64,000 nucleotides of DNA, from contig NZ_BCNY01000015.1 of assembly GCF_001602375.1 (NCBI RefSeq), forward strand, positions 310,001 to 374,000, given 5' to 3'. This stretch comes from Methanoculleus horonobensis (GTDB taxonomy: Archaea > Halobacteriota > Methanomicrobia > Methanomicrobiales > Methanoculleaceae). Under the pieces are notes generated by a model. That model did not search any database and was not told the DNA's origin. It saw nothing but the letters and a program-made list of their open reading frames with translations. Made by a program: the position numbers and the translations under genes. Positions 1 through 64,000 of the stretch are shown one piece after another (the stretch's first letter is position 1; each line of letters opens with the position of its first letter).

Positions 1-2
1 TC

Positions 3-398
3 GATATCCTCAGGGTCGAAGGCGGCCTGAACATCACCGGCACCACGATGCACCAGGTGCTCGGGAACCGCGTAACCCTCGACGGCCGGGCAGCCGCCTG
101 GGCCATCGGCCTTAAGGACGGGGAAGAGGTGCGCTGGCTGACCTCCGGCATCACGGGCTGGAGGGAGACCTCGCTTCGTGCTCCCCTGCCCGATGACGAG
201 GTGAATATGACCGGGATCCTCTCCCCGGAGGACTTCCTCGCAGCGCAGGAAGGTGCGATCCGGCCGGCGATGGTGCGCCTCGATGCGAGCACGGTCGATA
301 TCATGCTCGCGGAGGGGGTCTACACCGTCACGATTCGCTCGAACGCCGGGGTAGAGGTTCTCGCGTTCCGGGCAGATAACGGGGAGGTGATCGTATAA
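3..398 (+). CDS. C-terminal part of an unrecognised protein (5' end outside window)
   Basis: The frame is open from base 3 to a TAA at 396-398 and has no start of its own, so this is the tail (about 131 residues) of a gene that begins upstream. I do not recognise the family. The visible part is beta-rich and hydrophilic with no membrane segment, ending in short alternating strands (YTVTIRS, VEVLAFRADNG). Its last codons contain a strong Shine-Dalgarno sequence that serves the next gene, and the two frames overlap by 4 bases if that gene starts at 395, so it belongs to the same operon as the pilin-like proteins that follow. An accessory or structural role in that surface appendage is inferred from position only. 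Confidence 0.6.
   Translation, partial: DILRVEGGLNITGTTMHQVLGNRVTLDGRAAAWAIGLKDGEEVRWLTSGITGWRETSLRAPLPDDEVNMTGILSPEDFLAAQEGAIRPAMVRLDASTVDIMLAEGVYTVTIRSNAGVEVLAFRADNGEVIV
383..392 (+). promoter_or_regulatory. Shine-Dalgarno sequence that decides the start of the next gene
   Basis: GGAGGTGATC matches the complement of the archaeal 16S rRNA 3' end over 10 bases. The GGAGG core ends 7 bases before an ATA codon at 395. The same 7-base spacing separates GGAGG from the ATG of the next two genes (1423-1427 to 1435, and 1926-1930 to 1938), whereas the first GTG/ATG in frame (419/422) lies 31 or more bases away. Confidence 0.6.
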
Positions 399-1441
399 AA
401 TCGGCAACCGACGACGGCGTGATGTCGCTTGACTTCCTCACGGGGTTCACGATCTTCATGCTCTCCCTGATCATGGTGGTGAGCATGGTGCCGGGGCTCC
501 TTGCGGGCCTCCAGAGCAGCGGCATCGACTACGACGCGGTCGCCTACCGCACAGGGGTGATCCTCGCCGAGGATCCCGGTTGGCCGGTCTACCCGCCGTG
601 GGAGATGAAGACCGAGGCATATAAGGACGAGATCAATCGGATGGGGCTCGCAGTCTCGAAGGAGACCCCGAACATCCTCCTCTCGACGAAGGTCAACGCC
701 TTCTTCAATTCCTTCTTCACCGAGGACGACTACCGCGGCAAGGCGATCTTCGGCGATATTCCTTACTCATATAACTTCTCGCTCCGGAGTGCGGACGGGA
801 CATACAACAACACAACCGGCGGCACTCCCCCTTCCGGCCACGGCTACATCCGCCGGGCGGTGAAGATCAAGGAGCCGAGCACGGCGGTGATCAACGGCAG
901 TTTTGCACCGCAATATACGTCGTCCACCTCAAACCAGGAGTTCATCGTCCGACTCAACTTCAGCCAGCTGCTCGACCCATCCGTCGACCCGGCCTACCGG
1001 GTCGACCCGAGAACCGAGCCGGTGAACATCACGATCACGGACTTCGATGATTACCTGAACGTGACACATTCCGCCACGAGCGCGACGCTCAAGAACGTGA
1101 CGTTCTGGAAGATGGATCCGACGGCGCCGATGCCGCGGTTCACCAGGATTCCGTTCTCCTACAACACGGAGGATCCGGATCTCTATACCCTCTTCCTCGA
1201 TGGGGGCCCTGACGACCTCGAACCGGGGGCTGAAGTCTCCAACAACATCTCCCTGGTCCTGAAACCGGCGGCCACCTCGATCTTCACCCTGGACCAGAAC
1301 AGCATCCTGGATATCCGGTTTAACTTCGAGAACAACCCCCCGCAAACCCATATCACCGGCATCCACCACTACGACTACAACCAGACAAACGTCACCCGGT
1401 TCGACCTGAAGCCGGCTGTCCTGGAGGTGGCGATATGGTGA
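395..1441 (+). CDS. Pilin-like protein with class III signal, probable AUA start
   Basis: Starting at ATA 395 the protein begins IKSATDDG followed by VMSLDFLTGFTIFML, that is, a charged leader, a glycine and a hydrophobic helix, the layout of archaeal type IV pilins cleaved by a prepilin peptidase. Starting at GTG 419 would remove this leader. The rest (about 320 residues) is a large extracellular beta-rich region with several N-x-S/T sites, including NNTTGG, NVTHS and NISLV. Its stop overlaps the next gene by 7 bases. Five consecutive genes share this N-terminal plan, so it is probably a large minor pilin or adhesin of an appendage encoded here. The start codon is inferred from Shine-Dalgarno spacing and homology to the sister genes. 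The exact family is uncertain. Confidence 0.7.
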   Translation: MKSATDDGVMSLDFLTGFTIFMLSLIMVVSMVPGLLAGLQSSGIDYDAVAYRTGVILAEDPGWPVYPPWEMKTEAYKDEINRMGLAVSKETPNILLSTKVNAFFNSFFTEDDYRGKAIFGDIPYSYNFSLRSADGTYNNTTGGTPPSGHGYIRRAVKIKEPSTAVINGSFAPQYTSSTSNQEFIVRLNFSQLLDPSVDPAYRVDPRTEPVNITITDFDDYLNVTHSATSATLKNVTFWKMDPTAPMPRFTRIPFSYNTEDPDLYTLFLDGGPDDLEPGAEVSNNISLVLKPAATSIFTLDQNSILDIRFNFENNPPQTHITGIHHYDYNQTNVTRFDLKPAVLEVAIW

Positions 1442-1950
1442 ACGACAGAGGCCAGCTTTACACGATGGAGGGCGTCGCGGCCGGGCTCATCATGCTGCTC
1501 ACCGTGTACATCGTCATCAGCACGACGAGCATCTACACCCCCGGCGACACGCACATCCCGGATATGCAGCTCGAACAACTCGGGAGCGACGTCCTCGCGA
1601 TGATGGATACACCGGATGCGGATGGGAGCGAGAGTCAACTGACCACGCTCGTAAAGGGGGGAGCCCCGGACGGCGATACGCTCAAGGACAGATTCCTCGA
1701 CTACTGCAAGATGCGGGCGGGAAGCGATGACGCCAACCTCAGGGCCCAGGCCTACCTCTCCTACAGGACAGCGAGCGGCAGCGTAAACACAACCCCGCTC
1801 TCTTCAGCGGACGCGGAGTTCACCGGGCGTGAGAACACCGTCCGGGTGACCCGGTGGGTGCAACTGGATGGGAGCCTCCTAGGTATGCCCGGAGACATGC
1901 GAACAGATCCTCAGGCCGTCCTCGTGGAGGTGCTGCTATGGCGTGCATGA
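1435..1950 (+). CDS. Pilin-like protein with class III signal (171 aa)
   Basis: The N-terminus MVNDRGQLYTMEGVAAG resembles archaellin and archaeal pilin precursors, with cleavage expected after RG or DRG, followed by the hydrophobic helix LIMLLTVYIVIST. The remaining 135 residues are soluble and extracellular, with a tryptophan near the C-terminus and a basic end (LLWRA). The start is supported by GGAGGTGG ending 4 to 7 bases upstream. It overlaps the previous gene by 7 bases and the next by 13, so the operon is translationally coupled. Similar small proteins in haloarchaea are catalogued as DUF7287/7288-type pilin-like proteins. That family assignment is from memory and not checked. Confidence 0.75.
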   Translation: MVNDRGQLYTMEGVAAGLIMLLTVYIVISTTSIYTPGDTHIPDMQLEQLGSDVLAMMDTPDADGSESQLTTLVKGGAPDGDTLKDRFLDYCKMRAGSDDANLRAQAYLSYRTASGSVNTTPLSSADAEFTGRENTVRVTRWVQLDGSLLGMPGDMRTDPQAVLVEVLLWRA

Positions 1951-2321
1951 ACGAGGACGGCCAGTGGATCGTGCTGATGGGGCTTCTCGTCGCCGTGGGG
2001 CTCTTCTTCCTCGCGCTGATCATCAACCAGTCGGCGCTCGTCGGGCAGACGACCGCGGAAGGGGTGCTCGAGTTCCCGAAGAACGATATCCGGGACCTGC
2101 GGGAGGCTGTCTTTGACTATACGGATACGTTCGGGAGCGTTGACAATGGCACCACCGGGGCGGTTCGCCAGGACATCGCCATGATCTCCCTCGAACGAAA
2201 GAACGCCGTGGTCAATTTCTCGGTTGAATCGCAGGTGGAGGTCTCCGATCACTACCTGTACCCGATAACCATCCACTACTACAACGGGGTGACGGAGTAC
2301 GATGAGAACGTGTATTACTGA
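1938..2321 (+). CDS. Pilin-like protein with class III signal (127 aa)
   Basis: The start chosen is ATG 1938, seven bases after GGAGG at 1926-1930. A longer reading from 1854 overlaps the previous gene heavily and adds only low-complexity arginine-rich sequence. The protein begins MACMNEDG, then the hydrophobic helix WIVLMGLLVAVGLFFLALII. The pattern (acid-acid-Gly then helix) matches its neighbours and suggests processing by an archaeal prepilin peptidase. The rest is a short soluble domain ending in a tyrosine-rich strand (HYYNGVTEYDENVYY). It is a minor-pilin candidate, with function inferred from the operon. Confidence 0.75.
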   Translation: MACMNEDGQWIVLMGLLVAVGLFFLALIINQSALVGQTTAEGVLEFPKNDIRDLREAVFDYTDTFGSVDNGTTGAVRQDIAMISLERKNAVVNFSVESQVEVSDHYLYPITIHYYNGVTEYDENVYY

Positions 2322-2748
2322 GCCGCCGAACGAGGAGGGCGTCACGAGGCTGATGGAGTACGTCATCGTCAGCGGCGTGCTCCTCCTCCTGATGGTCGTC
2401 ATGATCTTCACCGTCAACGCGGTCTTCATGGAGGGGCCGGCGAACAATCTCCGCTACCACGCCTTCGTGGATATCGGGAACGGAGTCAGCACCCGGATCG
2501 TCGATCTCTACGTGATCGCGCCCGGCAACGGAACGATAGCGACAAAGTTCGATATCCCCGACGACGTGGCCGGAGCAGACTATTTCGTGAACGCGGACAT
2601 GACGGGCGCAAACCAGGTGATCCAGGTGCAGGGCGGCGGCATCCAGAGCCAGATCGCCATCGCCGGCATCGGAGCGACGAGGGGTGTCACCGGCAACACC
2701 ACCGGCGCGGGATGGAACATGATCCACTATGACTCAAGCGGGGTTTAG
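2302..2748 (+). CDS. Pilin-like protein with class III signal (148 aa)
   Basis: The leader MRTCITEPPNEEG is followed by a hydrophobic helix (MEYVIVSGVLLLLMVVMIF) and about 100 extracellular residues. A GGAG lies 4 bases before the ATG, and the start lies inside the previous gene (20-base overlap). The glycine before the helix fits the class III signal seen in the other operon members. The C-terminal part contains NVIAPGNGT-like and glycine-rich strands and one or two N-glycosylation sequons (NGT, NTT). It is read as a minor pilin. A substrate or partner cannot be named. Confidence 0.72.
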   Translation: MRTCITEPPNEEGVTRLMEYVIVSGVLLLLMVVMIFTVNAVFMEGPANNLRYHAFVDIGNGVSTRIVDLYVIAPGNGTIATKFDIPDDVAGADYFVNADMTGANQVIQVQGGGIQSQIAIAGIGATRGVTGNTTGAGWNMIHYDSSGV

Positions 2749-2760
2749 GAGAAGATAACC

Positions 2761-3522
2761 GTGAAGATGAATGATAAGGCGGTATCGGAGGCAGTCGGGT
2801 TCGTCCTGATCCTCGGAATCGTCATCAGCGGCATCGGGCTCGTCACGCTCTACGGCTACCCGGTGCTCGTCAAGGAGCAGAGCAACACCGACGTAAAGAA
2901 CATGGAGCGGGCGATGATCGTCATCCAGAACGATATGAAGAGCCTCTGCTTCAAGAACGTGCCTTACAAGGAGACATCGCTCCAGGTGAGCGGCGGGACG
3001 TTCGAGGTGATCAACGCCAGCCAGTACGGCTGCTTCATCAACGTCACGAACGGCACCACCCTGTTCCAGAAGAACTACACCGTAGGTGCACTGACCTACC
3101 GATCCGACCGGGGCACCGCGGTGACCACCCTTGAGAACGGCGCGGTGATGATACGCCAGGACGGGGCGACGGGGTCGGCGATGCTTGCGGAGCCGCGGTG
3201 GTTCTACGATAATTCCACGGATACGCTTGTCATCTACATCATGAACATCACCACCGACACGTTGATGGCGAAGTCCGGGATGACGACGGTGAGGATGGGC
3301 CTGGAGGGGTCCGAGACACAGTCGATCCCTGTTGCGCCCGGAGACAACGTGACGGTGGAGTATACGAGCAGTCCGTCGGGCGACTACTCGACGGCGTGGG
3401 AGAACTACCTGACCGGCGCCTCGGTCGGAATGCAGAGGTCCGCGCTTAACAGTTACTACGAACGGAACGATGTCAAGACACTTGTCATAAAAGAGTACAG
3501 GATCAAGATCCACGACATCTAA
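2761..3522 (+). CDS. Archaeal pilin-like protein (DUF7289-type), last gene of the operon
   Basis: The N-terminus MKMNDKAVSEAVGFVLI is the classical archaeal pilin motif (K/R-A/G then VSE-x-IG/VG), followed by a hydrophobic helix to about residue 37. About 215 extracellular residues follow, with sequons NVT, NGT and NIT. DUF7289-type proteins of this length usually close pilin-like operons in methanogens and haloarchaea. The start is GTG 2761, with AGGAG about 9 bases upstream. ATG 2767 is an alternative that keeps the signal. A T6 tract follows 3 bases after the stop, so transcription probably ends here. Confidence 0.78.
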   Translation: MKMNDKAVSEAVGFVLILGIVISGIGLVTLYGYPVLVKEQSNTDVKNMERAMIVIQNDMKSLCFKNVPYKETSLQVSGGTFEVINASQYGCFINVTNGTTLFQKNYTVGALTYRSDRGTAVTTLENGAVMIRQDGATGSAMLAEPRWFYDNSTDTLVIYIMNITTDTLMAKSGMTTVRMGLEGSETQSIPVAPGDNVTVEYTSSPSGDYSTAWENYLTGASVGMQRSALNSYYERNDVKTLVIKEYRIKIHDI

Positions 3523-3524
3523 AC

Positions 3525-3530
3525 TTTTTT
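3525..3530 (+). terminator. T-tract terminator of the pilin-like operon
   Basis: Six T residues lie 3 bases after the stop codon, in a convergent intergenic region, as expected for archaeal factor-independent termination. A 7-bp inverted repeat (CTGCCCG/CGGGCAG, 3558-3580) lies between this tract and the opposing one. Confidence 0.5.
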
Positions 3531-3593
3531 GAACCTGATACAGCAGATCTTTGCCCGCTGCCCGACTCTTCACCGGGCAGACAGGCATGACGT

Positions 3594-3599
3594 AAAAAA
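3594..3599 (-). terminator. T-tract terminator of the aIF1A gene
   Basis: On the minus strand six T residues occur 6 bases after the stop of aIF1A, facing the terminator of the pilin operon. Confidence 0.45.
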
Positions 3600-3604
3600 G
3601 GGTG

Positions 3605-3931
3605 TCAGAGATACCGGTTCTTCCGGAGCCATTCCACCTGGGGTTTGGTGTAGCGGTAGATGATATCGCACTTCTCGTCCTGGAAACTCCAGGGGACGAT
3701 CACCAGAATGTCTCCTTCCCGGATCCAGACCTTCTTCTTGATCTTGCCCTTGATCCGCCCGGTACGCGTCACCCCGTCGAAGCAGCGGATCTTGATATGA
3801 TTTGCGCCCAGCATCAGTTCGGCGTTCCCGAACATCTCCCGGTTTCTCTTGTTCGGCAGGCGCACGCGGATAATTTCATCCCCCGATTCTCCTCCAGCGG
3901 ATCCGGGCTTGCGCTTCGTAGGATCTGTCAG
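3605..3931 (-). CDS. eif1A: Translation initiation factor aIF1A, probable CTG start
   Basis: This is the archaeal homologue of eIF1A/IF1, which binds the A site of the small ribosomal subunit during initiation. The OB fold is clear: LPNKRNREMFG, GANHIKIRCFDG, RIKGKIKKKVWIREGD, VPWSFQDEKCDI. A start at GTG 3865 would cut into the conserved IIRVRLPN strand and give only 86 residues. The frame continues upstream without interruption through GSAGGESGDEIIRV, preceded by a basic tail TKRKPG, which is what family members have. No ATG, GTG or TTG occurs in that stretch. CTG at 3931-3929, preceded by a GGTTGATGA-like Shine-Dalgarno, is the best candidate and gives 108 residues. An upstream TATA-like TTGTATAAAT lies near 3980. 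Function is certain; the start is inferred. Confidence 0.88.
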   Translation of the reverse strand: MTDPTKRKPGSAGGESGDEIIRVRLPNKRNREMFGNAELMLGANHIKIRCFDGVTRTGRIKGKIKKKVWIREGDILVIVPWSFQDEKCDIIYRYTKPQVEWLRKNRYL

Positions 3932-4131
3932 TTCATCAACCCCATGTTTCTGAGTGTCCGGTCTTTTGTGTGTCCAATTTATACAACTGCTAGGATATCA
4001 AATATTCTCCCGCAAGCGCAACGGGCGGCGCACCCGCTCCGGTTAGTTGCGTTGGTGTCCGGGCGGAAATACGGGAGATTGCCGCCGGGAAGGTTATGTA
4101 TATCTGCCGGGAGTATCCATCCGGCGTCCCC

Positions 4132-4797
4132 ATGGCATGCCGAAACCCCCCGCGCGGGATCTACCTCGCCTATACCGTCCAGGGACTCATACTCCTCGCC
4201 GCAGCCTCGAGCATCCTGGCGGGAGAGTACTTCCTCGGACTCGCGGCAGCCTTCGCGTTTCTCCTGACGATGGTACCCTCCCTCGTGACCAAAAACCTGC
4301 GGTTCTGCCTTCCCTGGGAGATCAACTTCCTCGTCGCCGCCTCCCTGTATATCCACGTCATGGGGCATGTCGGAGAGTATTACTTCACTCTCGCGCCCTA
4401 CTACGACAAACTGGCCCATCTCGTCGCCTCGGTAACCGTCGGGCTCATCGCCTTCTTTCTCGCGCTCCTCGCCGAACGCCGGGGTGAGATCCGGCTGACG
4501 GGCCCGGCGATCGCCGTCTTCATCCTGGCGTCGACGCTCGCGGCAGGGGCCGCCTGGGAGATCTACGAGTTTACGGTCGACCAGGTCTTCGGCACGAACC
4601 TCCAGTTCGGCAACACCGATACGATGTCGGATCTCATCGTCGATCTGGTCGGTGGGGTGATCGTCGCCGTCTTCGCCGCTATCGCCTTCGCGAGGGGTGA
4701 AGAGCATCGGTTTACCCGGTTCTTCGCCGAACCGTCCCCCGGTGTGGAACCTCCCGAGATCATGGGCGATCCGATCGATCCGGCTCGCAGCCGTTGA
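4132..4797 (+). CDS. Integral membrane protein of the DUF2238/YjdF type
   Basis: A 221-residue protein with about five or six membrane helices. The diagnostic residues are YYDKLAH (about residue 90), WEIYE (about 140) and GTNLQFGNTDTMSDLI, matching the YD-R/K-xxH, ExxE and GTxxDxxxD pattern I know from the DUF2238/YjdF membrane family, whose function is unknown. ATG 4132 was chosen over 4096 because the extra residues are unlike the paralogue. A second copy lies at 38624-39238 and shares these motifs in the same order. It stands alone, convergent with nothing, and a small dyad plus TATA box of the next gene follows directly. Confidence 0.7.
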   Translation: MACRNPPRGIYLAYTVQGLILLAAASSILAGEYFLGLAAAFAFLLTMVPSLVTKNLRFCLPWEINFLVAASLYIHVMGHVGEYYFTLAPYYDKLAHLVASVTVGLIAFFLALLAERRGEIRLTGPAIAVFILASTLAAGAAWEIYEFTVDQVFGTNLQFGNTDTMSDLIVDLVGGVIVAVFAAIAFARGEEHRFTRFFAEPSPGVEPPEIMGDPIDPARSR

Positions 4798-4809
4798 CCC
4801 AGTTGGATC

Positions 4810-4834
4810 CGATCCTGCGGATCGTATTTATATC
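4810..4834 (+). promoter_or_regulatory. TATA box with adjoining dyad upstream of the phosphoesterase gene
   Basis: CGATCC-TGC-GGATCG (4810-4824) is a perfect 6-bp inverted repeat that abuts TATTTATATC (4825-4834). The TATA centre lies about 26 bases before GTG 4856, so the mRNA is probably leaderless. The dyad occupies the BRE/upstream position and could be an operator or simply the 3' end of the preceding transcript. Confidence 0.45.
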
Positions 4835-4855
4835 TAAAAGATTGAATAAAATATA

Positions 4856-5770
4856 GTGAATCTGAAGGCCCCCAACGCGCGACATATGGCGATACTCATG
4901 CTCATCGTGCTTCCTTCCATGACCGGCTACATGGCCTGGGAAGCACGCGCCGTCGAGGTGACCGTTCTTGAGATCGACGGCGCACCCGAAGGCATCGTCT
5001 ACATCACCGACCCCCACGTCAAGGGATCCAACATCGACCACGTCCGGGAGGTGATCGGCGAGGTCAATCGCTTGAACCCCACGCTTGTCCTGATCGGCGG
5101 CGACTTCGCCACCGGCGAGGAGGAAGACTTCACATCCCAGGAGGTATGGAGGTCGCTCGACGCACCGGCCTACGCCGTGCTCGGGAACCACGACTACCGG
5201 GTGGGGATCGACGGCCCGACGGGCATCGAGAGGACGCTCGCCACCCGGGCGTCGGCCGTGGTCGCCGCCGGCGCCTACGATCTCTCGGGCTTAAACGACG
5301 GTTCCGCCGACACCGCGTTCGCCGACGAACTTGCCGCGACGCTTGAAGAGAACGGGGTGAACATCCTCAGGAACGAATACGTCCGCGTTCCCGTAGGAGA
5401 TGAGGAGATCGTCATCGTCGGGATCGACGACGGGTGGGCAGGGATGGCGGATCCGCCCGAGGTTCCGGCGACGGACGCGTTCACCCTCTACCTCATCCAC
5501 GAACCCTCGTGCCGGGCGGACTGGGACGCCGACCTCATCCTCTCCGGCCATACCCACGGCGGCCAGTTCCTCTTCCCGGTCATCAAGCAGTTGAACGACC
5601 TCGGCGTCATCGAACTCACCGGCCTCTTTGATGGCGACGGGAAGACGCCGACCTATGTCTCCCGCGGGATCTGCACATCGAGTCTCGCGGGGGTGGAACT
5701 CCGGTTCAACTGCCAGCCCGAGATCGTTTTGATAAACCCGACCGGGGAGCAACTCCGGGCGATCGCCTGA
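4856..5770 (+). CDS. Membrane-anchored metallophosphoesterase (YaeI/YkuE-like)
   Basis: A calcineurin-like phosphoesterase of 304 residues. The metal-binding motifs appear in order: DPH (ITDPHVKG), GD (GGDFATG), GNHD (GNHDYR), a mid-protein H (IHEPS) and GHTHGGQ. An N-terminal hydrophobic stretch (AILMLIVLPSMTGYM) suggests membrane attachment, as in YaeI-type enzymes that hydrolyse phosphoesters in lipids or nucleotides. The natural substrate is not known here. The GTG start at 4856 fits the TATA box spacing for a leaderless transcript. ATG 4886 is the alternative. It is convergent with the next gene, with only 2 bases between stops. Confidence 0.85.
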   Translation: MNLKAPNARHMAILMLIVLPSMTGYMAWEARAVEVTVLEIDGAPEGIVYITDPHVKGSNIDHVREVIGEVNRLNPTLVLIGGDFATGEEEDFTSQEVWRSLDAPAYAVLGNHDYRVGIDGPTGIERTLATRASAVVAAGAYDLSGLNDGSADTAFADELAATLEENGVNILRNEYVRVPVGDEEIVIVGIDDGWAGMADPPEVPATDAFTLYLIHEPSCRADWDADLILSGHTHGGQFLFPVIKQLNDLGVIELTGLFDGDGKTPTYVSRGICTSSLAGVELRFNCQPEIVLINPTGEQLRAIA

Positions 5771-5772
5771 TC

Positions 5773-6603
5773 TCACGGTTCGAGAACGGCACGCGCCCGC
5801 CCGGCGATCAGCAGCACCTCCTTGAGGGGGATGCCCGCATCGCGGGCGATGGTCGCGGCGTCACCGTAGGCGACCTGCTTTGCGGTGACGACCCCGGCGG
5901 CGGCCAATCTGGTGGAGACCGACCGGCTCACCCCGGCAACGATCGTGATCGGGTAAGACTGCGTCTCCTCGATCATCGTCCGAAGGTTCTGCTCCTCCGG
6001 GTAATCCCACCCGATATGCCCGATCCCCCGGCAGGTGGCGTAGCGTTTCGCGTGCTCCGAGAGTTTGGTGTTGCAGACGATCAGGGCGCCGTCGATCGCA
6101 ACGACGCACCGTCCCGACCGGAACCCCTCCTGAAGATCTTCGATGATAGCCCGGGCGATCCGGCCTTCGTCGAGACCAGTCACCCGGTGGTGGCTTGCGT
6201 GGTGCTTCACCTCGACAAAGATGGTGACGCCGTCTTTTTGTGCGATGGCATCCACCTCGTGCTCCCCGCACCGCCCGGCGAGAACGCACCCGGTTTCGAC
6301 CAGGTAACCGTGCTCACGGAGGAGAACCCGCACGAACTCCTCGAAGTCCGGTTTCGGGCGCAGGAGGGCGAGCGCTCTCCGAAGGTTCGTCCGGTGCGCG
6401 ACTGCAGGGCGGACGGCCTTTGCCCGGGCGCGGATCATCCGGAGAACTGCGGCGGTCCTCACCCCGTCCGGCACCGACGCCTCGATCTCACCGGCGATCC
6501 GTTCGGCCTCCTCCGCGCCGACGCCCATCCTTCGGAGCGTCCGCTGCACTTTCAGCCGATCGAACGGCTGCCGGCCGCCGTCGACCTTCGTGACGTGCTT
6601 CAT
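5773..6603 (-). CDS. ATP-cone domain fused to a PD-(D/E)XK nuclease and C-terminal helix-hairpin-helix
   Basis: A 276-residue fusion. Residues 1-90 look like an ATP-cone (VTKVDGGRQPFDRLKVQRTL, then HRTNLRRAL), the nucleotide-sensing domain of ribonucleotide reductases and NrdR. Residues 95-190 look like an Mrr/resolvase-type nuclease core with HEVDAIAQ followed by FVEVKHH, giving the D...ExK catalytic signature. The last 60 residues (TIVAGVSRSVSTRLAAAGV to LLIAGRARAVL) resemble helix-hairpin-helix DNA-binding repeats. The arrangement suggests a DNA endonuclease whose activity is tuned by ATP or dATP. Its role in repair or defence is unknown. It is divergent from panE with a 115-base promoter region between them. 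Confidence 0.72.
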   Translation of the reverse strand: MKHVTKVDGGRQPFDRLKVQRTLRRMGVGAEEAERIAGEIEASVPDGVRTAAVLRMIRARAKAVRPAVAHRTNLRRALALLRPKPDFEEFVRVLLREHGYLVETGCVLAGRCGEHEVDAIAQKDGVTIFVEVKHHASHHRVTGLDEGRIARAIIEDLQEGFRSGRCVVAIDGALIVCNTKLSEHAKRYATCRGIGHIGWDYPEEQNLRTMIEETQSYPITIVAGVSRSVSTRLAAAGVVTAKQVAYGDAATIARDAGIPLKEVLLIAGRARAVLEP

Positions 6604-6718
6604 CCAATACGATACCTCGGCATCCGGGACGAAAAGCGTTCGCTATCGGGTTCCCGGGGCTCCGGGCTGTAGCGTACACCGTTATCGTCTTTCAGATCCA
6701 ACAGCACCTACGAGAACG

Positions 6719-7663
6719 ATGGAGTCACTGCAACGCCCGGTTGTCCTGATCCTCGGCGCGGGAGCGGTCGGCCTCGCCCTCGCCGGGAGACTTGCCGCGG
6801 CTGGAGCGGTCTACGCGGCCTGCCGGCCGGTGCATGCCGGCGCGATACGGGAACGAGGCCTCACGATGGAGGGGGTCTGGGGAGATGGTATCGTCAGGGG
6901 GGTTATACCGGTCACGGGGCCGGCCGACGTTCCATCGGCGGTCGATTTCATCATCATCACCGCGAAGGGCACCGCCACCCGGGCGATCTGTGAGGAGTAC
7001 GCCGGGGCGATCCGGGGCAGGCCGACGGCAAGCCTCCAGAACGGGATCGGGAACGAGGGGATCATCGCGGAGTACACCGATACCGTCATCGGCGGAACCG
7101 TGACGACGAACTTCTCGATCGCGGGCCCGGGCCACGTCCGGGTCTTGAGCGAGAGCGCCCCGATGCGGTTCGGGCTCTGGTCCGGCGGCGACGATGAGGT
7201 TCTGGAGAGGCTGATCGGAATCGTCCGCTCCGCCGGGATTCCGGTCGAGGCCGAACCCGATATCCGCGCCGGCAAGTGGGCGAAAGCCCTCCTCAACATT
7301 GCGGTGAACCCGATCTGCGCCCTCCTCCGCGCCCCGGTCGGGGTGGCCGCCGACGAGGAGATCCGCGGGATCGTCGACGGCCTCGTCCGCGAGACCTTCG
7401 CCGTCGCGGGTGCCGAAGGGGTGCGGCTCCCCTGGGCGACCGCCGACGACTACCTTGACTACCTCTTCGGCGTGCAGGTGCCCGACTTCGCCGCGGTCTA
7501 CCCCTCCATGTACCACGACCTCCGGCTGGGGCGCCGGACGGAGATCGATCTCCTCAACGGCTGCGTGGCACGCCTCGGCGAACGCCACGGCATCCCAACG
7601 CCGCAGAACCGGTGCATCGCCGGTCTCGTCCGCTACATCGAGGCGCACCCGGACGGCCGGTGA
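6719..7663 (+). CDS. panE: 2-dehydropantoate 2-reductase (ketopantoate reductase)
   Basis: Reduces 2-dehydropantoate to pantoate with NAD(P)H for coenzyme A synthesis. The nucleotide fold starts at LILGAGAVGLALAG. The substrate-side features are ITAKGTAT, SLQNGIGNE, IGGTVTTN and the catalytic helix KWAKALLNIAVNPICALL with the conserved Lys and Asn. Length (314 residues) is typical. ATG 6719 places the Rossmann motif close to the N-terminus; the longer frame from 6590 adds an unrelated arginine-rich stretch. No other coenzyme A gene is adjacent. Confidence 0.92.
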   Translation: MESLQRPVVLILGAGAVGLALAGRLAAAGAVYAACRPVHAGAIRERGLTMEGVWGDGIVRGVIPVTGPADVPSAVDFIIITAKGTATRAICEEYAGAIRGRPTASLQNGIGNEGIIAEYTDTVIGGTVTTNFSIAGPGHVRVLSESAPMRFGLWSGGDDEVLERLIGIVRSAGIPVEAEPDIRAGKWAKALLNIAVNPICALLRAPVGVAADEEIRGIVDGLVRETFAVAGAEGVRLPWATADDYLDYLFGVQVPDFAAVYPSMYHDLRLGRRTEIDLLNGCVARLGERHGIPTPQNRCIAGLVRYIEAHPDGR

Positions 7664-7666
7664 CGC

Positions 7667-7846
7667 TCACTCCCCGGCGAGTTTCGCGGCGAGCCTCCGG
7701 GCCGCCTCTTTTGCTTTTGCTTCCGTCGTCCAGAAACCGGTCTTTCCGACGGCATTCCCTTCCCGGTCGTAGAGATCTACATAGTAACCGCCGTCCTGGC
7801 GGGCGAACCGGACTTCGCCGACGATGCCGGGGCCGTATTCCTGCAT
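7667..7846 (-). CDS. Small conserved-looking protein, 59 aa, YegP/DUF1508-like
   Basis: A 59-residue frame from ATG 7846 to TGA 7667, 3 bases from the convergent panE stop. The protein reads as two beta strands with an aromatic core (GEVRFARQDGGYYVDLYDR, GNAVGKTGFW) and a lysine/alanine-rich helix (TEAKAKEAARRLAAKLAGE). That plan resembles the small DUF1508/YegP fold, but this is a weak structural impression. Third codon positions are GC-rich as in neighbouring genes, supporting coding. No strong Shine-Dalgarno is present. Function unknown. Confidence 0.55.
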   Translation of the reverse strand: MQEYGPGIVGEVRFARQDGGYYVDLYDREGNAVGKTGFWTTEAKAKEAARRLAAKLAGE

Positions 7847-7930
7847 GCCCAGATCTTATCGGCGGAGGGTTATGATGGTTCCGCGTCCTGCGGTTCTCCA
7901 TGCGATGCGTGCGCGATCCCGCAGGGGGTG

Positions 7931-8131
7931 ATGATCCTCATATACCAGGGCGGTTCCGGGGCGGAGAACGCCGTCGAGAACGTGAGAAGGAGCCTTCAGG
8001 TGAGGGGAATGCGGTTCGTCCCCCCGGCCGTGACGGTCGAGAGCGGGGTCGATGCCGGGCGGTTCGGCCCGACGATCGGTGAGTCCGCCCGGGCTATCGC
8101 GCCGATTGCCGCCCCTGCCGCGTCGGCTTTA
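7931..8131 (+). pseudogene. Possible remnant of a secreted-protein gene (BPL_N-like start)
   Basis: The frame reads MILIYQGGSGAENAVENV then RRSLQVRGMRFVPP and DAGRFG, with codon use like real genes, then loses sense and runs antisense through the BofA-like gene to 8398. The opening resembles the BPL_N (glutaminase-like) domain, in which a strand ILVY-x-G is followed by a helix and later a PGG motif. That motif is missing here. In-frame codons continue upstream to about 7871 without an ATG. I read it as a decayed fragment, but a short real gene cannot be excluded. Confidence 0.25.
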
Positions 8132-8404
8132 CAGCGTCAGCGGTATCCCGAGGAGGTGCAGCACCGCCGTGACGAGGACGCCGAAGACCCCGCCGATTGC
8201 ACAGATCAGGACGGTAAGGATGTTTATCGGGATGTCAGGCCGGCCGACGAGTTGCATCAGATCGAGGAGGTTGATGAGCCAGAGCAGGATCACGCCCACG
8301 ACGGCGTTGATGATGAGGGTGGTGACGCTCTTTACGACCTTGTAGAGGACGAACGCAAGAACGATCACCAGGATCAGAGCCAGGAGTCCCGTGAGTAAGC
8401 TCAT
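8129..8404 (-). CDS. BofA-like small membrane protein
   Basis: A 91-residue protein with three hydrophobic segments: an N-terminal helix (LLTGLLALILVIVLAFVLYKV), a middle one with VVGVILLWLINLL, and a C-terminal one (ICAIGGVFGVLVTAVLHLLG). The N-A-V-V-G-x-x-L-L-x-L-x-N pattern is that of the pro-sigma-K processing inhibitor BofA family, widespread in methanogens where no sporulation exists. Its role there is unknown, possibly modulation of a membrane protease. It lies 34 bases downstream of the transglutaminase-like gene on the same strand and may be cotranscribed with it. Confidence 0.75.
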   Translation of the reverse strand: MSLLTGLLALILVIVLAFVLYKVVKSVTTLIINAVVGVILLWLINLLDLMQLVGRPDIPINILTVLICAIGGVFGVLVTAVLHLLGIPLTL

Positions 8405-8438
8405 ACCGTGCGTATGACGCGCCCGGTATTGAACGTTC

Positions 8439-8987
8439 CTAGAGGTACCCGAGCGACTTGAAGACAGGCTGGAAGCAGACCCCCTCGCCGATCTTCACGC
8501 ACCGCACCGCAGGATCCCCTTCGTAAGCGCCCATCGTCCGGCCGTCGCCGAGCTCGACCCAGTCGTGGACGGCAACACCCTTCCCGAGGAACTCGACGTG
8601 GAGGGCATTTGTCCGGAACGCCTCCGTATCCCAGATTATGATGCCGTGAACCGGACGGGCGGCAACGCCGTTTCGCCGGAGAACCTCCGTCCGGAGGAGC
8701 GCGAGGTCGGTGCAGTCGCCCACCCCGTGGGCAAGGGTCGCGTCGAGGCCCGTCGGAAAGAGGCGAGGGGCACCATCGACGCAGGCGAACGTTCTCCGGC
8801 CCACCTGGTCGACGAGGGCGTCCCCGGTATCTGCCGTGAGGGGTTTGGAGAGGAGGGCGATTCCATCCGCCCCTGCTTCTCCGACAGTCTCAAACCCGCT
8901 ATCCCCTCCTCCGCCGTCATAGATCAGGTGCCCCTGAGGGATGAGGAGGGAGAGGAGGAAAATCGCGTTAATAATGCCCCAAACCAC
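8439..8987 (-). CDS. Transglutaminase-like cysteine protease-fold protein
   Basis: A 182-residue secreted or membrane-anchored protein. The N-terminus (IINAIFLLSLLIPQG) is a hydrophobic signal or anchor. A short linker is followed by a transglutaminase-like core with the catalytic series Cys (VGDCTDLALL), His (LHVEF) and an acidic residue after HDWVELGDG. The family acts as cross-linking enzymes or cell-surface peptidases; the substrate cannot be inferred. GTG 8987 fits a TATA-like element (ATTAAATTATATTG, near 9000) for a leaderless or short-leader mRNA. Confidence 0.7.
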   Translation of the reverse strand: MVWGIINAIFLLSLLIPQGHLIYDGGGGDSGFETVGEAGADGIALLSKPLTADTGDALVDQVGRRTFACVDGAPRLFPTGLDATLAHGVGDCTDLALLRTEVLRRNGVAARPVHGIIIWDTEAFRTNALHVEFLGKGVAVHDWVELGDGRTMGAYEGDPAVRCVKIGEGVCFQPVFKSLGYL

Positions 8988-9012
8988 GTTATTTTCCCAA
9001 TATAATTTAATG

Positions 9013-9035
9013 AAGTCCCAGATATATCAGGACTT
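9013..9035 (-). promoter_or_regulatory. Inverted repeat just upstream of the transglutaminase-like gene promoter
   Basis: AAGTCC and GGACTT (9013-9018 and 9030-9035) flank an 11-base spacer that itself contains GATATATC. On the minus strand it lies directly upstream of the TATA-like element near 9000, a position where archaeal activators or repressors bind. No such protein is identified. Confidence 0.4.
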
Positions 9036-9168
9036 CTATTTTTCTTTCTGAGATATATATGGCGGATACGTGATTTACCGGGTTATGGTCGGGAGAAGAG
9101 GGTAGAGCGCGCATCACGCGAGAGATGGATCTCGGGGTGCGGGATCGGGAGAACCAGGGTCGTTGCGG

Positions 9169-10401
9169 TCACCGGGAGGCGTTACCGCCGGCGATGTGCC
9201 GGGCGGCGAGTGCTGCGGTGGAGAATGCGGCCTGGAGGTTGTAGCCGCCGGTGTCGCCGTCGATATCGAGCACCTCGCCGATGCAGTAGAGGTTAGGGAC
9301 GATCTTCGATGCCATCGTTTTTGGGTTGATCCCCTCGAGAGCGACCCCGCCCCGCGTCGCCATCGCTTCGTTGAACCCGCCGAGCCTCGCCACCCGGAAC
9401 GGGAACTCCGCGATCGATGCGGCGAGCGCGTTCCGGGCCTTCTTTCCGAGGTGGGCGCAGGTCTCTTCCGCCGAAACCCCGGCGAGGTCGAGGAGCCGCC
9501 GGACGAACCGCTCGGGGAGGGGAAGACCGGAGAGAACGGTCTTCACCTGCCGGGCCCCGCCCGCCGCGACCGCGTCGGCGAGGCGCTTTCTGACCTCCTC
9601 CGAGGTTGCCCCGGAGAGGAACGCGACCCGGAGCACGTCGCCGGGGCGGACGGCGCGGGAGAGGTCGAGGATGCCCGGGCCCGAGAGTCCGGTGTGGGTG
9701 AAGAGGAGGTCGCCGGTATGCTGGCGGGCGCGTTTTCCGTCGCGGTAGACGGAGAGGGTGAGGTTCTGAAAGGAGATCCCGGCGAGGTCGGCGAACAGGT
9801 AGTCCTCGACGTAGACCGGGGCAAGCGCCGGGGCAGTCTCTGTTACCGGTTGCCCGAGGGCCCGGGCAAAGGCGTAGCCGTCGCCGGTCGAGCCGGTGAC
9901 GGGGTAGGACGCACCGCCGGTGGCGATGACGAGGGTGCCGACCCGGGTGGTGCCCGTCTTCGTCGTGACCAGGAACCCGTCGTCATCGCGCTCGACGGCC
10001 AGCACGGGGTCGCTAGACCGTACCTCCACCCCGCGGGCGGCGCACTCCGCGAGGAGGACGGCGAGGACGTCGGCGGACTTCCGGGTCTCCGGGAAGACCT
10101 TCCCCCCGGGCTCGGTCTCCATGCGAAGACCCCGGCCGGCGAAGAACCGGGCGAGATCCCGGTTGGTGAAGTTCATGAGCGCGGGCCGGAGGAACGCCCC
10201 GTGGTCGCCGTAATGGGAGAGGAAGTCGGCTATTTCGCCGTCGTGGGTGATGTTGCACTGCCCCGACCCGGCAACGAGGAGTTTTCTGCCCGGCGATGGC
10301 TTCTTCTCGAAGACGACGATGTCTCGTCCCTCTCCTGCCGCCTGCAGGGCGCAGAAGAGCCCGGCGGGCCCTCCTCCGATGATCGCGATGGTCTCGTTCA
10401 C
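9169..10401 (-). CDS. BaiN/RdsA-family FAD-dependent oxidoreductase (HI0933-like)
   Basis: A 410-residue flavoprotein. The dinucleotide-binding motif IIGGGPAGLFCALQAA is at the N-terminus, followed by the family signature PGRKLLVAGSGQCNIT, an internal ATGGASYPVTGSTGDGY and a C-terminal FAD-contact EVLDIDGDTGGYNLQAAFST. These are the hallmarks of the HI0933/BaiN family, whose members reduce C=C bonds or have unknown substrates. Length is typical. The start GTG 10401 begins MNETIAIIGGG. It faces away from the secreted DUF2341 gene across a 95-base promoter region. Confidence 0.88.
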   Translation of the reverse strand: MNETIAIIGGGPAGLFCALQAAGEGRDIVVFEKKPSPGRKLLVAGSGQCNITHDGEIADFLSHYGDHGAFLRPALMNFTNRDLARFFAGRGLRMETEPGGKVFPETRKSADVLAVLLAECAARGVEVRSSDPVLAVERDDDGFLVTTKTGTTRVGTLVIATGGASYPVTGSTGDGYAFARALGQPVTETAPALAPVYVEDYLFADLAGISFQNLTLSVYRDGKRARQHTGDLLFTHTGLSGPGILDLSRAVRPGDVLRVAFLSGATSEEVRKRLADAVAAGGARQVKTVLSGLPLPERFVRRLLDLAGVSAEETCAHLGKKARNALAASIAEFPFRVARLGGFNEAMATRGGVALEGINPKTMASKIVPNLYCIGEVLDIDGDTGGYNLQAAFSTAALAARHIAGGNASR

Positions 10402-10496
10402 GGTACTGATCGGTCGCCTCCACGAAGCATCAGTATTGGGGTGCGGCGGCCGCTAGATGGATATAGGAGCGGGTTCCCACAGGGCGCCGGATTACC

Positions 10497-11522
10497 ATGC
10501 ATGTCACACGGATCGTTCTCGGAGGGCTCATCGCACTGCTCCTCGCCGCCGGTGCCGGGGCGGCTACGGCGGACGTGACTACGCATTACTGGCTGGGCGG
10601 CGATACCGCCGGGGTCTTCGCTCACCGCCAGGCGGTCTCGGTCGAGAACCCCTCCACCATCGACGGCCTTGCCGTCCCGTTCAACGCCACATACCTCCCC
10701 GGGATGCGGCCGGACTTCGCCGATATCCGGTTTATGGATGGAGACGGGACTCCTCTCCCCTACTGGATCGAGAACACGACCGCCGGCTCCCACGCCCGCG
10801 TCTGGCTCGCCCTCCCGGCAAACGCGACGGAGGTCGCGATGCTCTACGGCAACCCCGAGGCCCGGGACGCCGGCGATCCCGACGCGGTCTATCTCTTCTT
10901 CGAGGACTACGAGCAGGGCGACCTCTCGCGGTGGTCGTCCTGCGGTTCGAGCGCCCTCGTTCAGTCCGATGTCGTCCAGAGCGGCGCCTATGCCGGGGAT
11001 ATCAACGTCTCCGACCCCGACCTCCCGGAGTTCAACGACAGAAGGGTCTGTACCGCGAATATCTCCGCGGGCCCGATCGCCATCGAGGGGGACTTCCGGG
11101 TCAGCGAGTTCGGGAAGTGGTGCGGGTCGGGCTACATCCAGGCCGGGAACGGAACCGACCGGCTCTACGCTCTCCACCTCAGGAACGGGTCGGTGCAGCA
11201 CTATGCCGGCGACCACCGGAACTTCTCCGCCGACAAGCGGGCCGAGACCGATACCTGGTACCACGTCAGGATCGTTTTAGATACGCCGAACGCCACCGAG
11301 TACGCCTGGATGGACGGCGAATACCTGGGGAGTGCGCCCATGCGGTTTGCCGACGGGTCGCCGGTGCCGGAGGATGCGGTCTTTGATACGTTCGCCCTGA
11401 TCGGGTCTTCCGCGTGGAGTTCCGGCGATCCGCATCACTTCTACGCCGACAACGTCGTCGTCAGGAGATACGAGCCTGCCCCGCCGGTGCTCTCTTACGC
11501 GGACGGCCCGATCAGCCCGTAA
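10497..11522 (+). CDS. Secreted DUF2341 domain protein
   Basis: A 341-residue exported protein. A signal peptide (IVLGGLIALLLAAGAGAATA) is followed by a DUF2341-like region (VPFNATYLPGMRPDFADIRF, TPLPYWIENT, VWLALPANATEVAMLYGN) and then a concanavalin/LamG-like beta sandwich (FFEDYEQGDLSRW to FYADNVVVRRYEP). Such modules are found in surface or carbohydrate-binding proteins of methanogens. There is no C-terminal membrane anchor. The TATA-like GGATATAGG at 10458-10466 fits a start near 10488. Its end overlaps the converging UbiA gene by 11 bases. Confidence 0.75.
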   Translation: MHVTRIVLGGLIALLLAAGAGAATADVTTHYWLGGDTAGVFAHRQAVSVENPSTIDGLAVPFNATYLPGMRPDFADIRFMDGDGTPLPYWIENTTAGSHARVWLALPANATEVAMLYGNPEARDAGDPDAVYLFFEDYEQGDLSRWSSCGSSALVQSDVVQSGAYAGDINVSDPDLPEFNDRRVCTANISAGPIAIEGDFRVSEFGKWCGSGYIQAGNGTDRLYALHLRNGSVQHYAGDHRNFSADKRAETDTWYHVRIVLDTPNATEYAWMDGEYLGSAPMRFADGSPVPEDAVFDTFALIGSSAWSSGDPHHFYADNVVVRRYEPAPPVLSYADGPISP

Positions 11523-12435
11523 CGGCCACGAAGGCGAAGTAAGCGACGACAAGCCCCTGGAAGAGGAAGTAGCCCACGATGTTCCTGACGGCATGTGGAA
11601 GAGCGCATGCCCGTTCGGCGCACCGGTGCGAGAACCCCCACAGAGCAATCCCGAGCGGGATGAGGGATACGAGCGCCACCGGCCGGAAGTCCACGGGTGC
11701 GAAGAAGCCGGTGAGGGCGAAGACGGCGAGCGCCGCGGTCGCGAGGGTCGCCGCGAGGCCGATGAGCGCAAAACCGAAGACGCGGCCCCGTCGGACGACG
11801 AGCGTCCGCTTCCCGCCGGCGATGTCGCCTTCCAGGTCCGGGATCTCGACGCTCGTGATGAAGACAAGGCCGTAAAGGCAGAGCGGGACGGCGAACGCGA
11901 AGAAGGCGGCATCCAGCGTCCCTCTCGCGACGAAATAGCCCGCACCCGGCATCAGGAGGCCGAAGGTGATCATGTTGGCGACCTCGCCGAGGTTATGGTA
12001 GGCAAGCGCAATCGGCGGCGCCGTGTAGAACCAGCCGAGCAGGTTCCCCGCTATGCCGAAGACGAGGAAGATGACCGGGAAGTCGTAGACGGTCACGAAG
12101 AGATACCCGATCAGGATCGAGATCGCCATCAGGATGACCGCTGCCCGGAACGCGGCGGGTTTCAGGCCGGGGTTGACGGCGAGGACGCCGCTCCCCCCGG
12201 ATATCGACGTTTTCTCAACGAACCGGTCGGCATCGGCATCGAAGTAGTCGTTGCTGTAGTTGACGGAGAGATGCGCCGCCGCCATGGCCGCGTAGCCGAA
12301 GAGAAACTGGGCCGGGGTGAACCGTGCCCCGAGGAGAGACGCGAGGAGCGCTCCGGCGGTGAACGGGATAAAGCCCGAGAGGAGGAAGGGGAACCGGCCG
12401 AGCCGGATGAAATCTCGGAGGGCACGGGTGTCCAT
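11512..12435 (-). CDS. UbiA-family prenyltransferase
   Basis: A 307-residue membrane prenyltransferase with about eight or nine helices. The first aspartate motif is NYSNDYFDADADRF (about residues 68-81) and the second is DLEGDIAGGKRTLV (about 208-221), which bind Mg-prenyl diphosphate. The family makes archaeal ether lipids (DGGGP synthase), quinones or similar prenylated compounds; the spacing and GSGVLAVNPGLK region are closest to MenA-like members, but the substrate is uncertain. ATG 12435 was chosen because upstream sequence is low-complexity. A second UbiA gene lies at 13859-14752. Confidence 0.82.
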   Translation of the reverse strand: MDTRALRDFIRLGRFPFLLSGFIPFTAGALLASLLGARFTPAQFLFGYAAMAAAHLSVNYSNDYFDADADRFVEKTSISGGSGVLAVNPGLKPAAFRAAVILMAISILIGYLFVTVYDFPVIFLVFGIAGNLLGWFYTAPPIALAYHNLGEVANMITFGLLMPGAGYFVARGTLDAAFFAFAVPLCLYGLVFITSVEIPDLEGDIAGGKRTLVVRRGRVFGFALIGLAATLATAALAVFALTGFFAPVDFRPVALVSLIPLGIALWGFSHRCAERACALPHAVRNIVGYFLFQGLVVAYFAFVAVTG

Positions 12436-12491
12436 GAAAGAGTCTCCCGCCGCGGAATGGGAGGAGCGGATATATAGCCTTTTTCTAATCC

Positions 12492-13151
12492 CTATCCGTC
12501 CCGACCGCAGGTGAGGAGCGGCACCACGGCCCGTAGCGCATCGACGCCCCCTTCGACGTAGATGAGGCCGAGAACCGCCCGGGCAAGGGTCTCCTTCTCC
12601 TGCTGGAGCTCCTCGTTGTCCGGAGTGCGGCGGAGCCCGGAACCGATCCGGCTCTCGTAGAGGTTCCACCGGTCAGAAAGAACCGCGAGGCCTGCCGCCC
12701 CGGCGTCTTTGCCGGAGAGAACCTTCAGCCGCAGGGTGACGTCGCCGATGAGCGCAAGAGCGTGGTAGTCGTCAGCGAAGTTCGCAAGCATTGCCAGGTC
12801 GTTTGCACGGATCGGAAGCGCGTCTTCAGGGAACCCGGCAAGTATCTCCGAAAAGAGCCGTTTTGTAGAGGCAGCCATCAGAACCCGGGCAAGGCCGTCC
12901 GGGCCGCGGAAGGCATGCCCGGTCTCCTGCTCGATGCGGGGAAGGGTGCTCTCCGCCACACGGGCGGCCTGCTCCGCCAGGCTGCCGGTCGCCCTGCACC
13001 ATCCCCGTATCCGCCGGAGCCGCCGCGATCGCCGGGCCGAACGCCGGTGAACGGGAAGGAATTCCAGGCGGTACTCGCGCATGAGCCCTTCCTCCAGCGC
13101 CGCGAGGGTCTCCCCGAACGGGCGGGAGAGCGGCCCGTACTCGTACGCCAT
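12492..13151 (-). CDS. RNase III-fold-like protein lacking part of the catalytic site
   Basis: A 219-residue protein. The N-terminal half is basic with arginine clusters (HRRSARRSRRLRRIRG). From about residue 118 it resembles the RNase III endonuclease fold: ADDYHALALIGDVTLRLKVL aligns with the ERLEFLGDAVL signature and LARAVLGLIYVEGGVDALRAV with the EALIGAIYLDGG helix. One catalytic Asp (in LIGD) is present, but the Glu of the first motif and the Glu of the second appear replaced (by Ala/Leu and Arg). It may be a non-cleaving RNA-binding relative. The homology is a pattern-level judgement. Confidence 0.5.
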   Translation of the reverse strand: MAYEYGPLSRPFGETLAALEEGLMREYRLEFLPVHRRSARRSRRLRRIRGWCRATGSLAEQAARVAESTLPRIEQETGHAFRGPDGLARVLMAASTKRLFSEILAGFPEDALPIRANDLAMLANFADDYHALALIGDVTLRLKVLSGKDAGAAGLAVLSDRWNLYESRIGSGLRRTPDNEELQQEKETLARAVLGLIYVEGGVDALRAVVPLLTCGRDG

Positions 13152-13220
13152 ACGATATGGTGAGACAACGGACGGATTATAACTTTGTTCTGAGGTAAAC
13201 CCCCACCCATTGACAAATGG

Positions 13221-13502
13221 TTACAGGAGACCCATGACGAGCGCCGCGGCGAGCACGAGGTGCAGGCAGAGGAAGAGAGGGACAAGCCTGAACTTTCCTT
13301 TCTGCGTCTTGTGCCGGAAGGCACGCATCGCGGCAAAGGCGCCGAACGGCCCGAAGAGCGCGAGGGCGAGGAGCGTTTTTTCGGGCGTCCTCCACGCATT
13401 CTTCTCTGCAGACTTTTTGTCGTGGTAGTAGGCAATGAACGAGACGGCATTCACCAGAGCATAGATCACCAGGGCAGCGCCCGGCAGTAAGGTATCCACC
13501 AT
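13221..13502 (-). CDS. DUF1294 small membrane protein
   Basis: A 93-residue protein with two or three helices. The family pattern is clear: YALVNAVSFIAYYHDKKSA, then RTPEKTLLALALFGPFGAFAAM and the basic FRHKTQKGKFRLVPL before a last hydrophobic helix. DUF1294 proteins are widespread and have no assigned function. It sits 69 bases upstream of the RNase III-like gene on the same strand, which may make them one transcript. Confidence 0.82.
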   Translation of the reverse strand: MVDTLLPGAALVIYALVNAVSFIAYYHDKKSAEKNAWRTPEKTLLALALFGPFGAFAAMRAFRHKTQKGKFRLVPLFLCLHLVLAAALVMGLL

Positions 13503-13858
13503 TGAGAACTCCTGCAGCCCGCCCCGATTCCCGGGTTCGGTGCTTTAGCGAGGTACTTTACGCTCTCAGCCTTTTTATGCGGTTCTCCCGATTGTGCTTC
13601 TCCCCCGCACCCGGGAAGGATTCAGAGCCCGGGTCTCGCAAGAGAGGGGCAAACAGAGCAAACCTGCTCTTATCCGCAAGACAGATCGGGCAGCGCCACT
13701 CCCCGGGGAACATCAAACGCGGCTCACGGCGGAGCGCCCGCATCACCGGTCATTTCGTCATAGATATGCCCGCATATCGAGGAGCGGTAGGTCTGCATGG
13801 TCGCGGGGTGTGCCTGCAACGCTTTTTAACCCGGAATGTAGATCTCAGGAGATAGATC
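13503..13858. other. Gene-poor stretch upstream of the second UbiA gene
   Basis: About 355 bases. A 62-residue minus-strand frame (13558-13746) has one CPIC pair but no second pair, no good start and no recognisable family, so I do not call it. The right end holds a TATA-like CTTTTTAA element near 13822-13829 and AGGAGA (13848-13853) just before ATG 13859. Nothing else is evident. Confidence 0.4.
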
Positions 13859-14752
13859 ATGAGAGAGACCCTTGCGGCGCTCGCGAACCTGACCCGCGCC
13901 CATTTCTTCTTCGTCTGGCCCCTGCTCTTCTGCTCGGGGCTGGCGCTCGCGTTCGTGAACTACGGCGGGTTCTCGTGGGAGCTCGTCGTCCGGGCAGCGC
14001 TGATCGGCCTCTTTGGGTTCGAAGCCGGGTTCGCCCTGAACGACTACGTCGACCGGGAGTACGACAGAAGAGACGTCAACGGCTCGCTCACCCGCTACTG
14101 GCGGCCGTTCGGCGAGCGCCCGATACCGGCAGGAAAACTCTCCCCCCGGGCGGCGTTCGCCATCTTCCTCCTCCTCGCCGGCCTCGCGGCCGCGCTCGCG
14201 GCAACCCTGCCTTCGCCGCACAACCTCTACGTCCTCGGGATCATGGGCTACTCCTACGCCGTCGAGTACTTCTACCAGATAACGAAGCGGAACCAGAAGA
14301 TCCCCCTCGCCCAGATCGTCGGGCGGACGGACTTCGCCCTCTTCCCCGTCGCCGGCTACCTGGTGTATGGCAGCCCGGACGCGACCGCTCTCCTCTTCTT
14401 CCTCTTCTTCTACCCCTGGACGCTCGCGCACCTCGGGGCAAACGACATCGCCGATATCGCAAACGACCGCACCCGGGGGATGGCGACGACCCCCGTCCTG
14501 TACGGCATGAAGGGCGCGGCCGCCTGGGTTCTCGGCTTCTCGGCCGTCCACGCGGGTATGGCGCTCGTCTTCGGTCTTGCGCTCGGACCGATCGCCGTCG
14601 CCGGGTTCGCGGTGGGGCTCATCCTCCTCGGGGCCGCAAACTACCTCATCCTCCGGGGGAAGACCCCGGACGCGGCGATGCGGGCGCTCCCGCTCATGCA
14701 CGGATCGCTGCTCGTCTACGCCGCGGCGATCATCGCGGGTGCCGTGCTTTAG
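13859..14752 (+). CDS. UbiA-family prenyltransferase (second copy)
   Basis: A 297-residue polytopic membrane protein with both aspartate motifs of UbiA prenyltransferases: LNDYVDREYDRRDVNG (about residues 59-74) and GANDIADIANDRTRGM (about 192-207). It differs markedly from the copy at 11512-12435 in length of loops and in motif residues, so the two probably use different acceptors. The family acts in archaeal lipid, quinone or cofactor prenylation. AGGAGA 5 bases before the ATG and a TATA-like element 30 bases upstream support the start. Confidence 0.82.
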   Translation: MRETLAALANLTRAHFFFVWPLLFCSGLALAFVNYGGFSWELVVRAALIGLFGFEAGFALNDYVDREYDRRDVNGSLTRYWRPFGERPIPAGKLSPRAAFAIFLLLAGLAAALAATLPSPHNLYVLGIMGYSYAVEYFYQITKRNQKIPLAQIVGRTDFALFPVAGYLVYGSPDATALLFFLFFYPWTLAHLGANDIADIANDRTRGMATTPVLYGMKGAAAWVLGFSAVHAGMALVFGLALGPIAVAGFAVGLILLGAANYLILRGKTPDAAMRALPLMHGSLLVYAAAIIAGAVL

Positions 14753-14894
14753 AACCCGTTCTGCTTGCGGACGATCCCGGAAGGGATCCCGCGGCCGAAC
14801 CCGGCGTTCCGGAATCGACCACACTCGACATACCCTTTCCGCCAGTGGAGCCGGGTGCGATCTCCGCGAACCTGAAGGTTACCGGCGGGGCTTC

Positions 14895-15212
14895 CTACGT
14901 CACGATGAACGCCCCGTGCATCGCAGGATGGACATCGCACCGGAAGAAGTAGTTTCCCGGGGTCTCGGGTGCCGTGAAGGTGTAGGTGGCGCGGGTGGGA
15001 CCGGTGACGATCTCGCCGACGAAGATCGCATCGGCCGCGGAAGAGTCCGTGTAGACCGCGACGTTGTGCGGAACCCCGTCATCCCGGTTGTCGAACTCGA
15101 CCGTCACCTCCGCACCTGCGGGAACCGTTATCGTCTCCGTGCTGAAGCCGAAGTTCTCGGCTGCGATCGCGACGGTCACCCTCGCGACGGCGCGGACCGC
15201 TTCCGGGGTCAC
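14895..15212 (-). CDS. Cupredoxin-domain protein, 5' end disrupted
   Basis: About 105 residues forming a plastocyanin-like domain with the type 1 copper ligands in VPHNVAVY (His) and FFRCDVHPAMHG (Cys, His, Met). It is nearly a duplicate of the C-terminal domain of the neighbouring dehydrogenase (15362-17389). No signal peptide is in frame. However, immediately upstream in another frame ATG 15260 encodes MIRMTAGMASIAGVRA, which ends at a TGA, suggesting that a frameshift separates the secretion signal from the domain. I give GTG 15212 as the formal start. It may be a decaying duplicate. Confidence 0.55.
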   Translation of the reverse strand: MTPEAVRAVARVTVAIAAENFGFSTETITVPAGAEVTVEFDNRDDGVPHNVAVYTDSSAADAIFVGEIVTGPTRATYTFTAPETPGNYFFRCDVHPAMHGAFIVT

Positions 15213-15361
15213 GCCCGCACCCCCGCGATGGATGCCATGCCTGCGGTCATTCGTATCATGAGCCTCACGGGGCGGCAGGGAACCATAAAGGTTACTTCGC
15301 CTGCGCCGTAGCGATCTCCCGGTGCGGCGGCCACGCTCTAAAAAGGAGAGGGAAGCCCTCT

Positions 15362-17389
15362 CTACTCGACAACGAACTCCCCGTCCATCGGGGGATGCAC
15401 GTCGCACCGGAAGTAATAGGTTCCGGGCTCCTCCGGCGCCGTGAAGGTATAGGTCACCTGGTCCGGGCCGGTGATGATATCACCGACGAAGATCGCTTCG
15501 GCAGCGGAAGAGTCGGTGTAGACCGCGACATTGTGCGGGATGCCGGTATCCTGGTTATAAAAGACCATCGTCACGTTCGCCCCCGCCGGGACGGGGATGG
15601 TGGATGTGTTGAAGGCAAAGGCTTCGGCCGCGACCCCCACCGTCACGTCCTGAGTTCCGGGGGCCGCCGGGGTGGGCGTCGCGTTCGCGGCTGGTGTCGT
15701 GGTCGCGTTCGCGGTCGGGACCGTCGTGACGTTTGCCGTCGGCGTTATGGTCACGTTCTCGGTCGCGGTCGGCGTTGCAGTCACACCCGCGCCCGGAACC
15801 ATCGTCACGTTTGCCGTCGGGGCCGGTGTCTCCGTCACGTTCGCCGGGACGACCTTCCAGACCCTGCCGGTCGCGTTCGCGGCGTCCGGGCCTCCTTCTT
15901 CGGACGTGAGCGCGTAGAGTTCCGCGTCCGCGTCCTCACCGAACCCGAGGAGGTAGACGTCCAGGGTGCCCGCGGGCGTCCCGGTCACGTTGAGCCTCTG
16001 CAGGCTCCACATCGCGATCTCCTCGGGAGTGAGGTTCTCCGCGGAGTCCGGGATGGCCGACGCGTTCCACTCCGCCGGGGGCGTCGCGGCGAGCAGGGTG
16101 GCGTTCGCGACGTCGAAGCCGGTGCTCCAGTAGCCGAAGACATAGCGTCCGGCAAGCTCCGGGAGCGCCGTGCCGTTGTAGACCCGGCCGCCGACGAAGA
16201 CGACACCCAGATCACGGCCGCCCTCGATAACGGGGCCGATCAGGGGTTCGCCGGAGGAACCGTTTGCCGGGCAGGTCGCCGGGGGCATCGTGGGGTTCTC
16301 CGGGTCGAAACAGTGGGTTCCCTCCATGAGGCGCCACCCATAGTTGCCGCCGTTCACCACAAGCGAGACCTCTTCAAAGAGGTTCTGGCCGGCATCCGCC
16401 GCAAAGAGGTTGCCTTCGGCGTCGAACGTGATGAAGGCCGGGTTCCGGAATCCGTAAGCGTAGATCTCGGGCGGGATGCTTGCGTTTCCGACGAACGGGT
16501 TGTCCGCCGGGATCCCGTAGAGGGTACCCGCCGCCGTCGTCCAGGTGGCGTTCTCCGGCACCTCCGTCACGTTCTCCGCGGTGACGTTGTCCACGTCGAT
16601 CCGGAGCACGTTGCCGTAGATGTTTGTGAGGTTCTGGGCGTTCCCGATCTCGGGAGTGTGGCCGGTGCCGTTGTCGTTCGCCGCGCCGCCGTCCCCGAGC
16701 GGCACGTAGAGGTAGCCGTCACGGGGGCCGAACGCGATCGAGCCACCGTTATGGTTGAACTGCGGCTTGTCGATCTCCAAGAGAACCTTCTCCGAGGTCA
16801 TGTTGACCCGGTCGGGATTCTCAGCGTCGACCTGGAACTCGGAGAGGCGGTTCGTGCAGTCCCAGTCATCAGGCGCCCCCTCCCGGAGAGGAGCGCTGTA
16901 GAACGCGAAGACCCGCCCGTTCTCCCCGAAGCCGGGGTGGAAGGCGATCGAGAGGAGCCCGCGCTCGTCGTAGGACGGAGTGAGGTTGACCATGCGGTCG
17001 CGGACATCCAGGAACGGTTCCTCAACGAGGGTGCCGTTCGGATCGATGATCGATACCGTCCCGACCTGGTCGACGACGAAGAGCCGGCCCGAGTCGTCGC
17101 CGGCGTCCGTGAGCATCAGCGGCGCGACGAGGCCGTCGGCCACGGGCTCGAGGCTCACGTCGAGCGCCTCTCCGGCAAGCCGGGTGGTCGAGGTGTTGTT
17201 CAGATACTCCGCCGCGTAGAGAGACCCGGCGTTCGTCAGGTTTCCGGTGGTGGCCGTCAGATTCACCGCTTCGGGAGCGGGAGCCTGCGTGAGGTCGGTT
17301 CCGCCGTTTGGGTACACCGCGGCCCCGGCAACGCCTGCCAGGGCGAGAAGCACCAGGAAGGATATCATGACTACGGCTGCTCGTGTCAT
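15362..17389 (-). CDS. Secreted glucose/sorbosone dehydrogenase-like propeller fused to a cupredoxin
   Basis: A 675-residue exported protein. After a signal peptide (MISFLVLLALAGVAGAA), residues about 80-480 form the soluble aldose (PQQ-type) sugar dehydrogenase propeller: DERGLLSIAFHPGFGENGRV, FNHNGGSIAFGPRDGYLY, NIYGNVLRIDVD, YAYGFRNPAFITFD, DAGQNLFEEVSLV, NYGWRLMEG. A Thr/Asn/Pro-rich linker (about 500-580) full of NVT/NAT sequons leads to a cupredoxin domain with copper ligands in IPHNVAVY and FRCDVHPPMDG. The layout suggests oxidation of a sugar-like substrate with electrons passed to copper outside the cell. Whether PQQ is available in this organism is unknown, so the cofactor is open. 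Confidence 0.8.
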   Translation of the reverse strand: MTRAAVVMISFLVLLALAGVAGAAVYPNGGTDLTQAPAPEAVNLTATTGNLTNAGSLYAAEYLNNTSTTRLAGEALDVSLEPVADGLVAPLMLTDAGDDSGRLFVVDQVGTVSIIDPNGTLVEEPFLDVRDRMVNLTPSYDERGLLSIAFHPGFGENGRVFAFYSAPLREGAPDDWDCTNRLSEFQVDAENPDRVNMTSEKVLLEIDKPQFNHNGGSIAFGPRDGYLYVPLGDGGAANDNGTGHTPEIGNAQNLTNIYGNVLRIDVDNVTAENVTEVPENATWTTAAGTLYGIPADNPFVGNASIPPEIYAYGFRNPAFITFDAEGNLFAADAGQNLFEEVSLVVNGGNYGWRLMEGTHCFDPENPTMPPATCPANGSSGEPLIGPVIEGGRDLGVVFVGGRVYNGTALPELAGRYVFGYWSTGFDVANATLLAATPPAEWNASAIPDSAENLTPEEIAMWSLQRLNVTGTPAGTLDVYLLGFGEDADAELYALTSEEGGPDAANATGRVWKVVPANVTETPAPTANVTMVPGAGVTATPTATENVTITPTANVTTVPTANATTTPAANATPTPAAPGTQDVTVGVAAEAFAFNTSTIPVPAGANVTMVFYNQDTGIPHNVAVYTDSSAAEAIFVGDIITGPDQVTYTFTAPEEPGTYYFRCDVHPPMDGEFVVE

Positions 17390-17422
17390 GCGGCCTTCCT
17401 GTCGGGGAAGAGCATATAAACG

Positions 17423-19438
17423 TTACCCTGCCCGTTCGTAGATCCTGACACCTCCCTCGTCGTAGATGAGGCGGAGCCCCCGGTCCGGCAGCAGGACGTC
17501 GTAGCGCTCGTGCTCGGGCTCGCCGGCGTAGAGGAGGGTCGCATTATACTTCTCCATCAGCGCAAGAGTCCGTTCGGGATCTTCGTAGATCGCCCGAACC
17601 TCCGCCGGGCGCTCCGTGTACCAGGCCCCGTTCCCGCGCCACGTCAGTTCGTGGCCGATCTGCCCGAGGATCGTCGGGATACCGGTAAAGGACGAGACCC
17701 TCGAGTAATAGCCGTAATCGCCGTTTTCTGCCTCGACGATCCGGTGATCACCGTCGAGCGTCCGGAGGAAGGCGATCGCCGCGGCCTCCCCCGGCCGCGT
17801 GGCCTCGAGGTAGGCGAAGCCGTCCAGGGTGTGGTAACCCGCAGGGGGGTAGTCGATCCCGAGGAGCCCCCGGCCGACATCGATCTCGAGGGCAACCGGG
17901 GCGGCGATGAGACCAACGGCCGCGACGACGGCAGCGCCCTTCCAGACCGCCGCCGGGAGAACCGGCCGGCGCCCGGCAAGCCATCCTCCAGCGAGGAGGA
18001 GGGAGCCGGTGCCAAGCAGGATCCAGGCGTCGAAGTAGAACTTGAAGACGGTGTTGAACCGGCTGTAGTCGCCCCCGAGCATCTCCTCAAAATAGAAGAC
18101 CTCGCAGAAGGCAATCACCGCAAGGCCGGCGATGCAGAGGAGGTCGGCGAACGAGCGCTCCCGACGGAGAAGGAGATAGGCGAGCGGCACCAGGAGGATG
18201 GCGAGCGCGGCGTAGCCGGCGGCAAGGGGAGGGACGGCGACGGCGAACGCCACCGGAACCCGCCGGATATCCCGGGCGACGGCGGCGTAGACGAGCGCGA
18301 GGAACCCGCCCCAGACCGCGAGGAAGGCGAGCGGGTCGGTGGGAGGGAGGCCCCATCCGATCCCGCCGATACCCGCGGGTTCGAGGTTGAGGTAGTAGGG
18401 GAGGTAGATGGAGAGGGCAATGGCAGGGACGCCCACGGCGGCGGCGAGCGTGGAGCGGTCGCGGTCGCGGGCCAGAACAACGAGGAGGAAGACCGCGACG
18501 GCGGGGGCGTAGACGAGAGCGTCCCAGGAGGAGAGGAGCGGCATCGACCCGACGGAGAGGCCGAGAAGGAGGATGAGGCCGAACCGCCCCGGGGTTTCGA
18601 GCCTGCGCCACCGGAGCCAGGTAAACCCGAGGAGGAAGATGAGGAAGACCTGGTTGAACACAGCAATCTCGAAGGCGTGGACGTTCCCGAGGAAGAGGGA
18701 GAAGACCGGAAACTCGACCCGGCCGCCGGGGATGATCCAGTTGGTCTCCTGGAAGGCCGAGTAGATCCCGGCGCCCTCGGCGAGGAACCAGACGACCGAG
18801 GGAGGGATGAGGAGGAGGACCGCGAGAGGGAGCCACCGGTATCGATCGAGGAGGAGGCTGCCGAGCGCGTAGAGCATGACAAACGCGGTTCCATAAACCG
18901 TGGCCGGAATCAGGTTGAAGGCCACCTCCGACGGGAGGCCGGTGACGATGGCGAGAGAGCCCATCAGCCAGTGGCCGAGGTAGTAGTAGACGGTGAGGTG
19001 CCCGCCCGCAAACCAGGGATCGAGCGGGGGCACGACGGGCTCGCGGATGATGCTCGCAATGAATGCGTGGTTCATGTACTGCTCGCTGAAGTAGCCGATG
19101 GGCGGGTTTGTAAACCGGACGGCAAGCGCGAAGAGGAACCCGACGAGAAAGACCGCGTCCCAGGCGAGAAGGCCCCGGATCTCGCGGAGCCGGTAGTCGC
19201 CCCTCCGGATACCGTAGATCCCGAGAAGAATGGAGACGAGGAGGGCGAGAGCGACCGGAAGGCGGAGGAGGCCGCAGTACCAGGTCGCGAGGGCGAAGAG
19301 GAGGAGGGAGGCCGGGTAGGCCGCCGGGTAGGCGTAGTCCCCGAGTGCCGGGCGGAGCCGGGGCCAGAGTGCCATCTGCAGTCCTTTGAGGAGACCTGTC
19401 CAGAGGAGGACGTCCCACGCCTGGAGGAGAAGGTTCAC
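17423..19438 (-). CDS. DUF2298 (YYY-type) large membrane protein
   Basis: A 671-residue polytopic membrane protein with about 12 helices. The family hallmarks are the tyrosine triplet region (GGHLTVYYYLGHWLMG), the acidic NHAFIASIIREP loop, an ETNWIIPGG segment and a FNTVFKFYFDAWILLG motif. DUF2298 (Chlor_Arch_YYY) proteins resemble glycosyltransferases of the GT-C type, but no activity is proven. The soluble C-terminus (from about 580) would lie outside. GTG 19438 was chosen because the hydrophobic N-terminus follows at once; ATG 19516 is possible. It is divergent from the siroheme protein gene. Confidence 0.75.
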   Translation of the reverse strand: MNLLLQAWDVLLWTGLLKGLQMALWPRLRPALGDYAYPAAYPASLLLFALATWYCGLLRLPVALALLVSILLGIYGIRRGDYRLREIRGLLAWDAVFLVGFLFALAVRFTNPPIGYFSEQYMNHAFIASIIREPVVPPLDPWFAGGHLTVYYYLGHWLMGSLAIVTGLPSEVAFNLIPATVYGTAFVMLYALGSLLLDRYRWLPLAVLLLIPPSVVWFLAEGAGIYSAFQETNWIIPGGRVEFPVFSLFLGNVHAFEIAVFNQVFLIFLLGFTWLRWRRLETPGRFGLILLLGLSVGSMPLLSSWDALVYAPAVAVFLLVVLARDRDRSTLAAAVGVPAIALSIYLPYYLNLEPAGIGGIGWGLPPTDPLAFLAVWGGFLALVYAAVARDIRRVPVAFAVAVPPLAAGYAALAILLVPLAYLLLRRERSFADLLCIAGLAVIAFCEVFYFEEMLGGDYSRFNTVFKFYFDAWILLGTGSLLLAGGWLAGRRPVLPAAVWKGAAVVAAVGLIAAPVALEIDVGRGLLGIDYPPAGYHTLDGFAYLEATRPGEAAAIAFLRTLDGDHRIVEAENGDYGYYSRVSSFTGIPTILGQIGHELTWRGNGAWYTERPAEVRAIYEDPERTLALMEKYNATLLYAGEPEHERYDVLLPDRGLRLIYDEGGVRIYERAG

Positions 19439-19533
19439 GCCCCGGTATCGTGGTCCCGGGTATTTGCGGTTTGCGCTCACTTCCCCACAGAATGATTTAA
19501 CCAGGGGTTCCGCCATACCACTACAGCCGGGAT

Positions 19534-20385
19534 ATGGCCGACACAAAGAAGAACAGGACTTCGGGGGTCATCAGCCTCCGGGAGAGGGGGAAGATCGCCG
19601 TCCGGGGAAAGGTTCTCGCCGGCGTGATGACGGCGCCGCAGATGGCGGCGGTATCCCGGATCGCAGAGGAGTTCGGGAACGGCACGGTCGGGCTGACGGC
19701 ACGGCTCAACGTGGAACTCCCCGGCATCGACCGGCGGGACGCGGGGGAGGTTGCAGAACGGCTCCGGCAGGCCGGGATAGAGCCGGGGAGCACCGGGGCG
19801 ACTCTTCGGTCGGTCGTCGCCTGCAAGGGTACCGTCTGCAGGCACGGGTGTTACGACACCCAGGGGCTCGCCCGGGCGATCGAGGAGCGTTACGGGGGGT
19901 GCGACCTCCCCCGAAAACTGAAGATCTCCGTTTCCGGGTGCCCGAACAACTGTGCTAAAGTCCAGCTCAACGATATCGGGATCATGGGGAGGCGGTTCCC
20001 CCTGTTTGCCGATGAATGCGATGGCTGCGGGGCGTGCGAGAAGGTCTGCCGGGAGGGAGCGGTCCGGATCGCCGACGACGAGGTTCTCTTCTCGCGGGAG
20101 AACTGCATCGGCTGCGGCGACTGTATCGCGATCTGCCCAAAAGGTGCGATCGGTGTCGCTTCAGAGGGGTTGCGCCTCTTCCTCGGCGGCAGGTCGGGCA
20201 GGGTGCTCCGGGTCGGCACCGAGGCCGAGGGGCTGGTCGCCGAAGAAGAGGCGGTCGCGATCGTCGGAAGGCTGATCGACTGCTTCCGGGAGAACGCGCT
20301 GCCGGGCGAGCGGTTCGGGGCGATGATGGAGCGCGTGGGGACGGGGATCATCTTTGCAGCCGCCGGGATGAGGCCGCGGGAGTGA
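19534..20385 (+). CDS. Small sulfite/nitrite reductase-like siroheme protein with ferredoxin domain
   Basis: A 283-residue protein of the small dissimilatory sulfite reductase-like (Dsr-LP) group known in methanogens. The reductase part has FGNGTVGLTARLNVELPGI and the siroheme/4Fe-4S cysteines in ACKGTVCRHGCYDT and VSGCPNNCAK. A 2[4Fe-4S] ferredoxin region follows (CDGCGACEKVCREGAV and CIGCGDCIAICPKGAI), then a C-terminal domain. Its substrate in vivo is not established for this group; sulfite detoxification or a reductive step is a guess. A TTTAACC element lies near 19494-19500, about 25 bases before the likely transcript start. Confidence 0.85.
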   Translation: MADTKKNRTSGVISLRERGKIAVRGKVLAGVMTAPQMAAVSRIAEEFGNGTVGLTARLNVELPGIDRRDAGEVAERLRQAGIEPGSTGATLRSVVACKGTVCRHGCYDTQGLARAIEERYGGCDLPRKLKISVSGCPNNCAKVQLNDIGIMGRRFPLFADECDGCGACEKVCREGAVRIADDEVLFSRENCIGCGDCIAICPKGAIGVASEGLRLFLGGRSGRVLRVGTEAEGLVAEEEAVAIVGRLIDCFRENALPGERFGAMMERVGTGIIFAAAGMRPRE

Positions 20386-20397
20386 GGAAGAGACCGC

Positions 20398-20655
20398 TCA
20401 CTGCGGCGTCTCCGCGTTCTGCACGCCGTAAGACTCTCTCCCATCCCCGCCCCAGTCACCGCACTCGGTGACGATCATCCACGTCTCCCGGATTCCCTCC
20501 TCCAGCCGCACGATCCGGGCGGTTCCGCCGAGGCTCTCCTCGACCTCAAAGAACTCCCGCGCCTTCTGCTCGTTGAACGGGCCGTAACGTTCGGTGCCGC
20601 CGCGATCACCGAGAACCTCGACACGATATTTCAGCCGCGAACCATTCATCATCAT
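20398..20655 (-). CDS. Hypothetical protein, 85 aa
   Basis: An acidic 85-residue protein starting at ATG 20655 (ATG codons at residues 1-3, any could serve). It reads as a small alpha/beta domain: LKYRVEVLGDRG, YGPFNEQKAREFFEVEE, ARIVRLEEGIRETW. The alternation of strands with a central helix looks like a real fold, and codon use matches nearby genes. I do not recognise the family. It converges with the siroheme gene, 12 bases between stops. Confidence 0.6.
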   Translation of the reverse strand: MMMNGSRLKYRVEVLGDRGGTERYGPFNEQKAREFFEVEESLGGTARIVRLEEGIRETWMIVTECGDWGGDGRESYGVQNAETPQ

Positions 20656-20984
20656 TCACCGGACGAGAGAATCGCATGCAGCGCCATAAACCTTGGGGCA
20701 TCTCGCCGGGATCCGGCGGGCGGAGCAGCGAGAGTGATCCGGGCCGGGATCGGCTGGACGCTCAGGGGGTATCGTCGGGGAGAGATCGGAAAGGGTGTCG
20801 GGAAACCGGCATACACAGGATTTCGCCACGCGACAGCGCCCAGCAAACCAATCGGTTCCCGGCGCAACGCTTGATGAGAGGGGGATTGGGGTGACTGTGC
20901 ATGCCGTTCACGGCTGCCTACCCGTACCGGTGACGTACCTTATATACTATCCAATCATAACTCTACAGGCAGTGTTCTATCTGC
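20656..20984. other. Intergenic stretch holding the promoter of the zinc-ribbon gene
   Basis: About 330 bases without a convincing gene. Frames in it have atypical composition (arginine/proline-rich) and no recognisable domain. The right end carries CCTTATATAC at 20938-20947, a strong archaeal TATA box about 40 bases before ATG 20985, giving an mRNA with a short leader. Confidence 0.5.
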
Positions 20985-21179
20985 ATGAGCAATCCAATGG
21001 ATTATAACAGAGGAAACAGAAATTTCGGCGGACCGAGGAACTTCGGCGGCCCCCGTGAAATGACGAAGACCGTTTGTTCAGACTGTGGGAAGGAGTGCGA
21101 AGTCCCCTTCAAGCCGACCGAAGGCAGACCCGTGTATTGCCAGGACTGCCTCCCGAAGCACAGAAAACCCCGGTTCTAA
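20985..21179 (+). CDS. CxxC-x17-CxxC small zinc-ribbon protein
   Basis: A 64-residue protein with a Gly/Asn/Arg-rich N-terminus (NRGNRNFGGPRNFGGP) and one treble-clef-like zinc ribbon: CSDCGKECEVPFKPTEGRPV then YCQDCLP, ending in a basic tail. The CSDCGK-ECEVPF-x-P-RPVYC-x-C pattern is a well-known archaeal and bacterial family (CxxC_CxxC). The RG/GG-rich N-terminus suggests nucleic acid binding, which is an inference. It has its own strong TATA box and a T7 tract after the stop, so it is a single-gene transcript that is likely well expressed. Confidence 0.85.
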   Translation: MSNPMDYNRGNRNFGGPRNFGGPREMTKTVCSDCGKECEVPFKPTEGRPVYCQDCLPKHRKPRF

Positions 21180-21190
21180 ACCAATAAATC

Positions 21191-21197
21191 TTTTTTT
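21191..21197 (+). terminator. T7 terminator after the zinc-ribbon gene
   Basis: Seven T residues 11 bases after the stop codon, typical of archaeal termination. Confidence 0.5.
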
Positions 21198-21291
21198 CGA
21201 ACGTTAATTCCGGCAACAACCGGAATGCCGCCGTAGCAAAACCGTGCCGCTCCCGAGTGGAACGGCCTGCAGGAAAGGAAGAGAAACGGGC

Positions 21292-22158
21292 TTATAGTAG
21301 CCCGAGTTCGGCAAAGAGGGTATTTTTGAGCGCCAGGAGTGCGTCAGCCGCCGCCGAGTCGCTCCGGGTCACGGGGCGGCCGCTGCGGACGGCAACGACC
21401 ACCGCCGGATCGAACGGGATCTTCCCGGCCACCACGATACCTTCTTTCTCGCAGTAGTCCTCGATCCTCTTGCAGATATCCCCGGCAAGGTCGAACCGGT
21501 TGATGGCGACGAAGATCCGGACGCCGAACCGGCGGCAGACGGTCACGAGTCGTTCCAGGTCGTGGAGCGCCGAGACCCCCGGCTCCGTGACGATGAGAAC
21601 CGCGTCCATACCGCTGATCGTCGCTATCAACGGGCAGCCTATCCCCGGCGGGCCGTCGGCAAGCAGCAGGTCGGCGCCGTCCGCAAGGCTCATCGCCCGC
21701 TTCTTCACCTCGGTGACGAGCAATCCCGAGTTCCCCGAGCCTGGAAAAAGACGCGCATGGGCGAGGTTGCCCCGGTCGGTCGCCGAGGTGTAGATCTCGC
21801 CGCAGGGACGGGGTTCCATCGAGACCGCGCCCATGGGGCAGACATACGTGCAGACAGCGCAGCCTTCGCAGTGCAGCGTTTCCACCTCCCAGCCGTCGTT
21901 GCGCACGATTGCCCCGAACCGGCAGTGGTCGGCGCAGATACCGCAGTCGCGGCACCGTTCCGGATCGATCCGGGCCGCCGCGAGCCCCCGGAACTCCTCC
22001 GTCGTGAGCCGACGGGGGTGGAAGAGGAGCTCCAGATTCGCGGCGTCCACGTCGCAGTCGGCGAGAACCTGCGGCACTCCGCTGATATCCGCGAGCGCCG
22101 CCGCCACCATCGTCTTCCCGGTGCCGCCCTTGCCGCTCACGACCGCAAGCCGGATCAC
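21292..22158 (-). CDS. MinD/Mrp-type ATPase with inserted 2[4Fe-4S] ferredoxin domain (copy B)
   Basis: A 288-residue P-loop protein of the MinD/NBP35-like group. The deviant Walker A SGKGGTGKT is at residue 8, Walker A' region DCDVDAANLELLF follows, and ADGPPGIG is the Walker B. Between residues about 60 and 110 is an inserted ferredoxin with CRDCGICADHCRFGAI and CEGCAVCTYVCPMGAV. The family is thought to carry or insert iron-sulfur clusters or metal cofactors. It overlaps copy A by 4 bases (ATGA) and is the last gene of a cluster with two NifX-like proteins. Partner proteins are not identified. Confidence 0.88.
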   Translation of the reverse strand: MIRLAVVSGKGGTGKTMVAAALADISGVPQVLADCDVDAANLELLFHPRRLTTEEFRGLAAARIDPERCRDCGICADHCRFGAIVRNDGWEVETLHCEGCAVCTYVCPMGAVSMEPRPCGEIYTSATDRGNLAHARLFPGSGNSGLLVTEVKKRAMSLADGADLLLADGPPGIGCPLIATISGMDAVLIVTEPGVSALHDLERLVTVCRRFGVRIFVAINRFDLAGDICKRIEDYCEKEGIVVAGKIPFDPAVVVAVRSGRPVTRSDSAAADALLALKNTLFAELGLL

Positions 22159-23006
22159 GGGCTCACCCCCGCAATCTTCACGGCCGCTTCAAAGAGGTCG
22201 GCGAACCGCTCCTCCCACCCGGGAAGGTCACGGCAGATCAGCCCGCCCCGGTTCTGGATGCCGGCGATCTCCCGCGAGAACGGGATGGTCATGATGACGG
22301 GAAGCCCGTGCTCCCGGCAGAAGGCGAGGGTCTCCTCGTCCTGGCCGTCGCTCCGATTGATCACGACGCCGGCGGGAATGCCGATCCGCTCCACCACCTC
22401 GGCCGCGAGACGGAGGTCGTGCAGACCGAACGGGGTCGATTCCGTCACCAGGATGCAGGCATCGCTCCCCTCCAGCGTCTCGATCACCGGGCAGGCGATC
22501 CCCGGGGAGGCGTCGTAGAGGATAAGGGGATGCCCCTGTGCGAGCATCTTTGCCGCCCGGATGACCGCCGGGGCCATCACCTCCCCCTCGTTCAAGACGC
22601 CGCTCACCAGCGTGAGACGGGGGACCGGGCAGGAGCATGCGACCCGGCCGATGGTGCGCGGAACCTCGCGGACGGCTCCCTGCGGGCAGACGACGGAGCA
22701 GCCCCCGCACGAGTGGCAGAGGTTCGGGAAGACGAGGACGCGGTCTTTCAAGACCGAGAGTGCCCCGAACCGGCAGAACTTCCCGCACTCACCGCAGAGG
22801 GTGCACCGGGCCGGATCGATCTCCGGCACCGTGGTTGTCACCGGCACGTCCACGGCAGGAGCCGGAAAGAAGAGGTGGAGGTTCGGCTCTTCGACGTCGC
22901 AGTCGACGAGCGCCACCTCGCGGGAGCGGGAGAGCGTGCAGGCGAGGTTCGCCGCCACCGTGCTCTTCCCGGTGCCGCCTTTCCCGCTTGCAATCGCGAT
23001 CTTCAT
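22155..23006 (-). CDS. MinD/Mrp-type ATPase with inserted 2[4Fe-4S] ferredoxin domain (copy A)
   Basis: A 283-residue paralogue of the next gene with the same plan: SGKGGTGKST Walker A, VDCDVEEPNLHLFF, an inserted ferredoxin (CTLCGECGKFCRFGAL and CHSCGGCSVVCPQGAV) and YDASPGIACP. ATG 23006 starts at MKIAIASGKGG directly before the P-loop, and a longer frame is unlikely. The tandem pair, each with its own ferredoxin insert, is common in methanogens and anaerobes beside NifX-like and DUF134 proteins. A heterodimer acting on iron-sulfur or Mo/Fe clusters is the usual idea. Confidence 0.88.
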   Translation of the reverse strand: MKIAIASGKGGTGKSTVAANLACTLSRSREVALVDCDVEEPNLHLFFPAPAVDVPVTTTVPEIDPARCTLCGECGKFCRFGALSVLKDRVLVFPNLCHSCGGCSVVCPQGAVREVPRTIGRVACSCPVPRLTLVSGVLNEGEVMAPAVIRAAKMLAQGHPLILYDASPGIACPVIETLEGSDACILVTESTPFGLHDLRLAAEVVERIGIPAGVVINRSDGQDEETLAFCREHGLPVIMTIPFSREIAGIQNRGGLICRDLPGWEERFADLFEAAVKIAGVSP

Positions 23007-23019
23007 GCTGGATCCCGCT

Positions 23020-23361
23020 TCACGCAAGGGGGAGCGGCTGCAGGTTCCCGGCGGTATACTCCCCGAGGGCATCGGCCACGCTACCGCTTCCGCGGTAGGC
23101 GTAGGCCTTGATACCACCTGCTTCGAGCGCTTTTGCGGCGTTCCCGCCGACCTGACCGGTGATGACTGCCGTCGCGCCGTGCTCCGAAAACATCTGGACC
23201 GCCCGGGGCCCGACCCCGCCCGCAGCGTCGACGAGGGGATTCTCAACCGATTCCGCTTTCCCCGTCTCCGTGTCGACGAAGACGAAGTAAGGTGCCCGGC
23301 CGAACCGCTGCTCGACCGGGGCGTCCGTGCCTGCTGCACGTGCCGTGATACCAATTATCAT
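23020..23361 (-). CDS. NifX/NifB-like Fe-Mo cofactor-binding protein (copy 1)
   Basis: A 113-residue protein of the dinitrogenase iron-molybdenum cofactor family (PF02579): an N-terminal strand IIGITARAAG, the FGRAPYFVFVDTE segment, GVGPRAVQMFSEHGATAVITGQVG and a C-terminal GIKAYAYRG. These small domains bind metal clusters in transit. No nitrogenase genes are in the window, so the cargo is unknown. It lies 13 bases upstream of MinD copy A and is the first gene of that transcript, behind a TATA-like element with a palindrome. Confidence 0.85.
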   Translation of the reverse strand: MIIGITARAAGTDAPVEQRFGRAPYFVFVDTETGKAESVENPLVDAAGGVGPRAVQMFSEHGATAVITGQVGGNAAKALEAGGIKAYAYRGSGSVADALGEYTAGNLQPLPLA

Positions 23362-23386
23362 CCTGATACACTCCTCTGGTGATTTT

Positions 23387-23411
23387 TGCTCATATGAGCA
23401 TAATACTATGG
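23387..23411 (-). promoter_or_regulatory. Promoter with a perfect 14-bp palindrome before the NifX/MinD genes
   Basis: TGCTCATATGAGCA (23387-23400) is a perfect palindrome. On the minus strand it follows a TATA-like TAGTATTATG (about 23402-23411) and precedes the expected transcript start near 23380, so it would overlap the transcription start, the usual place for a repressor operator. A GAGGAG Shine-Dalgarno precedes ATG 23361. Confidence 0.5.
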
Positions 23412-23425
23412 TTGGTGCACCCGTC

Positions 23426-23785
23426 TCAGTGGTGCCCGTCGCACTCGCCGCCGTCTTCGTGGTGGCAGGAGCTCTTCCCCGGAGTGAGACGGCCAGCGAT
23501 ATAATCCTGTGCCACGTAATCAGTATTCCCGCTGATGCCGAGGAGAACCTGAATACCGTTCTCGTTGAAGAGTTCGACGGCCCGCGGCCCCATTCCGCCC
23601 GCGATGATCAGGTTAACCCCGTGCTCCGCGAGAAAGACCGGGAGGCGGCCGGGTTCGTGGCCGGGGTTCGGGAGATCGTCCCTCCTGTAGATGATCGAGT
23701 CTTCGACGTCGAATATTGCGTAACCCCCACAGTGCCCGAAGTGTTCTGATACCCTATTTCCGTCCTGTGCAATTGCTATCCTCAT
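23426..23785 (-). CDS. NifX/NifB-like Fe-Mo cofactor-binding protein (copy 2), His/Cys-rich tail
   Basis: A 119-residue relative of copy 1: MRIAIAQDGNRVSEHFGHCGGYAIFDV at the start, then NLIIAGGMGPRAVELFNENGIQVLLGISG. It ends in a histidine/cysteine-rich tail (SSCHHEDGGECDGHH) that looks like a metal-binding extension. ATG 23785 begins the domain directly. It is separated from copy 1 by 64 bases holding a promoter, so it can be expressed alone or by read-through into the MinD genes. Its cargo is unknown. Confidence 0.85.
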   Translation of the reverse strand: MRIAIAQDGNRVSEHFGHCGGYAIFDVEDSIIYRRDDLPNPGHEPGRLPVFLAEHGVNLIIAGGMGPRAVELFNENGIQVLLGISGNTDYVAQDYIAGRLTPGKSSCHHEDGGECDGHH

Positions 23786-23959
23786 GATATCACCGAATTC
23801 ACGCGACCCCGTATACGCTACCGGTCGCATGCAACGTACTACACATATGCGCGAAAGAAAGTAAAACCACTCATCGTACCATCCGGTGGCTGGCCGGGGA
23901 ACCTTTTTTAAGGCGAATGACATCCCTGCGGTGTAAGTTGCAGAAACCTGGTGAGATTG

Positions 23960-26356
23960 ATGATTCAGCCCTTGGATATCGAAGAGTACCGGAACGTCTA
24001 CGAACCGGGAAAGGTGGAGTGCGCCAGCACCGAGGAGATGAGGCCGCTCGAGGAGATCATCGGCCAGGAACGGGCGCTCCGGGCGCTGCGGTTCGGCCTT
24101 GAGATTCGGGAGGCCGGGTTCAACGTCTACGCCGCGGGCGCCCAGGGAACCGGACGGGTGAGAGCCGTCCGGAGTTTCCTCGACGAACTCGCGAAGGCCA
24201 AGCCCCGGGCGCGTGACTGGGTCTACGTGCATAACTTCGAGAACCAGTACGAGCCCAACGCCATCGCCCTCCCTGCCGGGAGAGGGACGGAGTTTCGGGA
24301 GGATGTGAAACGGTTCATCGAGGAGGCGCGGCAGGCGCTTCCCCGGGCGTTCCAGAGCGAAGAGTACGCCAAACGGCGGGACGAGATGCTCCAGTCGCTC
24401 CAGGGGAACAGAACGGATCTCATCGCCCGGATCAACCAGAAAGCCCAGGATGCAGGGTTCGTCATCCAGATGAGCCCCATCGGTCTTTTGACCATCCCGG
24501 TCATCGACGGGAGGCCGGTTCCCGAGGAGGAGTTCATCAACCTCCCAAGCGACGTACGGGCGGAAGTTCAGCGGCGGCGTGACGCTCTCGGCACCGACCT
24601 CCGGAGCATGCTCCGGCAGGTGCAGGATATCGAGCGGCAGGGGGCCGAGGCGGTCAAGGACGTAAACCACGATATCGCCCTCTACGCGATAGGGAACCTC
24701 GTCGCCGAACTCAAGGAGAAGTATGCCGACGTCCCGGAGGTTCCCGGGTATATCGACGCCGTCCAGAACGACATCCTCGAGAACACCCAGTTATTCCTCG
24801 GTCTCCCCGAGCAGCAGGGCGTCCCGCCCCAGTTCCAGGCCTTCATGCGGGAGATTCCGTTCCGGAAGTACGAAGTGAACGTCGTCGTCGACAACGCCGG
24901 GACAGAAGGCGCACCGGTGGTCTTCGAGCAGAACCCCACCTACCAGAACCTCCTTGGAAAGATCGAGAAGGAGGTGCAGTTCGGGATCTTCACGACCGAC
25001 TTCACGATGATCCGGCCGGGCTCGCTGCACCGGGCCAACGGCGGCTATCTCGTCCTCGACGCCGAAGACCTCCTGCGTGCCCCGCTCTCCTGGGACGGGC
25101 TCAAGACGGCTTTGAAGACCGGGGAGGCAGTCATCGAGGAGCCGGGAGAACGGATGGGGTTCATCACGGCAAAGACGATCAAGCCCGAACCCATCCCCCT
25201 CGACATCAAGGTGGCCCTCATCGGGACGCCGATGATCTACCAGCTCCTCTACCGGATGGACACCGACTTCAAGGAGCTCTTCAAGGTCAAGGCCGACTTC
25301 GACATCGTGATGGAGCGAAACGATGAGAACGCCAATAAATACGCCGACTTTATCTGCAACCTCGTCCGGGAGGAGAACCTCCGGCACCTCGAGCGGGAGG
25401 CGATCGCCCGGGTGATCGAGTACGGGTCGAGACTCGCTGCGGACAAAGAGAGACTCTCGACCCGGTTCTCGGCGGTTGCCGACCTCATCCGGGAGGCGAA
25501 CTTCTACGCCGCAGAGGACGGGGCCGATCGGATCGAGAGGAGGCACGTCACGAAGGCGATCGAGGAGAAGATCTACCGCTCGAACCTGATCCAGCAGAAG
25601 ATCGAGGAGTACATCCAGAGAGGGATCTTCCTCATCGATACCGAGGGCGAGAAGGTCGGCCAGGTGAACGGTCTCTCGGTCATCGGACTCGGTGACTTTG
25701 CGTTCGGCCGGCCTTCGAAGGTGACCGCGAGCATCGGGGTCGGCCGCGAAGGGATCATGGACATCGAGCGTGAGGCCGCGCTCGGCGGGCCGATCCACAC
25801 GAAAGGCGTTCTGATCATCAGCGGTTACCTCAACAACAACTACGCGCGCGATAAGCCGCTCTCCCTCTCCGCCCGGCTGGTCTTCGAGCAGAGTTACGAG
25901 GGGATCGAGGGCGACTCCGCATCGAGCACCGAGCTCTACGCCCTCCTCTCGGCGCTCTCGGGGATTCCGCTGAAGCAGTACCTCGCCGTCACGGGTTCGG
26001 TGAACCAGAACGGCGAAGTCCAGGCGATCGGTGGCGTGAACGAGAAACTGGAGGGGTTCTTCGAGGTCTGCAAAGCCAAAGGGCTCAACGGAAACCAGGG
26101 GGCGTTGATCCCGGCAAGCAACGTCCAGAACCTGATGCTGAAAGAGGAGATCGTCGAGGCCGCGAAGGCGGGGAAGTTCCGGATCTACCCGGTGCGGACG
26201 ATCGACGAAGGCATCGAGGTTCTCACGGGTGTTCCGGCGGGCGTGCGCCGGGATGACGGCACCTACGAAGAGGGGACGGTGAACTACCTGGTGGACCGGC
26301 GCCTTCGGGAGATGGCCGAGACGATGCGCGGATTCCAGCCGATGACGGCGAAGTGA
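23960..26356 (+). CDS. Lon-like ATP-dependent protease (AAA_32 type)
   Basis: A 798-residue AAA+ protease of the Lon family branch with an N-terminal AAA_32 domain. The nucleotide site is AGAQGTGRVRAV (the Arg in place of the usual Lys is normal for this branch). The C-terminal S16 domain carries the catalytic dyad: Ser in EGDSASSTEL and Lys in GGVNEKLEGFF. There is no membrane segment, unlike archaeal LonB. The start ATG 23960 follows GGTGA with 5-base spacing, and a CCTTTTTTAAGG promoter element lies at 23902-23913. The protease degrades misfolded or regulatory proteins using ATP. The stop overlaps the next gene region. Confidence 0.9.
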   Translation: MIQPLDIEEYRNVYEPGKVECASTEEMRPLEEIIGQERALRALRFGLEIREAGFNVYAAGAQGTGRVRAVRSFLDELAKAKPRARDWVYVHNFENQYEPNAIALPAGRGTEFREDVKRFIEEARQALPRAFQSEEYAKRRDEMLQSLQGNRTDLIARINQKAQDAGFVIQMSPIGLLTIPVIDGRPVPEEEFINLPSDVRAEVQRRRDALGTDLRSMLRQVQDIERQGAEAVKDVNHDIALYAIGNLVAELKEKYADVPEVPGYIDAVQNDILENTQLFLGLPEQQGVPPQFQAFMREIPFRKYEVNVVVDNAGTEGAPVVFEQNPTYQNLLGKIEKEVQFGIFTTDFTMIRPGSLHRANGGYLVLDAEDLLRAPLSWDGLKTALKTGEAVIEEPGERMGFITAKTIKPEPIPLDIKVALIGTPMIYQLLYRMDTDFKELFKVKADFDIVMERNDENANKYADFICNLVREENLRHLEREAIARVIEYGSRLAADKERLSTRFSAVADLIREANFYAAEDGADRIERRHVTKAIEEKIYRSNLIQQKIEEYIQRGIFLIDTEGEKVGQVNGLSVIGLGDFAFGRPSKVTASIGVGREGIMDIEREAALGGPIHTKGVLIISGYLNNNYARDKPLSLSARLVFEQSYEGIEGDSASSTELYALLSALSGIPLKQYLAVTGSVNQNGEVQAIGGVNEKLEGFFEVCKAKGLNGNQGALIPASNVQNLMLKEEIVEAAKAGKFRIYPVRTIDEGIEVLTGVPAGVRRDDGTYEEGTVNYLVDRRLREMAETMRGFQPMTAK

Positions 26357-26361
26357 CCGGA

Positions 26362-27534
26362 ATGGAGCGGAAGCGGTCGGTCTACATGGACCATGCGGCG
26401 ACGACGCCGGTGCGGCCGGAGGTCGCCCGGGCGATGCTCCCCTACTTCTCGGAGCGGTTCGGGAACCCCTCCTCGCTCTATGCCCTCGCCCGCGAGGCGA
26501 AGGAGGCGGTCGAGGAGGCGCGGGGGCAGGTGGCGGCGGCGATCGGCGCGACCCCCGAGGAGATCTACTTCACCTCCGGCGGGACGGAGGCCGACAACTG
26601 GGCGATCAAGGGGACGGCGGCGGCGAGGCGGAAGAAGGGCGACCATATCATCACCTCCTCAATCGAGCACCACGCCGTCCTCCATACCTGCGAGAACCTC
26701 GAAAAACAGGGCTACCGGGTCACCTACCTCCCGGTCGACGAGTTCGGGCGGGTGGAGCCGGGATCCGTCGAAGCGGCGATCACCGATGCGACGATCCTCA
26801 TCTCGGTGATGGCCGCGAACAACGAGATCGGGACGATCCAGCCGGTACGGGCGATCGCGGAGGTCGCGCACGACCACAAAATCCCGTTCCACACCGACGC
26901 AGTCCAGGCGATCGGGACATTTCCAGTGGACGTGAACGAGATGGGAGCCGACCTCCTCGCCCTCTCCGCCCACAAATTCGGCGGCCCGAAGGGGACGGGA
27001 GCGCTCTACGTCAGGCGGGGAACCCGGGTAGGGACGTTCATGGACGGCGGGGCGCAGGAACGGGGGCGGCGTGCCGGAACCGAGAACGTTCCCGGGATCG
27101 TGGGGCTCGGGCGAGCGATCGAACTCGCGGTCGCCGGGATGCCCCAGAACGCTCCCCGGCTTGCCGCGATGCGGGATAGGCTGATCCGGGGGATCATGGA
27201 CGCGATCCCGGACACCCGCTTGAACGGCCACCCGACCGAGCGGCTCCCGAATAACGTGAACGTCGCGTTCCGCTACGTCGAGGGGGAGTCGATCCTCCTC
27301 ATGCTCGACGCCCTCGGGGTTGCCGCCTCGACGGGGAGTGCCTGCACCTCGGCATCGCTCGAGCCCTCGCACGTCCTGACCTCGTGCGGTCTGGCGCCGG
27401 AGCACGCCCACGGCTCGCTCCGGCTCACCCTCGGGTACGCGAACACCGAGGAAGACGTCGACTACGTCCTTGAGGTGCTCCCGGGGATCATCGAGCGGCT
27501 GCGGGCGATCTCGCCGCTCCGGGGGGAGGCGTGA
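26362..27534 (+). CDS. Cysteine desulfurase (NifS/IscS family)
   Basis: A 390-residue pyridoxal-phosphate enzyme that takes sulfur from cysteine for iron-sulfur clusters and thiolation. Key features are YMDHAATTPVRPEV, SSIEHHAVLHTCENL, the PLP-lysine motif SAHKFGGPKGTG, RRAGTENVPG and the active-site loop with Cys in TGSACTSASLEPSHVL. Length and motifs are those of group I NifS. No IscU scaffold is beside it; it follows the Lon gene by 5 bases and touches the phosphohexomutase gene downstream. GTG 26353 is an alternative start. It fits the iron-sulfur theme of the genes 3-5 kb upstream. Confidence 0.92.
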   Translation: MERKRSVYMDHAATTPVRPEVARAMLPYFSERFGNPSSLYALAREAKEAVEEARGQVAAAIGATPEEIYFTSGGTEADNWAIKGTAAARRKKGDHIITSSIEHHAVLHTCENLEKQGYRVTYLPVDEFGRVEPGSVEAAITDATILISVMAANNEIGTIQPVRAIAEVAHDHKIPFHTDAVQAIGTFPVDVNEMGADLLALSAHKFGGPKGTGALYVRRGTRVGTFMDGGAQERGRRAGTENVPGIVGLGRAIELAVAGMPQNAPRLAAMRDRLIRGIMDAIPDTRLNGHPTERLPNNVNVAFRYVEGESILLMLDALGVAASTGSACTSASLEPSHVLTSCGLAPEHAHGSLRLTLGYANTEEDVDYVLEVLPGIIERLRAISPLRGEA

Positions 27535-28881
27535 ATGGCCGGGATCTTCCGGGCCTACGACATCCGGGGGCGCTACCCCGACGAACTCGATGAGGCGACC
27601 GCAAAGCGGATCGGGAACGCCTTCGTCGCGCTTCTTGCGGCGGAGCGGATCGTCGTCGGCCGGGACATGCGTCTCTCGTCGGAACCGCTCTCCCGGGCGT
27701 TCACCCGCGGGGCGGTCGAGGCCGGGGCGGAGGTTGCGGATATCGGGATGGCGAGCACGCCGCTCCTCAACTACGCGATCGCTGCCGGGGGGTTCGACGG
27801 CGGGGCGATGGTGACGGCCTCCCACCTGCCCGGTGATATGAACGGGTTCAAGCTCGCCCGCGAGAACGCCGTCCCCCTCTCCGGCGACCGCGACCTGCCG
27901 CTCCTCGAGACCCGGACCGGGGAGGAGCGGGTCGCCCGCGCCGGGGGGTCGTCCCGCGAGCTTGGGATGCTGGACGACTACATCGGGGCGGTAGCCGGGT
28001 TCGTCCGGGCGCCGAAACGCCTCACGGTCGTCGCGGACGCCGGGAACGGGATGGCCGGGCCGGAGGTGCCCCGCCTCTTCGAGCGGGTGCCGGCATGGCA
28101 CCTCGTCCCGATGTACACTGAACCCGACGGCCGGTTCCCGCACCACCACGCAAACCCGCTCGACCCCGCGACCACCCGGGAACTGCAGGAACGGGTCGTG
28201 GCCGAGGGCGCGGAGATGGGGGTGGCGTTCGACGGTGACGGCGACCGGTGCGGGCTCATCGACGAGCGAGGCGAGCGCGTCCGGGAAGACCTGGTGACCG
28301 CCCTCGTCGCGGATTACCTGCTTGGCGAGAACCCGGGGGCGACGATCCTCTACGACCTGCGGTCGAGCCGGGCGGTCCGCGAGGCGATCGAGCGGGCCCA
28401 TGGTCGGGGCGTCCGCTCCAGGGTCGGCCACGCCTTCATCAAGGCCGCGATGCGCGAGGAGGACGCCCTCTTTGCCGGAGAACTCTCCGGGCACTACTAC
28501 TACCGGGACATGGGGTTCACCGACAACGGCCTTCTCACGCTGGTCATGGTTGCAAACATCCTCGCCGCGAGCGGCAGGACGCTCTCCGAACTCGTCAAAC
28601 CCCTCGACCGTTACCCTTCGACCGGGGAGATCAACCTCGCGGTGCGCGACCCCTCGGCGGTGCTCGCGGTGCTTGCGGCACGCTACCGCGACGCGGAGCT
28701 TGACAGACTCGACGGGCTGACGGCAACCTACCCCGACTGGTGGTTCAACATCCGCCGTTCCCACACCGAGCCGGTGGTGCGGCTGAACATCGAGGCGGAT
28801 ACGAGGAGCCTCCTCGATGAGAAGGAGCGGGAGGTGCTCGCGGCCATCCGGGAGGCCGAAGAGTCGGCGGGGGAGACGTAA
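27535..28881 (+). CDS. Phosphomannomutase/phosphoglucomutase
   Basis: A 448-residue alpha-D-phosphohexomutase. The phosphoserine loop is TASHLPGDMNGFK, the Mg-binding loop DGDGDRCGL, the sugar-binding loop GELSGHYYY and the phosphate-binding loop RRSHTEPVVRLNIEA, all in the right order. It interconverts mannose or glucose 1- and 6-phosphates for nucleotide sugars, glycans or gluconeogenesis. It begins on the base after the stop of the desulfurase, so the two are cotranscribed. GC-rich like its neighbours. Confidence 0.92.
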   Translation: MAGIFRAYDIRGRYPDELDEATAKRIGNAFVALLAAERIVVGRDMRLSSEPLSRAFTRGAVEAGAEVADIGMASTPLLNYAIAAGGFDGGAMVTASHLPGDMNGFKLARENAVPLSGDRDLPLLETRTGEERVARAGGSSRELGMLDDYIGAVAGFVRAPKRLTVVADAGNGMAGPEVPRLFERVPAWHLVPMYTEPDGRFPHHHANPLDPATTRELQERVVAEGAEMGVAFDGDGDRCGLIDERGERVREDLVTALVADYLLGENPGATILYDLRSSRAVREAIERAHGRGVRSRVGHAFIKAAMREEDALFAGELSGHYYYRDMGFTDNGLLTLVMVANILAASGRTLSELVKPLDRYPSTGEINLAVRDPSAVLAVLAARYRDAELDRLDGLTATYPDWWFNIRRSHTEPVVRLNIEADTRSLLDEKEREVLAAIREAEESAGET

Positions 28882-29067
28882 GGGTCCGGTCTGCAAGGAT
28901 AAAGGGGGACGGCCCCCGGTTCACGCACCCGTTACCGGACGGCCTCTCCAGCGCATCGCCGCCATGCAGCATGCCCCACGCAGACGAGCCGTTCAGTTCT
29001 TCGCCGCTCCAAAACGCGCCGTTAATCCATTGCTTCGGTTGGAAGGGCGCGATGGGCAACAGCCGTA
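28882..29067. other. Gene-free stretch between the phosphohexomutase and the ATP-cone gene
   Basis: About 190 bases with no convincing gene or terminator. Together with the promoter (29068) and leader (29098-29232) it makes a 350-base non-coding region. Confidence 0.4.
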
Positions 29068-29077
29068 ACTTATAAGT
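29068..29077 (+). promoter_or_regulatory. TATA box of the small ATP-cone gene
   Basis: ACTTATAAGT is a near-ideal archaeal TATA box and is itself palindromic. It predicts a transcript start near 29098, so the gene has a leader of about 135 bases, unusual where most mRNAs here look leaderless. Confidence 0.55.
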
Positions 29078-29097
29078 ATCCGATATTCCACTGTTGC

Positions 29098-29232
29098 CCG
29101 GCAGGCTGCAGCTTGCAACCGAAGCGGGGTCGGGTGAAACGCCCGGAAAACCGTGATCCCGGAGAGAAGCCGGGGTGCAACGGGCACCCGCACCTCGAGG
29201 AAAGCCGAACAGGTATTGATGTGGTGATGAGA
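29098..29232 (+). other. Structured 5' leader of the small ATP-cone gene
   Basis: Three short stem-loops can form: CGGGTG-AAA-CGCCCG (29131-29145), CCCGG with CCGGG (29158-29174) and GGGTGC with GCACCC (29173-29189). The last two share two bases, so they are mutually exclusive at their edges. A GGTGATGA Shine-Dalgarno precedes ATG 29233 by 5 bases. A regulatory RNA role is possible but unproven. Confidence 0.35.
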
Positions 29233-29523
29233 ATGGCACAACAGCAGCAGATGGAGTCCCAGTCCTGGCAGGAGACCATGATCCGGAAGTCGAACAACCA
29301 GGAGGAGCAGTTCAGCCCCGACAAGATCAGGAGGTCGGTGCAGAACGCCGGAGCAAGCCAGGAACTGGCGGATGAGATCACCCAGCAGATTCAGGGGAGC
29401 ACCCACAGCGGGATGACGACCTCCGAGATCGACAGCAGCATCCAGGATATCCTCAGGCAGAGGGATATGAACGCCTACAACAACTGGATGCAGTGGAAAG
29501 AGCAGCACCAGAGCTCGCAGTAA
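29233..29523 (+). CDS. Free-standing ATP-cone mini-protein (96 aa)
   Basis: A Gln-rich N-terminus (MAQQQQMESQSWQETM) is followed by an ATP-cone-like domain: IRKSNNQEEQFSPDKIRRSV, GASQELADEITQQIQG, MTTSEIDSSIQDILRQRDMNAYNNW. ATP-cones normally sit on ribonucleotide reductase or NrdR and sense ATP/dATP. Here the domain stands alone with no partner domain, so it may regulate another protein in trans. The start ATG 29233 follows GGTGATGA with 5-base spacing. Codon use is less GC-biased than its neighbours, and a structured 135-base leader lies upstream. Together with the ATP-cone nuclease at 5773 it is one of two unusual ATP-cone proteins in the window. Confidence 0.65.
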   Translation: MAQQQQMESQSWQETMIRKSNNQEEQFSPDKIRRSVQNAGASQELADEITQQIQGSTHSGMTTSEIDSSIQDILRQRDMNAYNNWMQWKEQHQSSQ

Positions 29524-29560
29524 GAACGACTCAAATCTTCCCGCAGGCGGTCTATTATAC

Positions 29561-29617
29561 CAGGCGCCGGACGTCCGTCGGCAGTTCTGCACGGCGGACA
29601 TCCGGACGTTACGCCTG
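29561..29617 (+). other. Long imperfect inverted repeat downstream of the ATP-cone gene
   Basis: CAGGCG (29561-29566) pairs with CGCCTG (29612-29617), and inside lie GTCCG/CGGAC (29573-29577/29595-29599) and GCAG-TT-CTGC (29581-29590). It begins 38 bases after the stop codon. It could be a 3' structure of that mRNA or part of a small RNA. A second 16-base inverted repeat (29692-29707, TCCGGGA-TC-TCCCGGA) follows a TATA-like AATATTTATC. Confidence 0.35.
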
Positions 29618-29761
29618 CCGGGATGCGTATGCCCGCAAGAGCGCGCACAATGTTTTTATGATCCCAGAACAATATTTATCTGCAGTAGGATTCCGGGATC
29701 TCCCGGACGTCTGAGATGCGTGCATCATCTCCGAATTCAGGCCGGCTGCATAACAATTCTC

Positions 29762-29836
29762 GGGCCCGTAGCTTAGTCCGGTCAGAGCGCCCGGCTCATA
29801 ACCGGGCGGTCGTGGGTTCGAATCCCTCCGGGCCCA
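29762..29836 (+). tRNA. tRNA-Met (CAT), elongator
   Basis: 75 bases fold into a full cloverleaf: 7-bp acceptor GGGCCCG/CGGGCCC, D-arm AGCTTAGTCCGGTCAGAGC, anticodon stem CCCGG/CCGGG with loop CTCATAA (anticodon CAT), variable loop, T-arm GTGGG-TTCGAAT-CCCTC (one U-U mismatch) and discriminator A. CCA is not encoded. The sequence resembles archaeal elongator tRNA-Met. A tRNA-Ile2 with modified CAT cannot be separated by sequence alone. A T5 run follows about 17 bases after the end. Confidence 0.95.
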
Positions 29837-29981
29837 TGTTTTGCAGAATCTTTTTGATAATCGGTATATGGCGGGCAGATACCGCAGGGCGGTTCCGCGA
29901 ATGAGCGTTTATTCGATGCATTGAACAGAAATCCGTTAGAAAAGCCTATCTCCCGAGACGGGAATAGTTTTCTAAGATATC

Positions 29982-30554
29982 ATGGTCGATCTGATCGAAG
30001 GAGTTGTAATCCTCGTATTGTTCCTCGCTGTTCTGGTCTTATTCTACAGATACTCCAGGATCCAGGGTCAGGTCGAGCAGAACGCACGGGAGATATTCGA
30101 AACCTGGCGCCGGGGGGAGCGGGAGGATATCGAGGCCTGGAAAGAGCGGGAACTCAGGCGCCTATCTGACGAGAAAGCAAGGATCCTCTTTGATGCGTGG
30201 AGGCAGGAAGAAGAGGGGAATATCCGCACCGACGCGGTCAGGCGCAGCCAGTCGGTGACCCGGGGGAAGGTCACGGAGTGCCTCATCCCGTACTTCCCCG
30301 ACTTCCCCTACAACCCGAAGGATGCACGGTTCTTAGGAACCCCGGTCGATCTCATCGTCTTCGACGGACTCTCCGACGCCGATGAGGTGGAGAAGGTTGT
30401 CTTTGTCGAGATAAAGACGGGCAAAGCCGCCAACCTGAGCAAACGGGAGCGTGCCGTCAGGGAGTGCATCAAAGCCGGGCGAGTGCAGTACTCCACCATC
30501 CACCAGTCGTTCGACGAAGACGCCAACCGGCTGCGGGATATGGGGATGAACTAG
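29982..30554 (+). CDS. Membrane-anchored Holliday junction resolvase-related nuclease
   Basis: A 190-residue protein: an N-terminal membrane helix (GVVILVLFLAVLVLFYRY), a charged coiled-coil (REIFETWRRGEREDIEAWKERELRRL), then a nuclease-like domain with the D...ExK core in GTPVDLIVFDG and VVFVEIKTGKAANLSKRER. This is the archaeal 'endonuclease related to Holliday junction resolvase' family (PF10107 as I recall). Membrane attachment of a nuclease-like domain is typical for the family, and its function is unknown. ATG 29982 starts the anchor helix. It follows the tRNA-Met by 145 bases. Confidence 0.8.
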   Translation: MVDLIEGVVILVLFLAVLVLFYRYSRIQGQVEQNAREIFETWRRGEREDIEAWKERELRRLSDEKARILFDAWRQEEEGNIRTDAVRRSQSVTRGKVTECLIPYFPDFPYNPKDARFLGTPVDLIVFDGLSDADEVEKVVFVEIKTGKAANLSKRERAVRECIKAGRVQYSTIHQSFDEDANRLRDMGMN

Positions 30555-30636
30555 CCATACGGCCGTATCGGGCTTTGAACCGCCGCCGGAGAACGCGCTT
30601 CACAAAAAAAGTTCGGAACGGATACCTTTAGATCAA

Positions 30637-31014
30637 TCACCGGGGCGACGGATCGAATGAGGCGTCCTCGTCCTCCGGGCACCCCTCCTCCCGCTCGCGG
30701 CCGCACCCAACGATCCGGATCGTCTTCCCGTGCACCAGGGCGTCCGCGACCTTTGCCCGCGCCTCGTGGAGGTCGCGCCAGAGGGTCTTTCGGGAGACGC
30801 CGAGGGCGACGGCGGCCTCCTCCTGCTCGAGCCCCTGGAGGTCGACGAGCCGCAGGGCCTCCACCTCCTCGGGGAGGACGACGACGAACTCATCAGGCCC
30901 CCCGCAGAGCGGGCCGAAACACCGGAACGCCCCCTGATTCCCGATCATCCGGCGAACCCGGGGCCTGCCCCGCTGGCGGCGGCCGCGCCCCTCGCCGGGT
31001 TCTCTCTCGTTCAT
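30637..31014 (-). CDS. DUF134 helix-turn-helix protein
   Basis: A 125-residue DNA-binding protein. The family pattern is clear: GRPRVRRMIG, FRCFGPLCG, VVLPEEVEALRLVDLQGLEQ, then the HTH EEAAVALGVSRKTLWRDLHEA and ARAKVADALVHGKTIRIVGCG. DUF134 proteins commonly sit beside NifX- and MinD-like genes in anaerobes and are candidate regulators of them. Here the cluster lies 7 kb away (21292-23785), where a palindromic operator-like site occurs. Acidic C-terminal tail with Cys (CGREREEGCPEDE). Confidence 0.85.
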   Translation of the reverse strand: MNEREPGEGRGRRQRGRPRVRRMIGNQGAFRCFGPLCGGPDEFVVVLPEEVEALRLVDLQGLEQEEAAVALGVSRKTLWRDLHEARAKVADALVHGKTIRIVGCGREREEGCPEDEDASFDPSPR

Positions 31015-31080
31015 GCTACCGATCTCCTGAGTAGAGATCGGTCTCCCGTCCAGATAGTGCCTTCGCTCCGGGTCGGCGGC

Positions 31081-31422
31081 TCACTCCGCCTCCCGGAGCA
31101 TCGCCTCAACCGCATCTGCCAGGGGCCCGAGTTCGGTCAGGATGATGTCCCAGAGAATTGTCGGTTTCACCGAGTAGTACGAGTGGACGCTTATGTCCCG
31201 GAGCCCGGCGATCTTTCGCCATTCAATCTCCGGATGACCTGCGGTAATATCGGCAGGGATCTGCTTCACCGCTTCCCCAATTGTGATGAACCTGAGCACG
31301 ACGGCATCAAGGCACATGGGATCGCCCGCAAACTCCTCAAACGTCCGGTCCCCTGCATAGGAGCTGATGGAAGCGATGGCATCACGGATGTCCTCCAGAT
31401 AGAGGAGGAGATCCCTAGGCAT
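31081..31422 (-). CDS. hepT: HepT-type toxin (DUF86 HEPN ribonuclease)
   Basis: A 113-residue helical HEPN protein with the RNase motif R-x4-H-x-Y in RDISVHSYYSV. N-terminal helices (MPRDLLLYLEDIRDAIASI) and the FEEFAGDPMCLDAVVLRFITIGEAV core fit the HepT family. HepT cleaves RNA and is neutralised by MntA, which adenylylates it. The gene overlaps mntA by 8 bases, in the standard mntA-hepT order. GTG 31434 is another possible start. The pair is a type VII toxin-antitoxin module. Confidence 0.88.
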   Translation of the reverse strand: MPRDLLLYLEDIRDAIASISSYAGDRTFEEFAGDPMCLDAVVLRFITIGEAVKQIPADITAGHPEIEWRKIAGLRDISVHSYYSVKPTILWDIILTELGPLADAVEAMLREAE

Positions 31423-31702
31423 AGACGACCTCACCGAGGACAGTCTCCCGGATCCGGGGCTTCAAGGTATCGGTGATGACGAGATCCGTCCTTCGTCCCA
31501 GGAGATCCTCAAGGTAGAACTTGAGGCCCATGAAGTGATCAAAGGTCTCCTCCCCCTCCCGGAACTCCACCAGAATATCGATGTCGCTTGCCCCGGTGGC
31601 CTCGCCACGCGCCACAGATCCGAAGATGCCGATACGGGCTACGCCATAGCGTTCCCGGATAGTGTGAAGATTCTGCTGGATCTGGGTGAGTGGATGTACC
31701 AT
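31415..31702 (-). CDS. mntA: MntA-type minimal nucleotidyltransferase (antitoxin)
   Basis: A 95-residue MNT-family protein with the catalytic GSVARGEATGASDIDILVEF (G-S...D-x-D), a following acid region and EDLLGRRTDLVITDTLK. In known pairs the antitoxin adenylylates the tyrosine of the HepT RNase motif. ATG 31702 lies about 25-30 bases downstream of the TATA box GGATATAAGT (31727-31736), so the mRNA is probably leaderless. Upstream ATGs (31720, 31744) are less consistent with this. Confidence 0.87.
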   Translation of the reverse strand: MVHPLTQIQQNLHTIRERYGVARIGIFGSVARGEATGASDIDILVEFREGEETFDHFMGLKFYLEDLLGRRTDLVITDTLKPRIRETVLGEVVYA

Positions 31703-31726
31703 TATTCTGTGATGCTGCATCCATCC

Positions 31727-31736
31727 ACTTATATCC
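31727..31736 (-). promoter_or_regulatory. TATA box of the mntA-hepT operon
   Basis: On the minus strand GGATATAAGT lies about 25-34 bases before ATG 31702, supporting a leaderless transcript. It sits in the 72 bases after the pseudogene stop. Confidence 0.55.
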
Positions 31737-31773
31737 TCCGGCATCAGGCTGCTCTTCACCGGGAGGGAGGGGA

Positions 31774-32832
31774 TCACCCCCTCCGCACGCGAACGAGAAG
31801 CCCCGCCCCGGCGAGACCTGCAATTCCCGTGAGCCACGAGAACGGCAGCCCGGCCCGCTGGACGGCGGTCGCCGACGCGACGGGGCCGAACGTTAATGTC
31901 GGCTCGGTGAGGGGAGGGGTCGTCGCCACAGTCTCCTCCGCCGGCACGGCAAAGACCGCAACCAGAGTGAAGTGCGGGACCGCCGCGGTGACCGTCCGGG
32001 TCGCGGGATTGACCGTCGTGGCGAGGGATTCCCAGGCGCCGGTCGCGCTGTTGTACAACCGGACAGCGAACTGCCCGGCCGCATAGCGCTTCCACTCCTC
32101 CGGGGTGAGGGTGAACGAGACCTCGATCGGCGGGTCGAAGGTCGCACCGTCGGGGCCGCACCGGAGCGCCCGGCCGACCGGCGCTTCCCCCTCACCGGGG
32201 GCGGGGAGGTCAGCGGGAGGGACACTCCTCACACTCACCATACTGAGTGGCCTCCCAAAACGGTCCTCTCCTCGGACACCCGGAGCGATGGAGAGGCTGG
32301 CGTCCCCCTCCGTGGTGGTGATGACGGTTGCAACCTGGACCGCGCCAGCGGCATCGGTCTGCAGGGAACCGCTCCCGGTATACTCCGCCACCGGTGCTGC
32401 GGGTATAAATGACCCAAACGAGCCACCCCCACCCCCGCCGCCACCACCCGATGCCCCACCACCGCCGGAAGAACCGCCGGATTCGCTACCCTTCGTCGCC
32501 GCGAGAGCAAGGCTTGCGGAGGTGCCGGGGGTGTAGACCGAGGTTCTGGGGGCCGTTATCCCATCGACAAGGAACGTGATGCTCTTCCCGGCATCACCCT
32601 CGTCTCCCCTGACGAGCAGGCGTTCGTCAAAGAGGACGTCACCGCCAAAGACCCCGATGGCGGTGAGTGGGGCGTTCCGCAGTCACGATCATCGATCCGG
32701 GCGGTGATGACGGGCCCGGCCGGCGCCGGGCTTTTGTCGATCGTGACCATACCCGAGAACTCCGCGGAAGGATGAGATGGCTGGTGCCGCTCCCGCGAGG
32801 GCGAGGAGGAAGAGCAAAACCGTCTCATTCAC
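31774..32832 (-). pseudogene. Secreted surface-protein gene broken by two compensating frameshifts
   Basis: Reading from GTG 32832: a signal peptide (VNETVLLFLLALAGAAPAIS) in one frame, then an extracellular domain (AEFSGMVTIDKSPAPAG, then PVITARIDDRDCG) continues in a second frame after about 32765, and APLTAIGVFGGDVLFDE returns to the first frame after about 32690. The rest (LLVRGDEGDAGKSITFLVDG, a Gly-rich stretch, EVSFTLTPEEWKRYA, a C-terminal membrane helix and RVRRG) is intact. A TGA separates the first and last parts in their common frame. The parts form one plausible protein, so I read it as a frameshifted surface-protein gene. Sequencing error is the alternative. It follows the S-layer gene directly. 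Confidence 0.6.
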
Positions 32833-32833
32833 C

Positions 32834-34954
32834 TCACACCCCCATGACGCCGAGGGTGCCCGGCCCGGCCATGTAGAGCCAGTAGCCCCGGCCGGGGTAG
32901 ACCGCTCTCGTATCGGCGTTCTGGCCGCTCCCGCCGTTGACGATCACCGCTTCGAAGGCCTGCGCCCCGCCGTTAAACCCGATCAGGGTCGTCCACTGCC
33001 CGTCGACCGAGTAGAGGGCGTCCCGTGCCGTCATCGGGGAGGTGCCGGGGAAACCGACTGCGTTCCAGCCGACCACGAGGCTGCGCTCCGGGGGCGAGAC
33101 CGGGAGGGCGGTCGAGAAGTTGAGGGCGACCGTCGCGGGCCCGGCCGAGTAGATCCAGATCCCTTCGAGGGGGACGAGGGGGTCGGTCAGTGTGAGGGCT
33201 ATCCACGTCCCGCTGGCGGTGTCGTAGCGGAGGACTGAGTGGCCGTCGGTATCGACGGCAGAAAAGATTGCTGCGGTGTCGTTCCCTGACGCAAGCGGCT
33301 GGGGGATCGAGATGAAGTTCCAGCCCGGGGCGAGGGTGAGGTTGTCGCCGGAGAGCGGAGACTCTCGACTCTCGATCACGGTGAAAGTCGCATTCTGGGT
33401 CGCAGCCGTCCTGATCGACTCAACCGTGACGACGTACTGACCCGGCCGAAAACCGGTCGCATTGACCTCAAAAGACCACCTGTTCAGACCGTCACCCTTC
33501 ACGACGGCTACAGTACCGGCGTCTGTACTGTTATCGGCCGGACCGGCAACCGGGATCACCTCGACGGACAGCAGATTGCCGGCCGCGAGGCTCGTGGTGC
33601 CGGCGACTGTGAACGTGCTTCCCGTGGCCGGCTCGGCGATCGGGTCGATGAAGATCCGGGGCTCCTCGACAATGAAAGTGAAATTCGTATACGTGTCGAT
33701 GAACTGAGAGTCAAGGGCGGCGATCAGTGCGTCTGCCGCCTCGCGTGGCTGCAGAGCAGTAAGATTGACGGGTGTTATGTCGTTGCCGGTAAGCGTGGTG
33801 CCTGAAACCCGGACGTCGAATGCATCGTCATAGGGGTGCTGGACGACGACGTCGTAACGCCCGGTATGCATGGCCATCGTATCTTCAAACGAGATAGTGT
33901 ACTCAAACGTGCCATCGGAGCCGACAGGAGCAGGCTGCTGGAACCTGTAATAGTTCTCGCCGAATATCCATACGCGGACACTGGTCGGATCGCCGGTCGC
34001 AGTCCCGGTGATCACCAGATCGTCACCCTTCGCGACGACGGCGCTCGTGGTTGCCTCAACAAAAGGAGCCTGGAGTAGTATGGAAGTTGTGCTATAGGGA
34101 GCACCGTTGAGAGCGTTCCTGGCGCGGGGCTCCGGGAGAGCATAAACCGTGTAAACGCCGGCATCCAGTATCCTGGTGTAGAGGAGAGAAGTATTCCACC
34201 GATAAGTCCAGGTATCGTCGGTATCGACGTCCACCCGGGTGAAGGTGCTCTCGTTGCCGGTTTGAACGCCTGCACTGAGAACCCCTTTCCTGAGGTCTTC
34301 GAACCCGATGCCGTTAGGAGGGAGGTTCGGGCCGGTCAGGAAGAGGTAGGTGACGTCGTTATCGGTATTGGTCCCGGAGAAGACGATCTCGTCGCCCATA
34401 TGGTAGAAGCCGGTGCCGGATGGAAAGACGGTCACGGCACCCCTCTCGACGAGCACTTCGGCCTCATCGAAAACATCCGGGTTTGCCGGATCCTCGACAC
34501 GGATCGTGAACCGCCGTTCGCCGGTGCTCTGATCGGTGTCGAACTGAACGAACCGGGTACCAGCGACGTTGGTCGTAACAGTCGCTGCGGAACCGATGTT
34601 GTTCGTCACACCAACCTGGCCGGGTGCGATCTCCGGGTGCTCTCCGGGATCAAGGCCATCGACCTCCCTGACAGAGAGATGGTACTCCTTGCGCGGCTCG
34701 CCGGTGACGGTCACAATGAAGTCGTTTCCACGGATGATACTGCTCTTGCTGACAGCGATGGCGGGCATCCCGGCGCTCATGGTTCCTATCACTCCTGCTG
34801 TTTCAGCGTCAGATCCTGCTGCAGGAACCTGAATAAAGACGGTATCGCCGGCTGTGCCGGGGCTGTCAAATGCCGCCGCTGGCACAACGACCAGCGCAGC
34901 CAGGAGGGCCACGGCAACAGCCATCCGGATTGATGTTCGCTTTAAGCTCATCAT
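32834..34954 (-). CDS. DUF3821/S-layer-type glycoprotein
   Basis: A 706-residue exported protein. The signal peptide (IRMAVAVALLAALVVVPAAAF) is followed by a DUF3821-like region (GDTVFIQVPAAGSD, AISV-type repeats, FVQFDTDQSTG), a long series of beta-sandwich domains and, near the C-terminus, SEVIP/GWNFISIPQPL-type beta repeats and a GRGYWLYMAGPG end. Several sequons (NAT, NST) suggest glycosylation. This fits the S-layer and surface proteins of Methanomicrobiales. Domain SSL around residues 480-560 recurs in the protein at 53110. Start ATG 34954 is preceded by GGGATT. The pseudogene follows 1 base after its stop. Confidence 0.75.
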   Translation of the reverse strand: MMSLKRTSIRMAVAVALLAALVVVPAAAFDSPGTAGDTVFIQVPAAGSDAETAGVIGTMSAGMPAIAVSKSSIIRGNDFIVTVTGEPRKEYHLSVREVDGLDPGEHPEIAPGQVGVTNNIGSAATVTTNVAGTRFVQFDTDQSTGERRFTIRVEDPANPDVFDEAEVLVERGAVTVFPSGTGFYHMGDEIVFSGTNTDNDVTYLFLTGPNLPPNGIGFEDLRKGVLSAGVQTGNESTFTRVDVDTDDTWTYRWNTSLLYTRILDAGVYTVYALPEPRARNALNGAPYSTTSILLQAPFVEATTSAVVAKGDDLVITGTATGDPTSVRVWIFGENYYRFQQPAPVGSDGTFEYTISFEDTMAMHTGRYDVVVQHPYDDAFDVRVSGTTLTGNDITPVNLTALQPREAADALIAALDSQFIDTYTNFTFIVEEPRIFIDPIAEPATGSTFTVAGTTSLAAGNLLSVEVIPVAGPADNSTDAGTVAVVKGDGLNRWSFEVNATGFRPGQYVVTVESIRTAATQNATFTVIESRESPLSGDNLTLAPGWNFISIPQPLASGNDTAAIFSAVDTDGHSVLRYDTASGTWIALTLTDPLVPLEGIWIYSAGPATVALNFSTALPVSPPERSLVVGWNAVGFPGTSPMTARDALYSVDGQWTTLIGFNGGAQAFEAVIVNGGSGQNADTRAVYPGRGYWLYMAGPGTLGVMGV

Positions 34955-35289
34955 AATCCCTTTCTCGATGGTGCGTAGCCGGGAGGGCTTGCACCACGCA
35001 GGACGCTGGTCGCGGAAGCTGGAGCGGGAGACGGATATCGGTCGACCGGTTGGTGCCCCCATCCCGTGCGCGGGCCACGATCTCGTGTAAGGCAGATAAA
35101 GATGTCGTTACCGGCCGGGTTGTAGAATCAGGGGCATATTTATCCAGCATCGTAGGAGAACCGGTTCTCCTTTACGGTGATGGCCGGGTTCCCACCGGCT
35201 GTCGGGCTCCGGGGCGGCCCCATGAGATACTGACCGGCCCGGAGGGAGAATAAGTTGTCTGTCTGGAACAGCGAAACCGTTGCCGGCAG
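34955..35289. other. Promoter region of the S-layer-type gene
   Basis: About 335 bases with no gene. On the minus strand two TATA-like elements occur, GGATAAATATGCC (about 35134-35146) and ATCTTTATCTGCC (about 35092-35104), which would give leaders of about 115-155 bases. An 18-bp perfect palindrome lies just upstream of the first. Confidence 0.45.
35154..35171 (-). promoter_or_regulatory. 18-bp perfect palindrome upstream of the S-layer promoter
   Basis: AGGAGAACCGGTTCTCCT is a perfect palindrome with no spacer. It lies 8 bases upstream of the distal TATA-like element on the minus strand, a typical activator position. Confidence 0.5.
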
Positions 35290-35499
35290 TCATGCCCGGC
35301 TATCCTTCTTCCGGCGCTCCAGAATTCCTGCAACAACCGTATCGAGATCCTGTTCGAGCCAGATCTTACGTTCTTTGGTATAGTCCCCGCTTCCGTGGGA
35401 GTAACTCCGGATGAACCGTATCGCATCGGCAGGCCCGAGGCTCCTCACCAGTGCCTCGAACCCCCGGACCCTGATCTCATTAAGCGTCTTCACTTCCAT
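35290..35499 (-). CDS. Small hypothetical protein, likely toxin-antitoxin partner
   Basis: A 69-residue protein: MEVKTLNEIRVRGFEALVRS, then LGPADAIRFIRSYSHGSGDYTKERKIWLEQ and DLDTVVAGILERRKKDSRA. The 'EALVRxLGPxDAIRFI' and GSGDYTKER patterns occur in small proteins paired with PIN-like genes, as I recall; this is not verified. It overlaps the end of a PIN-like remnant by 20 bases, the spacing usual for toxin-antitoxin pairs. No membrane segment. Function unknown. Confidence 0.6.
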   Translation of the reverse strand: MEVKTLNEIRVRGFEALVRSLGPADAIRFIRSYSHGSGDYTKERKIWLEQDLDTVVAGILERRKKDSRA

Positions 35500-35640
35500 C
35501 GGCCGTCACCTCCATGAGCCACTGCACAGGATTGTATATCCAGATAGGGATCGTATCCGATATAACCCAGATGAGAACATCGTCCGTCGTGAGCAGTACA
35601 GCACCGGCACTCTCAGCAGGTGAGGGTGGAGAACATCGTC
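35480..35640 (-). pseudogene. Truncated C-terminus of a PIN-like toxin gene
   Basis: In the minus frame ending at TAA 35482-35480 the text reads AGAVLLTTDDVLIWVISDTI then PIWIYNPVQWLMEVTADGS. TTDDVL and the NPVQWLMEV end look like the last strand and helix of PIN-domain toxins. There is no start codon and no N-terminal half: sense is lost after about 35625. The truncation lies only about 25-40 bases from the tRNA-derived inverted repeat, which suggests a rearrangement point. Identity of the family is a judgement from the short tail. Confidence 0.4.
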
Positions 35641-35665
35641 TCCCGAACCGGCACCTGCCCCTTAT

Positions 35666-35726
35666 GGTCTAGCGGTACGACTTCGCCTACCCACGGCGAC
35701 GTCATAACCAGCTAGACCACGAGCCC
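35666..35726. other. Chimeric tRNA relic: two tRNA 5' halves in inverted orientation
   Basis: On the plus strand GGTCTAGCGGTACGACTTCG and CCTACCCACGGCGA (35666-35699) match the D-arm and anticodon arm of a Gly(CCC)-type tRNA. On the minus strand GGGCTCGTGGTCTAGC then TGGTTATGACGTCGCC (35726 down to 35695) match the acceptor, D-arm and start of the anticodon stem of a Val-type tRNA. Together they form a 24-bp imperfect inverted repeat around a 7-base loop TACCCAC. No T-arm or 3' acceptor strand exists on either strand. It is a relic, not a working tRNA. Next to it TGCCCC-ACCG-GGGGCA (about 35731-35746) forms a further hairpin. Confidence 0.55.
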
Positions 35727-35856
35727 ATTATGCCCCACCGGGGGCATCCACCGCATCCCGTTGAACTATCTGGAATTCTCGGATAGTTGCCCGGCACCAC
35801 ACCAGAAGAGCACCCGAGGGACAACCTATATCCCGCACCCCGCACCCTCACCGAGC

Positions 35857-37506
35857 ATGTCTGCCGGCGGACCGGACTGGAAGAAGAGCCTCCCCGCCGA
35901 CCTCGTCGCCGGGGCGACCACCGCCCTCGTCGGCATCCCGCAGGGGATGGGGTTCGCCCTCGTCGCCGGGGTCAACCCCGTCTACGGCCTCTATACCGCC
36001 GCATTCTCGACCGCGATCGGGGCGCTCCTCACCGGTTCCTCGTACCTCAAGGTGATGCTCTCGAACGTCCTCGCGGTCTCGATCTTCTCGGTCCTCGCCC
36101 CCGTCCCCGAGGCCGACGTCCCGGCCACCCTCTTCGTGCTGACCATCCTCGTCGGGGCCTTCCAGCTCGGGTTCGGGCTCCTCCGGGCAGGCAGCCTGAC
36201 CCGGTTCATCTCCACCGCCGTCCTCACCGGGTTCGTCACTGGCGCGGCGCTCCTCATCGTCCTCGGCCAGCTCGGCAACCTCACCGGCTACCAGCTCCCG
36301 CGGGAGGCGATCCAGGTCCTCGCCATCCCCGAGTTGCTCCTCCACGCAGGCGAGATCCAGCCGCAGGCGCTCTTCGTCGGCCTCCTCACCATCAGTCTCG
36401 CCCTCGCCCTTCAGCGGGTGCCGCGCCTCACTTCCTTCTCGCTCCTCCTCCCGGTCATCATCGCGGCCCTCCTCGTCCGGATCGCGCTTCCGGAAGTCGC
36501 GATCGTCGGCGATATCGCCGCCATCCCCGCCGGCCTCCCGGCACCCATCATCCCCGACCTCGCCCTCGCGCCCGGGCTCCTCGTCCCGGCGCTCGCCCTC
36601 GCCATCATCGGGCTCGTGATGGCCGTCGGGGTCACCGAGACGACCCCGGAGCTGGACGGCAGCATCGCCGACGTGAACCGGGACTTCTCCGGGCAGGGGG
36701 TGACGAACATCCTCGCGAGTCTCCTCCAGTGCGCCCCGTCGGCCGGCTCTCTCTCGGCAACGGCGCTCAACGTCGCCGCCGGGGCAGAGACCCGGGCGGC
36801 AAACCTCTTCTCGGGCATCCTCGTCGGGGCGGTCATCGTTGTCGCGGGCCCGCTCGCGGAACAGATCCCGCTCCCGGCCCTCGCCGGGATCCTGATCCTC
36901 ATCGGCGCCGAACTCATCTACCAACCCCGCGAGATCGCCTGCATCTGGAAGTACTCCCGCCCCGGGCGCTGGGCGATGGTTGCCACCTTCATCTCCACCC
37001 AGGTGCTCCCGCTCCAGTACAGCATCTACGTCGGCGTCCTCCTCTCGCTTGCCGTCTACCTGGTCACCTCCACGCGGGAAGCGACCGTGATCCGCCTCGT
37101 CCCGGTCGAGGGAGGGATGTTCCAGGAAGAACCGGCTCCGGGGCGGCTCTTAGCCGGCCGGATCACCGTCCTCGCCATCTCCGGCAGTGTCTACTTCGCC
37201 ACCCTCAGGGCGATCGAGCGGTCGCTCCCGTCCCCGGAGGGGGCGGAAGGCGCTATCGTCATCCTCTCCCTTCGGGGGAGGATCGAGGTAGGTATCGGGA
37301 TCTTTCGGATGCTGGAGCGCTACGCCCGGCGCGTTCAGGCGCACGGGGGCCGGCTCATCCTCGCCGAGGTTGATCCGCGGCTCCTTGCTGGCCTCGAAGG
37401 GAGCGGAGCAGCCGCAGTCATCGGTCATAGAAACATCTTCCCCGCGACGCCGGTCATCGGGGAGTCGCTTCGGGCGGCCATCCGGGCGATGGGGGCCGGA
37501 AGGTGA
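35857..37506 (+). CDS. SulP-family inorganic anion transporter with STAS domain
   Basis: A 549-residue protein: about 11-14 membrane helices (SulP signature region GIPQGMGFALVAGVNPVYGLYTAAFST) and a C-terminal STAS domain (ISGSVYFATLRAIERS... to VIGHRNIFPATP). SulP proteins import sulfate, molybdate, bicarbonate or nitrate. The substrate is not readable from sequence. The TATA box CCTATATC at 35825-35832 lies about 28 bases before ATG 35857, so the mRNA is probably leaderless, and earlier starts are unlikely. Next gene is 47 bases downstream on the same strand. Confidence 0.88.
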   Translation: MSAGGPDWKKSLPADLVAGATTALVGIPQGMGFALVAGVNPVYGLYTAAFSTAIGALLTGSSYLKVMLSNVLAVSIFSVLAPVPEADVPATLFVLTILVGAFQLGFGLLRAGSLTRFISTAVLTGFVTGAALLIVLGQLGNLTGYQLPREAIQVLAIPELLLHAGEIQPQALFVGLLTISLALALQRVPRLTSFSLLLPVIIAALLVRIALPEVAIVGDIAAIPAGLPAPIIPDLALAPGLLVPALALAIIGLVMAVGVTETTPELDGSIADVNRDFSGQGVTNILASLLQCAPSAGSLSATALNVAAGAETRAANLFSGILVGAVIVVAGPLAEQIPLPALAGILILIGAELIYQPREIACIWKYSRPGRWAMVATFISTQVLPLQYSIYVGVLLSLAVYLVTSTREATVIRLVPVEGGMFQEEPAPGRLLAGRITVLAISGSVYFATLRAIERSLPSPEGAEGAIVILSLRGRIEVGIGIFRMLERYARRVQAHGGRLILAEVDPRLLAGLEGSGAAAVIGHRNIFPATPVIGESLRAAIRAMGAGR

Positions 37507-37553
37507 TAAGTCCGCCGGAAAACTCTTCTCTGTGAAGCACCCATACCGTTCCT

Positions 37554-38579
37554 GTGAACTTCGCCGGGAACCTCCCTCCCCCCGCCCGCATCGCGATCGT
37601 CGGGGCGGCGGTCGTCATCGTGCTCGCGGGGGCGAGAGCAGCAACACCGATCCTCGGCCCGCTCCTCGTCGCCGTCTTCTTCGCGATGATCACCGCACCC
37701 GTCATGGCGTGGCTGACCCGGCGAGGGATACCGCGGATCCCTGCCGCCATACTGGTGGTCGTGGGGCTTATCGGGATCTTCGCCGGCGTGATCGCCTTCC
37801 TCGGGGTGGCCCTCACCGGGTTTATCCGTTCCCTGCCGGGCTACCAGGCGGGCCTTGAGGAGGAGATCGCCGTCCTCGCCGATTACGGCATCGATCCAGA
37901 CACCTTCACGATATGGGACTACATCGACCAGGGGTTCGTCATCCAGCAGATTGCCGGGATCGCCCGCGAGGTCGGGAACATCGCCGTCGATGCCTTCCTG
38001 GTCTTCGTCGGGATCGGGTTCCTGCTCATTGAAGCCCCCCGGCTCACGGCCACCCTCAAAAAGCATCTCGGGGCGGAGAGTACCCTCTACCGCCACTTCT
38101 CGCAGTCAGGCCGGCTCCTCATCGACTACGTGGTGGTCAGGACAAAGGTGAACCTGATCACCGGCGTAGGGACCGGGCTCTTCCTTGCCGTCCTCGGGGT
38201 CGACTTCGCGGTGCTCTGGGGGTTCATCGCTTTCGTCCTGAGTTATGTCCCCTACATCGGGCTCGTCGTGGCCGCAATCCCCCCCACCCTCCTCGCGCTC
38301 ATCGAGTTCGGACCGGCAGGAGCCGTCGCCGTCATCGCCGCCGTCGCCCTGATCGACGCCGCCGCAGAGAACCTCTTCCTCCCCCGGATGGCCGGCCGGG
38401 AACTCAACCTCTCGCCATTCTTCGTTCTCTTCTCCGTCGTCTTCTGGGGATTCATCCTCGGCACGGTCGGGATCTTCCTCGCCATACCCCTGACGATCGC
38501 GGTGAAACTCTCCCTCGACAGCTGGGAAGAGACGCGGTGGATCGGGGAGATGATGGGCAGCGGAGACCGGGACCGGTAG
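37554..38579 (+). CDS. AI-2E/PerM-family membrane protein
   Basis: A 341-residue permease-like protein with about eight helices. The family signature is in the last third: GRLLIDYVVVRTKVNLITGVGTGLFLAVLGVDFAVLWG and SYVPYIGLVVAAIPPTLLALIEFGPAGA. Such proteins (TqsA/PerM) export small molecules, though many are uncharacterised. The GTG start gives VNFAGNLPPPARI before the first helix. It follows the SulP gene by 47 bases and may be cotranscribed with it; no partner links are obvious. Confidence 0.88.
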   Translation: MNFAGNLPPPARIAIVGAAVVIVLAGARAATPILGPLLVAVFFAMITAPVMAWLTRRGIPRIPAAILVVVGLIGIFAGVIAFLGVALTGFIRSLPGYQAGLEEEIAVLADYGIDPDTFTIWDYIDQGFVIQQIAGIAREVGNIAVDAFLVFVGIGFLLIEAPRLTATLKKHLGAESTLYRHFSQSGRLLIDYVVVRTKVNLITGVGTGLFLAVLGVDFAVLWGFIAFVLSYVPYIGLVVAAIPPTLLALIEFGPAGAVAVIAAVALIDAAAENLFLPRMAGRELNLSPFFVLFSVVFWGFILGTVGIFLAIPLTIAVKLSLDSWEETRWIGEMMGSGDRDR

Positions 38580-38623
38580 TAGCAGCACAAGATGTTTAGG
38601 AGACGCTGCCCAACCCGTGATCC

Positions 38624-39238
38624 ATGAAGATACCAGCCGGCCTCTACCTCGCCTACCTCTTCCAGTTCCTCATCGCCGCAAACGTCCTCCTCGCGTTCGC
38701 GCTCGGCGAGTACTCGCAGGTTTTTACCGGCGTCATCGCACTCGGCCTGACCCTGGTTCCCGCTGTCGCCACCCGCAGGTGGAACATCACGCTCCCCTGG
38801 CAGGTGAACCTCCTCATCGTTCTCTCGCTCTACCTCCACATCGCGGGCGAGATCCGGGGATTCTACATGCTCTACTACCCCTACTACGACAAGATCGCCC
38901 ACCTCATCTCCGGGATAACCGTCTCGGTGCTCGCTTTCGTCATCGTCCTGCTGCTCGACCGGTTCAGCAGGCTGAACCTCTCGAGGTGGATGATCGTCGG
39001 GTTCGTCATCATTGCCGCGATGGCGATGGAAGGGTTCTGGGAGATCTACGAATGGCTCTTCGACACCTTCCTCGGGACGAACCTTCAGTACGGGCTCGAC
39101 GACACCATGCTCGATATGATCTTCGTTCTGGTCGGGTCGGTCATCGTCGCGCTTGCCGGGAATCGTCACCTCTCCCGGTTCTCAAAAGAGGAGATCACCG
39201 GGAGGCTGGTGATCCCGAAAGGGCCCCCGGCAAAATGA
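38624..39238 (+). CDS. DUF2238/YjdF-type membrane protein (second copy)
   Basis: A 204-residue paralogue of the protein at 4132-4797: about five or six helices and the same motifs YYDKIAHLISG, GFWEIYEWLFDTFLGTNLQYGLDDTMLDMIF. This copy lacks the extended C-terminal tail of the first. The conserved Asp, His and Glu residues suggest a metal-binding membrane enzyme or transporter, which is an inference. ATG 38624 begins MKIPAGLYLAYLFQF, aligned with the first copy. It sits 45 bases after the AI-2E-type gene. Confidence 0.72.
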   Translation: MKIPAGLYLAYLFQFLIAANVLLAFALGEYSQVFTGVIALGLTLVPAVATRRWNITLPWQVNLLIVLSLYLHIAGEIRGFYMLYYPYYDKIAHLISGITVSVLAFVIVLLLDRFSRLNLSRWMIVGFVIIAAMAMEGFWEIYEWLFDTFLGTNLQYGLDDTMLDMIFVLVGSVIVALAGNRHLSRFSKEEITGRLVIPKGPPAK

Positions 39239-39280
39239 CAGCCGGAACCTTTTTTAAATCCACCCCGGAGAGGGGGCGCC

Positions 39281-39673
39281 ATGATTGAGGAGATGGCAAC
39301 TGGTGCAGAGAACGTCGTCGGGTTCAGGTTCGACGGCGAGATGACGGCCGGAGATTACGACGGAACGCTGATCCCGGCACTCCGGGACGCGGAGGGGGAT
39401 CACCCGGTTCTCCGGATACTCTTTCATATCGTGAACTTCCACCGCTGGAAACCGCACGGCTACTGGGAGAGGCTCAAGGACTGGCCGGGGATGGAGAAGG
39501 TCGACCGGATCGCGATCGTCGGCGGAGAGAAGTGGGAAGAATGGATGAACCACCTGCCGGGGCTCTTCGTGGGATTTACGGATATCGACGTGCGCTATTT
39601 CACCGAAGGCCACCTGGACGCCGCCATCGGCTGGCTCAGGGAGCCGATACCGGCCGAACCGGAGAGAATATAG
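39281..39673 (+). CDS. SpoIIAA-like STAS/SEC14-type protein (copy 1)
   Basis: A 130-residue alpha/beta protein of the SpoIIAA-like family. The characteristic text is VVGFRFDGEMTAGDYDGTLIP, LRILFHIVNFHRWKPHGYWE, DRIAIVGGEKWEEWMNHLPG and DIDVRYFTEGHLDAAIGWL. Such proteins have a CRAL-TRIO/SEC14-like fold and are thought to bind small lipids or metabolites. The serine that STAS anti-sigma antagonists use is not present. An AACCTTTTTTAAATC promoter element lies about 30 bases upstream. A very similar gene at 42188 has the same promoter at the same distance. Confidence 0.82.
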   Translation: MIEEMATGAENVVGFRFDGEMTAGDYDGTLIPALRDAEGDHPVLRILFHIVNFHRWKPHGYWERLKDWPGMEKVDRIAIVGGEKWEEWMNHLPGLFVGFTDIDVRYFTEGHLDAAIGWLREPIPAEPERI

Positions 39674-39753
39674 GTCTCGGTCCCGCCTGTTTCCAGAAGA
39701 CAGGCAACCTTTTTTCATCCCGGGAAACCTACCGATGATCTGACAGACATCCC

Positions 39754-40620
39754 ATGCAATATTATAAAGACATCGTATTTCAGAAACCCCTGCCTGAAGA
39801 GATCCGGCGTCTTGGACTGCTCCCGGCGGACCTGCACTTCCATACCCGGCACTCCGACTCCCCAACCCGCGTGCGTGACGCTTTGAAACTCGCGGCACGG
39901 CGGAGGATCGGGCTTGCGATCACCGACCACAACCAGACGAGCGGCGTCTCCGAGGCAGAGCGGCAGGGGATCCGGGTCCCCCTCATCCCCGGGATCGAGG
40001 TCAGCGCCAACGACGGCCCGCACATCCTGCTCTACTTCTACTCGGTATCCGACCTCCTGGACTTTTACCGCCGTCACGTCGAGAAGAACCGGAGAAACGG
40101 CCCATACACCGCGATACGTCTCGATACAACCGAGATTCTCGACCGCCGGGAAGGCTACGCCTGTATCGCCGCGGAGGCACATCCCTGCGGCTACGCCTTC
40201 CTTAACCGGGGCGTCCAGCGGTGCGTCGCCGGCGAGTGTATCGGGGAAGGGATCTTCTCCCGCCTGGACGGGCTTGAGGTGATCTGCGGCGGGATGGCCC
40301 GGTCCCACAACCTGAAGGCGGCCGGGCTCGCCGTCGCCCACGGCCTCGGGCGGACCGGCGGAACCGACGGCCACCTCCTCTACGAACTCGGCGGGGTCGT
40401 CACCTGCGCCGAGGCCGATACCGTCGAAGAGTTCCTGGACGCCATCCGGGCAAAAAAGAACGTCATCATCGGGCGCGAGCGGCCGCTCTACGAGAAGGCA
40501 GTGATGGGAACCGCGGTTCTTCCGCACCATCTCCCCTATGCCGTCCCCATCCTCCAGGCCCGCTGGGAGCAGGGCCTCCCCCGGATCAGGAAGCTTGTTG
40601 AGGGGCGGCTGAACCGGTGA
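39754..40620 (+). CDS. PHP-domain metal-dependent phosphoesterase
   Basis: A 288-residue PHP-family protein. Metal ligands are visible in LHFHTRHSD, AITDHNQTSG, IPGIEVSAND, AEAHPCGYAF and GTDGHLLYELG. PHP proteins hydrolyse phosphoesters in nucleotides, sugars or DNA polymerase proofreading; single-domain members like this act on small molecules or RNA/DNA ends. No signal peptide. It converges with the cardiolipin synthase gene, 7 bases between stops. An ACCTTTTTT element lies about 45 bases upstream of the ATG. Confidence 0.85.
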   Translation: MQYYKDIVFQKPLPEEIRRLGLLPADLHFHTRHSDSPTRVRDALKLAARRRIGLAITDHNQTSGVSEAERQGIRVPLIPGIEVSANDGPHILLYFYSVSDLLDFYRRHVEKNRRNGPYTAIRLDTTEILDRREGYACIAAEAHPCGYAFLNRGVQRCVAGECIGEGIFSRLDGLEVICGGMARSHNLKAAGLAVAHGLGRTGGTDGHLLYELGGVVTCAEADTVEEFLDAIRAKKNVIIGRERPLYEKAVMGTAVLPHHLPYAVPILQARWEQGLPRIRKLVEGRLNR

Positions 40621-40627
40621 GATGGCC

Positions 40628-42064
40628 TCACCCGAGCGGCGAGAAGAGACGCGAGATCGACTCCTTCACCCGGATGCCGAGGGGGCGCGCCAGGTAGTCT
40701 TCCGGCGTGATCTCGGTCGAGACCGCGAGATCCTCCTCGAACGCCCGCACAAGCTCGGTCCCGACGACCGCGTCGTAGAAGAACGCGTTCGCCTCGAAGT
40801 TCAGCCGGAAACTCCGGACGTCCCAGTTCGCGCTCCCGACCGAACCCGCTTTCCTGTCGACGGTGATCGTCTTCGCGTGGAGGAACCCGTCATCGTAGGT
40901 ATAGGCCCGCACCCCGGCATCCAGCAGGTCGCCGATGAACGAGAGGGTCGCCCAGTATACGAACGGGTGGTCGGGCTTGCAGGGGATCATGATCCGGACG
41001 TCGACCCCGGAGAGCGCTGCGAGCCGCAGGGCGTCGGCAACACTCTCGTCCGGTATAAAGTAAGGCGTCTGGATGTAGATCGACTCCCGGGCGGAGTTGA
41101 TCAGTTTGAGATACCCGTCCTTTATCGGGCTCCACCGGGTATCCGGGCCGCCGGAGACGATCTGGAGAGGCGTCGTGCCGGGAACGTCCTCCTCGGGAAA
41201 GTAGCAGGTCTCGAGGCCCGGATACTCGCCGGTCACGTAGTGCCAGTCGAGAAAGAACCGGAGCTGGAGCATCCGGACGGCTTCTCCCGTGATCCGGACG
41301 GCAGTATCGCGCCAGCGGCCGAGCGGCCCCTTCCCGAGATAATCGTCCCCGATGTTGAACCCGCCGATGAACCCCACCACCCCGTCGATGACGGCGATCT
41401 TTCGGTGATTGCGGTAGTTTATCCGGTAAACCGAGGGGAAGAAGACGCCGATCTTCCCGCCCGCCTCCTCCAGTTCGGAGAAGACCCGCCGCGATCCGCC
41501 CCCGGCCCGGGAGCCCATCGCATCGAAGAGGAGACGAACTTCGATGCCCTCCCGGGCCTTCTCTGCAAGAGCGTGGACAACCGCCCGCCCGAGTTCGTCG
41601 TTGTTGATGACGAAGTACTCCAGGTGGATGCTATGGCGTGCCATGCGGATCGCAGCGAAGAGCGCGGCGAACTTATCCTCACCCCGGGTGTAGACGTCGA
41701 CCCGGTTCCCCTCGGTCAGGTAGGCCCGGTTGTTCCGGAGGAGGAGGAAGATTGCGTCGCGGAACTCCTCCGCCACCGGGGTGGTGAACCGGTGATGGTT
41801 CCCGGCGAGCGCCAGGTGCTGCTCCTCAAAGGTTTCCTGGAGAAAACAGCGGTCCTCGTGCTCCTTGACGACGAACATTCTCTGCCGGGTGTAGTTCTGC
41901 CCGAAGAAGAGATAGAGGGCGAACCCTACGGGGGGCAGCAGGAAGAGAACGACCAGCCAGGCAGTCGTCGCTGTCGGGTTCCTCCGCTCGAAGAAGACTA
42001 TCGTGACGGCAAACACGACATTGAGCGCCAGGATGACCCCTATCGAGAGCAGCAGTTCCACGCG
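40628..42064 (-). CDS. cls: Cardiolipin synthase-like phospholipase D enzyme
   Basis: A 478-residue membrane protein with two N-terminal helices (LLLSIGVILALNVVFAVTIVFF, TAWLVVLFLLPPVGFALYLFF) and two HKD motifs: NYRNHRKIAVIDG and FLHAKTITVD. The order, length and second motif neighbourhood match bacterial-type cardiolipin synthases, which join two phospholipids; in archaea they make archaeal cardiolipin analogues. A TATA-like TGTATATAC near 42110-42122 lies inside the longer frame, so I take GTG 42064 rather than 42139. It is divergent from the second SpoIIAA-like gene. Confidence 0.88.
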   Translation of the reverse strand, partial: RVELLLSIGVILALNVVFAVTIVFFERRNPTATTAWLVVLFLLPPVGFALYLFFGQNYTRQRMFVVKEHEDRCFLQETFEEQHLALAGNHHRFTTPVAEEFRDAIFLLLRNNRAYLTEGNRVDVYTRGEDKFAALFAAIRMARHSIHLEYFVINNDELGRAVVHALAEKAREGIEVRLLFDAMGSRAGGGSRRVFSELEEAGGKIGVFFPSVYRINYRNHRKIAVIDGVVGFIGGFNIGDDYLGKGPLGRWRDTAVRITGEAVRMLQLRFFLDWHYVTGEYPGLETCYFPEEDVPGTTPLQIVSGGPDTRWSPIKDGYLKLINSARESIYIQTPYFIPDESVADALRLAALSGVDVRIMIPCKPDHPFVYWATLSFIGDLLDAGVRAYTYDDGFLHAKTITVDRKAGSVGSANWDVRSFRLNFEANAFFYDAVVGTELVRAFEEDLAVSTEITPEDYLARPLGIRVKESISRLFSPLG

Positions 42065-42187
42065 AGAGACCCCCTGTCGGAACAGGGCGTTCCCGTCTAT
42101 CTCCCCCCAGGAGTATATACATACCCGCCGGGAGATCACCGCCGGTCAGCCATACCTTTTTTTCTTCAGAGGGCTATAGGAGCACCC

Positions 42188-42583
42188 ATGCTTGACCGGA
42201 TGAAGGAAAGTTCGGGAAGTGTTCTCGGGTTCAGGTTCGACGGAAAACTGAGCGAGAGCGATTACGCCACCGTCCTGATCCCTGAACTCGAACGAGCAAT
42301 GGAAGAAAACCGGAACGTCAGACTTCTTTTGAAGATCGAGGGGTTCCGCAGCTGGAGGCCGGGGGAGGGCTGGGAGACCTTCAAGCAGTGGCCGGGCCTC
42401 GAGAAGGTCGATCGGATCGCCGTCGTCGGCGGAGAACGGTGGCGGGAGTGGATGAACCACCTGCCGGGGCTCTTTGTTGGATTTAACGGAGTCGACGTGC
42501 GCTACTTCCCGGAAACCCGTCTCCGGGACGCATGGGGCTGGCTCCGAGAAGGGCTCGTGATAACGACGCCGCGGGCGGCGTGA
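42188..42583 (+). CDS. SpoIIAA-like STAS/SEC14-type protein (copy 2)
   Basis: A 131-residue paralogue of the protein at 39281, with long near-identical segments (KVDRIAVVGGERWREWMNHL, GLFVGFNGVDVRYFPETRL). ATG 42188 follows GGAG. The promoter element ATACCTTTTTTTC lies 35 bases upstream, as for copy 1. It is divergent from the cardiolipin synthase gene; a role with lipids is possible since SEC14-like folds bind them, but this is inference. The next gene follows after 36 bases on the same strand. Confidence 0.82.
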   Translation: MLDRMKESSGSVLGFRFDGKLSESDYATVLIPELERAMEENRNVRLLLKIEGFRSWRPGEGWETFKQWPGLEKVDRIAVVGGERWREWMNHLPGLFVGFNGVDVRYFPETRLRDAWGWLREGLVITTPRAA

Positions 42584-42619
42584 AACGCCTATATACCGTG
42601 GGCTCCAACACAATCGTGT

Positions 42620-43645
42620 ATGCATTGTCCGGTCTGCGGGCACGACTGCGTCACGGACGCCCGCACAATCTTCGCGGAACTTCCGGGCCGTTTCGCCCCG
42701 TGCCCCGACTGCATGGGGCTCGTCTACGACAAGAGGAGTCCCCCCCCTGATATCGATACCGCCGAACCCTGCCCCTCCTGCGGAAAGCGGTTCATCGACG
42801 AGGTCTTCGCCCACATATACCGGGTGATGGCCGCCGAAGGGGATCTCGCCGGAACCGAACCCCTCGCCGCGGCCGGAACGCCGCTCGTCCATCCGGGATT
42901 TGCCATGCGCTCCGCCCCCTACCTCCCGCACGGATCGCTCGTCCTCCTCTCCCGTTCGGTCGGGGAGCGTGCCGCCGCCCGCCTGGTCGCCGAGGTTCCG
43001 GAGGTCCGGGGTGTCGTCAGGACAGGGGCCGGGACACCGGGGATCAGCGATATAGATGCCGAGCCCGCCGTGCATACCCTCCTTGCCGGGTGCGACGTCC
43101 GGGCCGACGTCTTCCGGACCCGTGCGGGGCCTATCGTCGTCTACAAACAGCAGTCCGCCCTGCACGTCGAGTTCCCGCGTGACCGCGACGAGAAGATCCT
43201 CTCGCTCGAGCGCGAGATCGATCGGCACCGCCCCCGGACGTTCGTCGACGCCTGCTCGGGCGCCGGAACCCTCGGCCTCGCCGCCGCCCGGGCGGGAGTT
43301 CCCCGCGTGATTGCAAACGACGCCTGGTTTACCGCGGCCTTCTGGACCGCCTGCAACTTTGGGGTGAACCGGGAGGTTCTCGGTCTTAGCGAGGTGACGA
43401 TGCACCGGTCGTACGACGACCTCCGCCGCCAACCGGTCGCGCGGGATCCGGTCATGGTCGCCAGCGCCTCCGGGGCGCAGGAGATCGAGGTCTACCAGGG
43501 CGACCTGCGGCTGCTTTCGGCCGTCCTCCCGCCCGCGATCGACCTTACCGCCCTCGACCTCTTCGATAAGAACGACGGGCGCAAGGTCGAGGAGATCACC
43601 GGAGCCTGGCGTGCCCGGGTGGGCGGAGCTATTTTTATCCCATAG
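42620..43645 (+). CDS. Class I SAM-dependent methyltransferase with N-terminal zinc ribbons
   Basis: A 341-residue protein. The N-terminus has three CxxC knuckles (CPVCGHDC, CPDC, CPSCGKRF), then a middle domain, and from about residue 205 a methyltransferase-like Rossmann core: TFVDACSGAGTLGLAAARAG and PRVIANDAWFTAAFWTACNF. The DxCxGxGTLG motif resembles RNA methyltransferases of the Trm5/Met-10 type. The substrate is unknown. The TATA box of the SRP RNA gene (43631-43639) lies inside its last codons. Codon use is normal. Confidence 0.78.
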   Translation: MHCPVCGHDCVTDARTIFAELPGRFAPCPDCMGLVYDKRSPPPDIDTAEPCPSCGKRFIDEVFAHIYRVMAAEGDLAGTEPLAAAGTPLVHPGFAMRSAPYLPHGSLVLLSRSVGERAAARLVAEVPEVRGVVRTGAGTPGISDIDAEPAVHTLLAGCDVRADVFRTRAGPIVVYKQQSALHVEFPRDRDEKILSLEREIDRHRPRTFVDACSGAGTLGLAAARAGVPRVIANDAWFTAAFWTACNFGVNREVLGLSEVTMHRSYDDLRRQPVARDPVMVASASGAQEIEVYQGDLRLLSAVLPPAIDLTALDLFDKNDGRKVEEITGAWRARVGGAIFIP

Positions 43646-43659
43646 ACTCCAGTATATAC

Positions 43660-43965
43660 GGGGACTAGCCCGGGTGGCTCGGCGTCACTTGTTACCCGAA
43701 ACCGCCGTCAGCGGGGGGCGAAGTCTGAGGAAGGCCGCAGCGGCCTGCAGGATCCTCTGCGTCCCGACGGAGAAGCCTCGTCCCATGAGGTCGACGGAAA
43801 GGGATCAAAGCCCCGGAGGGGGTGGCGACCTTTTGCCGCGGGTACCGGTTCAGGCCCGGAAGGGAGCAGACTTACCGTGGACGTTCGGCGCCCATGGGGT
43901 CGCGGGGTGGAGGAGGGATGCTGCGGTGAATGCTTGTGCGCACGGTCGACCGAGGACGTGTCCCC
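43660..43965 (+). ncRNA. ffs: Signal recognition particle RNA (7S RNA)
   Basis: About 306 bases. GGGGAC at the 5' end (43660-43665) pairs with GTCCCC at the 3' end (43960-43965), forming helix 1. The Alu region has GTGGCTCGGCGTCAC and TTACCCGAAACC. The S domain shows the conserved SRP54-binding helix 8, GGTTCAGGCCCGGAAGGGAGC. A TATA box ATTTTTATC at 43631-43639 is 25 bases before the 5' end. The RNA forms the core of the archaeal targeting particle with SRP19 and SRP54. The ends are estimated from pairing. Confidence 0.92.
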
Positions 43966-43978
43966 AACGGCGATCTTC

Positions 43979-44932
43979 ATGGCAAAAGTAACGATTCTTG
44001 GGGCTACAGGGAACGTCGGCGTATTTGCGGCCCACACCATATCCGAGATCCCCTACGTCAGCGACATGCTGCTCGTCGGGAGACCCGGACGCGAAGATTT
44101 TCTCGCGGGCTGCTGCCGTGACCTATCCGACTCGTTCGCTGCACGAGGCACCGATGTCCGCCTCTCATACAGCACGAGCATTCTCGACGCGAAAGACTCG
44201 GACGTCATCATCTGCACCGCAGGAGTGCCCCGCCGTCCGGGACAGGACAGAAACGACCTCGCTTTCGAGAACGCAAAGATCATTGCCGAGACCGCCGAGA
44301 CGATCGGCCGAACATCGCCCGACGCCATTCTCTTTCTCGTGACAAATCCCGTCGACGTCATGACAGCCGTCGCCCTGAAATACTCGGGGTTCCAGCCGAG
44401 ACAGATCTTCGGCCTCGGAACGCATCTCGACTCGATGCGCTTGAAATCCCTGATCGCGCACTACTTCCGGGTTCACGTCAGCGAGGTGCACACCCGTATC
44501 ATCGGCGAGCACGGCGACAGCATGGTTCCGCTCTGGTCGGCGACGACGATCGGCGGCATCCGGATCACGAATCTGCCCACCTTCTCGGGACTGCCCACGC
44601 AGGAGATGATCGAGACGGTCAGAACGAGCGGCGAGGCGATCATCAGGGATAAGGGATCCACCGTCTACGGGCCGGGAGAGGCAATTGCGACGCTTGTAAG
44701 AACGATCCTCGGTGACGAGAACCGTGTCCTCACCGTCTCGAGTTACATCAAGAGCGAGATCCACGGGATCGGCGATGTCTGCATCGGAGTACCCGCCCGC
44801 ATAAACCGCGACGGCGTCTTTCCGGTTCCGCTCAGCCTCGAAGAGGACGAAGTCGCCGGGTTCCGCGAGTCGGTCAAGAAGATCCGCAAGGTCACTGCCG
44901 ACGTGATGGAACGGCTCGAAGAGGCCCGTTAA
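43979..44932 (+). CDS. mdh: Malate dehydrogenase (LDH/MDH family)
   Basis: A 317-residue dehydrogenase. Nucleotide fold: MAKVTILGATGNVGVFAAHT. Active-site residues: Arg in AGVPRRPGQDRNDL, Asn in VTNPVDVM, Arg in DSMRLKSLIA and His in IGEHGDSMVPLWS. The Arg triplet after AGVP is typical for malate rather than lactate. It interconverts malate and oxaloacetate in the archaeal partial citrate cycle. ATG 43979 lies 13 bases after the SRP RNA 3' end; earlier starts would overlap that RNA. Confidence 0.92.
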   Translation: MAKVTILGATGNVGVFAAHTISEIPYVSDMLLVGRPGREDFLAGCCRDLSDSFAARGTDVRLSYSTSILDAKDSDVIICTAGVPRRPGQDRNDLAFENAKIIAETAETIGRTSPDAILFLVTNPVDVMTAVALKYSGFQPRQIFGLGTHLDSMRLKSLIAHYFRVHVSEVHTRIIGEHGDSMVPLWSATTIGGIRITNLPTFSGLPTQEMIETVRTSGEAIIRDKGSTVYGPGEAIATLVRTILGDENRVLTVSSYIKSEIHGIGDVCIGVPARINRDGVFPVPLSLEEDEVAGFRESVKKIRKVTADVMERLEEAR

Positions 44933-44957
44933 CAAAAGTGGGTGTCGAGAGTCCCAC

Positions 44958-45212
44958 TCATACAAGAGTGGATTCGACAATCTCGGCGCTTGCGACGCCT
45001 TCTATCTTCTGGAGCGCTGCTTCGACCTTGTCGGGAGCCCCGGCGCTGTCGGGGACGACCACGGCGGCTTTCAACGCCACGAGACCGAAGCCGATCGGCT
45101 CTTCCTGAATATCATCGACCGGGACGGCCGCCCGGACCGCCGCTTTGAGCGCTTCACGGTCGACATCCGGGGATTCCGGCATTATCTTTACGATTAGGGC
45201 TACGTTCCCCAT
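44958..45212 (-). CDS. ef1b: Elongation factor 1-beta (aEF1B)
   Basis: An 84-residue guanine-nucleotide exchange factor for elongation factor 1-alpha. Family pattern: MGNVALIVKIMPESPDVDRE, then LKAAVRAAVPVDDIQEEPIGFGLVALKAAVVVPD and GVASAEIVESTLV. Start ATG 45212 matches the usual length of archaeal aEF1B. It lies 2 bases after the stop of the zinc-ribbon gene, so both are one transcript. It converges with mdh over about 25 bases. Confidence 0.92.
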   Translation of the reverse strand: MGNVALIVKIMPESPDVDREALKAAVRAAVPVDDIQEEPIGFGLVALKAAVVVPDSAGAPDKVEAALQKIEGVASAEIVESTLV

Positions 45213-45214
45213 GA

Positions 45215-45379
45215 TTATGGCCCCTGGAACCCGCACTTCGGGCACGTATATCCTATACTCTGCTCCCTGCACCGGTAGCACCGGTTGATCTCTTGCGCAC
45301 ACACCGGGCATGCGAACCAGGTGGAGCCTTCCTCGGCCAGTGTGGCGTTGCAGGAAGTACATCGGTCTCTCGCTGTCAT
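45215..45379 (-). CDS. HVO_2753-family zinc-ribbon protein (54 aa)
   Basis: A 54-residue protein with four CxxC knuckles: RCTSCNATL, ACPVCAQEI, RCYRCREQ and TCPKCGFQGP. ATG 45379 starts MTARDRCTSC. This small two-zinc protein is found in most archaea and commonly sits directly upstream of the aEF1B gene, as here (2 bases apart). In haloarchaea the homologue affects swarming and biofilm. Its molecular role is unknown. Confidence 0.88.
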   Translation of the reverse strand: MTARDRCTSCNATLAEEGSTWFACPVCAQEINRCYRCREQSIGYTCPKCGFQGP

Positions 45380-45424
45380 CGTTGCTTCCTCGAATGTTAA
45401 CCTATCATATCGCTGCCGCAGCAA

Positions 45425-46027
45425 TTAAAATCTCGGATCGACGAGAGTCCCGATGACCGGCTCGTCACGAAGCGCACTGCGGACGCGGTCGCCGTGCCTG
45501 CCGTTGATCACCCGCGCCGTGAGGTTGTGATCGAAGACGAATCGGATGAACGCGGGATCGACCTCATCGGAAGTGAGCGTGGGATCCTCGATGCGCGCGA
45601 GGAGCTTCTTGCGGTGACGGATGCCGTCGACCGACTTGAGGAGAAGGAGATCGGCCGAGAGTTCGCGAGCGGCCCACGCAGCGATGGTGTCTGAGGTGAC
45701 GTTCCAGGAGTGGGGCAGGGGATCGATCTCACGGAGAGCGCAGTAGGGGAGGAGAACCGCCACTTCCGAAGGAAGCGCGACGGCAGAGGTTGCCGGGATG
45801 CCGTGCGAGGCGATATACCACCCAAACTGCTCCATACCGGCGATCGCCATCCAGTGAGCGGCGTCCTCGGAGACGTCGAGCCGCCGGACGAGGTCGGCGA
45901 ACTTCCCGCCGCCGGGCACGATCAGCACCGGGCGTCCGGCCTCCCTGAAGAGGTCGAGCAGGGGGACGACCCGGTCAAAGAGGCTCCCGCCGACCTTGAC
46001 GACCAGCGGGGATGCGAGCGAAGTCAT
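45425..46027 (-). CDS. mfnE: Amino acid kinase-family protein, MfnE-type (methanofuran synthesis)
   Basis: A 200-residue kinase of the aspartokinase superfamily: LVVKVGGSLFD, IVPGGGKFADLVRRL, GMEQFGWYI, SWNVTSDTIAAW and DLLLLKSVDGI. The small size and these motifs match MfnE, which phosphorylates [5-(aminomethyl)furan-3-yl]methyl phosphate in methanofuran biosynthesis. That assignment rests on the family pattern. The start ATG 46027 is at MTSLASPLVVKVGGS. It is transcribed before the zinc-ribbon/aEF1B pair on the minus strand. Confidence 0.78.
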   Translation of the reverse strand: MTSLASPLVVKVGGSLFDRVVPLLDLFREAGRPVLIVPGGGKFADLVRRLDVSEDAAHWMAIAGMEQFGWYIASHGIPATSAVALPSEVAVLLPYCALREIDPLPHSWNVTSDTIAAWAARELSADLLLLKSVDGIRHRKKLLARIEDPTLTSDEVDPAFIRFVFDHNLTARVINGRHGDRVRSALRDEPVIGTLVDPRF

Positions 46028-46067
46028 ATCGTTTCGCTATTAAACCGGAGATGACATAACCCTGCGT

Positions 46068-47744
46068 ATGCACCGGATCGCCGCCGCTGTCCTGCTCCTC
46101 TGCCTCCTTGCCGGCGCGGCCGCCGGTATTCAGATCGTCGAGTTCTGCCCGGACTCCTACCTCTCCGGCGACCCCGACGAGTACCTGGTGCTCGAGGGGA
46201 CGGGGCTCCTCGACGGCTACGCCCTCTCGGACGGCGAAGGCGGCTACCGGTTCCCGCCCGGAACGCGGATAGACGGACGGCTGACGGTCGCGAGGAGCGG
46301 GGCCGCGTTCGAGCGGTCGCATGGCTACCTCCCCGACTTCGAGATCGAGGAGCGGACGTCGGCCGTGCCGGACGTGAGCCCGAACGGAAACCTCCTGATG
46401 GCAAACCGGGCAGACGAACTCCTCCTCTACCGGGGAACAACCCTTGTCCAGCAGATCGCCTGGCCCGGCGACGTCTGTGCCCGGGAAGGGCAGATCCACT
46501 ACTTCGAGGACGGTGTCTGGGACCCGCGCCCGCTCTTTATCGGCCAGTCACGCCTTAAGCCCCAAACATTCGAGGACGTCGCGGTGACCGCGTTTGCCGC
46601 CCCGGACTGCTCCTACGAGGTCTTCTCGGCAGCCGTCGCGGGGGCACAGCGCGAGATCCTGGTGAATGTCTACGAGTTCACCGACGAAAAGATGGCGAGC
46701 GACCTCATCTCCGCCCTTGAGAGAGGGGTTGCCGTGACCGTCCTCCTCGAAGGCGGGCCGGTGGGCGGTCTCTCGCCGGAGGGGCGCGCGGTCGCGGGCG
46801 CCCTCAACCGGAGCGGCATCCCGGTTCTCTCGATGACGACGACGGATGCCGCCCACGCGAAGTACCGCTACGACCACGCCAAGTATCTCGTCATCGACGG
46901 AAGCACCGTCCTCGTCGGGAGCGAGAACTTCAAGCCCGGCGGCTACCCGGCGCCGGGGCTGCAGGGCAACCGCGGGTGGGGCGTCCTCCTCGAGGACCTA
47001 GAACTCGCGGCCTACTTCCGGGAGGTCTTCCTCTTCGATGCGGCGGGCGGCGACATCGTCCCGCTCGGGGGCACGGCGACCGAGCTCTACACGCCCTGGG
47101 CGCCCGACTACGAGGTCGAGTTCGTCCCCTGCCGCGCGGAGGGGGCGCGGGTGACCCCGGTCGTATCCCCGGATACGAGCAGCCTCATCCTCGAACTGAT
47201 CGAGGGGGCGGAGACGAGCATCGCGATCGAGCAGGCCTACATCACGAACGAGACGGCCTGTGACTTCAACCCTTACCTCGCGGCCGCGATCGACGCTTCC
47301 CGGCGGGGCGTCGCGGTCCGGGTGCTCCTTGACTCCGCCTGGTTCAACACCGAGGGCGACGCGGACAACGACGAGATGGTCGAGAACATCAACCGGATTG
47401 CCGCGGCCGAAGGGCTGCCGCTCGAGGCACGGCTCGCCGACCTCGAAGCGAATAACCTCGACAAGATCCACAACAAGGGCGTCATCGTCGACGGCCATAC
47501 GGTGCTCGTCAGCAGCATCAACTGGAACGCCAACTCACCGGCGTTCAACCGGGAGGTGGGCGTGATCGTCGAGCACCCGGAGATCGGCGCGTACTACGCC
47601 GCCGTCTTCGAAGACGACTGGGATGCTTCGGACAGGAGTAACGCGAACGGCGCTCCGGGGCCCGACCGGATCAAAACAGCAGCGGCGGCATGCATACTCA
47701 TCGCGCTGACGGGGCTCTACCTCTACCGGCGGCGGCGCACCTGA
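46068..47744 (+). CDS. Secreted membrane-anchored phospholipase D-like protein with lamin-tail domain
   Basis: A 558-residue exported protein: signal peptide (AAAVLLLCLLAGAAAG), a lamin-tail-like domain (IQIVEFCPDSYLSGDPDEYLVLE, up to about residue 120), two phospholipase D repeats with HKD motifs YDHAKYLVIDG and KIHNKGVIVDG, and a C-terminal helix (AAAACILIALTGLYLY) plus RRRR stop-transfer. The active domain faces outside. PLD enzymes cleave phosphodiesters in lipids or nucleic acids, and the lamin-tail module often accompanies extracellular nucleases. It is divergent from mfnE. Confidence 0.82.
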   Translation: MHRIAAAVLLLCLLAGAAAGIQIVEFCPDSYLSGDPDEYLVLEGTGLLDGYALSDGEGGYRFPPGTRIDGRLTVARSGAAFERSHGYLPDFEIEERTSAVPDVSPNGNLLMANRADELLLYRGTTLVQQIAWPGDVCAREGQIHYFEDGVWDPRPLFIGQSRLKPQTFEDVAVTAFAAPDCSYEVFSAAVAGAQREILVNVYEFTDEKMASDLISALERGVAVTVLLEGGPVGGLSPEGRAVAGALNRSGIPVLSMTTTDAAHAKYRYDHAKYLVIDGSTVLVGSENFKPGGYPAPGLQGNRGWGVLLEDLELAAYFREVFLFDAAGGDIVPLGGTATELYTPWAPDYEVEFVPCRAEGARVTPVVSPDTSSLILELIEGAETSIAIEQAYITNETACDFNPYLAAAIDASRRGVAVRVLLDSAWFNTEGDADNDEMVENINRIAAAEGLPLEARLADLEANNLDKIHNKGVIVDGHTVLVSSINWNANSPAFNREVGVIVEHPEIGAYYAAVFEDDWDASDRSNANGAPGPDRIKTAAAACILIALTGLYLYRRRRT

Positions 47745-47748
47745 TACG

Positions 47749-48066
47749 TCACCGTTTGCCGACGATATCGGCGGAACGGCAGACATCGCAGATGGTGATC
47801 GTTCCCTCGCCCGAGGCGACGGCGGAGACCCACCGTTCAATGACCGATTCAAGGGTGTCGGGGAGATCTTCCCGGGTAAATCCACGCTTCCGGCTCATGT
47901 ACTGGGATACCGCGGCCCTGCTGATTCCGAGGCGCTTTGAGGCCTCGCTCTGGCTGATCCCGCGCTCGTTCACCAGGCGGTAGACCATCTCGGCACGCAT
48001 CTGCGGAAGCAGCTGCCGGACGAGGATGTCGCATCGCATGATGTCGCAGGAAGACGGCTCGGTCAT
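47749..48066 (-). CDS. Helix-turn-helix (XRE-like) regulator with cysteine pairs
   Basis: A 105-residue DNA-binding protein: CDIMRCDILVRQLLPQM, then the HTH ISQSEASKRLGISRAAVSQY, MSRKRGFTRED and a C-terminal CDVC in TITICDVCRSADIVGK. Similar archaeal COG2522-type regulators use cysteines, perhaps for an iron-sulfur cluster or zinc. The target is unknown. It overlaps the upstream winged-helix gene by 4 bases (ATGA), so the two are one operon. Confidence 0.78.
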   Translation of the reverse strand: MTEPSSCDIMRCDILVRQLLPQMRAEMVYRLVNERGISQSEASKRLGISRAAVSQYMSRKRGFTREDLPDTLESVIERWVSAVASGEGTITICDVCRSADIVGKR

Positions 48067-48296
48067 TGCGCAGACACCATCTGGGAGTCTTTGTACTCGT
48101 AGAGGATCTGCCGTGCATCCCTGAAGTTGAACTTCTCCACGATCATATCGTTGTCTTTGAGTCGCTTTAAAGCATACCGGACGGTGCGGGGGGCAAGGCT
48201 GCTGAGGCGGACGAGCTCCTTGTGGGTCAGAGAACCCCCGTCCTCGAGCAGGAGGAGGATCTTTCTCGATGAAGGGGGGAGGTTCACATCATCCAT
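48063..48296 (-). CDS. Small winged-helix regulator (MarR/ArsR-like)
   Basis: A 77-residue protein with a winged helix-turn-helix: PPSSRKILLLLEDGGSLTHKE, LVRLSSLAPRTVRYALKRLKD, NDMIVEKFNFRDARQILYEY. It starts at ATG 48296, 72 bases from the divergent OB-fold gene, so it may control both itself and that gene. The paired XRE-like gene follows with a 4-base overlap. Effector unknown. Confidence 0.78.
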   Translation of the reverse strand: MDDVNLPPSSRKILLLLEDGGSLTHKELVRLSSLAPRTVRYALKRLKDNDMIVEKFNFRDARQILYEYKDSQMVSAQ

Positions 48297-48367
48297 AGAG
48301 GATAGTTAACGCTGTTAACATATCAAACTGACGGAAGTTATTAGCCCGGACGTCGATAGGGTTTACC

Positions 48368-48733
48368 ATGCTGGAACGGCAGGAGAAAACGGCACTTGCC
48401 GTCCTCGTATGCGTCGTCGGTATCGTGCTTTTAGTGCATATCCTCTTTAACGCTGTCGGCCGGCCGCTGGTGGCGGAACCCTACTCGCCGGAGGTTCCGG
48501 ACGGGACGCTGGTTCTCCTCGAGGGAAGCATCGAAGGGATCACAGAGACCTCAAGCGGCGGGCACCTGATCCTCACCGTCAACGGCACCGCGGTCTTCCT
48601 GCCGGAAAACGTGGCTGCCGGGCTCGAACTGCACCAGAACGAGAACATAACACTATACGGGGTCGTTCAGACCTATCGAGGGAAACGGGAAGTGGTGGTA
48701 GCCTCTTCCGGGGATATCCAGGTCCTGAAATGA
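48368..48733 (+). CDS. Membrane-anchored OB-fold protein (121 aa)
   Basis: A 121-residue protein with an N-terminal helix (ALAVLVCVVGIVLLVHILF) and a soluble beta-barrel-like domain resembling an OB fold: GTLVLLEGSIEGITETSSGGH, LTVNGTAVFLPENVAAG and TLYGVVQTYRGKREVVVASSG. The strand pattern 'xVxGxVxxxxxxxGxxxxTVxxxxxIFxP' is typical of OB-fold nucleic-acid-binding proteins seen in methanogen exported proteins. It is divergent from two small regulators. Function unknown. Confidence 0.65.
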   Translation: MLERQEKTALAVLVCVVGIVLLVHILFNAVGRPLVAEPYSPEVPDGTLVLLEGSIEGITETSSGGHLILTVNGTAVFLPENVAAGLELHQNENITLYGVVQTYRGKREVVVASSGDIQVLK

Positions 48734-48734
48734 A

Positions 48735-48950
48735 CTACTTCGTCTTCGTATAGAAGATATCGGCGTCGTCGCCATCTCCGAAGAGGGGCTGCCCCCGCCG
48801 GGACTTCCCGCGGCTCTCTTCCTTCTTCGCGGTCTCCCGTTCGGGTTCCCGGCCGGCGGGGGCCGGGGTCTCGTCGGGCTTCTTCTTCCGTCCTCCCTCC
48901 ACGCCGGAACCGGAAGGGAGGTCTCCGTCGTTGATCCGCACGCTCGGCAT
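48735..48950 (-). CDS. Small charged hypothetical protein (71 aa)
   Basis: A 71-residue, mostly disordered protein rich in Lys, Glu, Pro and Gly (GRKKKPDETPAPAGREPERE) with an acidic end (PLFGDGDDADIFYTKTK). The start MPSVRINDGD and the ordered C-terminus look genuine, and the gene ends 1 base from the OB-fold stop. I do not recognise a family. It may be an artefact of codon bias, so confidence is modest. Confidence 0.4.
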   Translation of the reverse strand: MPSVRINDGDLPSGSGVEGGRKKKPDETPAPAGREPERETAKKEESRGKSRRGQPLFGDGDDADIFYTKTK

Positions 48951-49292
48951 ACAGGATAATCACCCTGCCCGGTATATGACACCTCTGGATCACCCGGCGG
49001 CCATGTGCGGTTTTCCCGGTATAACGCGCTTCATCTCCGCCTCCGACAGGGTCCGAACACCGGGAGGGAAGGGGAAACGAGATAAGATCGGTTTTCACCC
49101 CACGGCGGGCCGCCGCGCGGATATCGCACGGCAAAACTGCCCGGAAAGAATTTTCCCTTCCGGGAGAGATACTCAACCATCGCGAGAACAACAGTAATTC
49201 GGACCGAACGGGGCGGCGAGCCGGGATGGAGCAGCACGGAGGATTATCCGCTCTCCGCGGTCCCGGACGAGGCGCGGCGTGGATTCTGGCCG

Positions 49293-50537
49293 ATGACACT
49301 GGTGCTGCTCGGATTCACCTTCTTCTCCGCCACGATGTGGGGCGGCGCGACCATCGGGGTTGCGTTCCCGTTCTGGCCCGATCTCGCTCTGGTCATCCTC
49401 CTCGGGAGCGCGATACTCGCGTTCTATGTCGCCGGCCTCGGGTACGTCGGCTTCAGGAGCGGCCTTTCCACCGTCCTCTCCGCGCGGTTCGCCTTCGGGG
49501 ACGCGGGGAGCCGATGGCCCGACATCCTCCTCGGGCTCACTCAGGTCGGATGGTATGCCTGGGGAACCGCGACGATCACGATCGTCCTTGCCCGCCTGCT
49601 GGACCTTGATCCGGGGTGGAAAGCGCCCCTGATGCTCGTCTTCGGGTTCGTCTTCTGCCTGACGGCGTATATCGGCTACCGCGGGATTGCAGCCCTCTCG
49701 TGGATCTCGGTTCCGGCGATGCTCCTCCTCATCGCCGCAAGCGCCTCGGTCGCCCTCAGGGACGCCGGGAGTGCGGCCGATCTCCTCCCGCCGGGCACCG
49801 TGGAGGCGCTTACGGTCGCCGAAGCGCTCACGATCGTCGTCGGCACCTTCGTCTCCGGCGGCACCCAGGTCGCGAACTGGACCCGCTTCTCCGGGTCGGC
49901 GCGCACCGCCGTCGGTTCTACGTTCCTCGCCTTCTTCTTCGGGAACGGACTGATGGTCGCCGTCGGGGCCTTCGGTGCCGCCGTCTACGGCCTCTCCGAC
50001 ATCGTCGAGGTTCTGGCGGTTCAGGGTCTTCTTTCCGCCGGCATCCTGATGCTCTTCTTGAACATCTGGACGACCCAGGACAACACCATCTACAACTTCT
50101 CGGTTGCCGGCTGCCACTTCTTCAGGACAGAACGCCGAAGGCTGGTCACCTTCGCCGGCGCCGCTGCAGGGACAGCCCTCGCGCTCCTCGGGATGTACAA
50201 CTGGTTGATCCCCTACATGACCCTCCTCGGAACGTTCATCCCTCCGCTCGGCGGGGTGATCATGGCCGACTTCTTCGTCCGCCACCGGGGACGCTACCCC
50301 GCACCCGGGGAGGAGGCCGTCCCCCGGTTCAACCTGCAGGGGATCGCGGCGTATGCTGTCGGCTCTCTCGCCGCCCTCCTGGTTCCGGGCATCCCCCCGG
50401 TGAACGGCATCGTCGCCGCGTTCCTCGCCTACGCCTGTCTCGTCCGGCTCCCGGCTCACATAAACCGCTCGAACCGGTCGCGGGAGACCCGGCAGATGGG
50501 GCAGGTCTCGGGCGGCTCGTTCCGGGCGCAGAGGTAA
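49293..50537 (+). CDS. NCS1-type cytosine/purine permease, N-terminus frameshifted
   Basis: A 414-residue (from ATG 49293) polytopic permease with about 11-12 helices: LLGFTFFSATMWGG, GLTQVGWYAWGTATITIV, TFVSGGTQVANWTRF, FLNIWTTQDNTIYNFSVAG, PPLGGVIMADFFV. These fit CodB-like NCS1 cytosine or purine permeases. The frame upstream of 49293 reads EDYPLSAVPDEARRGFWP, the family's normal start, but no initiator lies in that frame. ATG 49226 (MEQHG) joins it perfectly if one G near 49238-49241 were absent. The gene therefore carries a +1 frameshift at its fifth codon, or a sequencing error. Its 3' end overlaps the FTR gene by 82 bases. Confidence 0.75.
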   Translation: MTLVLLGFTFFSATMWGGATIGVAFPFWPDLALVILLGSAILAFYVAGLGYVGFRSGLSTVLSARFAFGDAGSRWPDILLGLTQVGWYAWGTATITIVLARLLDLDPGWKAPLMLVFGFVFCLTAYIGYRGIAALSWISVPAMLLLIAASASVALRDAGSAADLLPPGTVEALTVAEALTIVVGTFVSGGTQVANWTRFSGSARTAVGSTFLAFFFGNGLMVAVGAFGAAVYGLSDIVEVLAVQGLLSAGILMLFLNIWTTQDNTIYNFSVAGCHFFRTERRRLVTFAGAAAGTALALLGMYNWLIPYMTLLGTFIPPLGGVIMADFFVRHRGRYPAPGEEAVPRFNLQGIAAYAVGSLAALLVPGIPPVNGIVAAFLAYACLVRLPAHINRSNRSRETRQMGQVSGGSFRAQR

Positions 50538-50968
50538 CCGCAGACCCGGCACCGCCAGACCGGATAGTTCAGGGCTCCCGGTGCGCGGCCCACCACGGCG
50601 CGCTCCTCTTTCTGCCGCTTGCGCTCCGCCGGGGGCGGCCGCCGTTCCGGAACGGGGGCAGCAGCACGCTTCCCGCTCTCCACGTCGGCGGTGACGTAGA
50701 GGGCGCAGTAGCAGGCCCCGTAATCGGCGAGGTCGGGGTCGCGGTAGTCGCAGGGGCAGATGATGTCAAGGTCGTCGTCCCGGTTCCCCGTGGCGAGCCT
50801 GCAGGGGCAGGAGATGTAGCCGTAACGCTCCCGGTTCGCGAGCAGCCCTCTGACGAGATCGCAGGTGAACTCCCGGTCGGGATTCGTGTGGTACCCGCCG
50901 GCCTCCGCCTCGGCTTCGAGGTCGCGCATGAGCCGGTTCACCTCCCCGTCGTTCACCGCATCAGGCAC
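50456..50968 (-). CDS. Ferredoxin-thioredoxin reductase catalytic subunit fused to rubredoxin
   Basis: A 170-residue redox protein. Residues about 10-92 carry the FTR catalytic cysteines: CDLVRGLLANRERYGY, CPCRLATGNRDDDLDIICPC, YGACYCALYV. After a basic linker, a rubredoxin domain follows (WRCRVCGYLCARNEPPETCP). FTR normally passes electrons from ferredoxin to thioredoxin-like proteins. The fused rubredoxin may be the electron donor or an oxygen-protection element. It overlaps the upstream glutaredoxin gene by 8 bases, a tight functional pair. Confidence 0.88.
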   Translation of the reverse strand: MPDAVNDGEVNRLMRDLEAEAEAGGYHTNPDREFTCDLVRGLLANRERYGYISCPCRLATGNRDDDLDIICPCDYRDPDLADYGACYCALYVTADVESGKRAAAPVPERRPPPAERKRQKEERAVVGRAPGALNYPVWRCRVCGYLCARNEPPETCPICRVSRDRFERFM

Positions 50969-51245
50969 CGACCGCCTCCCGGATCTCGTCTTCCCGGAAC
51001 CCCACGATCACCTTCTCCTCACCGATGACGACCGTCGGAAACGAGAGGCTGGGGTTCCAGCGTTCGACCTCCCTGACCACGCGGTCGCGCTCCTCCCCCG
51101 CGAGCAGGTCTACGTAGACGTACGAGAACCCAACGCCGAGGTCGGTGAGAAGTTCCTTTGTGCGGGCACACCAGCCGCAGGTGCTCAGGGCATAGAGCAT
51201 TACCCTGCCGCGGTCGACTCCAGGCACGTGCTGCACCTCTACCAA
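50961..51245 (-). CDS. Glutaredoxin-like protein paired with FTR, TTG start
   Basis: A 94-residue glutaredoxin/thioredoxin-fold protein with active site CGWC in YALSTCGWCARTKELL, a cis-Pro region SFPTVVIGEEK and GFREDEIREAV. TTG 51245 is chosen: GGAGG at 51253-51257 precedes it by 7 bases, and the resulting VEVQHVPGVDRGRV start matches related methanogen proteins as I recall them. ATG 51200 would cut into the first strand. It is the upstream partner of the FTR-rubredoxin gene and the likely substrate of its reducing activity. Confidence 0.85.
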   Translation of the reverse strand: MVEVQHVPGVDRGRVMLYALSTCGWCARTKELLTDLGVGFSYVYVDLLAGEERDRVVREVERWNPSLSFPTVVIGEEKVIVGFREDEIREAVGA

Positions 51246-51312
51246 CAACCTCCCTCCGTCGCACCCTGCTACGGGGGCCGAGGGTAAGTATCTTGCCCCG
51301 GGAGAGGGAGGG

Positions 51313-52956
51313 TCAGGAGGAAGCGGGCTTGAAGAGCAGGAAGAGGCCGGCACCATCCCCGGAGACCGCAAGCGCCGCTCCTGAGAGTCCGAACTTCCGC
51401 CGGTAGAACCGGATTCTCCGGGGGGAGAGGGGAACGGACGCCTCGATCAGGAGCCCGGCGGTATCCTCCTCCCGCCGGAGAACGAGCCGGATCTCGCGGG
51501 CGCCGGCGGCCGCCATACCCTCGAGGACACCGACGACCTCGTCGCTGAACCGTTCCCGGTCGACCAGCACCGGCGGGAAAGATCCTACGGCATCTAAAAC
51601 GAGCTCGACGTCCTCCAGGAGCGGGAGGTAGGCGAGACGGGAGACGAGTTCCGCCCGGTATGCCACCGGATCGTCCGCCGCTTCGATGAACGCCTCGTCC
51701 GAGAACGGGGGTGTCGAGACCGCGGCGGCGATCTCGCGAAGCATCGACGGGGGATCCACGGAGGAGAGGCAGCCGGCGTCCCGGTACCCGAAGACCGTGT
51801 TCATGAAATCGGTGAGCAGACGATCAGCCCGGCGGAGGAGCGCTGCATCGACGACGTGGTTCAGCCGGTCGCCTGCAAAGTGGGTCTCGATCCGCTGGAT
51901 CGCCTGAACCGCTTTGAGAACGAGCTGGACCTTGAGCCTCTTTCCCGCGTTGAACTCGTCGGCAAACTGTGAAAAGTCCGCAAGGACACCGTCAATCTGG
52001 TCGGACTCCAGAAGTTCCTGGTAGCGCCGGGCCTCTTCATCCTCACCGAGTTCTTCGAGGCGGTAGGCGAGGGCGTAAAGCCGCCCTGAAACCGCTGCAA
52101 AGATCCGGTTGACCTCCTGGAGCAGGTCGACGGCGTGCTCCAGCGAGTCATCGAGCCGTCCTCGGTCGAAGGGGCCTATGCTGGCGAGCTCCGCAGCATC
52201 CCTCTCGAGCCGGTCGAGGAGCCCCGGCATCGCCGTAGCCGCGACACACCTGCCGTGGCCCGGGCAGCAGAGGCTGACGGGCTCGTTGGCGAAGATCCAC
52301 CTGACCCTCCCTACGGTCTCGAGCAGCGCCGGCTGATCCCACCCCGAAAGCCCGGCAACTCCGGGGCTCGCGGAGAAGAGGAGGTCGCCGATGAAGAGGT
52401 ATTCGCCGAGTCGAATACAGATACTATCGGGTGAATGCCCCGGTGTATGATAGACCGTAAGAGTATCGCCGGAACGGAGCGGTATCTGTTGCCGGTGGAG
52501 GAGAGCGGCGCCGTCTATCTCCAGGGTTTCGTGGTCGCCGATAGCGAGCAGAGGGAGAGCGACCGGGAGCGGCTCGATCTCCCTCCCCATCAGTTCCGCA
52601 ACAGTCCGGACGGTGTCGCCGGATTCAAGCACCTGCGCGCCCGTCTCCTCTGCGGCAATGCTGAGATCCGGGAGGGCCCGGAACCGGGGGTTCCGGATGG
52701 CCTGGAAACAGTGGTCGGCGTGGCAATGGGTGAGGAAGAGGAGAATCGGGCGAGGTGCCTCCAAAAGAAGGTCGCCCACCAGTTCGAGGATCCGCTCCAT
52801 CTGTCCGGCGTCCGCCCCCGTATCGATGAGCAGGATCTCGCCGGGTGTCCGGATGAGATAGGCGTTCGAACAGGTGACGTCCGGTTTCCGGATGAAGGGG
52901 TAGATCTCGGCACCGGCTGTACCCGGCACCGGTTGCCATTGTTGATCCTGGAGCAT
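51313..52956 (-). CDS. Metallo-beta-lactamase protein fused to a degenerate histidine-kinase-like region
   Basis: A 547-residue protein. The first 230 residues are an MBL-fold hydrolase with THCHADH, HTPGHSPDS, GDLLF and CCPGHG metal ligands. Then follow helical segments (LERDAAELASIGPFDRGRLD, LEHAVDLLQEVNRIFAAV, LEELGEDEEARRYQELLES) and a last 180 residues that look like a dimerisation helix pair and a GHKL-type ATPase remnant (LVDRERFSDEVVGVLEGMAA, RKFGLSGAALAVSG, GAGLFLLFKP) in which the usual catalytic Asn is not visible. It is a fusion of unknown function: a sensor or signalling hydrolase is an inference. ATG 52956 is chosen over the longer frame. Confidence 0.72.
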   Translation of the reverse strand: MLQDQQWQPVPGTAGAEIYPFIRKPDVTCSNAYLIRTPGEILLIDTGADAGQMERILELVGDLLLEAPRPILLFLTHCHADHCFQAIRNPRFRALPDLSIAAEETGAQVLESGDTVRTVAELMGREIEPLPVALPLLAIGDHETLEIDGAALLHRQQIPLRSGDTLTVYHTPGHSPDSICIRLGEYLFIGDLLFSASPGVAGLSGWDQPALLETVGRVRWIFANEPVSLCCPGHGRCVAATAMPGLLDRLERDAAELASIGPFDRGRLDDSLEHAVDLLQEVNRIFAAVSGRLYALAYRLEELGEDEEARRYQELLESDQIDGVLADFSQFADEFNAGKRLKVQLVLKAVQAIQRIETHFAGDRLNHVVDAALLRRADRLLTDFMNTVFGYRDAGCLSSVDPPSMLREIAAAVSTPPFSDEAFIEAADDPVAYRAELVSRLAYLPLLEDVELVLDAVGSFPPVLVDRERFSDEVVGVLEGMAAAGAREIRLVLRREEDTAGLLIEASVPLSPRRIRFYRRKFGLSGAALAVSGDGAGLFLLFKPASS

Positions 52957-53109
52957 GTCTGTACCTGCAAGGATAATTGACCAGTGTTGCACTGCAGGAG
53001 AGAAAAAACAGGCTGGTTTTTCTCCAAAAGGGATCATCCGGTCGGACGGCCGGGCGCGGGTAAGTTCTTATCCCCCCGTGCAGGATGGAGAGATGAGGTG
53101 AAACGAGGC

Positions 53110-53649
53110 ATGAATCTCAGAAGATTTGCCGGAATCGCAGCCGCACTCGTTCTCGCGGCATGTATCTGCGGCACTGCCGCCGCACAGCAGACGGGCATCG
53201 ACGAGATAGGGACCATCGCCGCCAACGAGACGGTCACCATCGGCGGGACGACGAACCTCGCCCCCGGCAACCGCCTGCTTGTGGAGGTGACGCCGGTCGG
53301 GTTCGGGCCGGGGAACGCCTCAGTGCAGGGAGGGACGTCGGGGACGGCCGTCGTAGAAGCGGGGAACGATACCGCGAACACCTGGTCGTTCGAGGTCGAT
53401 ACGACCGGGTTCGAGCCCGGGGAGTACACCGTGACCGTGGACTGGGTCGAGGGCGGCGCCACCGCAAGCACCACCTTCACCGTCGTCGAGGCGGGGGCGG
53501 CGACCCCGACGCCGACGGGAACCCCGGCCGCCACCACGCCGCCGCCGACGACGACGGCAAGCCCCACGCCGACCGCGGCAGGATCCGTTCTCCCGGCGGC
53601 GACGGCCCTCGCAGCGGGGCTGGTCGGCTACCTGGTGCGGCGGCGGTAG
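53110..53649 (+). CDS. Secreted protein with one S-layer-type domain and Thr/Pro linker
   Basis: A 179-residue exported protein: signal peptide (GIAAALVLAACICGTAAAQ), one beta-sandwich domain (ETVTIGGTTNLAPGNRLLVE to WSFEVDTTGFEPGEYTVTVDW), a TPTPTGTP-rich linker and a C-terminal helix ending RRR. The domain closely matches part of the S-layer-type protein at 32834 (SLAAGNLLSVEVIP, WSFEVNATGFRPGQYVVTV), so it is a single-domain relative. ATG 53110 follows GAGGTGA. It is probably anchored at the outer face of the membrane. Confidence 0.75.
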   Translation: MNLRRFAGIAAALVLAACICGTAAAQQTGIDEIGTIAANETVTIGGTTNLAPGNRLLVEVTPVGFGPGNASVQGGTSGTAVVEAGNDTANTWSFEVDTTGFEPGEYTVTVDWVEGGATASTTFTVVEAGAATPTPTGTPAATTPPPTTTASPTPTAAGSVLPAATALAAGLVGYLVRRR

Positions 53650-53662
53650 GGGAGGATACACC

Positions 53663-55018
53663 TCACCGCCGGTCGACGATCCGCTTCGGCCGGCCGGGCG
53701 CCCGGTGGAGCTCGAGCCCGCCCGGCGGCGTGACGCTGCAGAGGATCTGCAGCGATCCGTCCTCGTATGCCCCCGAAAGGGCCGGAACCGACCGCAAAAG
53801 GGCAGCGATGAAAGTCTCCTCAACCGCCGCCGGATCAACGCGGGCGGGATCGAGACACTCCATGCTCACCCGGAGGACGGTCTCCCCCGCCTCGTCGCCA
53901 CCGTAGACGAACGCCTCGTACTCCCCGTTCAGGTAGGCCATGTTCTCGGGCGCAAAGACCGCCGCCTCCACGTCCACGCGGTTGAGCGCGATATCCCCGA
54001 TCCGGATCGTCTCCGCCTCCCGCCGGGGGGAGGCGATCCGCATGTGCGTCCGGCCGCACCCGCACCGCTCCCGGGAGACGACCGAGCAGGTATCCTCCGT
54101 ATCGTAGTTGATGAGGAGCGTCCCCGCCCTCTTTCCCGGCGCAAGGAGCGTCGTATAGACCAGCCGCCCGGTTTCGCCGTCATGGACGAACCGGTTCATC
54201 CCGGGGTCGTAGAGGTCGAAGTGAACCAGATCCTCGGGGACGTGCAGCCCTGCCTGGCGGATGCACTCGCCGCACATCGTCCCCTCGGTGCTCCCGTAGG
54301 AGTTGTAGACCGGGCATCCCCAGACCTCCTCCAGGTAGCGCCTCGACTCCGGGGCGAAACTCTCGCCCCCGACGACGAGGCGTTTCACGCCCGCGTCCTG
54401 TGGCGGGTGCCCTTCCGCCTCCATCCTGCGGGCGAGCCGCAGAAACTTGAAGACGCTCCCGATCAACGCCGTCGGGCGGTACTGTTCCATCACCCTGACC
54501 GGGAAGGTGCACTTCCCCTCCGGGACGATCGCCATCCCGATGTCCCGGGCGGCGAGGGTCATGGTGTTCGCGCCGACGTTCATCCCGTAGGAGGCGCAGA
54601 CCACCACCCGGTCGCCGGCCTCGAACCCCTGCGATATGAAGAGCCGGGCGTACTTCTCCGCATACCGCTCCCAGTCCTCCCAGGTGAGGAAGAAACTCTT
54701 CGGGATACCGCTCGTCCCTGAGGTCTCGTTGACTGTGAAGACCGCCTCCCAGGGGACGCTCTTGAAGCAGAACTCCTCTTCGTGCGGGGGCTGGTACCGC
54801 CGGATCGTCGCCCCGGAGATGATGGGGAGGTCACGGAGATCCTCGTGCTCCCGGATAGCCTCCGGGCGGATGTTGTGCCGCTCGAACCACCGGCGGTAGA
54901 AGGGCGAGTGCTCCCTCGCATACCGGATGGTCAGGCGGATCCGCTCGTCGATCAGCGTATCGAGATCCGATCGCGCAAGCGTCTCCACCGCCGGGTCATG
55001 ATATCGGTTGCCTGTCAT
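53663..55018 (-). CDS. Coenzyme F390 synthetase (PaaK-like adenylate-forming enzyme)
   Basis: A 451-residue adenylating enzyme. Core motifs are TVNETSGTSGIPKSFFL (AMP-binding P-loop), YNSYGSTEGTMCGECI and a C-terminal domain with YLNGEYEAFVYG. The EFCFKSVPWEAVF, MTLAARDIGMAIVPEGKCTF and GAGTLLINYDTEDTC-type regions match what I know of F390 synthetase (FtsA), which adenylylates the redox cofactor F420 to F390 under oxygen stress. It is a hallmark of methanogens. It starts at ATG 55018 and stands between an S-layer-like gene and an anion permease. Confidence 0.85.
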   Translation of the reverse strand: MTGNRYHDPAVETLARSDLDTLIDERIRLTIRYAREHSPFYRRWFERHNIRPEAIREHEDLRDLPIISGATIRRYQPPHEEEFCFKSVPWEAVFTVNETSGTSGIPKSFFLTWEDWERYAEKYARLFISQGFEAGDRVVVCASYGMNVGANTMTLAARDIGMAIVPEGKCTFPVRVMEQYRPTALIGSVFKFLRLARRMEAEGHPPQDAGVKRLVVGGESFAPESRRYLEEVWGCPVYNSYGSTEGTMCGECIRQAGLHVPEDLVHFDLYDPGMNRFVHDGETGRLVYTTLLAPGKRAGTLLINYDTEDTCSVVSRERCGCGRTHMRIASPRREAETIRIGDIALNRVDVEAAVFAPENMAYLNGEYEAFVYGGDEAGETVLRVSMECLDPARVDPAAVEETFIAALLRSVPALSGAYEDGSLQILCSVTPPGGLELHRAPGRPKRIVDRR

Positions 55019-55060
55019 CCGGCCGGGATAGGCGCAGGGGATAAAATAGGTGCCGGGGGA

Positions 55061-56569
55061 TCAGAGCGCCCAGGCGGGAATCTCCAGGGGAACCCCGAGC
55101 GCCCAGAGGACGATCGTGTAGAGGCAGATCATCCAGAGCGCCACGCCGATGAGGTCGAGCGCCCAACCGGACCGGAGCAGATCTCTTGCGGTGATGTAGC
55201 CGCTCCCGTAGGCGACGGCGTTCGGCGGGGTGGCGACCGGGAGCATGAACGCCATCGAGGCGCAGACCGCGGCGGTCATCATCAGGACGATCGGGTTCAA
55301 GCCCATGCTGACGGCAGTGACCGCCATGATCGGCATCAGGACGGCGGCCATGGCCGTGTTCGAGGCGATCTCCGAGGCAAACGAGACCCCCAGCGCCACG
55401 ATGAGGATCAGGAGGATGACCGGGAGCCCGTGGATGAGCGTGAGCGACTCGACGATCGCCGCGGCGAGTCCGCTCGCGAGGAACCCGTTCGAGAGGGCGA
55501 TACCGCCGCCGAAGAGGAGGAGGATCCCCCAGGGGATCTTCACCGCCCACTCCCACTCCATCGTAAAGATGCCCTTCTTCGCGTCGACCGGAAGGACGAA
55601 GAGGAGGAGAGCACCAAAGATCGCGATGGTGGAGTCCTTGATCCCGGGGAAGATCATATCGAGGCCGGGGATGACGAACCCGCCGATCTCCTTCGTCTGC
55701 TCGAAGACCCAGGCGAGGGCGGTCAGGGTAAAGACGATCAGCGTCCACCGCTCCCCGGTGGAGATCGAACCGAGTTTCTCGAGCTCCTCGCGGATGATCT
55801 CCCGGGCGCTTGGGAGGCTCGATCCCATCTGCCGGTAGGGAACCTCGATCAGCCAGAGCCAGGCAAGGATGAGGAATACGGCGGCGAACGGGACGCCGAA
55901 CTTCATCCAGGTGAAGAAATCGATGGTGGGCGCGTCGGGAAAGATCGTCGCGAGCTGGGAGATGAAGATCCCGTTCGGGGGCGTGCCGATGATCGTGGCG
56001 ATCCCCCCGATGCTCGCGGCGTAGGGGATGGAGAGGAGGAGGCACCGGGCGAGAGCCTGCTCTTTCCTGTCGAGATTCTCAAGGGCTTTGTCGGTCCCGG
56101 GAATGATCGTCAGGATGATCGCGACCGCGATCGGGATCATCATCATCGCTGTTGCAGTGTTTGAGATCCACATCGAGAGGAACGTGGTAGCGACCATGAA
56201 CCCGAGCACCAGGCGCCTCGGGCTCGTCCCCACGAGACGTATGATATGCAACGCGATCCGCCGGTGCAGGCCCCACCGCTGCATCGACATGGCGATGATG
56301 AACCCCCCGAGGAAGAGGAAGATCACCTCGTTGCCGTATGATTCCGCCACCTTCACCGGCGAGAGAACCCCGAGCACCGGGAAGAGGACCAGCGGAAGCA
56401 GGGCGGTCGCCTCGAGGGGGATGACGCCCGTGACCCAGAGGAGAACCATCAGGATGGTCACTGCCGCGACGGCTTTGGCCTCGGGCGCGAGGACGGTGGG
56501 ATCGACGGGAATCGCCAGAACCACGAAGAAGACGAGGATTGATGCGATGATGAAGGCGACCCTGCTCAT
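55061..56569 (-). CDS. SLC13/DASS-family anion permease
   Basis: A 502-residue polytopic protein of the divalent anion:sodium symporter family. Signature segments: TGVIPLEATALLPLVLFPVL, FLGGFIIAMSMQRWGLHRR, MWISNTATAMMMIPIAVAI, SIGGIATIIGTPPNGIF and the matching second half FASEIASNTAMAAVLMPIMA, CASMAFMLPVATPPNAVAYG. The two SNT/(S/P)TPPN motifs bind sodium and substrate. Substrates in the family are C4 dicarboxylates, sulfate or phosphate; TPPN alone does not decide. It precedes the F390 synthetase gene on the same strand. Confidence 0.9.
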   Translation of the reverse strand: MSRVAFIIASILVFFVVLAIPVDPTVLAPEAKAVAAVTILMVLLWVTGVIPLEATALLPLVLFPVLGVLSPVKVAESYGNEVIFLFLGGFIIAMSMQRWGLHRRIALHIIRLVGTSPRRLVLGFMVATTFLSMWISNTATAMMMIPIAVAIILTIIPGTDKALENLDRKEQALARCLLLSIPYAASIGGIATIIGTPPNGIFISQLATIFPDAPTIDFFTWMKFGVPFAAVFLILAWLWLIEVPYRQMGSSLPSAREIIREELEKLGSISTGERWTLIVFTLTALAWVFEQTKEIGGFVIPGLDMIFPGIKDSTIAIFGALLLFVLPVDAKKGIFTMEWEWAVKIPWGILLLFGGGIALSNGFLASGLAAAIVESLTLIHGLPVILLILIVALGVSFASEIASNTAMAAVLMPIMAVTAVSMGLNPIVLMMTAAVCASMAFMLPVATPPNAVAYGSGYITARDLLRSGWALDLIGVALWMICLYTIVLWALGVPLEIPAWAL

Positions 56570-56772
56570 TATCAGAAATTGGAGAAGAAATTATTTAAGT
56601 GTAAGGAATCGAATTCCAGCACATTTAAAAGATTATAACAGAATTAGAGCATATTAAACACAGCTTTGCCGTTACAGGGCGATCGGAGTGCAGCCGGAAC
56701 CGGTTCCGACGGGGATGAGTCGTCGCGCCACCGTACCAACCTATATCAGCAGAATCAGCCATACGGAATACC

Positions 56773-57774
56773 ATGACACCAGAGTGGATCCGCAGGCGAG
56801 GCCCCGTCATCCTCCTCGCCGTCTGCATCATCGCCCTCTGTGTGGGGCAGGCCGGAGCCCGCGGGCCGACTGTCCGCGACATCCAGCCTCACGATGCGAT
56901 CTTCGTCTACGAAGAGGGGCTCGACCTCTCGCAACTCCGTAACGCGACCACGAATAACCCCGTCACGGAGCTGCGGCGATATCAGGACGACAGACCCGAC
57001 CGGGGAGTCGAGAGAAGCATCCCGGTCGCCGACGACACGAACTTCGAGGTGCAGGAGTTCCAGGTGCGGGAAGACTACGGAACCTACTACGCCTTCAACC
57101 CCACGGACGGGGCGACGGGCGAGGTCATGATCCGCGAACCGATGCTCTTCCTCGACGTGGTGCTCGCGAACCCCTACCACAACGAGCCGCTGGAAGGGCT
57201 GACCGTCTCCCCGAACACCCGGATAGCGTTCAGGGTCTCCGCTCCCGACGTCGGGGCGTATTACCAGGCGAACGGGGTCTACCCGGCGACGATCGATATC
57301 CTGCTCACCACGCCGGGCGGTGCGGAGACGACGAGGATCGGCGGGGTCAACCTGGCCGGGCTGAACGTCAGTTCCACCCGGTTCTACACCGACGACTCCG
57401 GCAGACCCGGCGCGGTTCGGCTTGGGGATATCGGCGAACCGGGAACCTACTCCGTCAGAGCGGTATGGAGGATGCCGGCCGGGTTTGACGGCAGTGCTCC
57501 CGACTCCAAACCGGTGACGTTCACGGTAGCAAACCGCGTCGGGGTGGATACGACGCCGACGCCCACCGCAACCGTGACGGCCACGCCGACGGCAACTCCG
57601 GCGCCGACCACCGCACCCCCGACGACCGTGCCCACGACCGAACCGACAATGACGCCGACACCCACCGCGACGGCGGAACCGGCAACCCCGACACCGACCG
57701 CAGCGCCGCTCCCGGCCGCCCTGGCCGTAGCGGCGGTCGGGTTCGCCCTGGCGCTCGCCGGCAGGCGGCGGTAA
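56773..57774 (+). CDS. DUF3821-type S-layer-like protein with TP-rich stalk
   Basis: A 333-residue exported protein: signal (VILLAVCIIALCVGQAGA), a DUF3821-like domain (GPTVRDIQPHDAIFVYEEGL to AFRVSAP, ARFYTDDSGRPGAVRLGDI) and a long Thr/Pro/Ala stalk (TPTPTATVTATPTATPAPT) before a C-terminal helix ending GRRR. The architecture is that of surface proteins anchored by the C-terminus. It is probably O-glycosylated on the stalk. AT-rich sequence 56570-56760 upstream holds its promoter (ATTATTTAAGT, near 56592). Confidence 0.78.
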   Translation: MTPEWIRRRGPVILLAVCIIALCVGQAGARGPTVRDIQPHDAIFVYEEGLDLSQLRNATTNNPVTELRRYQDDRPDRGVERSIPVADDTNFEVQEFQVREDYGTYYAFNPTDGATGEVMIREPMLFLDVVLANPYHNEPLEGLTVSPNTRIAFRVSAPDVGAYYQANGVYPATIDILLTTPGGAETTRIGGVNLAGLNVSSTRFYTDDSGRPGAVRLGDIGEPGTYSVRAVWRMPAGFDGSAPDSKPVTFTVANRVGVDTTPTPTATVTATPTATPAPTTAPPTTVPTTEPTMTPTPTATAEPATPTPTAAPLPAALAVAAVGFALALAGRRR

Positions 57775-57778
57775 AAGA

Positions 57779-58090
57779 TCAGCAGAACCGGCAGCCGCAG
57801 CCGCCGGCCGCGTCCCTGATGCGGCGGAGGGCGGCCGCCGCCCATCTTGCGACGCCCGGATCGGTATCCTCGAGCGCCTCCATGAGCGCCGGAGCCGCTT
57901 CGGCATCTCCGATCATCCCGAGGGTGTAGGCCGCCCACATCCGGAGGCGGGGCTCGGGATCGTCGAGCGCGGAAAGAAGCGGCGGAAGGGCGTCCCGCCC
58001 GAGGGTGGCGAGCTCCGCCGCAGCCGTCATCCGGTCGGCAGTCTCTCCGTCGCGGAGAGTCCGGATCAGCGCCCCGGCACCCGCCGTCAC
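57779..58090 (-). CDS. HEAT-repeat protein with C-terminal cysteines
   Basis: A 103-residue alpha-solenoid with two or three HEAT-like repeats (LGRDALPPLLSALDDPEPRL, RMWAAYTLGMIGDAEAAPAL, MEALEDTDPGVARWAAAALRRI) and a CGCRFC end. It overlaps the STAS gene by 4 bases (ATGA). Short HEAT proteins of this kind act as scaffolds or regulators. The CGCxxC end might bind a metal. It converges with the S-layer-like gene. Confidence 0.78.
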   Translation of the reverse strand: MTAGAGALIRTLRDGETADRMTAAAELATLGRDALPPLLSALDDPEPRLRMWAAYTLGMIGDAEAAPALMEALEDTDPGVARWAAAALRRIRDAAGGCGCRFC

Positions 58091-58452
58091 GGGGACGTCT
58101 TCTCCTCTTCCGGCTCCTCGTCACCCGTAGCCAGGATCTCGTCGAGACCCACGTAGATCGGGAAGACCTCGTGGACACCCGCGAGCAGGAAGACCTTGTA
58201 GACATCGGGCTGGAGCGAGCAGAGCGCCATCTCTCCATCCACCCTCCTCAGAGCGCGGAACTTTCCGAGCAGCACCCTGAGACCGCTGCTGCTCATGTAG
58301 GCCGCCTTCTCCAGGTTCACGAGCACCCGTTTCCCGCCCCGCGCCAGCACCGCAGAAATTGCCGTATCCAGGCGCTCTGCCGATTCCGCATCGATTCTGC
58401 CGTCAACCGAGACGATTGCCGTATCGTCCCGCTCACTGACCGTTACGTCCAT
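58087..58452 (-). CDS. STAS-domain anti-sigma-antagonist-like protein
   Basis: A 121-residue STAS protein: MDVTVSERDDTAIVSVDGRI, DAESAERLDTAISAVLARGG, KRVLVNLEKAAYMSSSGLRV, LLGKFRALRRVDGEMALCSL, VYKVFLLAGVHEVFPIYVGL. The Ser in YMSSSGLRVL is the phosphorylation site of SpoIIAA-like antagonists. Archaea lack sigma factors, so it probably serves another partner-switch system. It overlaps the HEAT gene by 4 bases. ATG 58452 begins the domain; the longer frame is unrelated. Confidence 0.85.
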   Translation of the reverse strand: MDVTVSERDDTAIVSVDGRIDAESAERLDTAISAVLARGGKRVLVNLEKAAYMSSSGLRVLLGKFRALRRVDGEMALCSLQPDVYKVFLLAGVHEVFPIYVGLDEILATGDEEPEEEKTSP

Positions 58453-58535
58453 GATTTTTATCGGCGTGAAGAGGGGAAAAGCACTCGCTTTTTCACCGGG
58501 GCCTGCACCACAGTTACGCTTTTTGAAAAAAGAGG

Positions 58536-59711
58536 TCAGTGAGTCTGCCGGTAGTAATCCCACGCGTCGATAACGGTCCCGTTTGCAAAGATGCAGACGC
58601 CGTACTCGCTGCCGTCGGGGTTCTTCCGGATCTCGTAGGTGTGCCCCTGCTCGATGCACCAGACCGCGGCCGGGTTCGCGATGCCGGCACATGTGCTGCA
58701 CGCGGTGGAGATCCACGGGACGGCGATGACTTCGACCGGGGTTCCCCACTGCTGGATGGTCATGGTGTCGCGGGCGACTTCCCCGACGAAGGTGAGCCGC
58801 AGCCCGTCGACGCGGTAGGTCTCGGCGAGATCGAGCGGGAGGTAGCGCTCCCCGTCGTCGGCGACGATCCCGTAAAATCCGCCCTCGAGGTCGATATAGG
58901 TGACCGTCCCGGTCTTTGCGACGTAGGTCGCGTTCCCTGCCCTCTCGATGGCGATGACTTCAACGGGGGTGCCCCACTGCTGGATGGTCATGGTGTTCTC
59001 CTTGATCCGGGCGACGAACGTCACGTTCGTGCCGTCAGCCTGCCAAGACTCGTTCAGGTCGAGCGGGAGGTAGTTGCCGTCGTCGGCGACGAGGCCGTAG
59101 AACCCACCCTCGAGATCGATGTAGGTGACCGTGGCGTTCCCGGAGACGAGAAGGACGCCTTCAACCAGTTCGATCGACCGGATCTCCACAGGAATTCCCC
59201 ACATCCCGATCCCCGCGGCATCGTCCTGCACATCGGCGCTGAACTGCACTAAAAGACCGTCCTGCCGGTACTCCGCCGGAAGGTTTCCGGGCAGGAATTT
59301 CCTGCCGTCGTCGGTGACGAGGCCGTAGAACCCGCCCTCGAGGTCGATGTAGGTGACCGTAGCGTTCGCCGCGACCGTCCGGCGGGTGTCGCCCGCCGCG
59401 ATCTCGACTATCTCGACCGGCGTCCCCCACTGCTGGATGGTTGCCGTCTCGCTCGCGGGTTCGACGGCGAACGCGACACGGAGGCCGTCCTGCCGGCATT
59501 CTGTCGGGAGGTCGGCGGGGAGGTAGCGCTCGCCGTCATCGGCGACGATCCCGTAGAACCCGCCTTCAAGATCGACGAACGTGATCGTGCCGTTCCCGGA
59601 GATGCGAACGGCCGGCTCGTCCTCTCCTCCGGCAGCCATGCACCCGCATGCAGCGACAGCCCCGAAGAGAACGCAGAAGATTACCAGGTAGTTCGGATAG
59701 GATCCCGTCAT
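58536..59711 (-). CDS. Lipoprotein with four tandem repeats and C-terminal DUF333 domain
   Basis: A 391-residue lipoprotein: hydrophobic signal (YLVIFCVLFGAVAACG) with cysteines at CGC, four repeats of about 75 residues each with the core VTYIDLEGGFYGLVADDG and TIQQWGTPVEVIAI, and a DUF333 (putative hemolysin-type) end NPAAVWCIEQGHTYEIRKNP and GVCIFANGTVIDAW. ATG 59711 is used; TTG 59720 is in frame 9 bases earlier. The repeats resemble OB-fold-like beta barrels. DUF333 is found in secreted proteins including inhibitors, but its role is uncertain. The repeat number is unusual. Confidence 0.78.
   Translation of the reverse strand: MTGSYPNYLVIFCVLFGAVAACGCMAAGGEDEPAVRISGNGTITFVDLEGGFYGIVADDGERYLPADLPTECRQDGLRVAFAVEPASETATIQQWGTPVEIVEIAAGDTRRTVAANATVTYIDLEGGFYGLVTDDGRKFLPGNLPAEYRQDGLLVQFSADVQDDAAGIGMWGIPVEIRSIELVEGVLLVSGNATVTYIDLEGGFYGLVADDGNYLPLDLNESWQADGTNVTFVARIKENTMTIQQWGTPVEVIAIERAGNATYVAKTGTVTYIDLEGGFYGIVADDGERYLPLDLAETYRVDGLRLTFVGEVARDTMTIQQWGTPVEVIAVPWISTACSTCAGIANPAAVWCIEQGHTYEIRKNPDGSEYGVCIFANGTVIDAWDYYRQTH
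58704..59603 (-). repeat. Four tandem repeats of about 225 bases (about 75 aa)
   Basis: Within the lipoprotein gene. Each unit contains T-(Y/F)-(I/V)-D-LEGGFYG-(L/I)-V and ends GTPVE-V/I. They diverged at the ends but keep the core motif, which suggests internal duplication of one domain. Confidence 0.7.
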
Positions 59712-59832
59712 AGGCTTCAACAGAAATACATTACCCGGTCAGAGGTAAGTAGGTTTCCTTAACTACGAACAAATTCGGACTTATTTGACGGGAAAGCCAT
59801 GTATCGGGTGAAAAAAGGATCGAAGACGAGCG

Positions 59833-61659
59833 TCAGCGCCCCCCGACGCCGCCGCCCCCAAAGCCGCCGCCACCGCCGAACGACCCGCCGCCACCGAACC
59901 CGCCGCTGCCGCCGCCGCTCGACGGCGGGGAGTAGAGGACGATCGGGGCAAAGATCACCGGCATGTTCGAGTAGAGGGGCACCCCGACGTCGGGGAGGTT
60001 GATACGCAGGTTCTTCATCGCCTCCTCCACCTTATCGCCGAGGCCGAGCGCCGTCCCGTAGACCAGCCACTCCCCCCACATCGAGAGGTCGGCGGGGGAA
60101 TACTGCCGGATCAGCGCGAGATCCGAGAGGAAGTAGGAGAACGCGTCCCACTCGAGTTTCTCCTTGTAATGATCGCCCTTCCAGAACCCAAAGAGCGTCG
60201 AGGGGTAGAGGGCCGCGATCCCGACCTGGACCGCGGCGACGAAGGAGAGGATACCCGCCGGGATCAGGAGATAAGCCGCTCCCGGCGCGAAGATGAACGC
60301 GAGGATGGCAAGCCCGCACGGGATGGCACCGAGGAAGACGAGCGGGAGGATCATCGTCCGGCCGTCCTTGATATACCGGTGGGCGAGCGAGGCGTCCACG
60401 TCCCGGGTCAGGCCGGCAAGAGACTGCTGGTATTGCACGATCCGGTGCTGGTAGCCGGGGCTCCGCCGGGCGGTCCGGGCAAACTCCTCGAGTTCGGCGG
60501 TGTCCACGACGTGATCGTCGGCGATATTGCCGAGGAAGTTGAGCACCCGCTGCTCGTAGGGATCGGTCGATTCTCCCGAGACGATCCTGACCGTGACGCC
60601 TTTGCCGTCCGGCTTCTCCGTCACCACGATCTTCTTCTGCCGGTGAAGATCGAGGAGCGTCGCGTAGAACCCGTCTTCGTCGAAATCAAGTGCGTCGCCC
60701 TTGAAGAGGAGGTTCACCTGCCAGGGCTTGAGCGCGGTGTTCGGCGTGAAACTCAGGTACTCCGGCACGGTAAACTCTTTCTCCCTGCCGTAGCGGAGGT
60801 AGACGCCGAGAAGAATGAACGGCATCGCGAGGACGAGGACGGTCGCAAGGACGTAGAGGATGTTCGCCGCTGCATAGAGGACCGGAGGCCAGCGGTGAGC
60901 GTCAGCCGTCTGCTGCCGCACCTCCGGGACATATTCGGGGAACCCCTCGATCCCTTCCATGAAGGCGGGATCGAGGATCATCTCGATATTCAGCGCGTCG
61001 TCCTGCGGGGCGGCCCCCGTGACGACGACGGACTCCGCCGTCCGCTCGACCTCAAGGGTCGGGGGATACGTGTAGACCTCCTCGATCTGCCCGGCGAACG
61101 GCAGCGTGATCCGGAGGTTGCGGAAGGAGACGTGCTCGTCCACGAGTTTCAGGTTCAGGTGCGCCCATTCCTCGTCATACTCGATCGGCGGCCGGACGAT
61201 GTAGCGGTACTCCACCGTGTAGGTGCCCGGGGCGAAGTAGCCGGGGTTGTAGAGGCCCACCTCGCTATCGAACGCAAGGCCCCGGATCGCCGAGATATCG
61301 GACGGAGTCGGGTTCCCCGCGGCCATCCGCACCTCTCCCCAGTAATCCTTGACGTAGCCGAGGGTTCCGGGTGGGGCGGTCATTCCGACAAACTCGATAT
61401 GCGGCCGATCGATTGCGGAAAAAGCAAGCGGCGCGTCCCAGTAACGGAAGAGCATCCGGTACTCGCCCGCGGCGCGGACATCGTAGGTGTAGCGCTCGAT
61501 CAGGGTTCCGTTCTCGTAAAAGACCACATCGTAGTGCTCGACCTCCAGGCTCCCCCGGAAGAGGGCGGGGAGCGCGTTCGCTCCGACGACCGCCAGCACC
61601 CCGACAATCAGGGTGACGGCGAGGAGGGTGAGAATCTGCTGCCGCTCGGTTATCCGCAT
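59833..61659 (-). CDS. DUF2207 membrane protein with Gly-rich C-terminus
   Basis: A 608-residue protein: a signal helix (LLAVTLIVGVLAVVGANALP), an extracellular DUF2207-like domain (FYENGTLIERYTYDVRAAGE, VEYRYIVRPPIEYDEEWAHL), a cluster of membrane helices (LYVLATVLVLAMPFILLGVY, LVFLGAIPCGLAILAFIFAP), a soluble middle and a long Gly/Ser/Phe-rich end (GGSGGFGGGGSFGGGG). The DUF2207 family is commonly found beside LemA genes, as here. The role is unknown. ATG 61659 begins MRITERQQIL. It follows LemA by 6 bases. Confidence 0.85.
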   Translation of the reverse strand: MRITERQQILTLLAVTLIVGVLAVVGANALPALFRGSLEVEHYDVVFYENGTLIERYTYDVRAAGEYRMLFRYWDAPLAFSAIDRPHIEFVGMTAPPGTLGYVKDYWGEVRMAAGNPTPSDISAIRGLAFDSEVGLYNPGYFAPGTYTVEYRYIVRPPIEYDEEWAHLNLKLVDEHVSFRNLRITLPFAGQIEEVYTYPPTLEVERTAESVVVTGAAPQDDALNIEMILDPAFMEGIEGFPEYVPEVRQQTADAHRWPPVLYAAANILYVLATVLVLAMPFILLGVYLRYGREKEFTVPEYLSFTPNTALKPWQVNLLFKGDALDFDEDGFYATLLDLHRQKKIVVTEKPDGKGVTVRIVSGESTDPYEQRVLNFLGNIADDHVVDTAELEEFARTARRSPGYQHRIVQYQQSLAGLTRDVDASLAHRYIKDGRTMILPLVFLGAIPCGLAILAFIFAPGAAYLLIPAGILSFVAAVQVGIAALYPSTLFGFWKGDHYKEKLEWDAFSYFLSDLALIRQYSPADLSMWGEWLVYGTALGLGDKVEEAMKNLRINLPDVGVPLYSNMPVIFAPIVLYSPPSSGGGSGGFGGGGSFGGGGGFGGGGVGGR

Positions 61660-61665
61660 GGTTTA

Positions 61666-62241
61666 TCAGAACGCTATCGTCGGGACCCGTTCGATCTCCT
61701 CACCGAACTCCAGGTACTCGAGTTTCTGAAAGCCCATGACGCCGGCGATCAGGTTCGAGGGAACCGTGTCGGTCATGGTGTTGTACTGCTGGGCGATGTT
61801 GTTGTAGGTGTAGCGGTGCCGGGCGATCTCGTCCTCGACACCCTGGATCGCACCCATCAGGTTCTGCACCGTCTGGGAGGTCTTGAGATCGGGGTAGTTC
61901 TCCGCGACGGCGAGCAGCCGCCCGAGAACCGAGCGGGACTCGCGTTCGAGTTCGTTCAGGTCGCCCGGACCGGCGCTGCCGACGCGCGCGCGCATCTCGG
62001 TCACCCCGGTCAGGGTCTCCTTCTCGAAGGTTGCGTAACTCTTCACCGCGCCGAGGAGCTGCTCGATCATGTCCAGCCGCTTCTTCATCGCGACCTTCAC
62101 CTGCCCGACCGTCGCTTCGGCGGAGTTTTTGAGGGAGAAGAACCGGTTGTAGATGCCGACTGCCGCCGCCACGATGCCGATGACGATCAGCACCACGACG
62201 ACGATAAGGACAAGGGAGATGATGTCCAATGTTGTCACCAT
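61666..62241 (-). CDS. lemA: LemA-family protein
   Basis: A 191-residue protein with one N-terminal helix ([20 protein letters not shown]) and the helical LemA body: [62 protein letters not shown] and [20 protein letters not shown]. LemA proteins form coiled-coil bundles and often pair with DUF2207 genes. The function is unknown. Start ATG 62241 precedes the helix. Confidence 0.9.
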
Positions 62242-62365
62242 TACTCTATGTGCCCCGCGGCGTATTTAAGGAGTGACCCTTGAAACAGCACGGGGGAGCG
62301 AAAAAAACCGATACGGAAGGGATTGGGCGGTTCCCCGCTTTGACCGCGTTTCCACGATAAAACGG

Positions 62366-64000
62366 CTACTCGGCGATCTCCTCGCCGGAACTCACCATCG
62401 CCACGACGTTGCCGTCCGCGTCCCGCAGAAGGGCGTTGTGCCAGAGGATCGGCCGCTCCCGCCCGTCCCGCGTGACGACCGGACTCTCCTCGAACGGCGG
62501 AGGCTCGGCACCGCAGGCCACGAGACGGCTGAAGTTCTGCGCGAGCCGCTTCCGCAGCCGCTCGGGGACGACCGTCTCAAACCAGTTCTTTCCTGCGAGA
62601 TCTCTCTCGGTGTATCCCAGGATCTCGCTCGCCTTCCGGTTGACGAGGTCGATGGTGCCGTCCGCCCGGATCACCGCGATCACCACGCCCGCTGCCTCCA
62701 GGTACCCCTGCGCCCGGTCGCGCTCGGCGATCAGGAGAACCTCCGCGGCTGCGCGATCGGTGACGTCCTCGGCGATCCCGAGCATGTACTTCAGCATGCC
62801 CCGTGAGCTGAAGATCGGGATCTTCTTCACGGAGAGCGTCCGCCCGCCCCCGATCCGGATCTCTTTCTCAAGGGCGGCCGCCCGCTCCACCAGTTCCCGG
62901 TCTCCGTCGGCGAAGAAAGCCGCCATCTCCGGCGGGAAGATCTCCGCAGCCTGTCTTCCCGTCATCTCCTCCTGCGTCAACCCAAGGAACGTCTCGGCGG
63001 CCTTATTCGAGAAGACGAAGGTGTTTCCCTCCACCTCCCGAACGAAGACCATGCTCGGGATGTTGTTGACCACCGAGTAGAGGAACGACTTCCACTGGCC
63101 CACCCGCTTTGCGGCACGCGCCCGTTCGGTGACGTCGCGGCAGACCATCCGGTAGCCGGTGAAGTCGCCGATCACGTCGTAGACCGGCGTTGCGCTCACC
63201 TCGAGGACGACGGGGCTCCCGTCCCGATGGAGCATCGTCCATTCGAAGAGAACCCCCGGTCTTGGTTCGGCTAAAAGTGCGGCAAACTGTTCCCGAACCG
63301 GCTCCGCCTTCTCCGGGGGCATGAAGTCGCAGGGTGTCTTTCGGAGCATCTCTTCAGGTGCGTAGCCGAGGATCTCCCGGCTTTTCGGGCTGACATAGGT
63401 GAACGTGCAGATCTCGTCGACGTTCAGGATAAGGTCGCTGATGTTCTCGACGAGGCTCCTAAAGAGGAGCTCGCTCTCGCGCAGGGCCTCCTCCGCCCGC
63501 CGTCCCTCGGTGATCTCCTCGAGGATGATGGTGACGCCCGGCGCTCCGTCGTTGAAGACGGTGGGGAGGAACTTGATCCTGAAGAAGAGTTCCTCGTCGT
63601 GACGCAGGAACCGGAGTTCTTCGGTGACCTCGCGGCCGCCCAGGGCGTCGGTGATCCGGCTCCGTATCAGCGGGTGATCGAACGCGGCGAGCGGCGACGT
63701 CTCGATGGAGTTCCCGATGATGTCATCCCGCTCCCTCCCTGAAAACGAACAGACGGCATCGTTCGCCTGGACGATCCGGCGGTCCCGGTCGAGCACCAGC
63801 ACGAGATCCGACGAGAAGTTGAGCATGGCGGCGATGGGAACCCTCTGCGAGAGGTAGAAGACCTTGGCCTTCCCGTAGGTCTCCATCTCTACCTGGCCCG
63901 ATACCAGGAGGACATCGAGGTACCGGGAGACGGTGTTTCGATTGATCCCGACGGCGGCGGCAAGATCGGAGACCGACATGCCACGCGGGTGCTCTTTTAA
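62366..64000 (-). CDS. PAS-domain protein with N-terminal HTH (5' end outside window)
   Basis: A protein with an N-terminal winged-helix/HTH (MSVSDLAAAVGINRNTVSRY) followed by four PAS domains and a C-terminal PAS with VPERLRKRLAQNFSRL. The HTH starts upstream of ATG 63979, and the frame stays open to base 64000 (LKEHPRG), so the gene continues beyond the window and 62366-64000 is its 3' part (at least 545 residues). No histidine kinase domain is visible, so it is a DNA-binding PAS sensor, likely a transcription regulator. The Cys in the last PAS regions could bind a cofactor. Confidence 0.85.
   Translation of the reverse strand, partial: LKEHPRGMSVSDLAAAVGINRNTVSRYLDVLLVSGQVEMETYGKAKVFYLSQRVPIAAMLNFSSDLVLVLDRDRRIVQANDAVCSFSGRERDDIIGNSIETSPLAAFDHPLIRSRITDALGGREVTEELRFLRHDEELFFRIKFLPTVFNDGAPGVTIILEEITEGRRAEEALRESELLFRSLVENISDLILNVDEICTFTYVSPKSREILGYAPEEMLRKTPCDFMPPEKAEPVREQFAALLAEPRPGVLFEWTMLHRDGSPVVLEVSATPVYDVIGDFTGYRMVCRDVTERARAAKRVGQWKSFLYSVVNNIPSMVFVREVEGNTFVFSNKAAETFLGLTQEEMTGRQAAEIFPPEMAAFFADGDRELVERAAALEKEIRIGGGRTLSVKKIPIFSSRGMLKYMLGIAEDVTDRAAAEVLLIAERDRAQGYLEAAGVVIAVIRADGTIDLVNRKASEILGYTERDLAGKNWFETVVPERLRKRLAQNFSRLVACGAEPPPFEESPVVTRDGRERPILWHNALLRDADGNVVAMVSSGEEIAE

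What the first reader, a model, noticed from the sequence alone, without database searches (positions are those of the whole stretch)
35650..35746. Chimeric inverted repeat of two tRNA 5' halves
Seen: a Gly(CCC)-like 5' half on the plus strand joined to the reverse complement of a Val-like 5' half, forming a long hairpin with no T-arm. Inference: product of recombination between tRNA genes at an integration or breakage site, next to a truncated gene. A trans-spliced half is a remote alternative.
Basis: partly seen in the sequence, partly recalled or inferred. Interest (0 to 1): 0.6.

Follow-up and report, generated by a model that had tools for sequence, protein, structure and literature searches.

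The report
Conserved inverted repeat of tRNA halves
Just upstream of an anion-transporter gene, most species of the methane-producing archaeon Methanoculleus keep a DNA palindrome built from the front halves of two tRNA genes; it is far better preserved than the DNA around it, so it is probably a functional site rather than a rearrangement scar.

Summary
At 35665-35726 a Gly-like tRNA 5' half is joined, at the anticodon loop, to the reverse complement of tRNA-Val nt 1-32 (100% identical). There is no T arm and no tRNA call. It is not a local accident. The same element, in 1-3 tandem copies of about 130 bp, lies upstream of the SulP transporter gene in 19 of 27 Methanoculleus genomes with that gene, in both deep branches of the SulP tree. 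An exact arm pattern finds no other site in 199 Methanomicrobiales genomes except one. The window copy is a fusion of two units that relatives still carry. Arms are conserved far above flanks (G000 vs G022: 48/50 against 46%). Pairing does not covary, and there is no consistent promoter. The element lies upstream of the conserved sulP TATA box, at the right edge of a 0.1-7.7 kb accessory-gene hotspot. The likely donors are the tandem tRNA-Gly(UCC)-tRNA-Val(CAC) genes, not Gly(CCC). I favour a DNA-level dyad site, promoter-proximal or at the hotspot border. A recombination site, a neutral relic kept by gene conversion, and a tRNA-mimic RNA remain open. Related hairpins and a shared array of tRNA-like pieces occur in defence islands elsewhere in the order.

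The parts
35665..35687 (+). Left arm: tRNA-Gly(UCC)/Val-like 5' half (D arm and 5' strand of anticodon stem), sense on + strand
35688..35694 (.). 7-nt loop, at the place of the anticodon loop; variable in sequence and length (6-7) between species
35695..35726 (-). Right arm: exact tRNA-Val nt 1-32 (acceptor 5' strand, D arm, 5' strand of anticodon stem) on the - strand
35657..35729 (-). Whole element as matched by covariance model R1 (84.4 bits on -, 40.2 on +)
35764..35788 (.). Second short palindrome AACTATC...GATAGTT between the element and the sulP promoter, also seen in several relatives
35825..35832 (+). TATA-like box CCTATATC 32 bp before the sulP ATG, kept in species with and without the element
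35857..37506 (+). SulP family anion transporter gene (Sulfate_transp and STAS domains), downstream of the element in this genus
31075..35650 (.). Accessory-gene hotspot (HepT/MntA pair, surface protein, 69-aa ORF) between DUF134 and the element; 58 bp to 7.7 kb in relatives
30637..31014 (-). DUF134 gene, near-constant left border of the hotspot

Best explanation
The element is a tRNA-derived inverted repeat: 5' halves of tRNA-Gly(UCC) and tRNA-Val genes (or of two tRNA-Val genes) joined head to head at the anticodon loop. It was present in one to three tandem units upstream of sulP in the ancestor of most Methanoculleus and has been maintained there. Shown: anatomy, tRNA identity, fixed position upstream of the sulP core promoter, conservation of the arms above flanks and silent sites in distant species, unit fusion in the window, and position at the right edge of an accessory-gene hotspot. 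Inferred: it works as DNA, as a long dyad site bound by a protein through the two tRNA-like arms. In that reading it acts as an upstream control or boundary element that separates the sulP promoter from the changing DNA on its left. The protein and the effect are not identified.
For: Present upstream of sulP in 19 of 27 genomes with SulP, in both deep branches of the SulP tree. Exact arm pattern: 12 sites in 10 of 199 genomes, all at sulP in nine Methanoculleus plus one in G047. Right arm mean pairwise identity 0.84-0.87 against 0.31-0.39 in flanks. G000 vs G022: arms 48/50, other upstream DNA 46%, sulP fourfold sites 67%. Pairing shows no covariation above shuffles and G-U vs A-C cells are 45 vs 31, so each arm seems conserved as sequence rather than through pairing. 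No consistent promoter. A TATA box at -32 of the sulP ATG puts the element outside a leaderless mRNA. Extra TGGTCTAG copies next to the arms in several species.
Against: No binding protein is known and no expression data exist. Right arms equal tRNA-Val, so gene conversion could keep them. In b units, nearest sulP, the left arm has diverged. Close species pairs show little difference between arms and flanks. Six species with SulP lack the element, so it is dispensable. Distance to the promoter varies from about 10 to over 100 bp. A dyad of 2 x 23-27 bp is long for an archaeal operator.
Confidence: 0.4

Rival explanations
1. Recombination or attachment-like site: the anticodon stem with its 6-7 nt spacer is the core of a tyrosine-recombinase type site derived from tRNA genes, and the element is the active border of the hotspot.
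For: Symmetric CGCC-7 nt-GGCG core with variable spacer. Fixed right edge of a hotspot with many different left neighbours and junctions close to the element in G005 and G010. Tandem units with unit fusion in the window. Similar hairpins inside defence islands in other genera.
Against: No integrase seen in the stretches read. No copy of the element at the left border (31075). No cargo between tandem units. Breakpoints are not at one exact base.
Confidence: 0.2
2. Neutral relic: decaying tRNA pseudogene copies whose arms stay tRNA-like through gene conversion with the real tRNA-Val genes.
For: Right arms are exactly tRNA-Val, up to 35 nt. b-unit left arms have diverged. G009 holds only a ghost, and six species have none.
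Against: The Gly-like left arm has no exact donor in the genome yet is kept in distant species: 48/50 for both arms, G000 vs G022, where flanks are near background. Persistence at one position across both deep branches of the genus.
Confidence: 0.2
3. tRNA-mimic small RNA: the hairpin is transcribed and acts as a decoy for, or partner of, tRNA-Val or tRNA-binding proteins.
For: Stable fold on both strands. One b unit with an acceptor-like closing stem reaches 27.8 bits against Rfam tRNA. TATA-like box 23-26 bp before the a unit in part of the two-unit loci.
Against: No TATA-like box before the window copy, the b units or the other a units. No covariation. No strong strand bias of G-U pairs. 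Loops not tRNA-like.
Confidence: 0.17
4. Trans-spliced (split) tRNA half.
For: Ends at the anticodon loop.
Against: The genome has ordinary tRNA-Val and tRNA-Gly genes. No 3' half partner found, no promoter, anticodon loops vary.
Confidence: 0.02

Closest known systems
Partial tRNA genes left by integrating mobile elements (PMC9897764)
   Same: Fragment of a tRNA gene next to an accessory-gene hotspot in an archaeon
   Different: [quoted passage not shown] Here two 5' halves are joined head to head, occur in tandem units, are conserved across a genus, and have no partner copy at the other border
tRNA array units of mobile elements (PMC5966550)
   Same: The G002/G046 array clusters several tRNA-like pieces in an island
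   Different: Pieces lack acceptor stems and are not called as tRNAs; the sulP element holds only Gly/Val-type halves
Pseudo-tRNA of Bacillus cereus (PMC3399842)
   Same: Non-translating tRNA-like sequence at an island border, where deletion had an effect
   Different: There a predicted pseudo-tRNA; here an inverted repeat of two 5' halves without T arm
Split tRNA halves of archaea (PMC2237900)
   Same: Break in the anticodon region
   Different: No separate 3' half gene found, no evidence of transcription, two 5' halves inverted

Membership tests
tRNA gene (RF00005) | Cloverleaf with acceptor stem and T arm, score above gathering cut-off | tested here: not met
   best related unit 27.8 bits, below 29
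Split (trans-spliced) tRNA | 5' half gene with promoter and complementary 3' half gene elsewhere | tested here: not met
   No TATA-like box before the window copy; Val and Gly genes are ordinary full genes; only a DNA search for the element itself was made
Partial tRNA gene from element integration | Full and partial copies of one tRNA at the two ends of one inserted element | tested here: not met
   No Val or Gly gene at either border; left border is DUF134, tRNA-Met further left
Partial tRNA gene from element integration | Integrase gene inside the element | tested here: inconclusive
   None among the window proteins checked; hotspots not fully annotated
Structured non-coding RNA | Compensatory base changes above control | tested here: not met
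   Covariation score 0.163 vs 0.158 shuffled, 161/500
Structured non-coding RNA | Transcript | not testable with these tools
   No RNA data

The most novel reading that the evidence does not exclude
A class of tRNA-derived palindromic DNA elements in Methanomicrobiales: head-to-head tRNA 5' halves joined at the anticodon loop, formed several times from different tRNA genes (Gly/Val, Val/Val, Val(UAC), possibly Ile), fixed upstream of sulP in Methanoculleus and carried in defence islands elsewhere, and used as recognised sites in recombination or gene control.
Probability: 0.25. Interest if true: 0.75.

Novelty: new variant of a known kind. Interest (0 to 1): 0.5.

Why it matters
tRNA gene fragments in prokaryotes are usually read as scars of integration. 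A tRNA-derived inverted repeat that stays at one locus across a genus, with arms conserved where everything around it has turned over, suggests that tRNA sequence can be reused as a DNA site in archaea. It would also offer a marker for a hotspot of defence and surface genes, and a testable case of how such sites arise.

Tried and rejected
Chance palindrome: fold energy alone is not rare in this window, but tRNA identity and genus-wide conservation exclude chance. RNA structure under compensatory selection: not supported. Dispersed or mobile repeat family: one locus per genome in the genus apart from G002; no hit of the element in plasmids or viral contigs, and none of the G002 array in phages. 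Non-archaeal pattern hits from genome contigs look like chance matches in unrelated sequence. PIN/ImmA toxin-antitoxin partner: the two non-Methanoculleus cases G046 and G047 sit by such genes, but 28 of the 30 fetched PIN loci have no hairpin, so I treat this as island co-residence. Exact palindromes of the Asp/Glu/Gln type D arm across the order: none. A first SulP tree was spoilt by a wrongly cut sequence and was redone. Literature searches found no description of inverted tRNA 5' halves in archaea.

Full report
What is there. The window lies in a 2.45-Mb genome whose genus is Methanoculleus by the record names of the same contigs in another collection (contig lengths of G006, G007, G011, G015 and G026 agree). 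At 35665-35687 is TGGTCTAGCGGTACGACTTCGCC, then a 7-nt loop, then 35695-35726, the exact reverse complement of tRNA-Val nt 1-32. The two arms are tRNA 5' halves, each ending at the anticodon loop, joined head to head. The stem folds on both strands. Fold energy alone is unremarkable for this G+C-rich window; the tRNA identity is what is beyond chance. No tRNA is called.

Source tRNAs. The genome holds three tRNA-Val genes and three tRNA-Gly genes among the loci read. The right arm equals Val(CAC) and Val(GAC). The left arm has no exact donor. In the window it scores 17 to Val(UAC) and 16 to Gly(UCC), but in G007, G011, G003 and G015 the same arm is best matched by Gly(UCC), 19/19 nt in G007. 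Gly(CCC) does not fit. Gly(UCC) and Val(CAC) genes lie in tandem a few bases apart in this genome and in other Methanoculleus genomes, so this pair is the likely source (inference). In G020a, G027 and G029 both arms are Val-like.

It is old and fixed in place. SulP orthologues occur in 27 of 35 genus genomes. Upstream of the gene, 19 of these have the element in one, two or three units; G009 has a ghost, six have none, and G016 is cut by a contig end. G007 also has two units, beside a broken SulP region. In the SulP tree the element appears in both deep branches. A covariance model finds it at one locus per genome in the genus apart from tRNA-Val background at about 25-38 bits, the array in G002, and a small contig of G026. 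The exact pattern GGTCTAG-N34-56-CTAGACC occurs 12 times in 199 Methanomicrobiales genomes: at sulP in nine Methanoculleus, and once in G047.

The window copy is a fusion. In G006 and G011 there are two units 132 bp apart. Window bases 35640-35727 match unit a (94% and 91%), and 35683-35760 match unit b (91% and 92%). The two units share a 25-bp identical stretch, GGCGACGTCATAACCAGCTAGACCA. Two units are found in most close relatives and in the distant G001, so loss of one unit by recombination between direct repeats is the simplest reading (inference).

Constraint. Between G000 and the distant G022 the arms agree at 48/50, the loop at 6/7, other upstream DNA at 46%, and sulP fourfold sites at 67%. 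Between G022 and G015 the figures are 45/50, 2/7 and 42%. Over all units the right arm has 0.84-0.87 mean pairwise identity, against 0.31-0.39 in flanks; ungapped, the left arm scores low there because of its length changes. Close pairs are less telling: G000 vs G006 flanks also reach 92%, and G020 vs G031 arms (0.89) are no better than flanks (0.88). The two arms do not covary beyond shuffles, and G-U against A-C cells are 45 to 31. So each arm seems to be kept for its own sequence. Gene conversion from tRNA-Val could explain right arms but not the left arms, which have no exact donor.

Position. A TATA-like CCTATATC or near form stands 32-33 bp before the sulP ATG in nearly all species, with or without the element, which suggests a leaderless or short-leader mRNA, with the element upstream of it. 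No TATA-like box is found before the window copy. One lies 23-26 bp before the a unit in part of the two-unit loci only.

Hotspot. Everything left of the element is variable. The DUF134 gene, with a border at 31069-31079, is constant in nearly all. From there to the element or sulP the distance is 58 bp (G017, no element), 102 bp (G015), 229 bp (G003), 492 bp to the sulP promoter block (G020), 3.5 kb (G005), 4.6 kb (window), 6-8 kb (G011, G006). At least eight different sequences adjoin the element in different species. In the window the segment holds a HepT/MntA pair, a 742-aa surface-type protein and a 69-aa ORF.

Elsewhere. G047, G042, G046 and G002 have related hairpins in other settings: beside a type IV restriction enzyme, an RmrA-like regulator and Druantia-like genes in G047; a JetC-like gene in G002; a C5-methylase and an EcoO109I-like nuclease in G042. 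G042 derives from Val(UAC), so origins are plural. G002 and G046, of different families, share an array of tRNA-like pieces (88% over about 470 bp), with Asp-, Val- and Ile-like parts lacking acceptor stems; an Ile-type palindrome with 7 nt between arms is seen in G046.

Judgement. As a single recombination scar it is not explained; as a conserved tRNA-derived dyad element it is well supported. Its function is inferred only. I rank a DNA-level site first (0.4), then a recombination site (0.2), a relic kept by gene conversion (0.2), and an RNA mimic (0.17).

Noticed in passing
L142 2210-3045 (G002:C15) and L144 2990-3560 (G046:C27): Array of degenerate tRNA-like pieces (Asp-, Glu/Gln-, Val-, Ile-like) without acceptor stems, shared at 88% over about 470 bp between two families and lying in islands with defence or toxin-antitoxin genes.
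   Followed up: partly
L143 3700-3774 (G042) and L145 5375-5449 (G047): Independent Val-type hairpins of the same design, one from Val(UAC), next to restriction, Druantia-like and transposase genes.
   Followed up: partly
window 31075-35650: Accessory-gene hotspot between DUF134 and sulP with different contents in nearly every species.
   Followed up: partly
window 35764-35788: Second palindrome AACTATC-N11-GATAGTT upstream of the sulP promoter, kept in several relatives.
   Followed up: no
upstream of sulP in G001, G012, G022, G031: Extra copies of TGGTCTAG or a near form directly beside the outer arm (stutter).
   Followed up: no
window 29982-30554: Gene of the Endonuc_Holl family (related to archaeal Holliday junction resolvase) beside tRNA-Met, in the variable stretch left of DUF134.
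   Followed up: no
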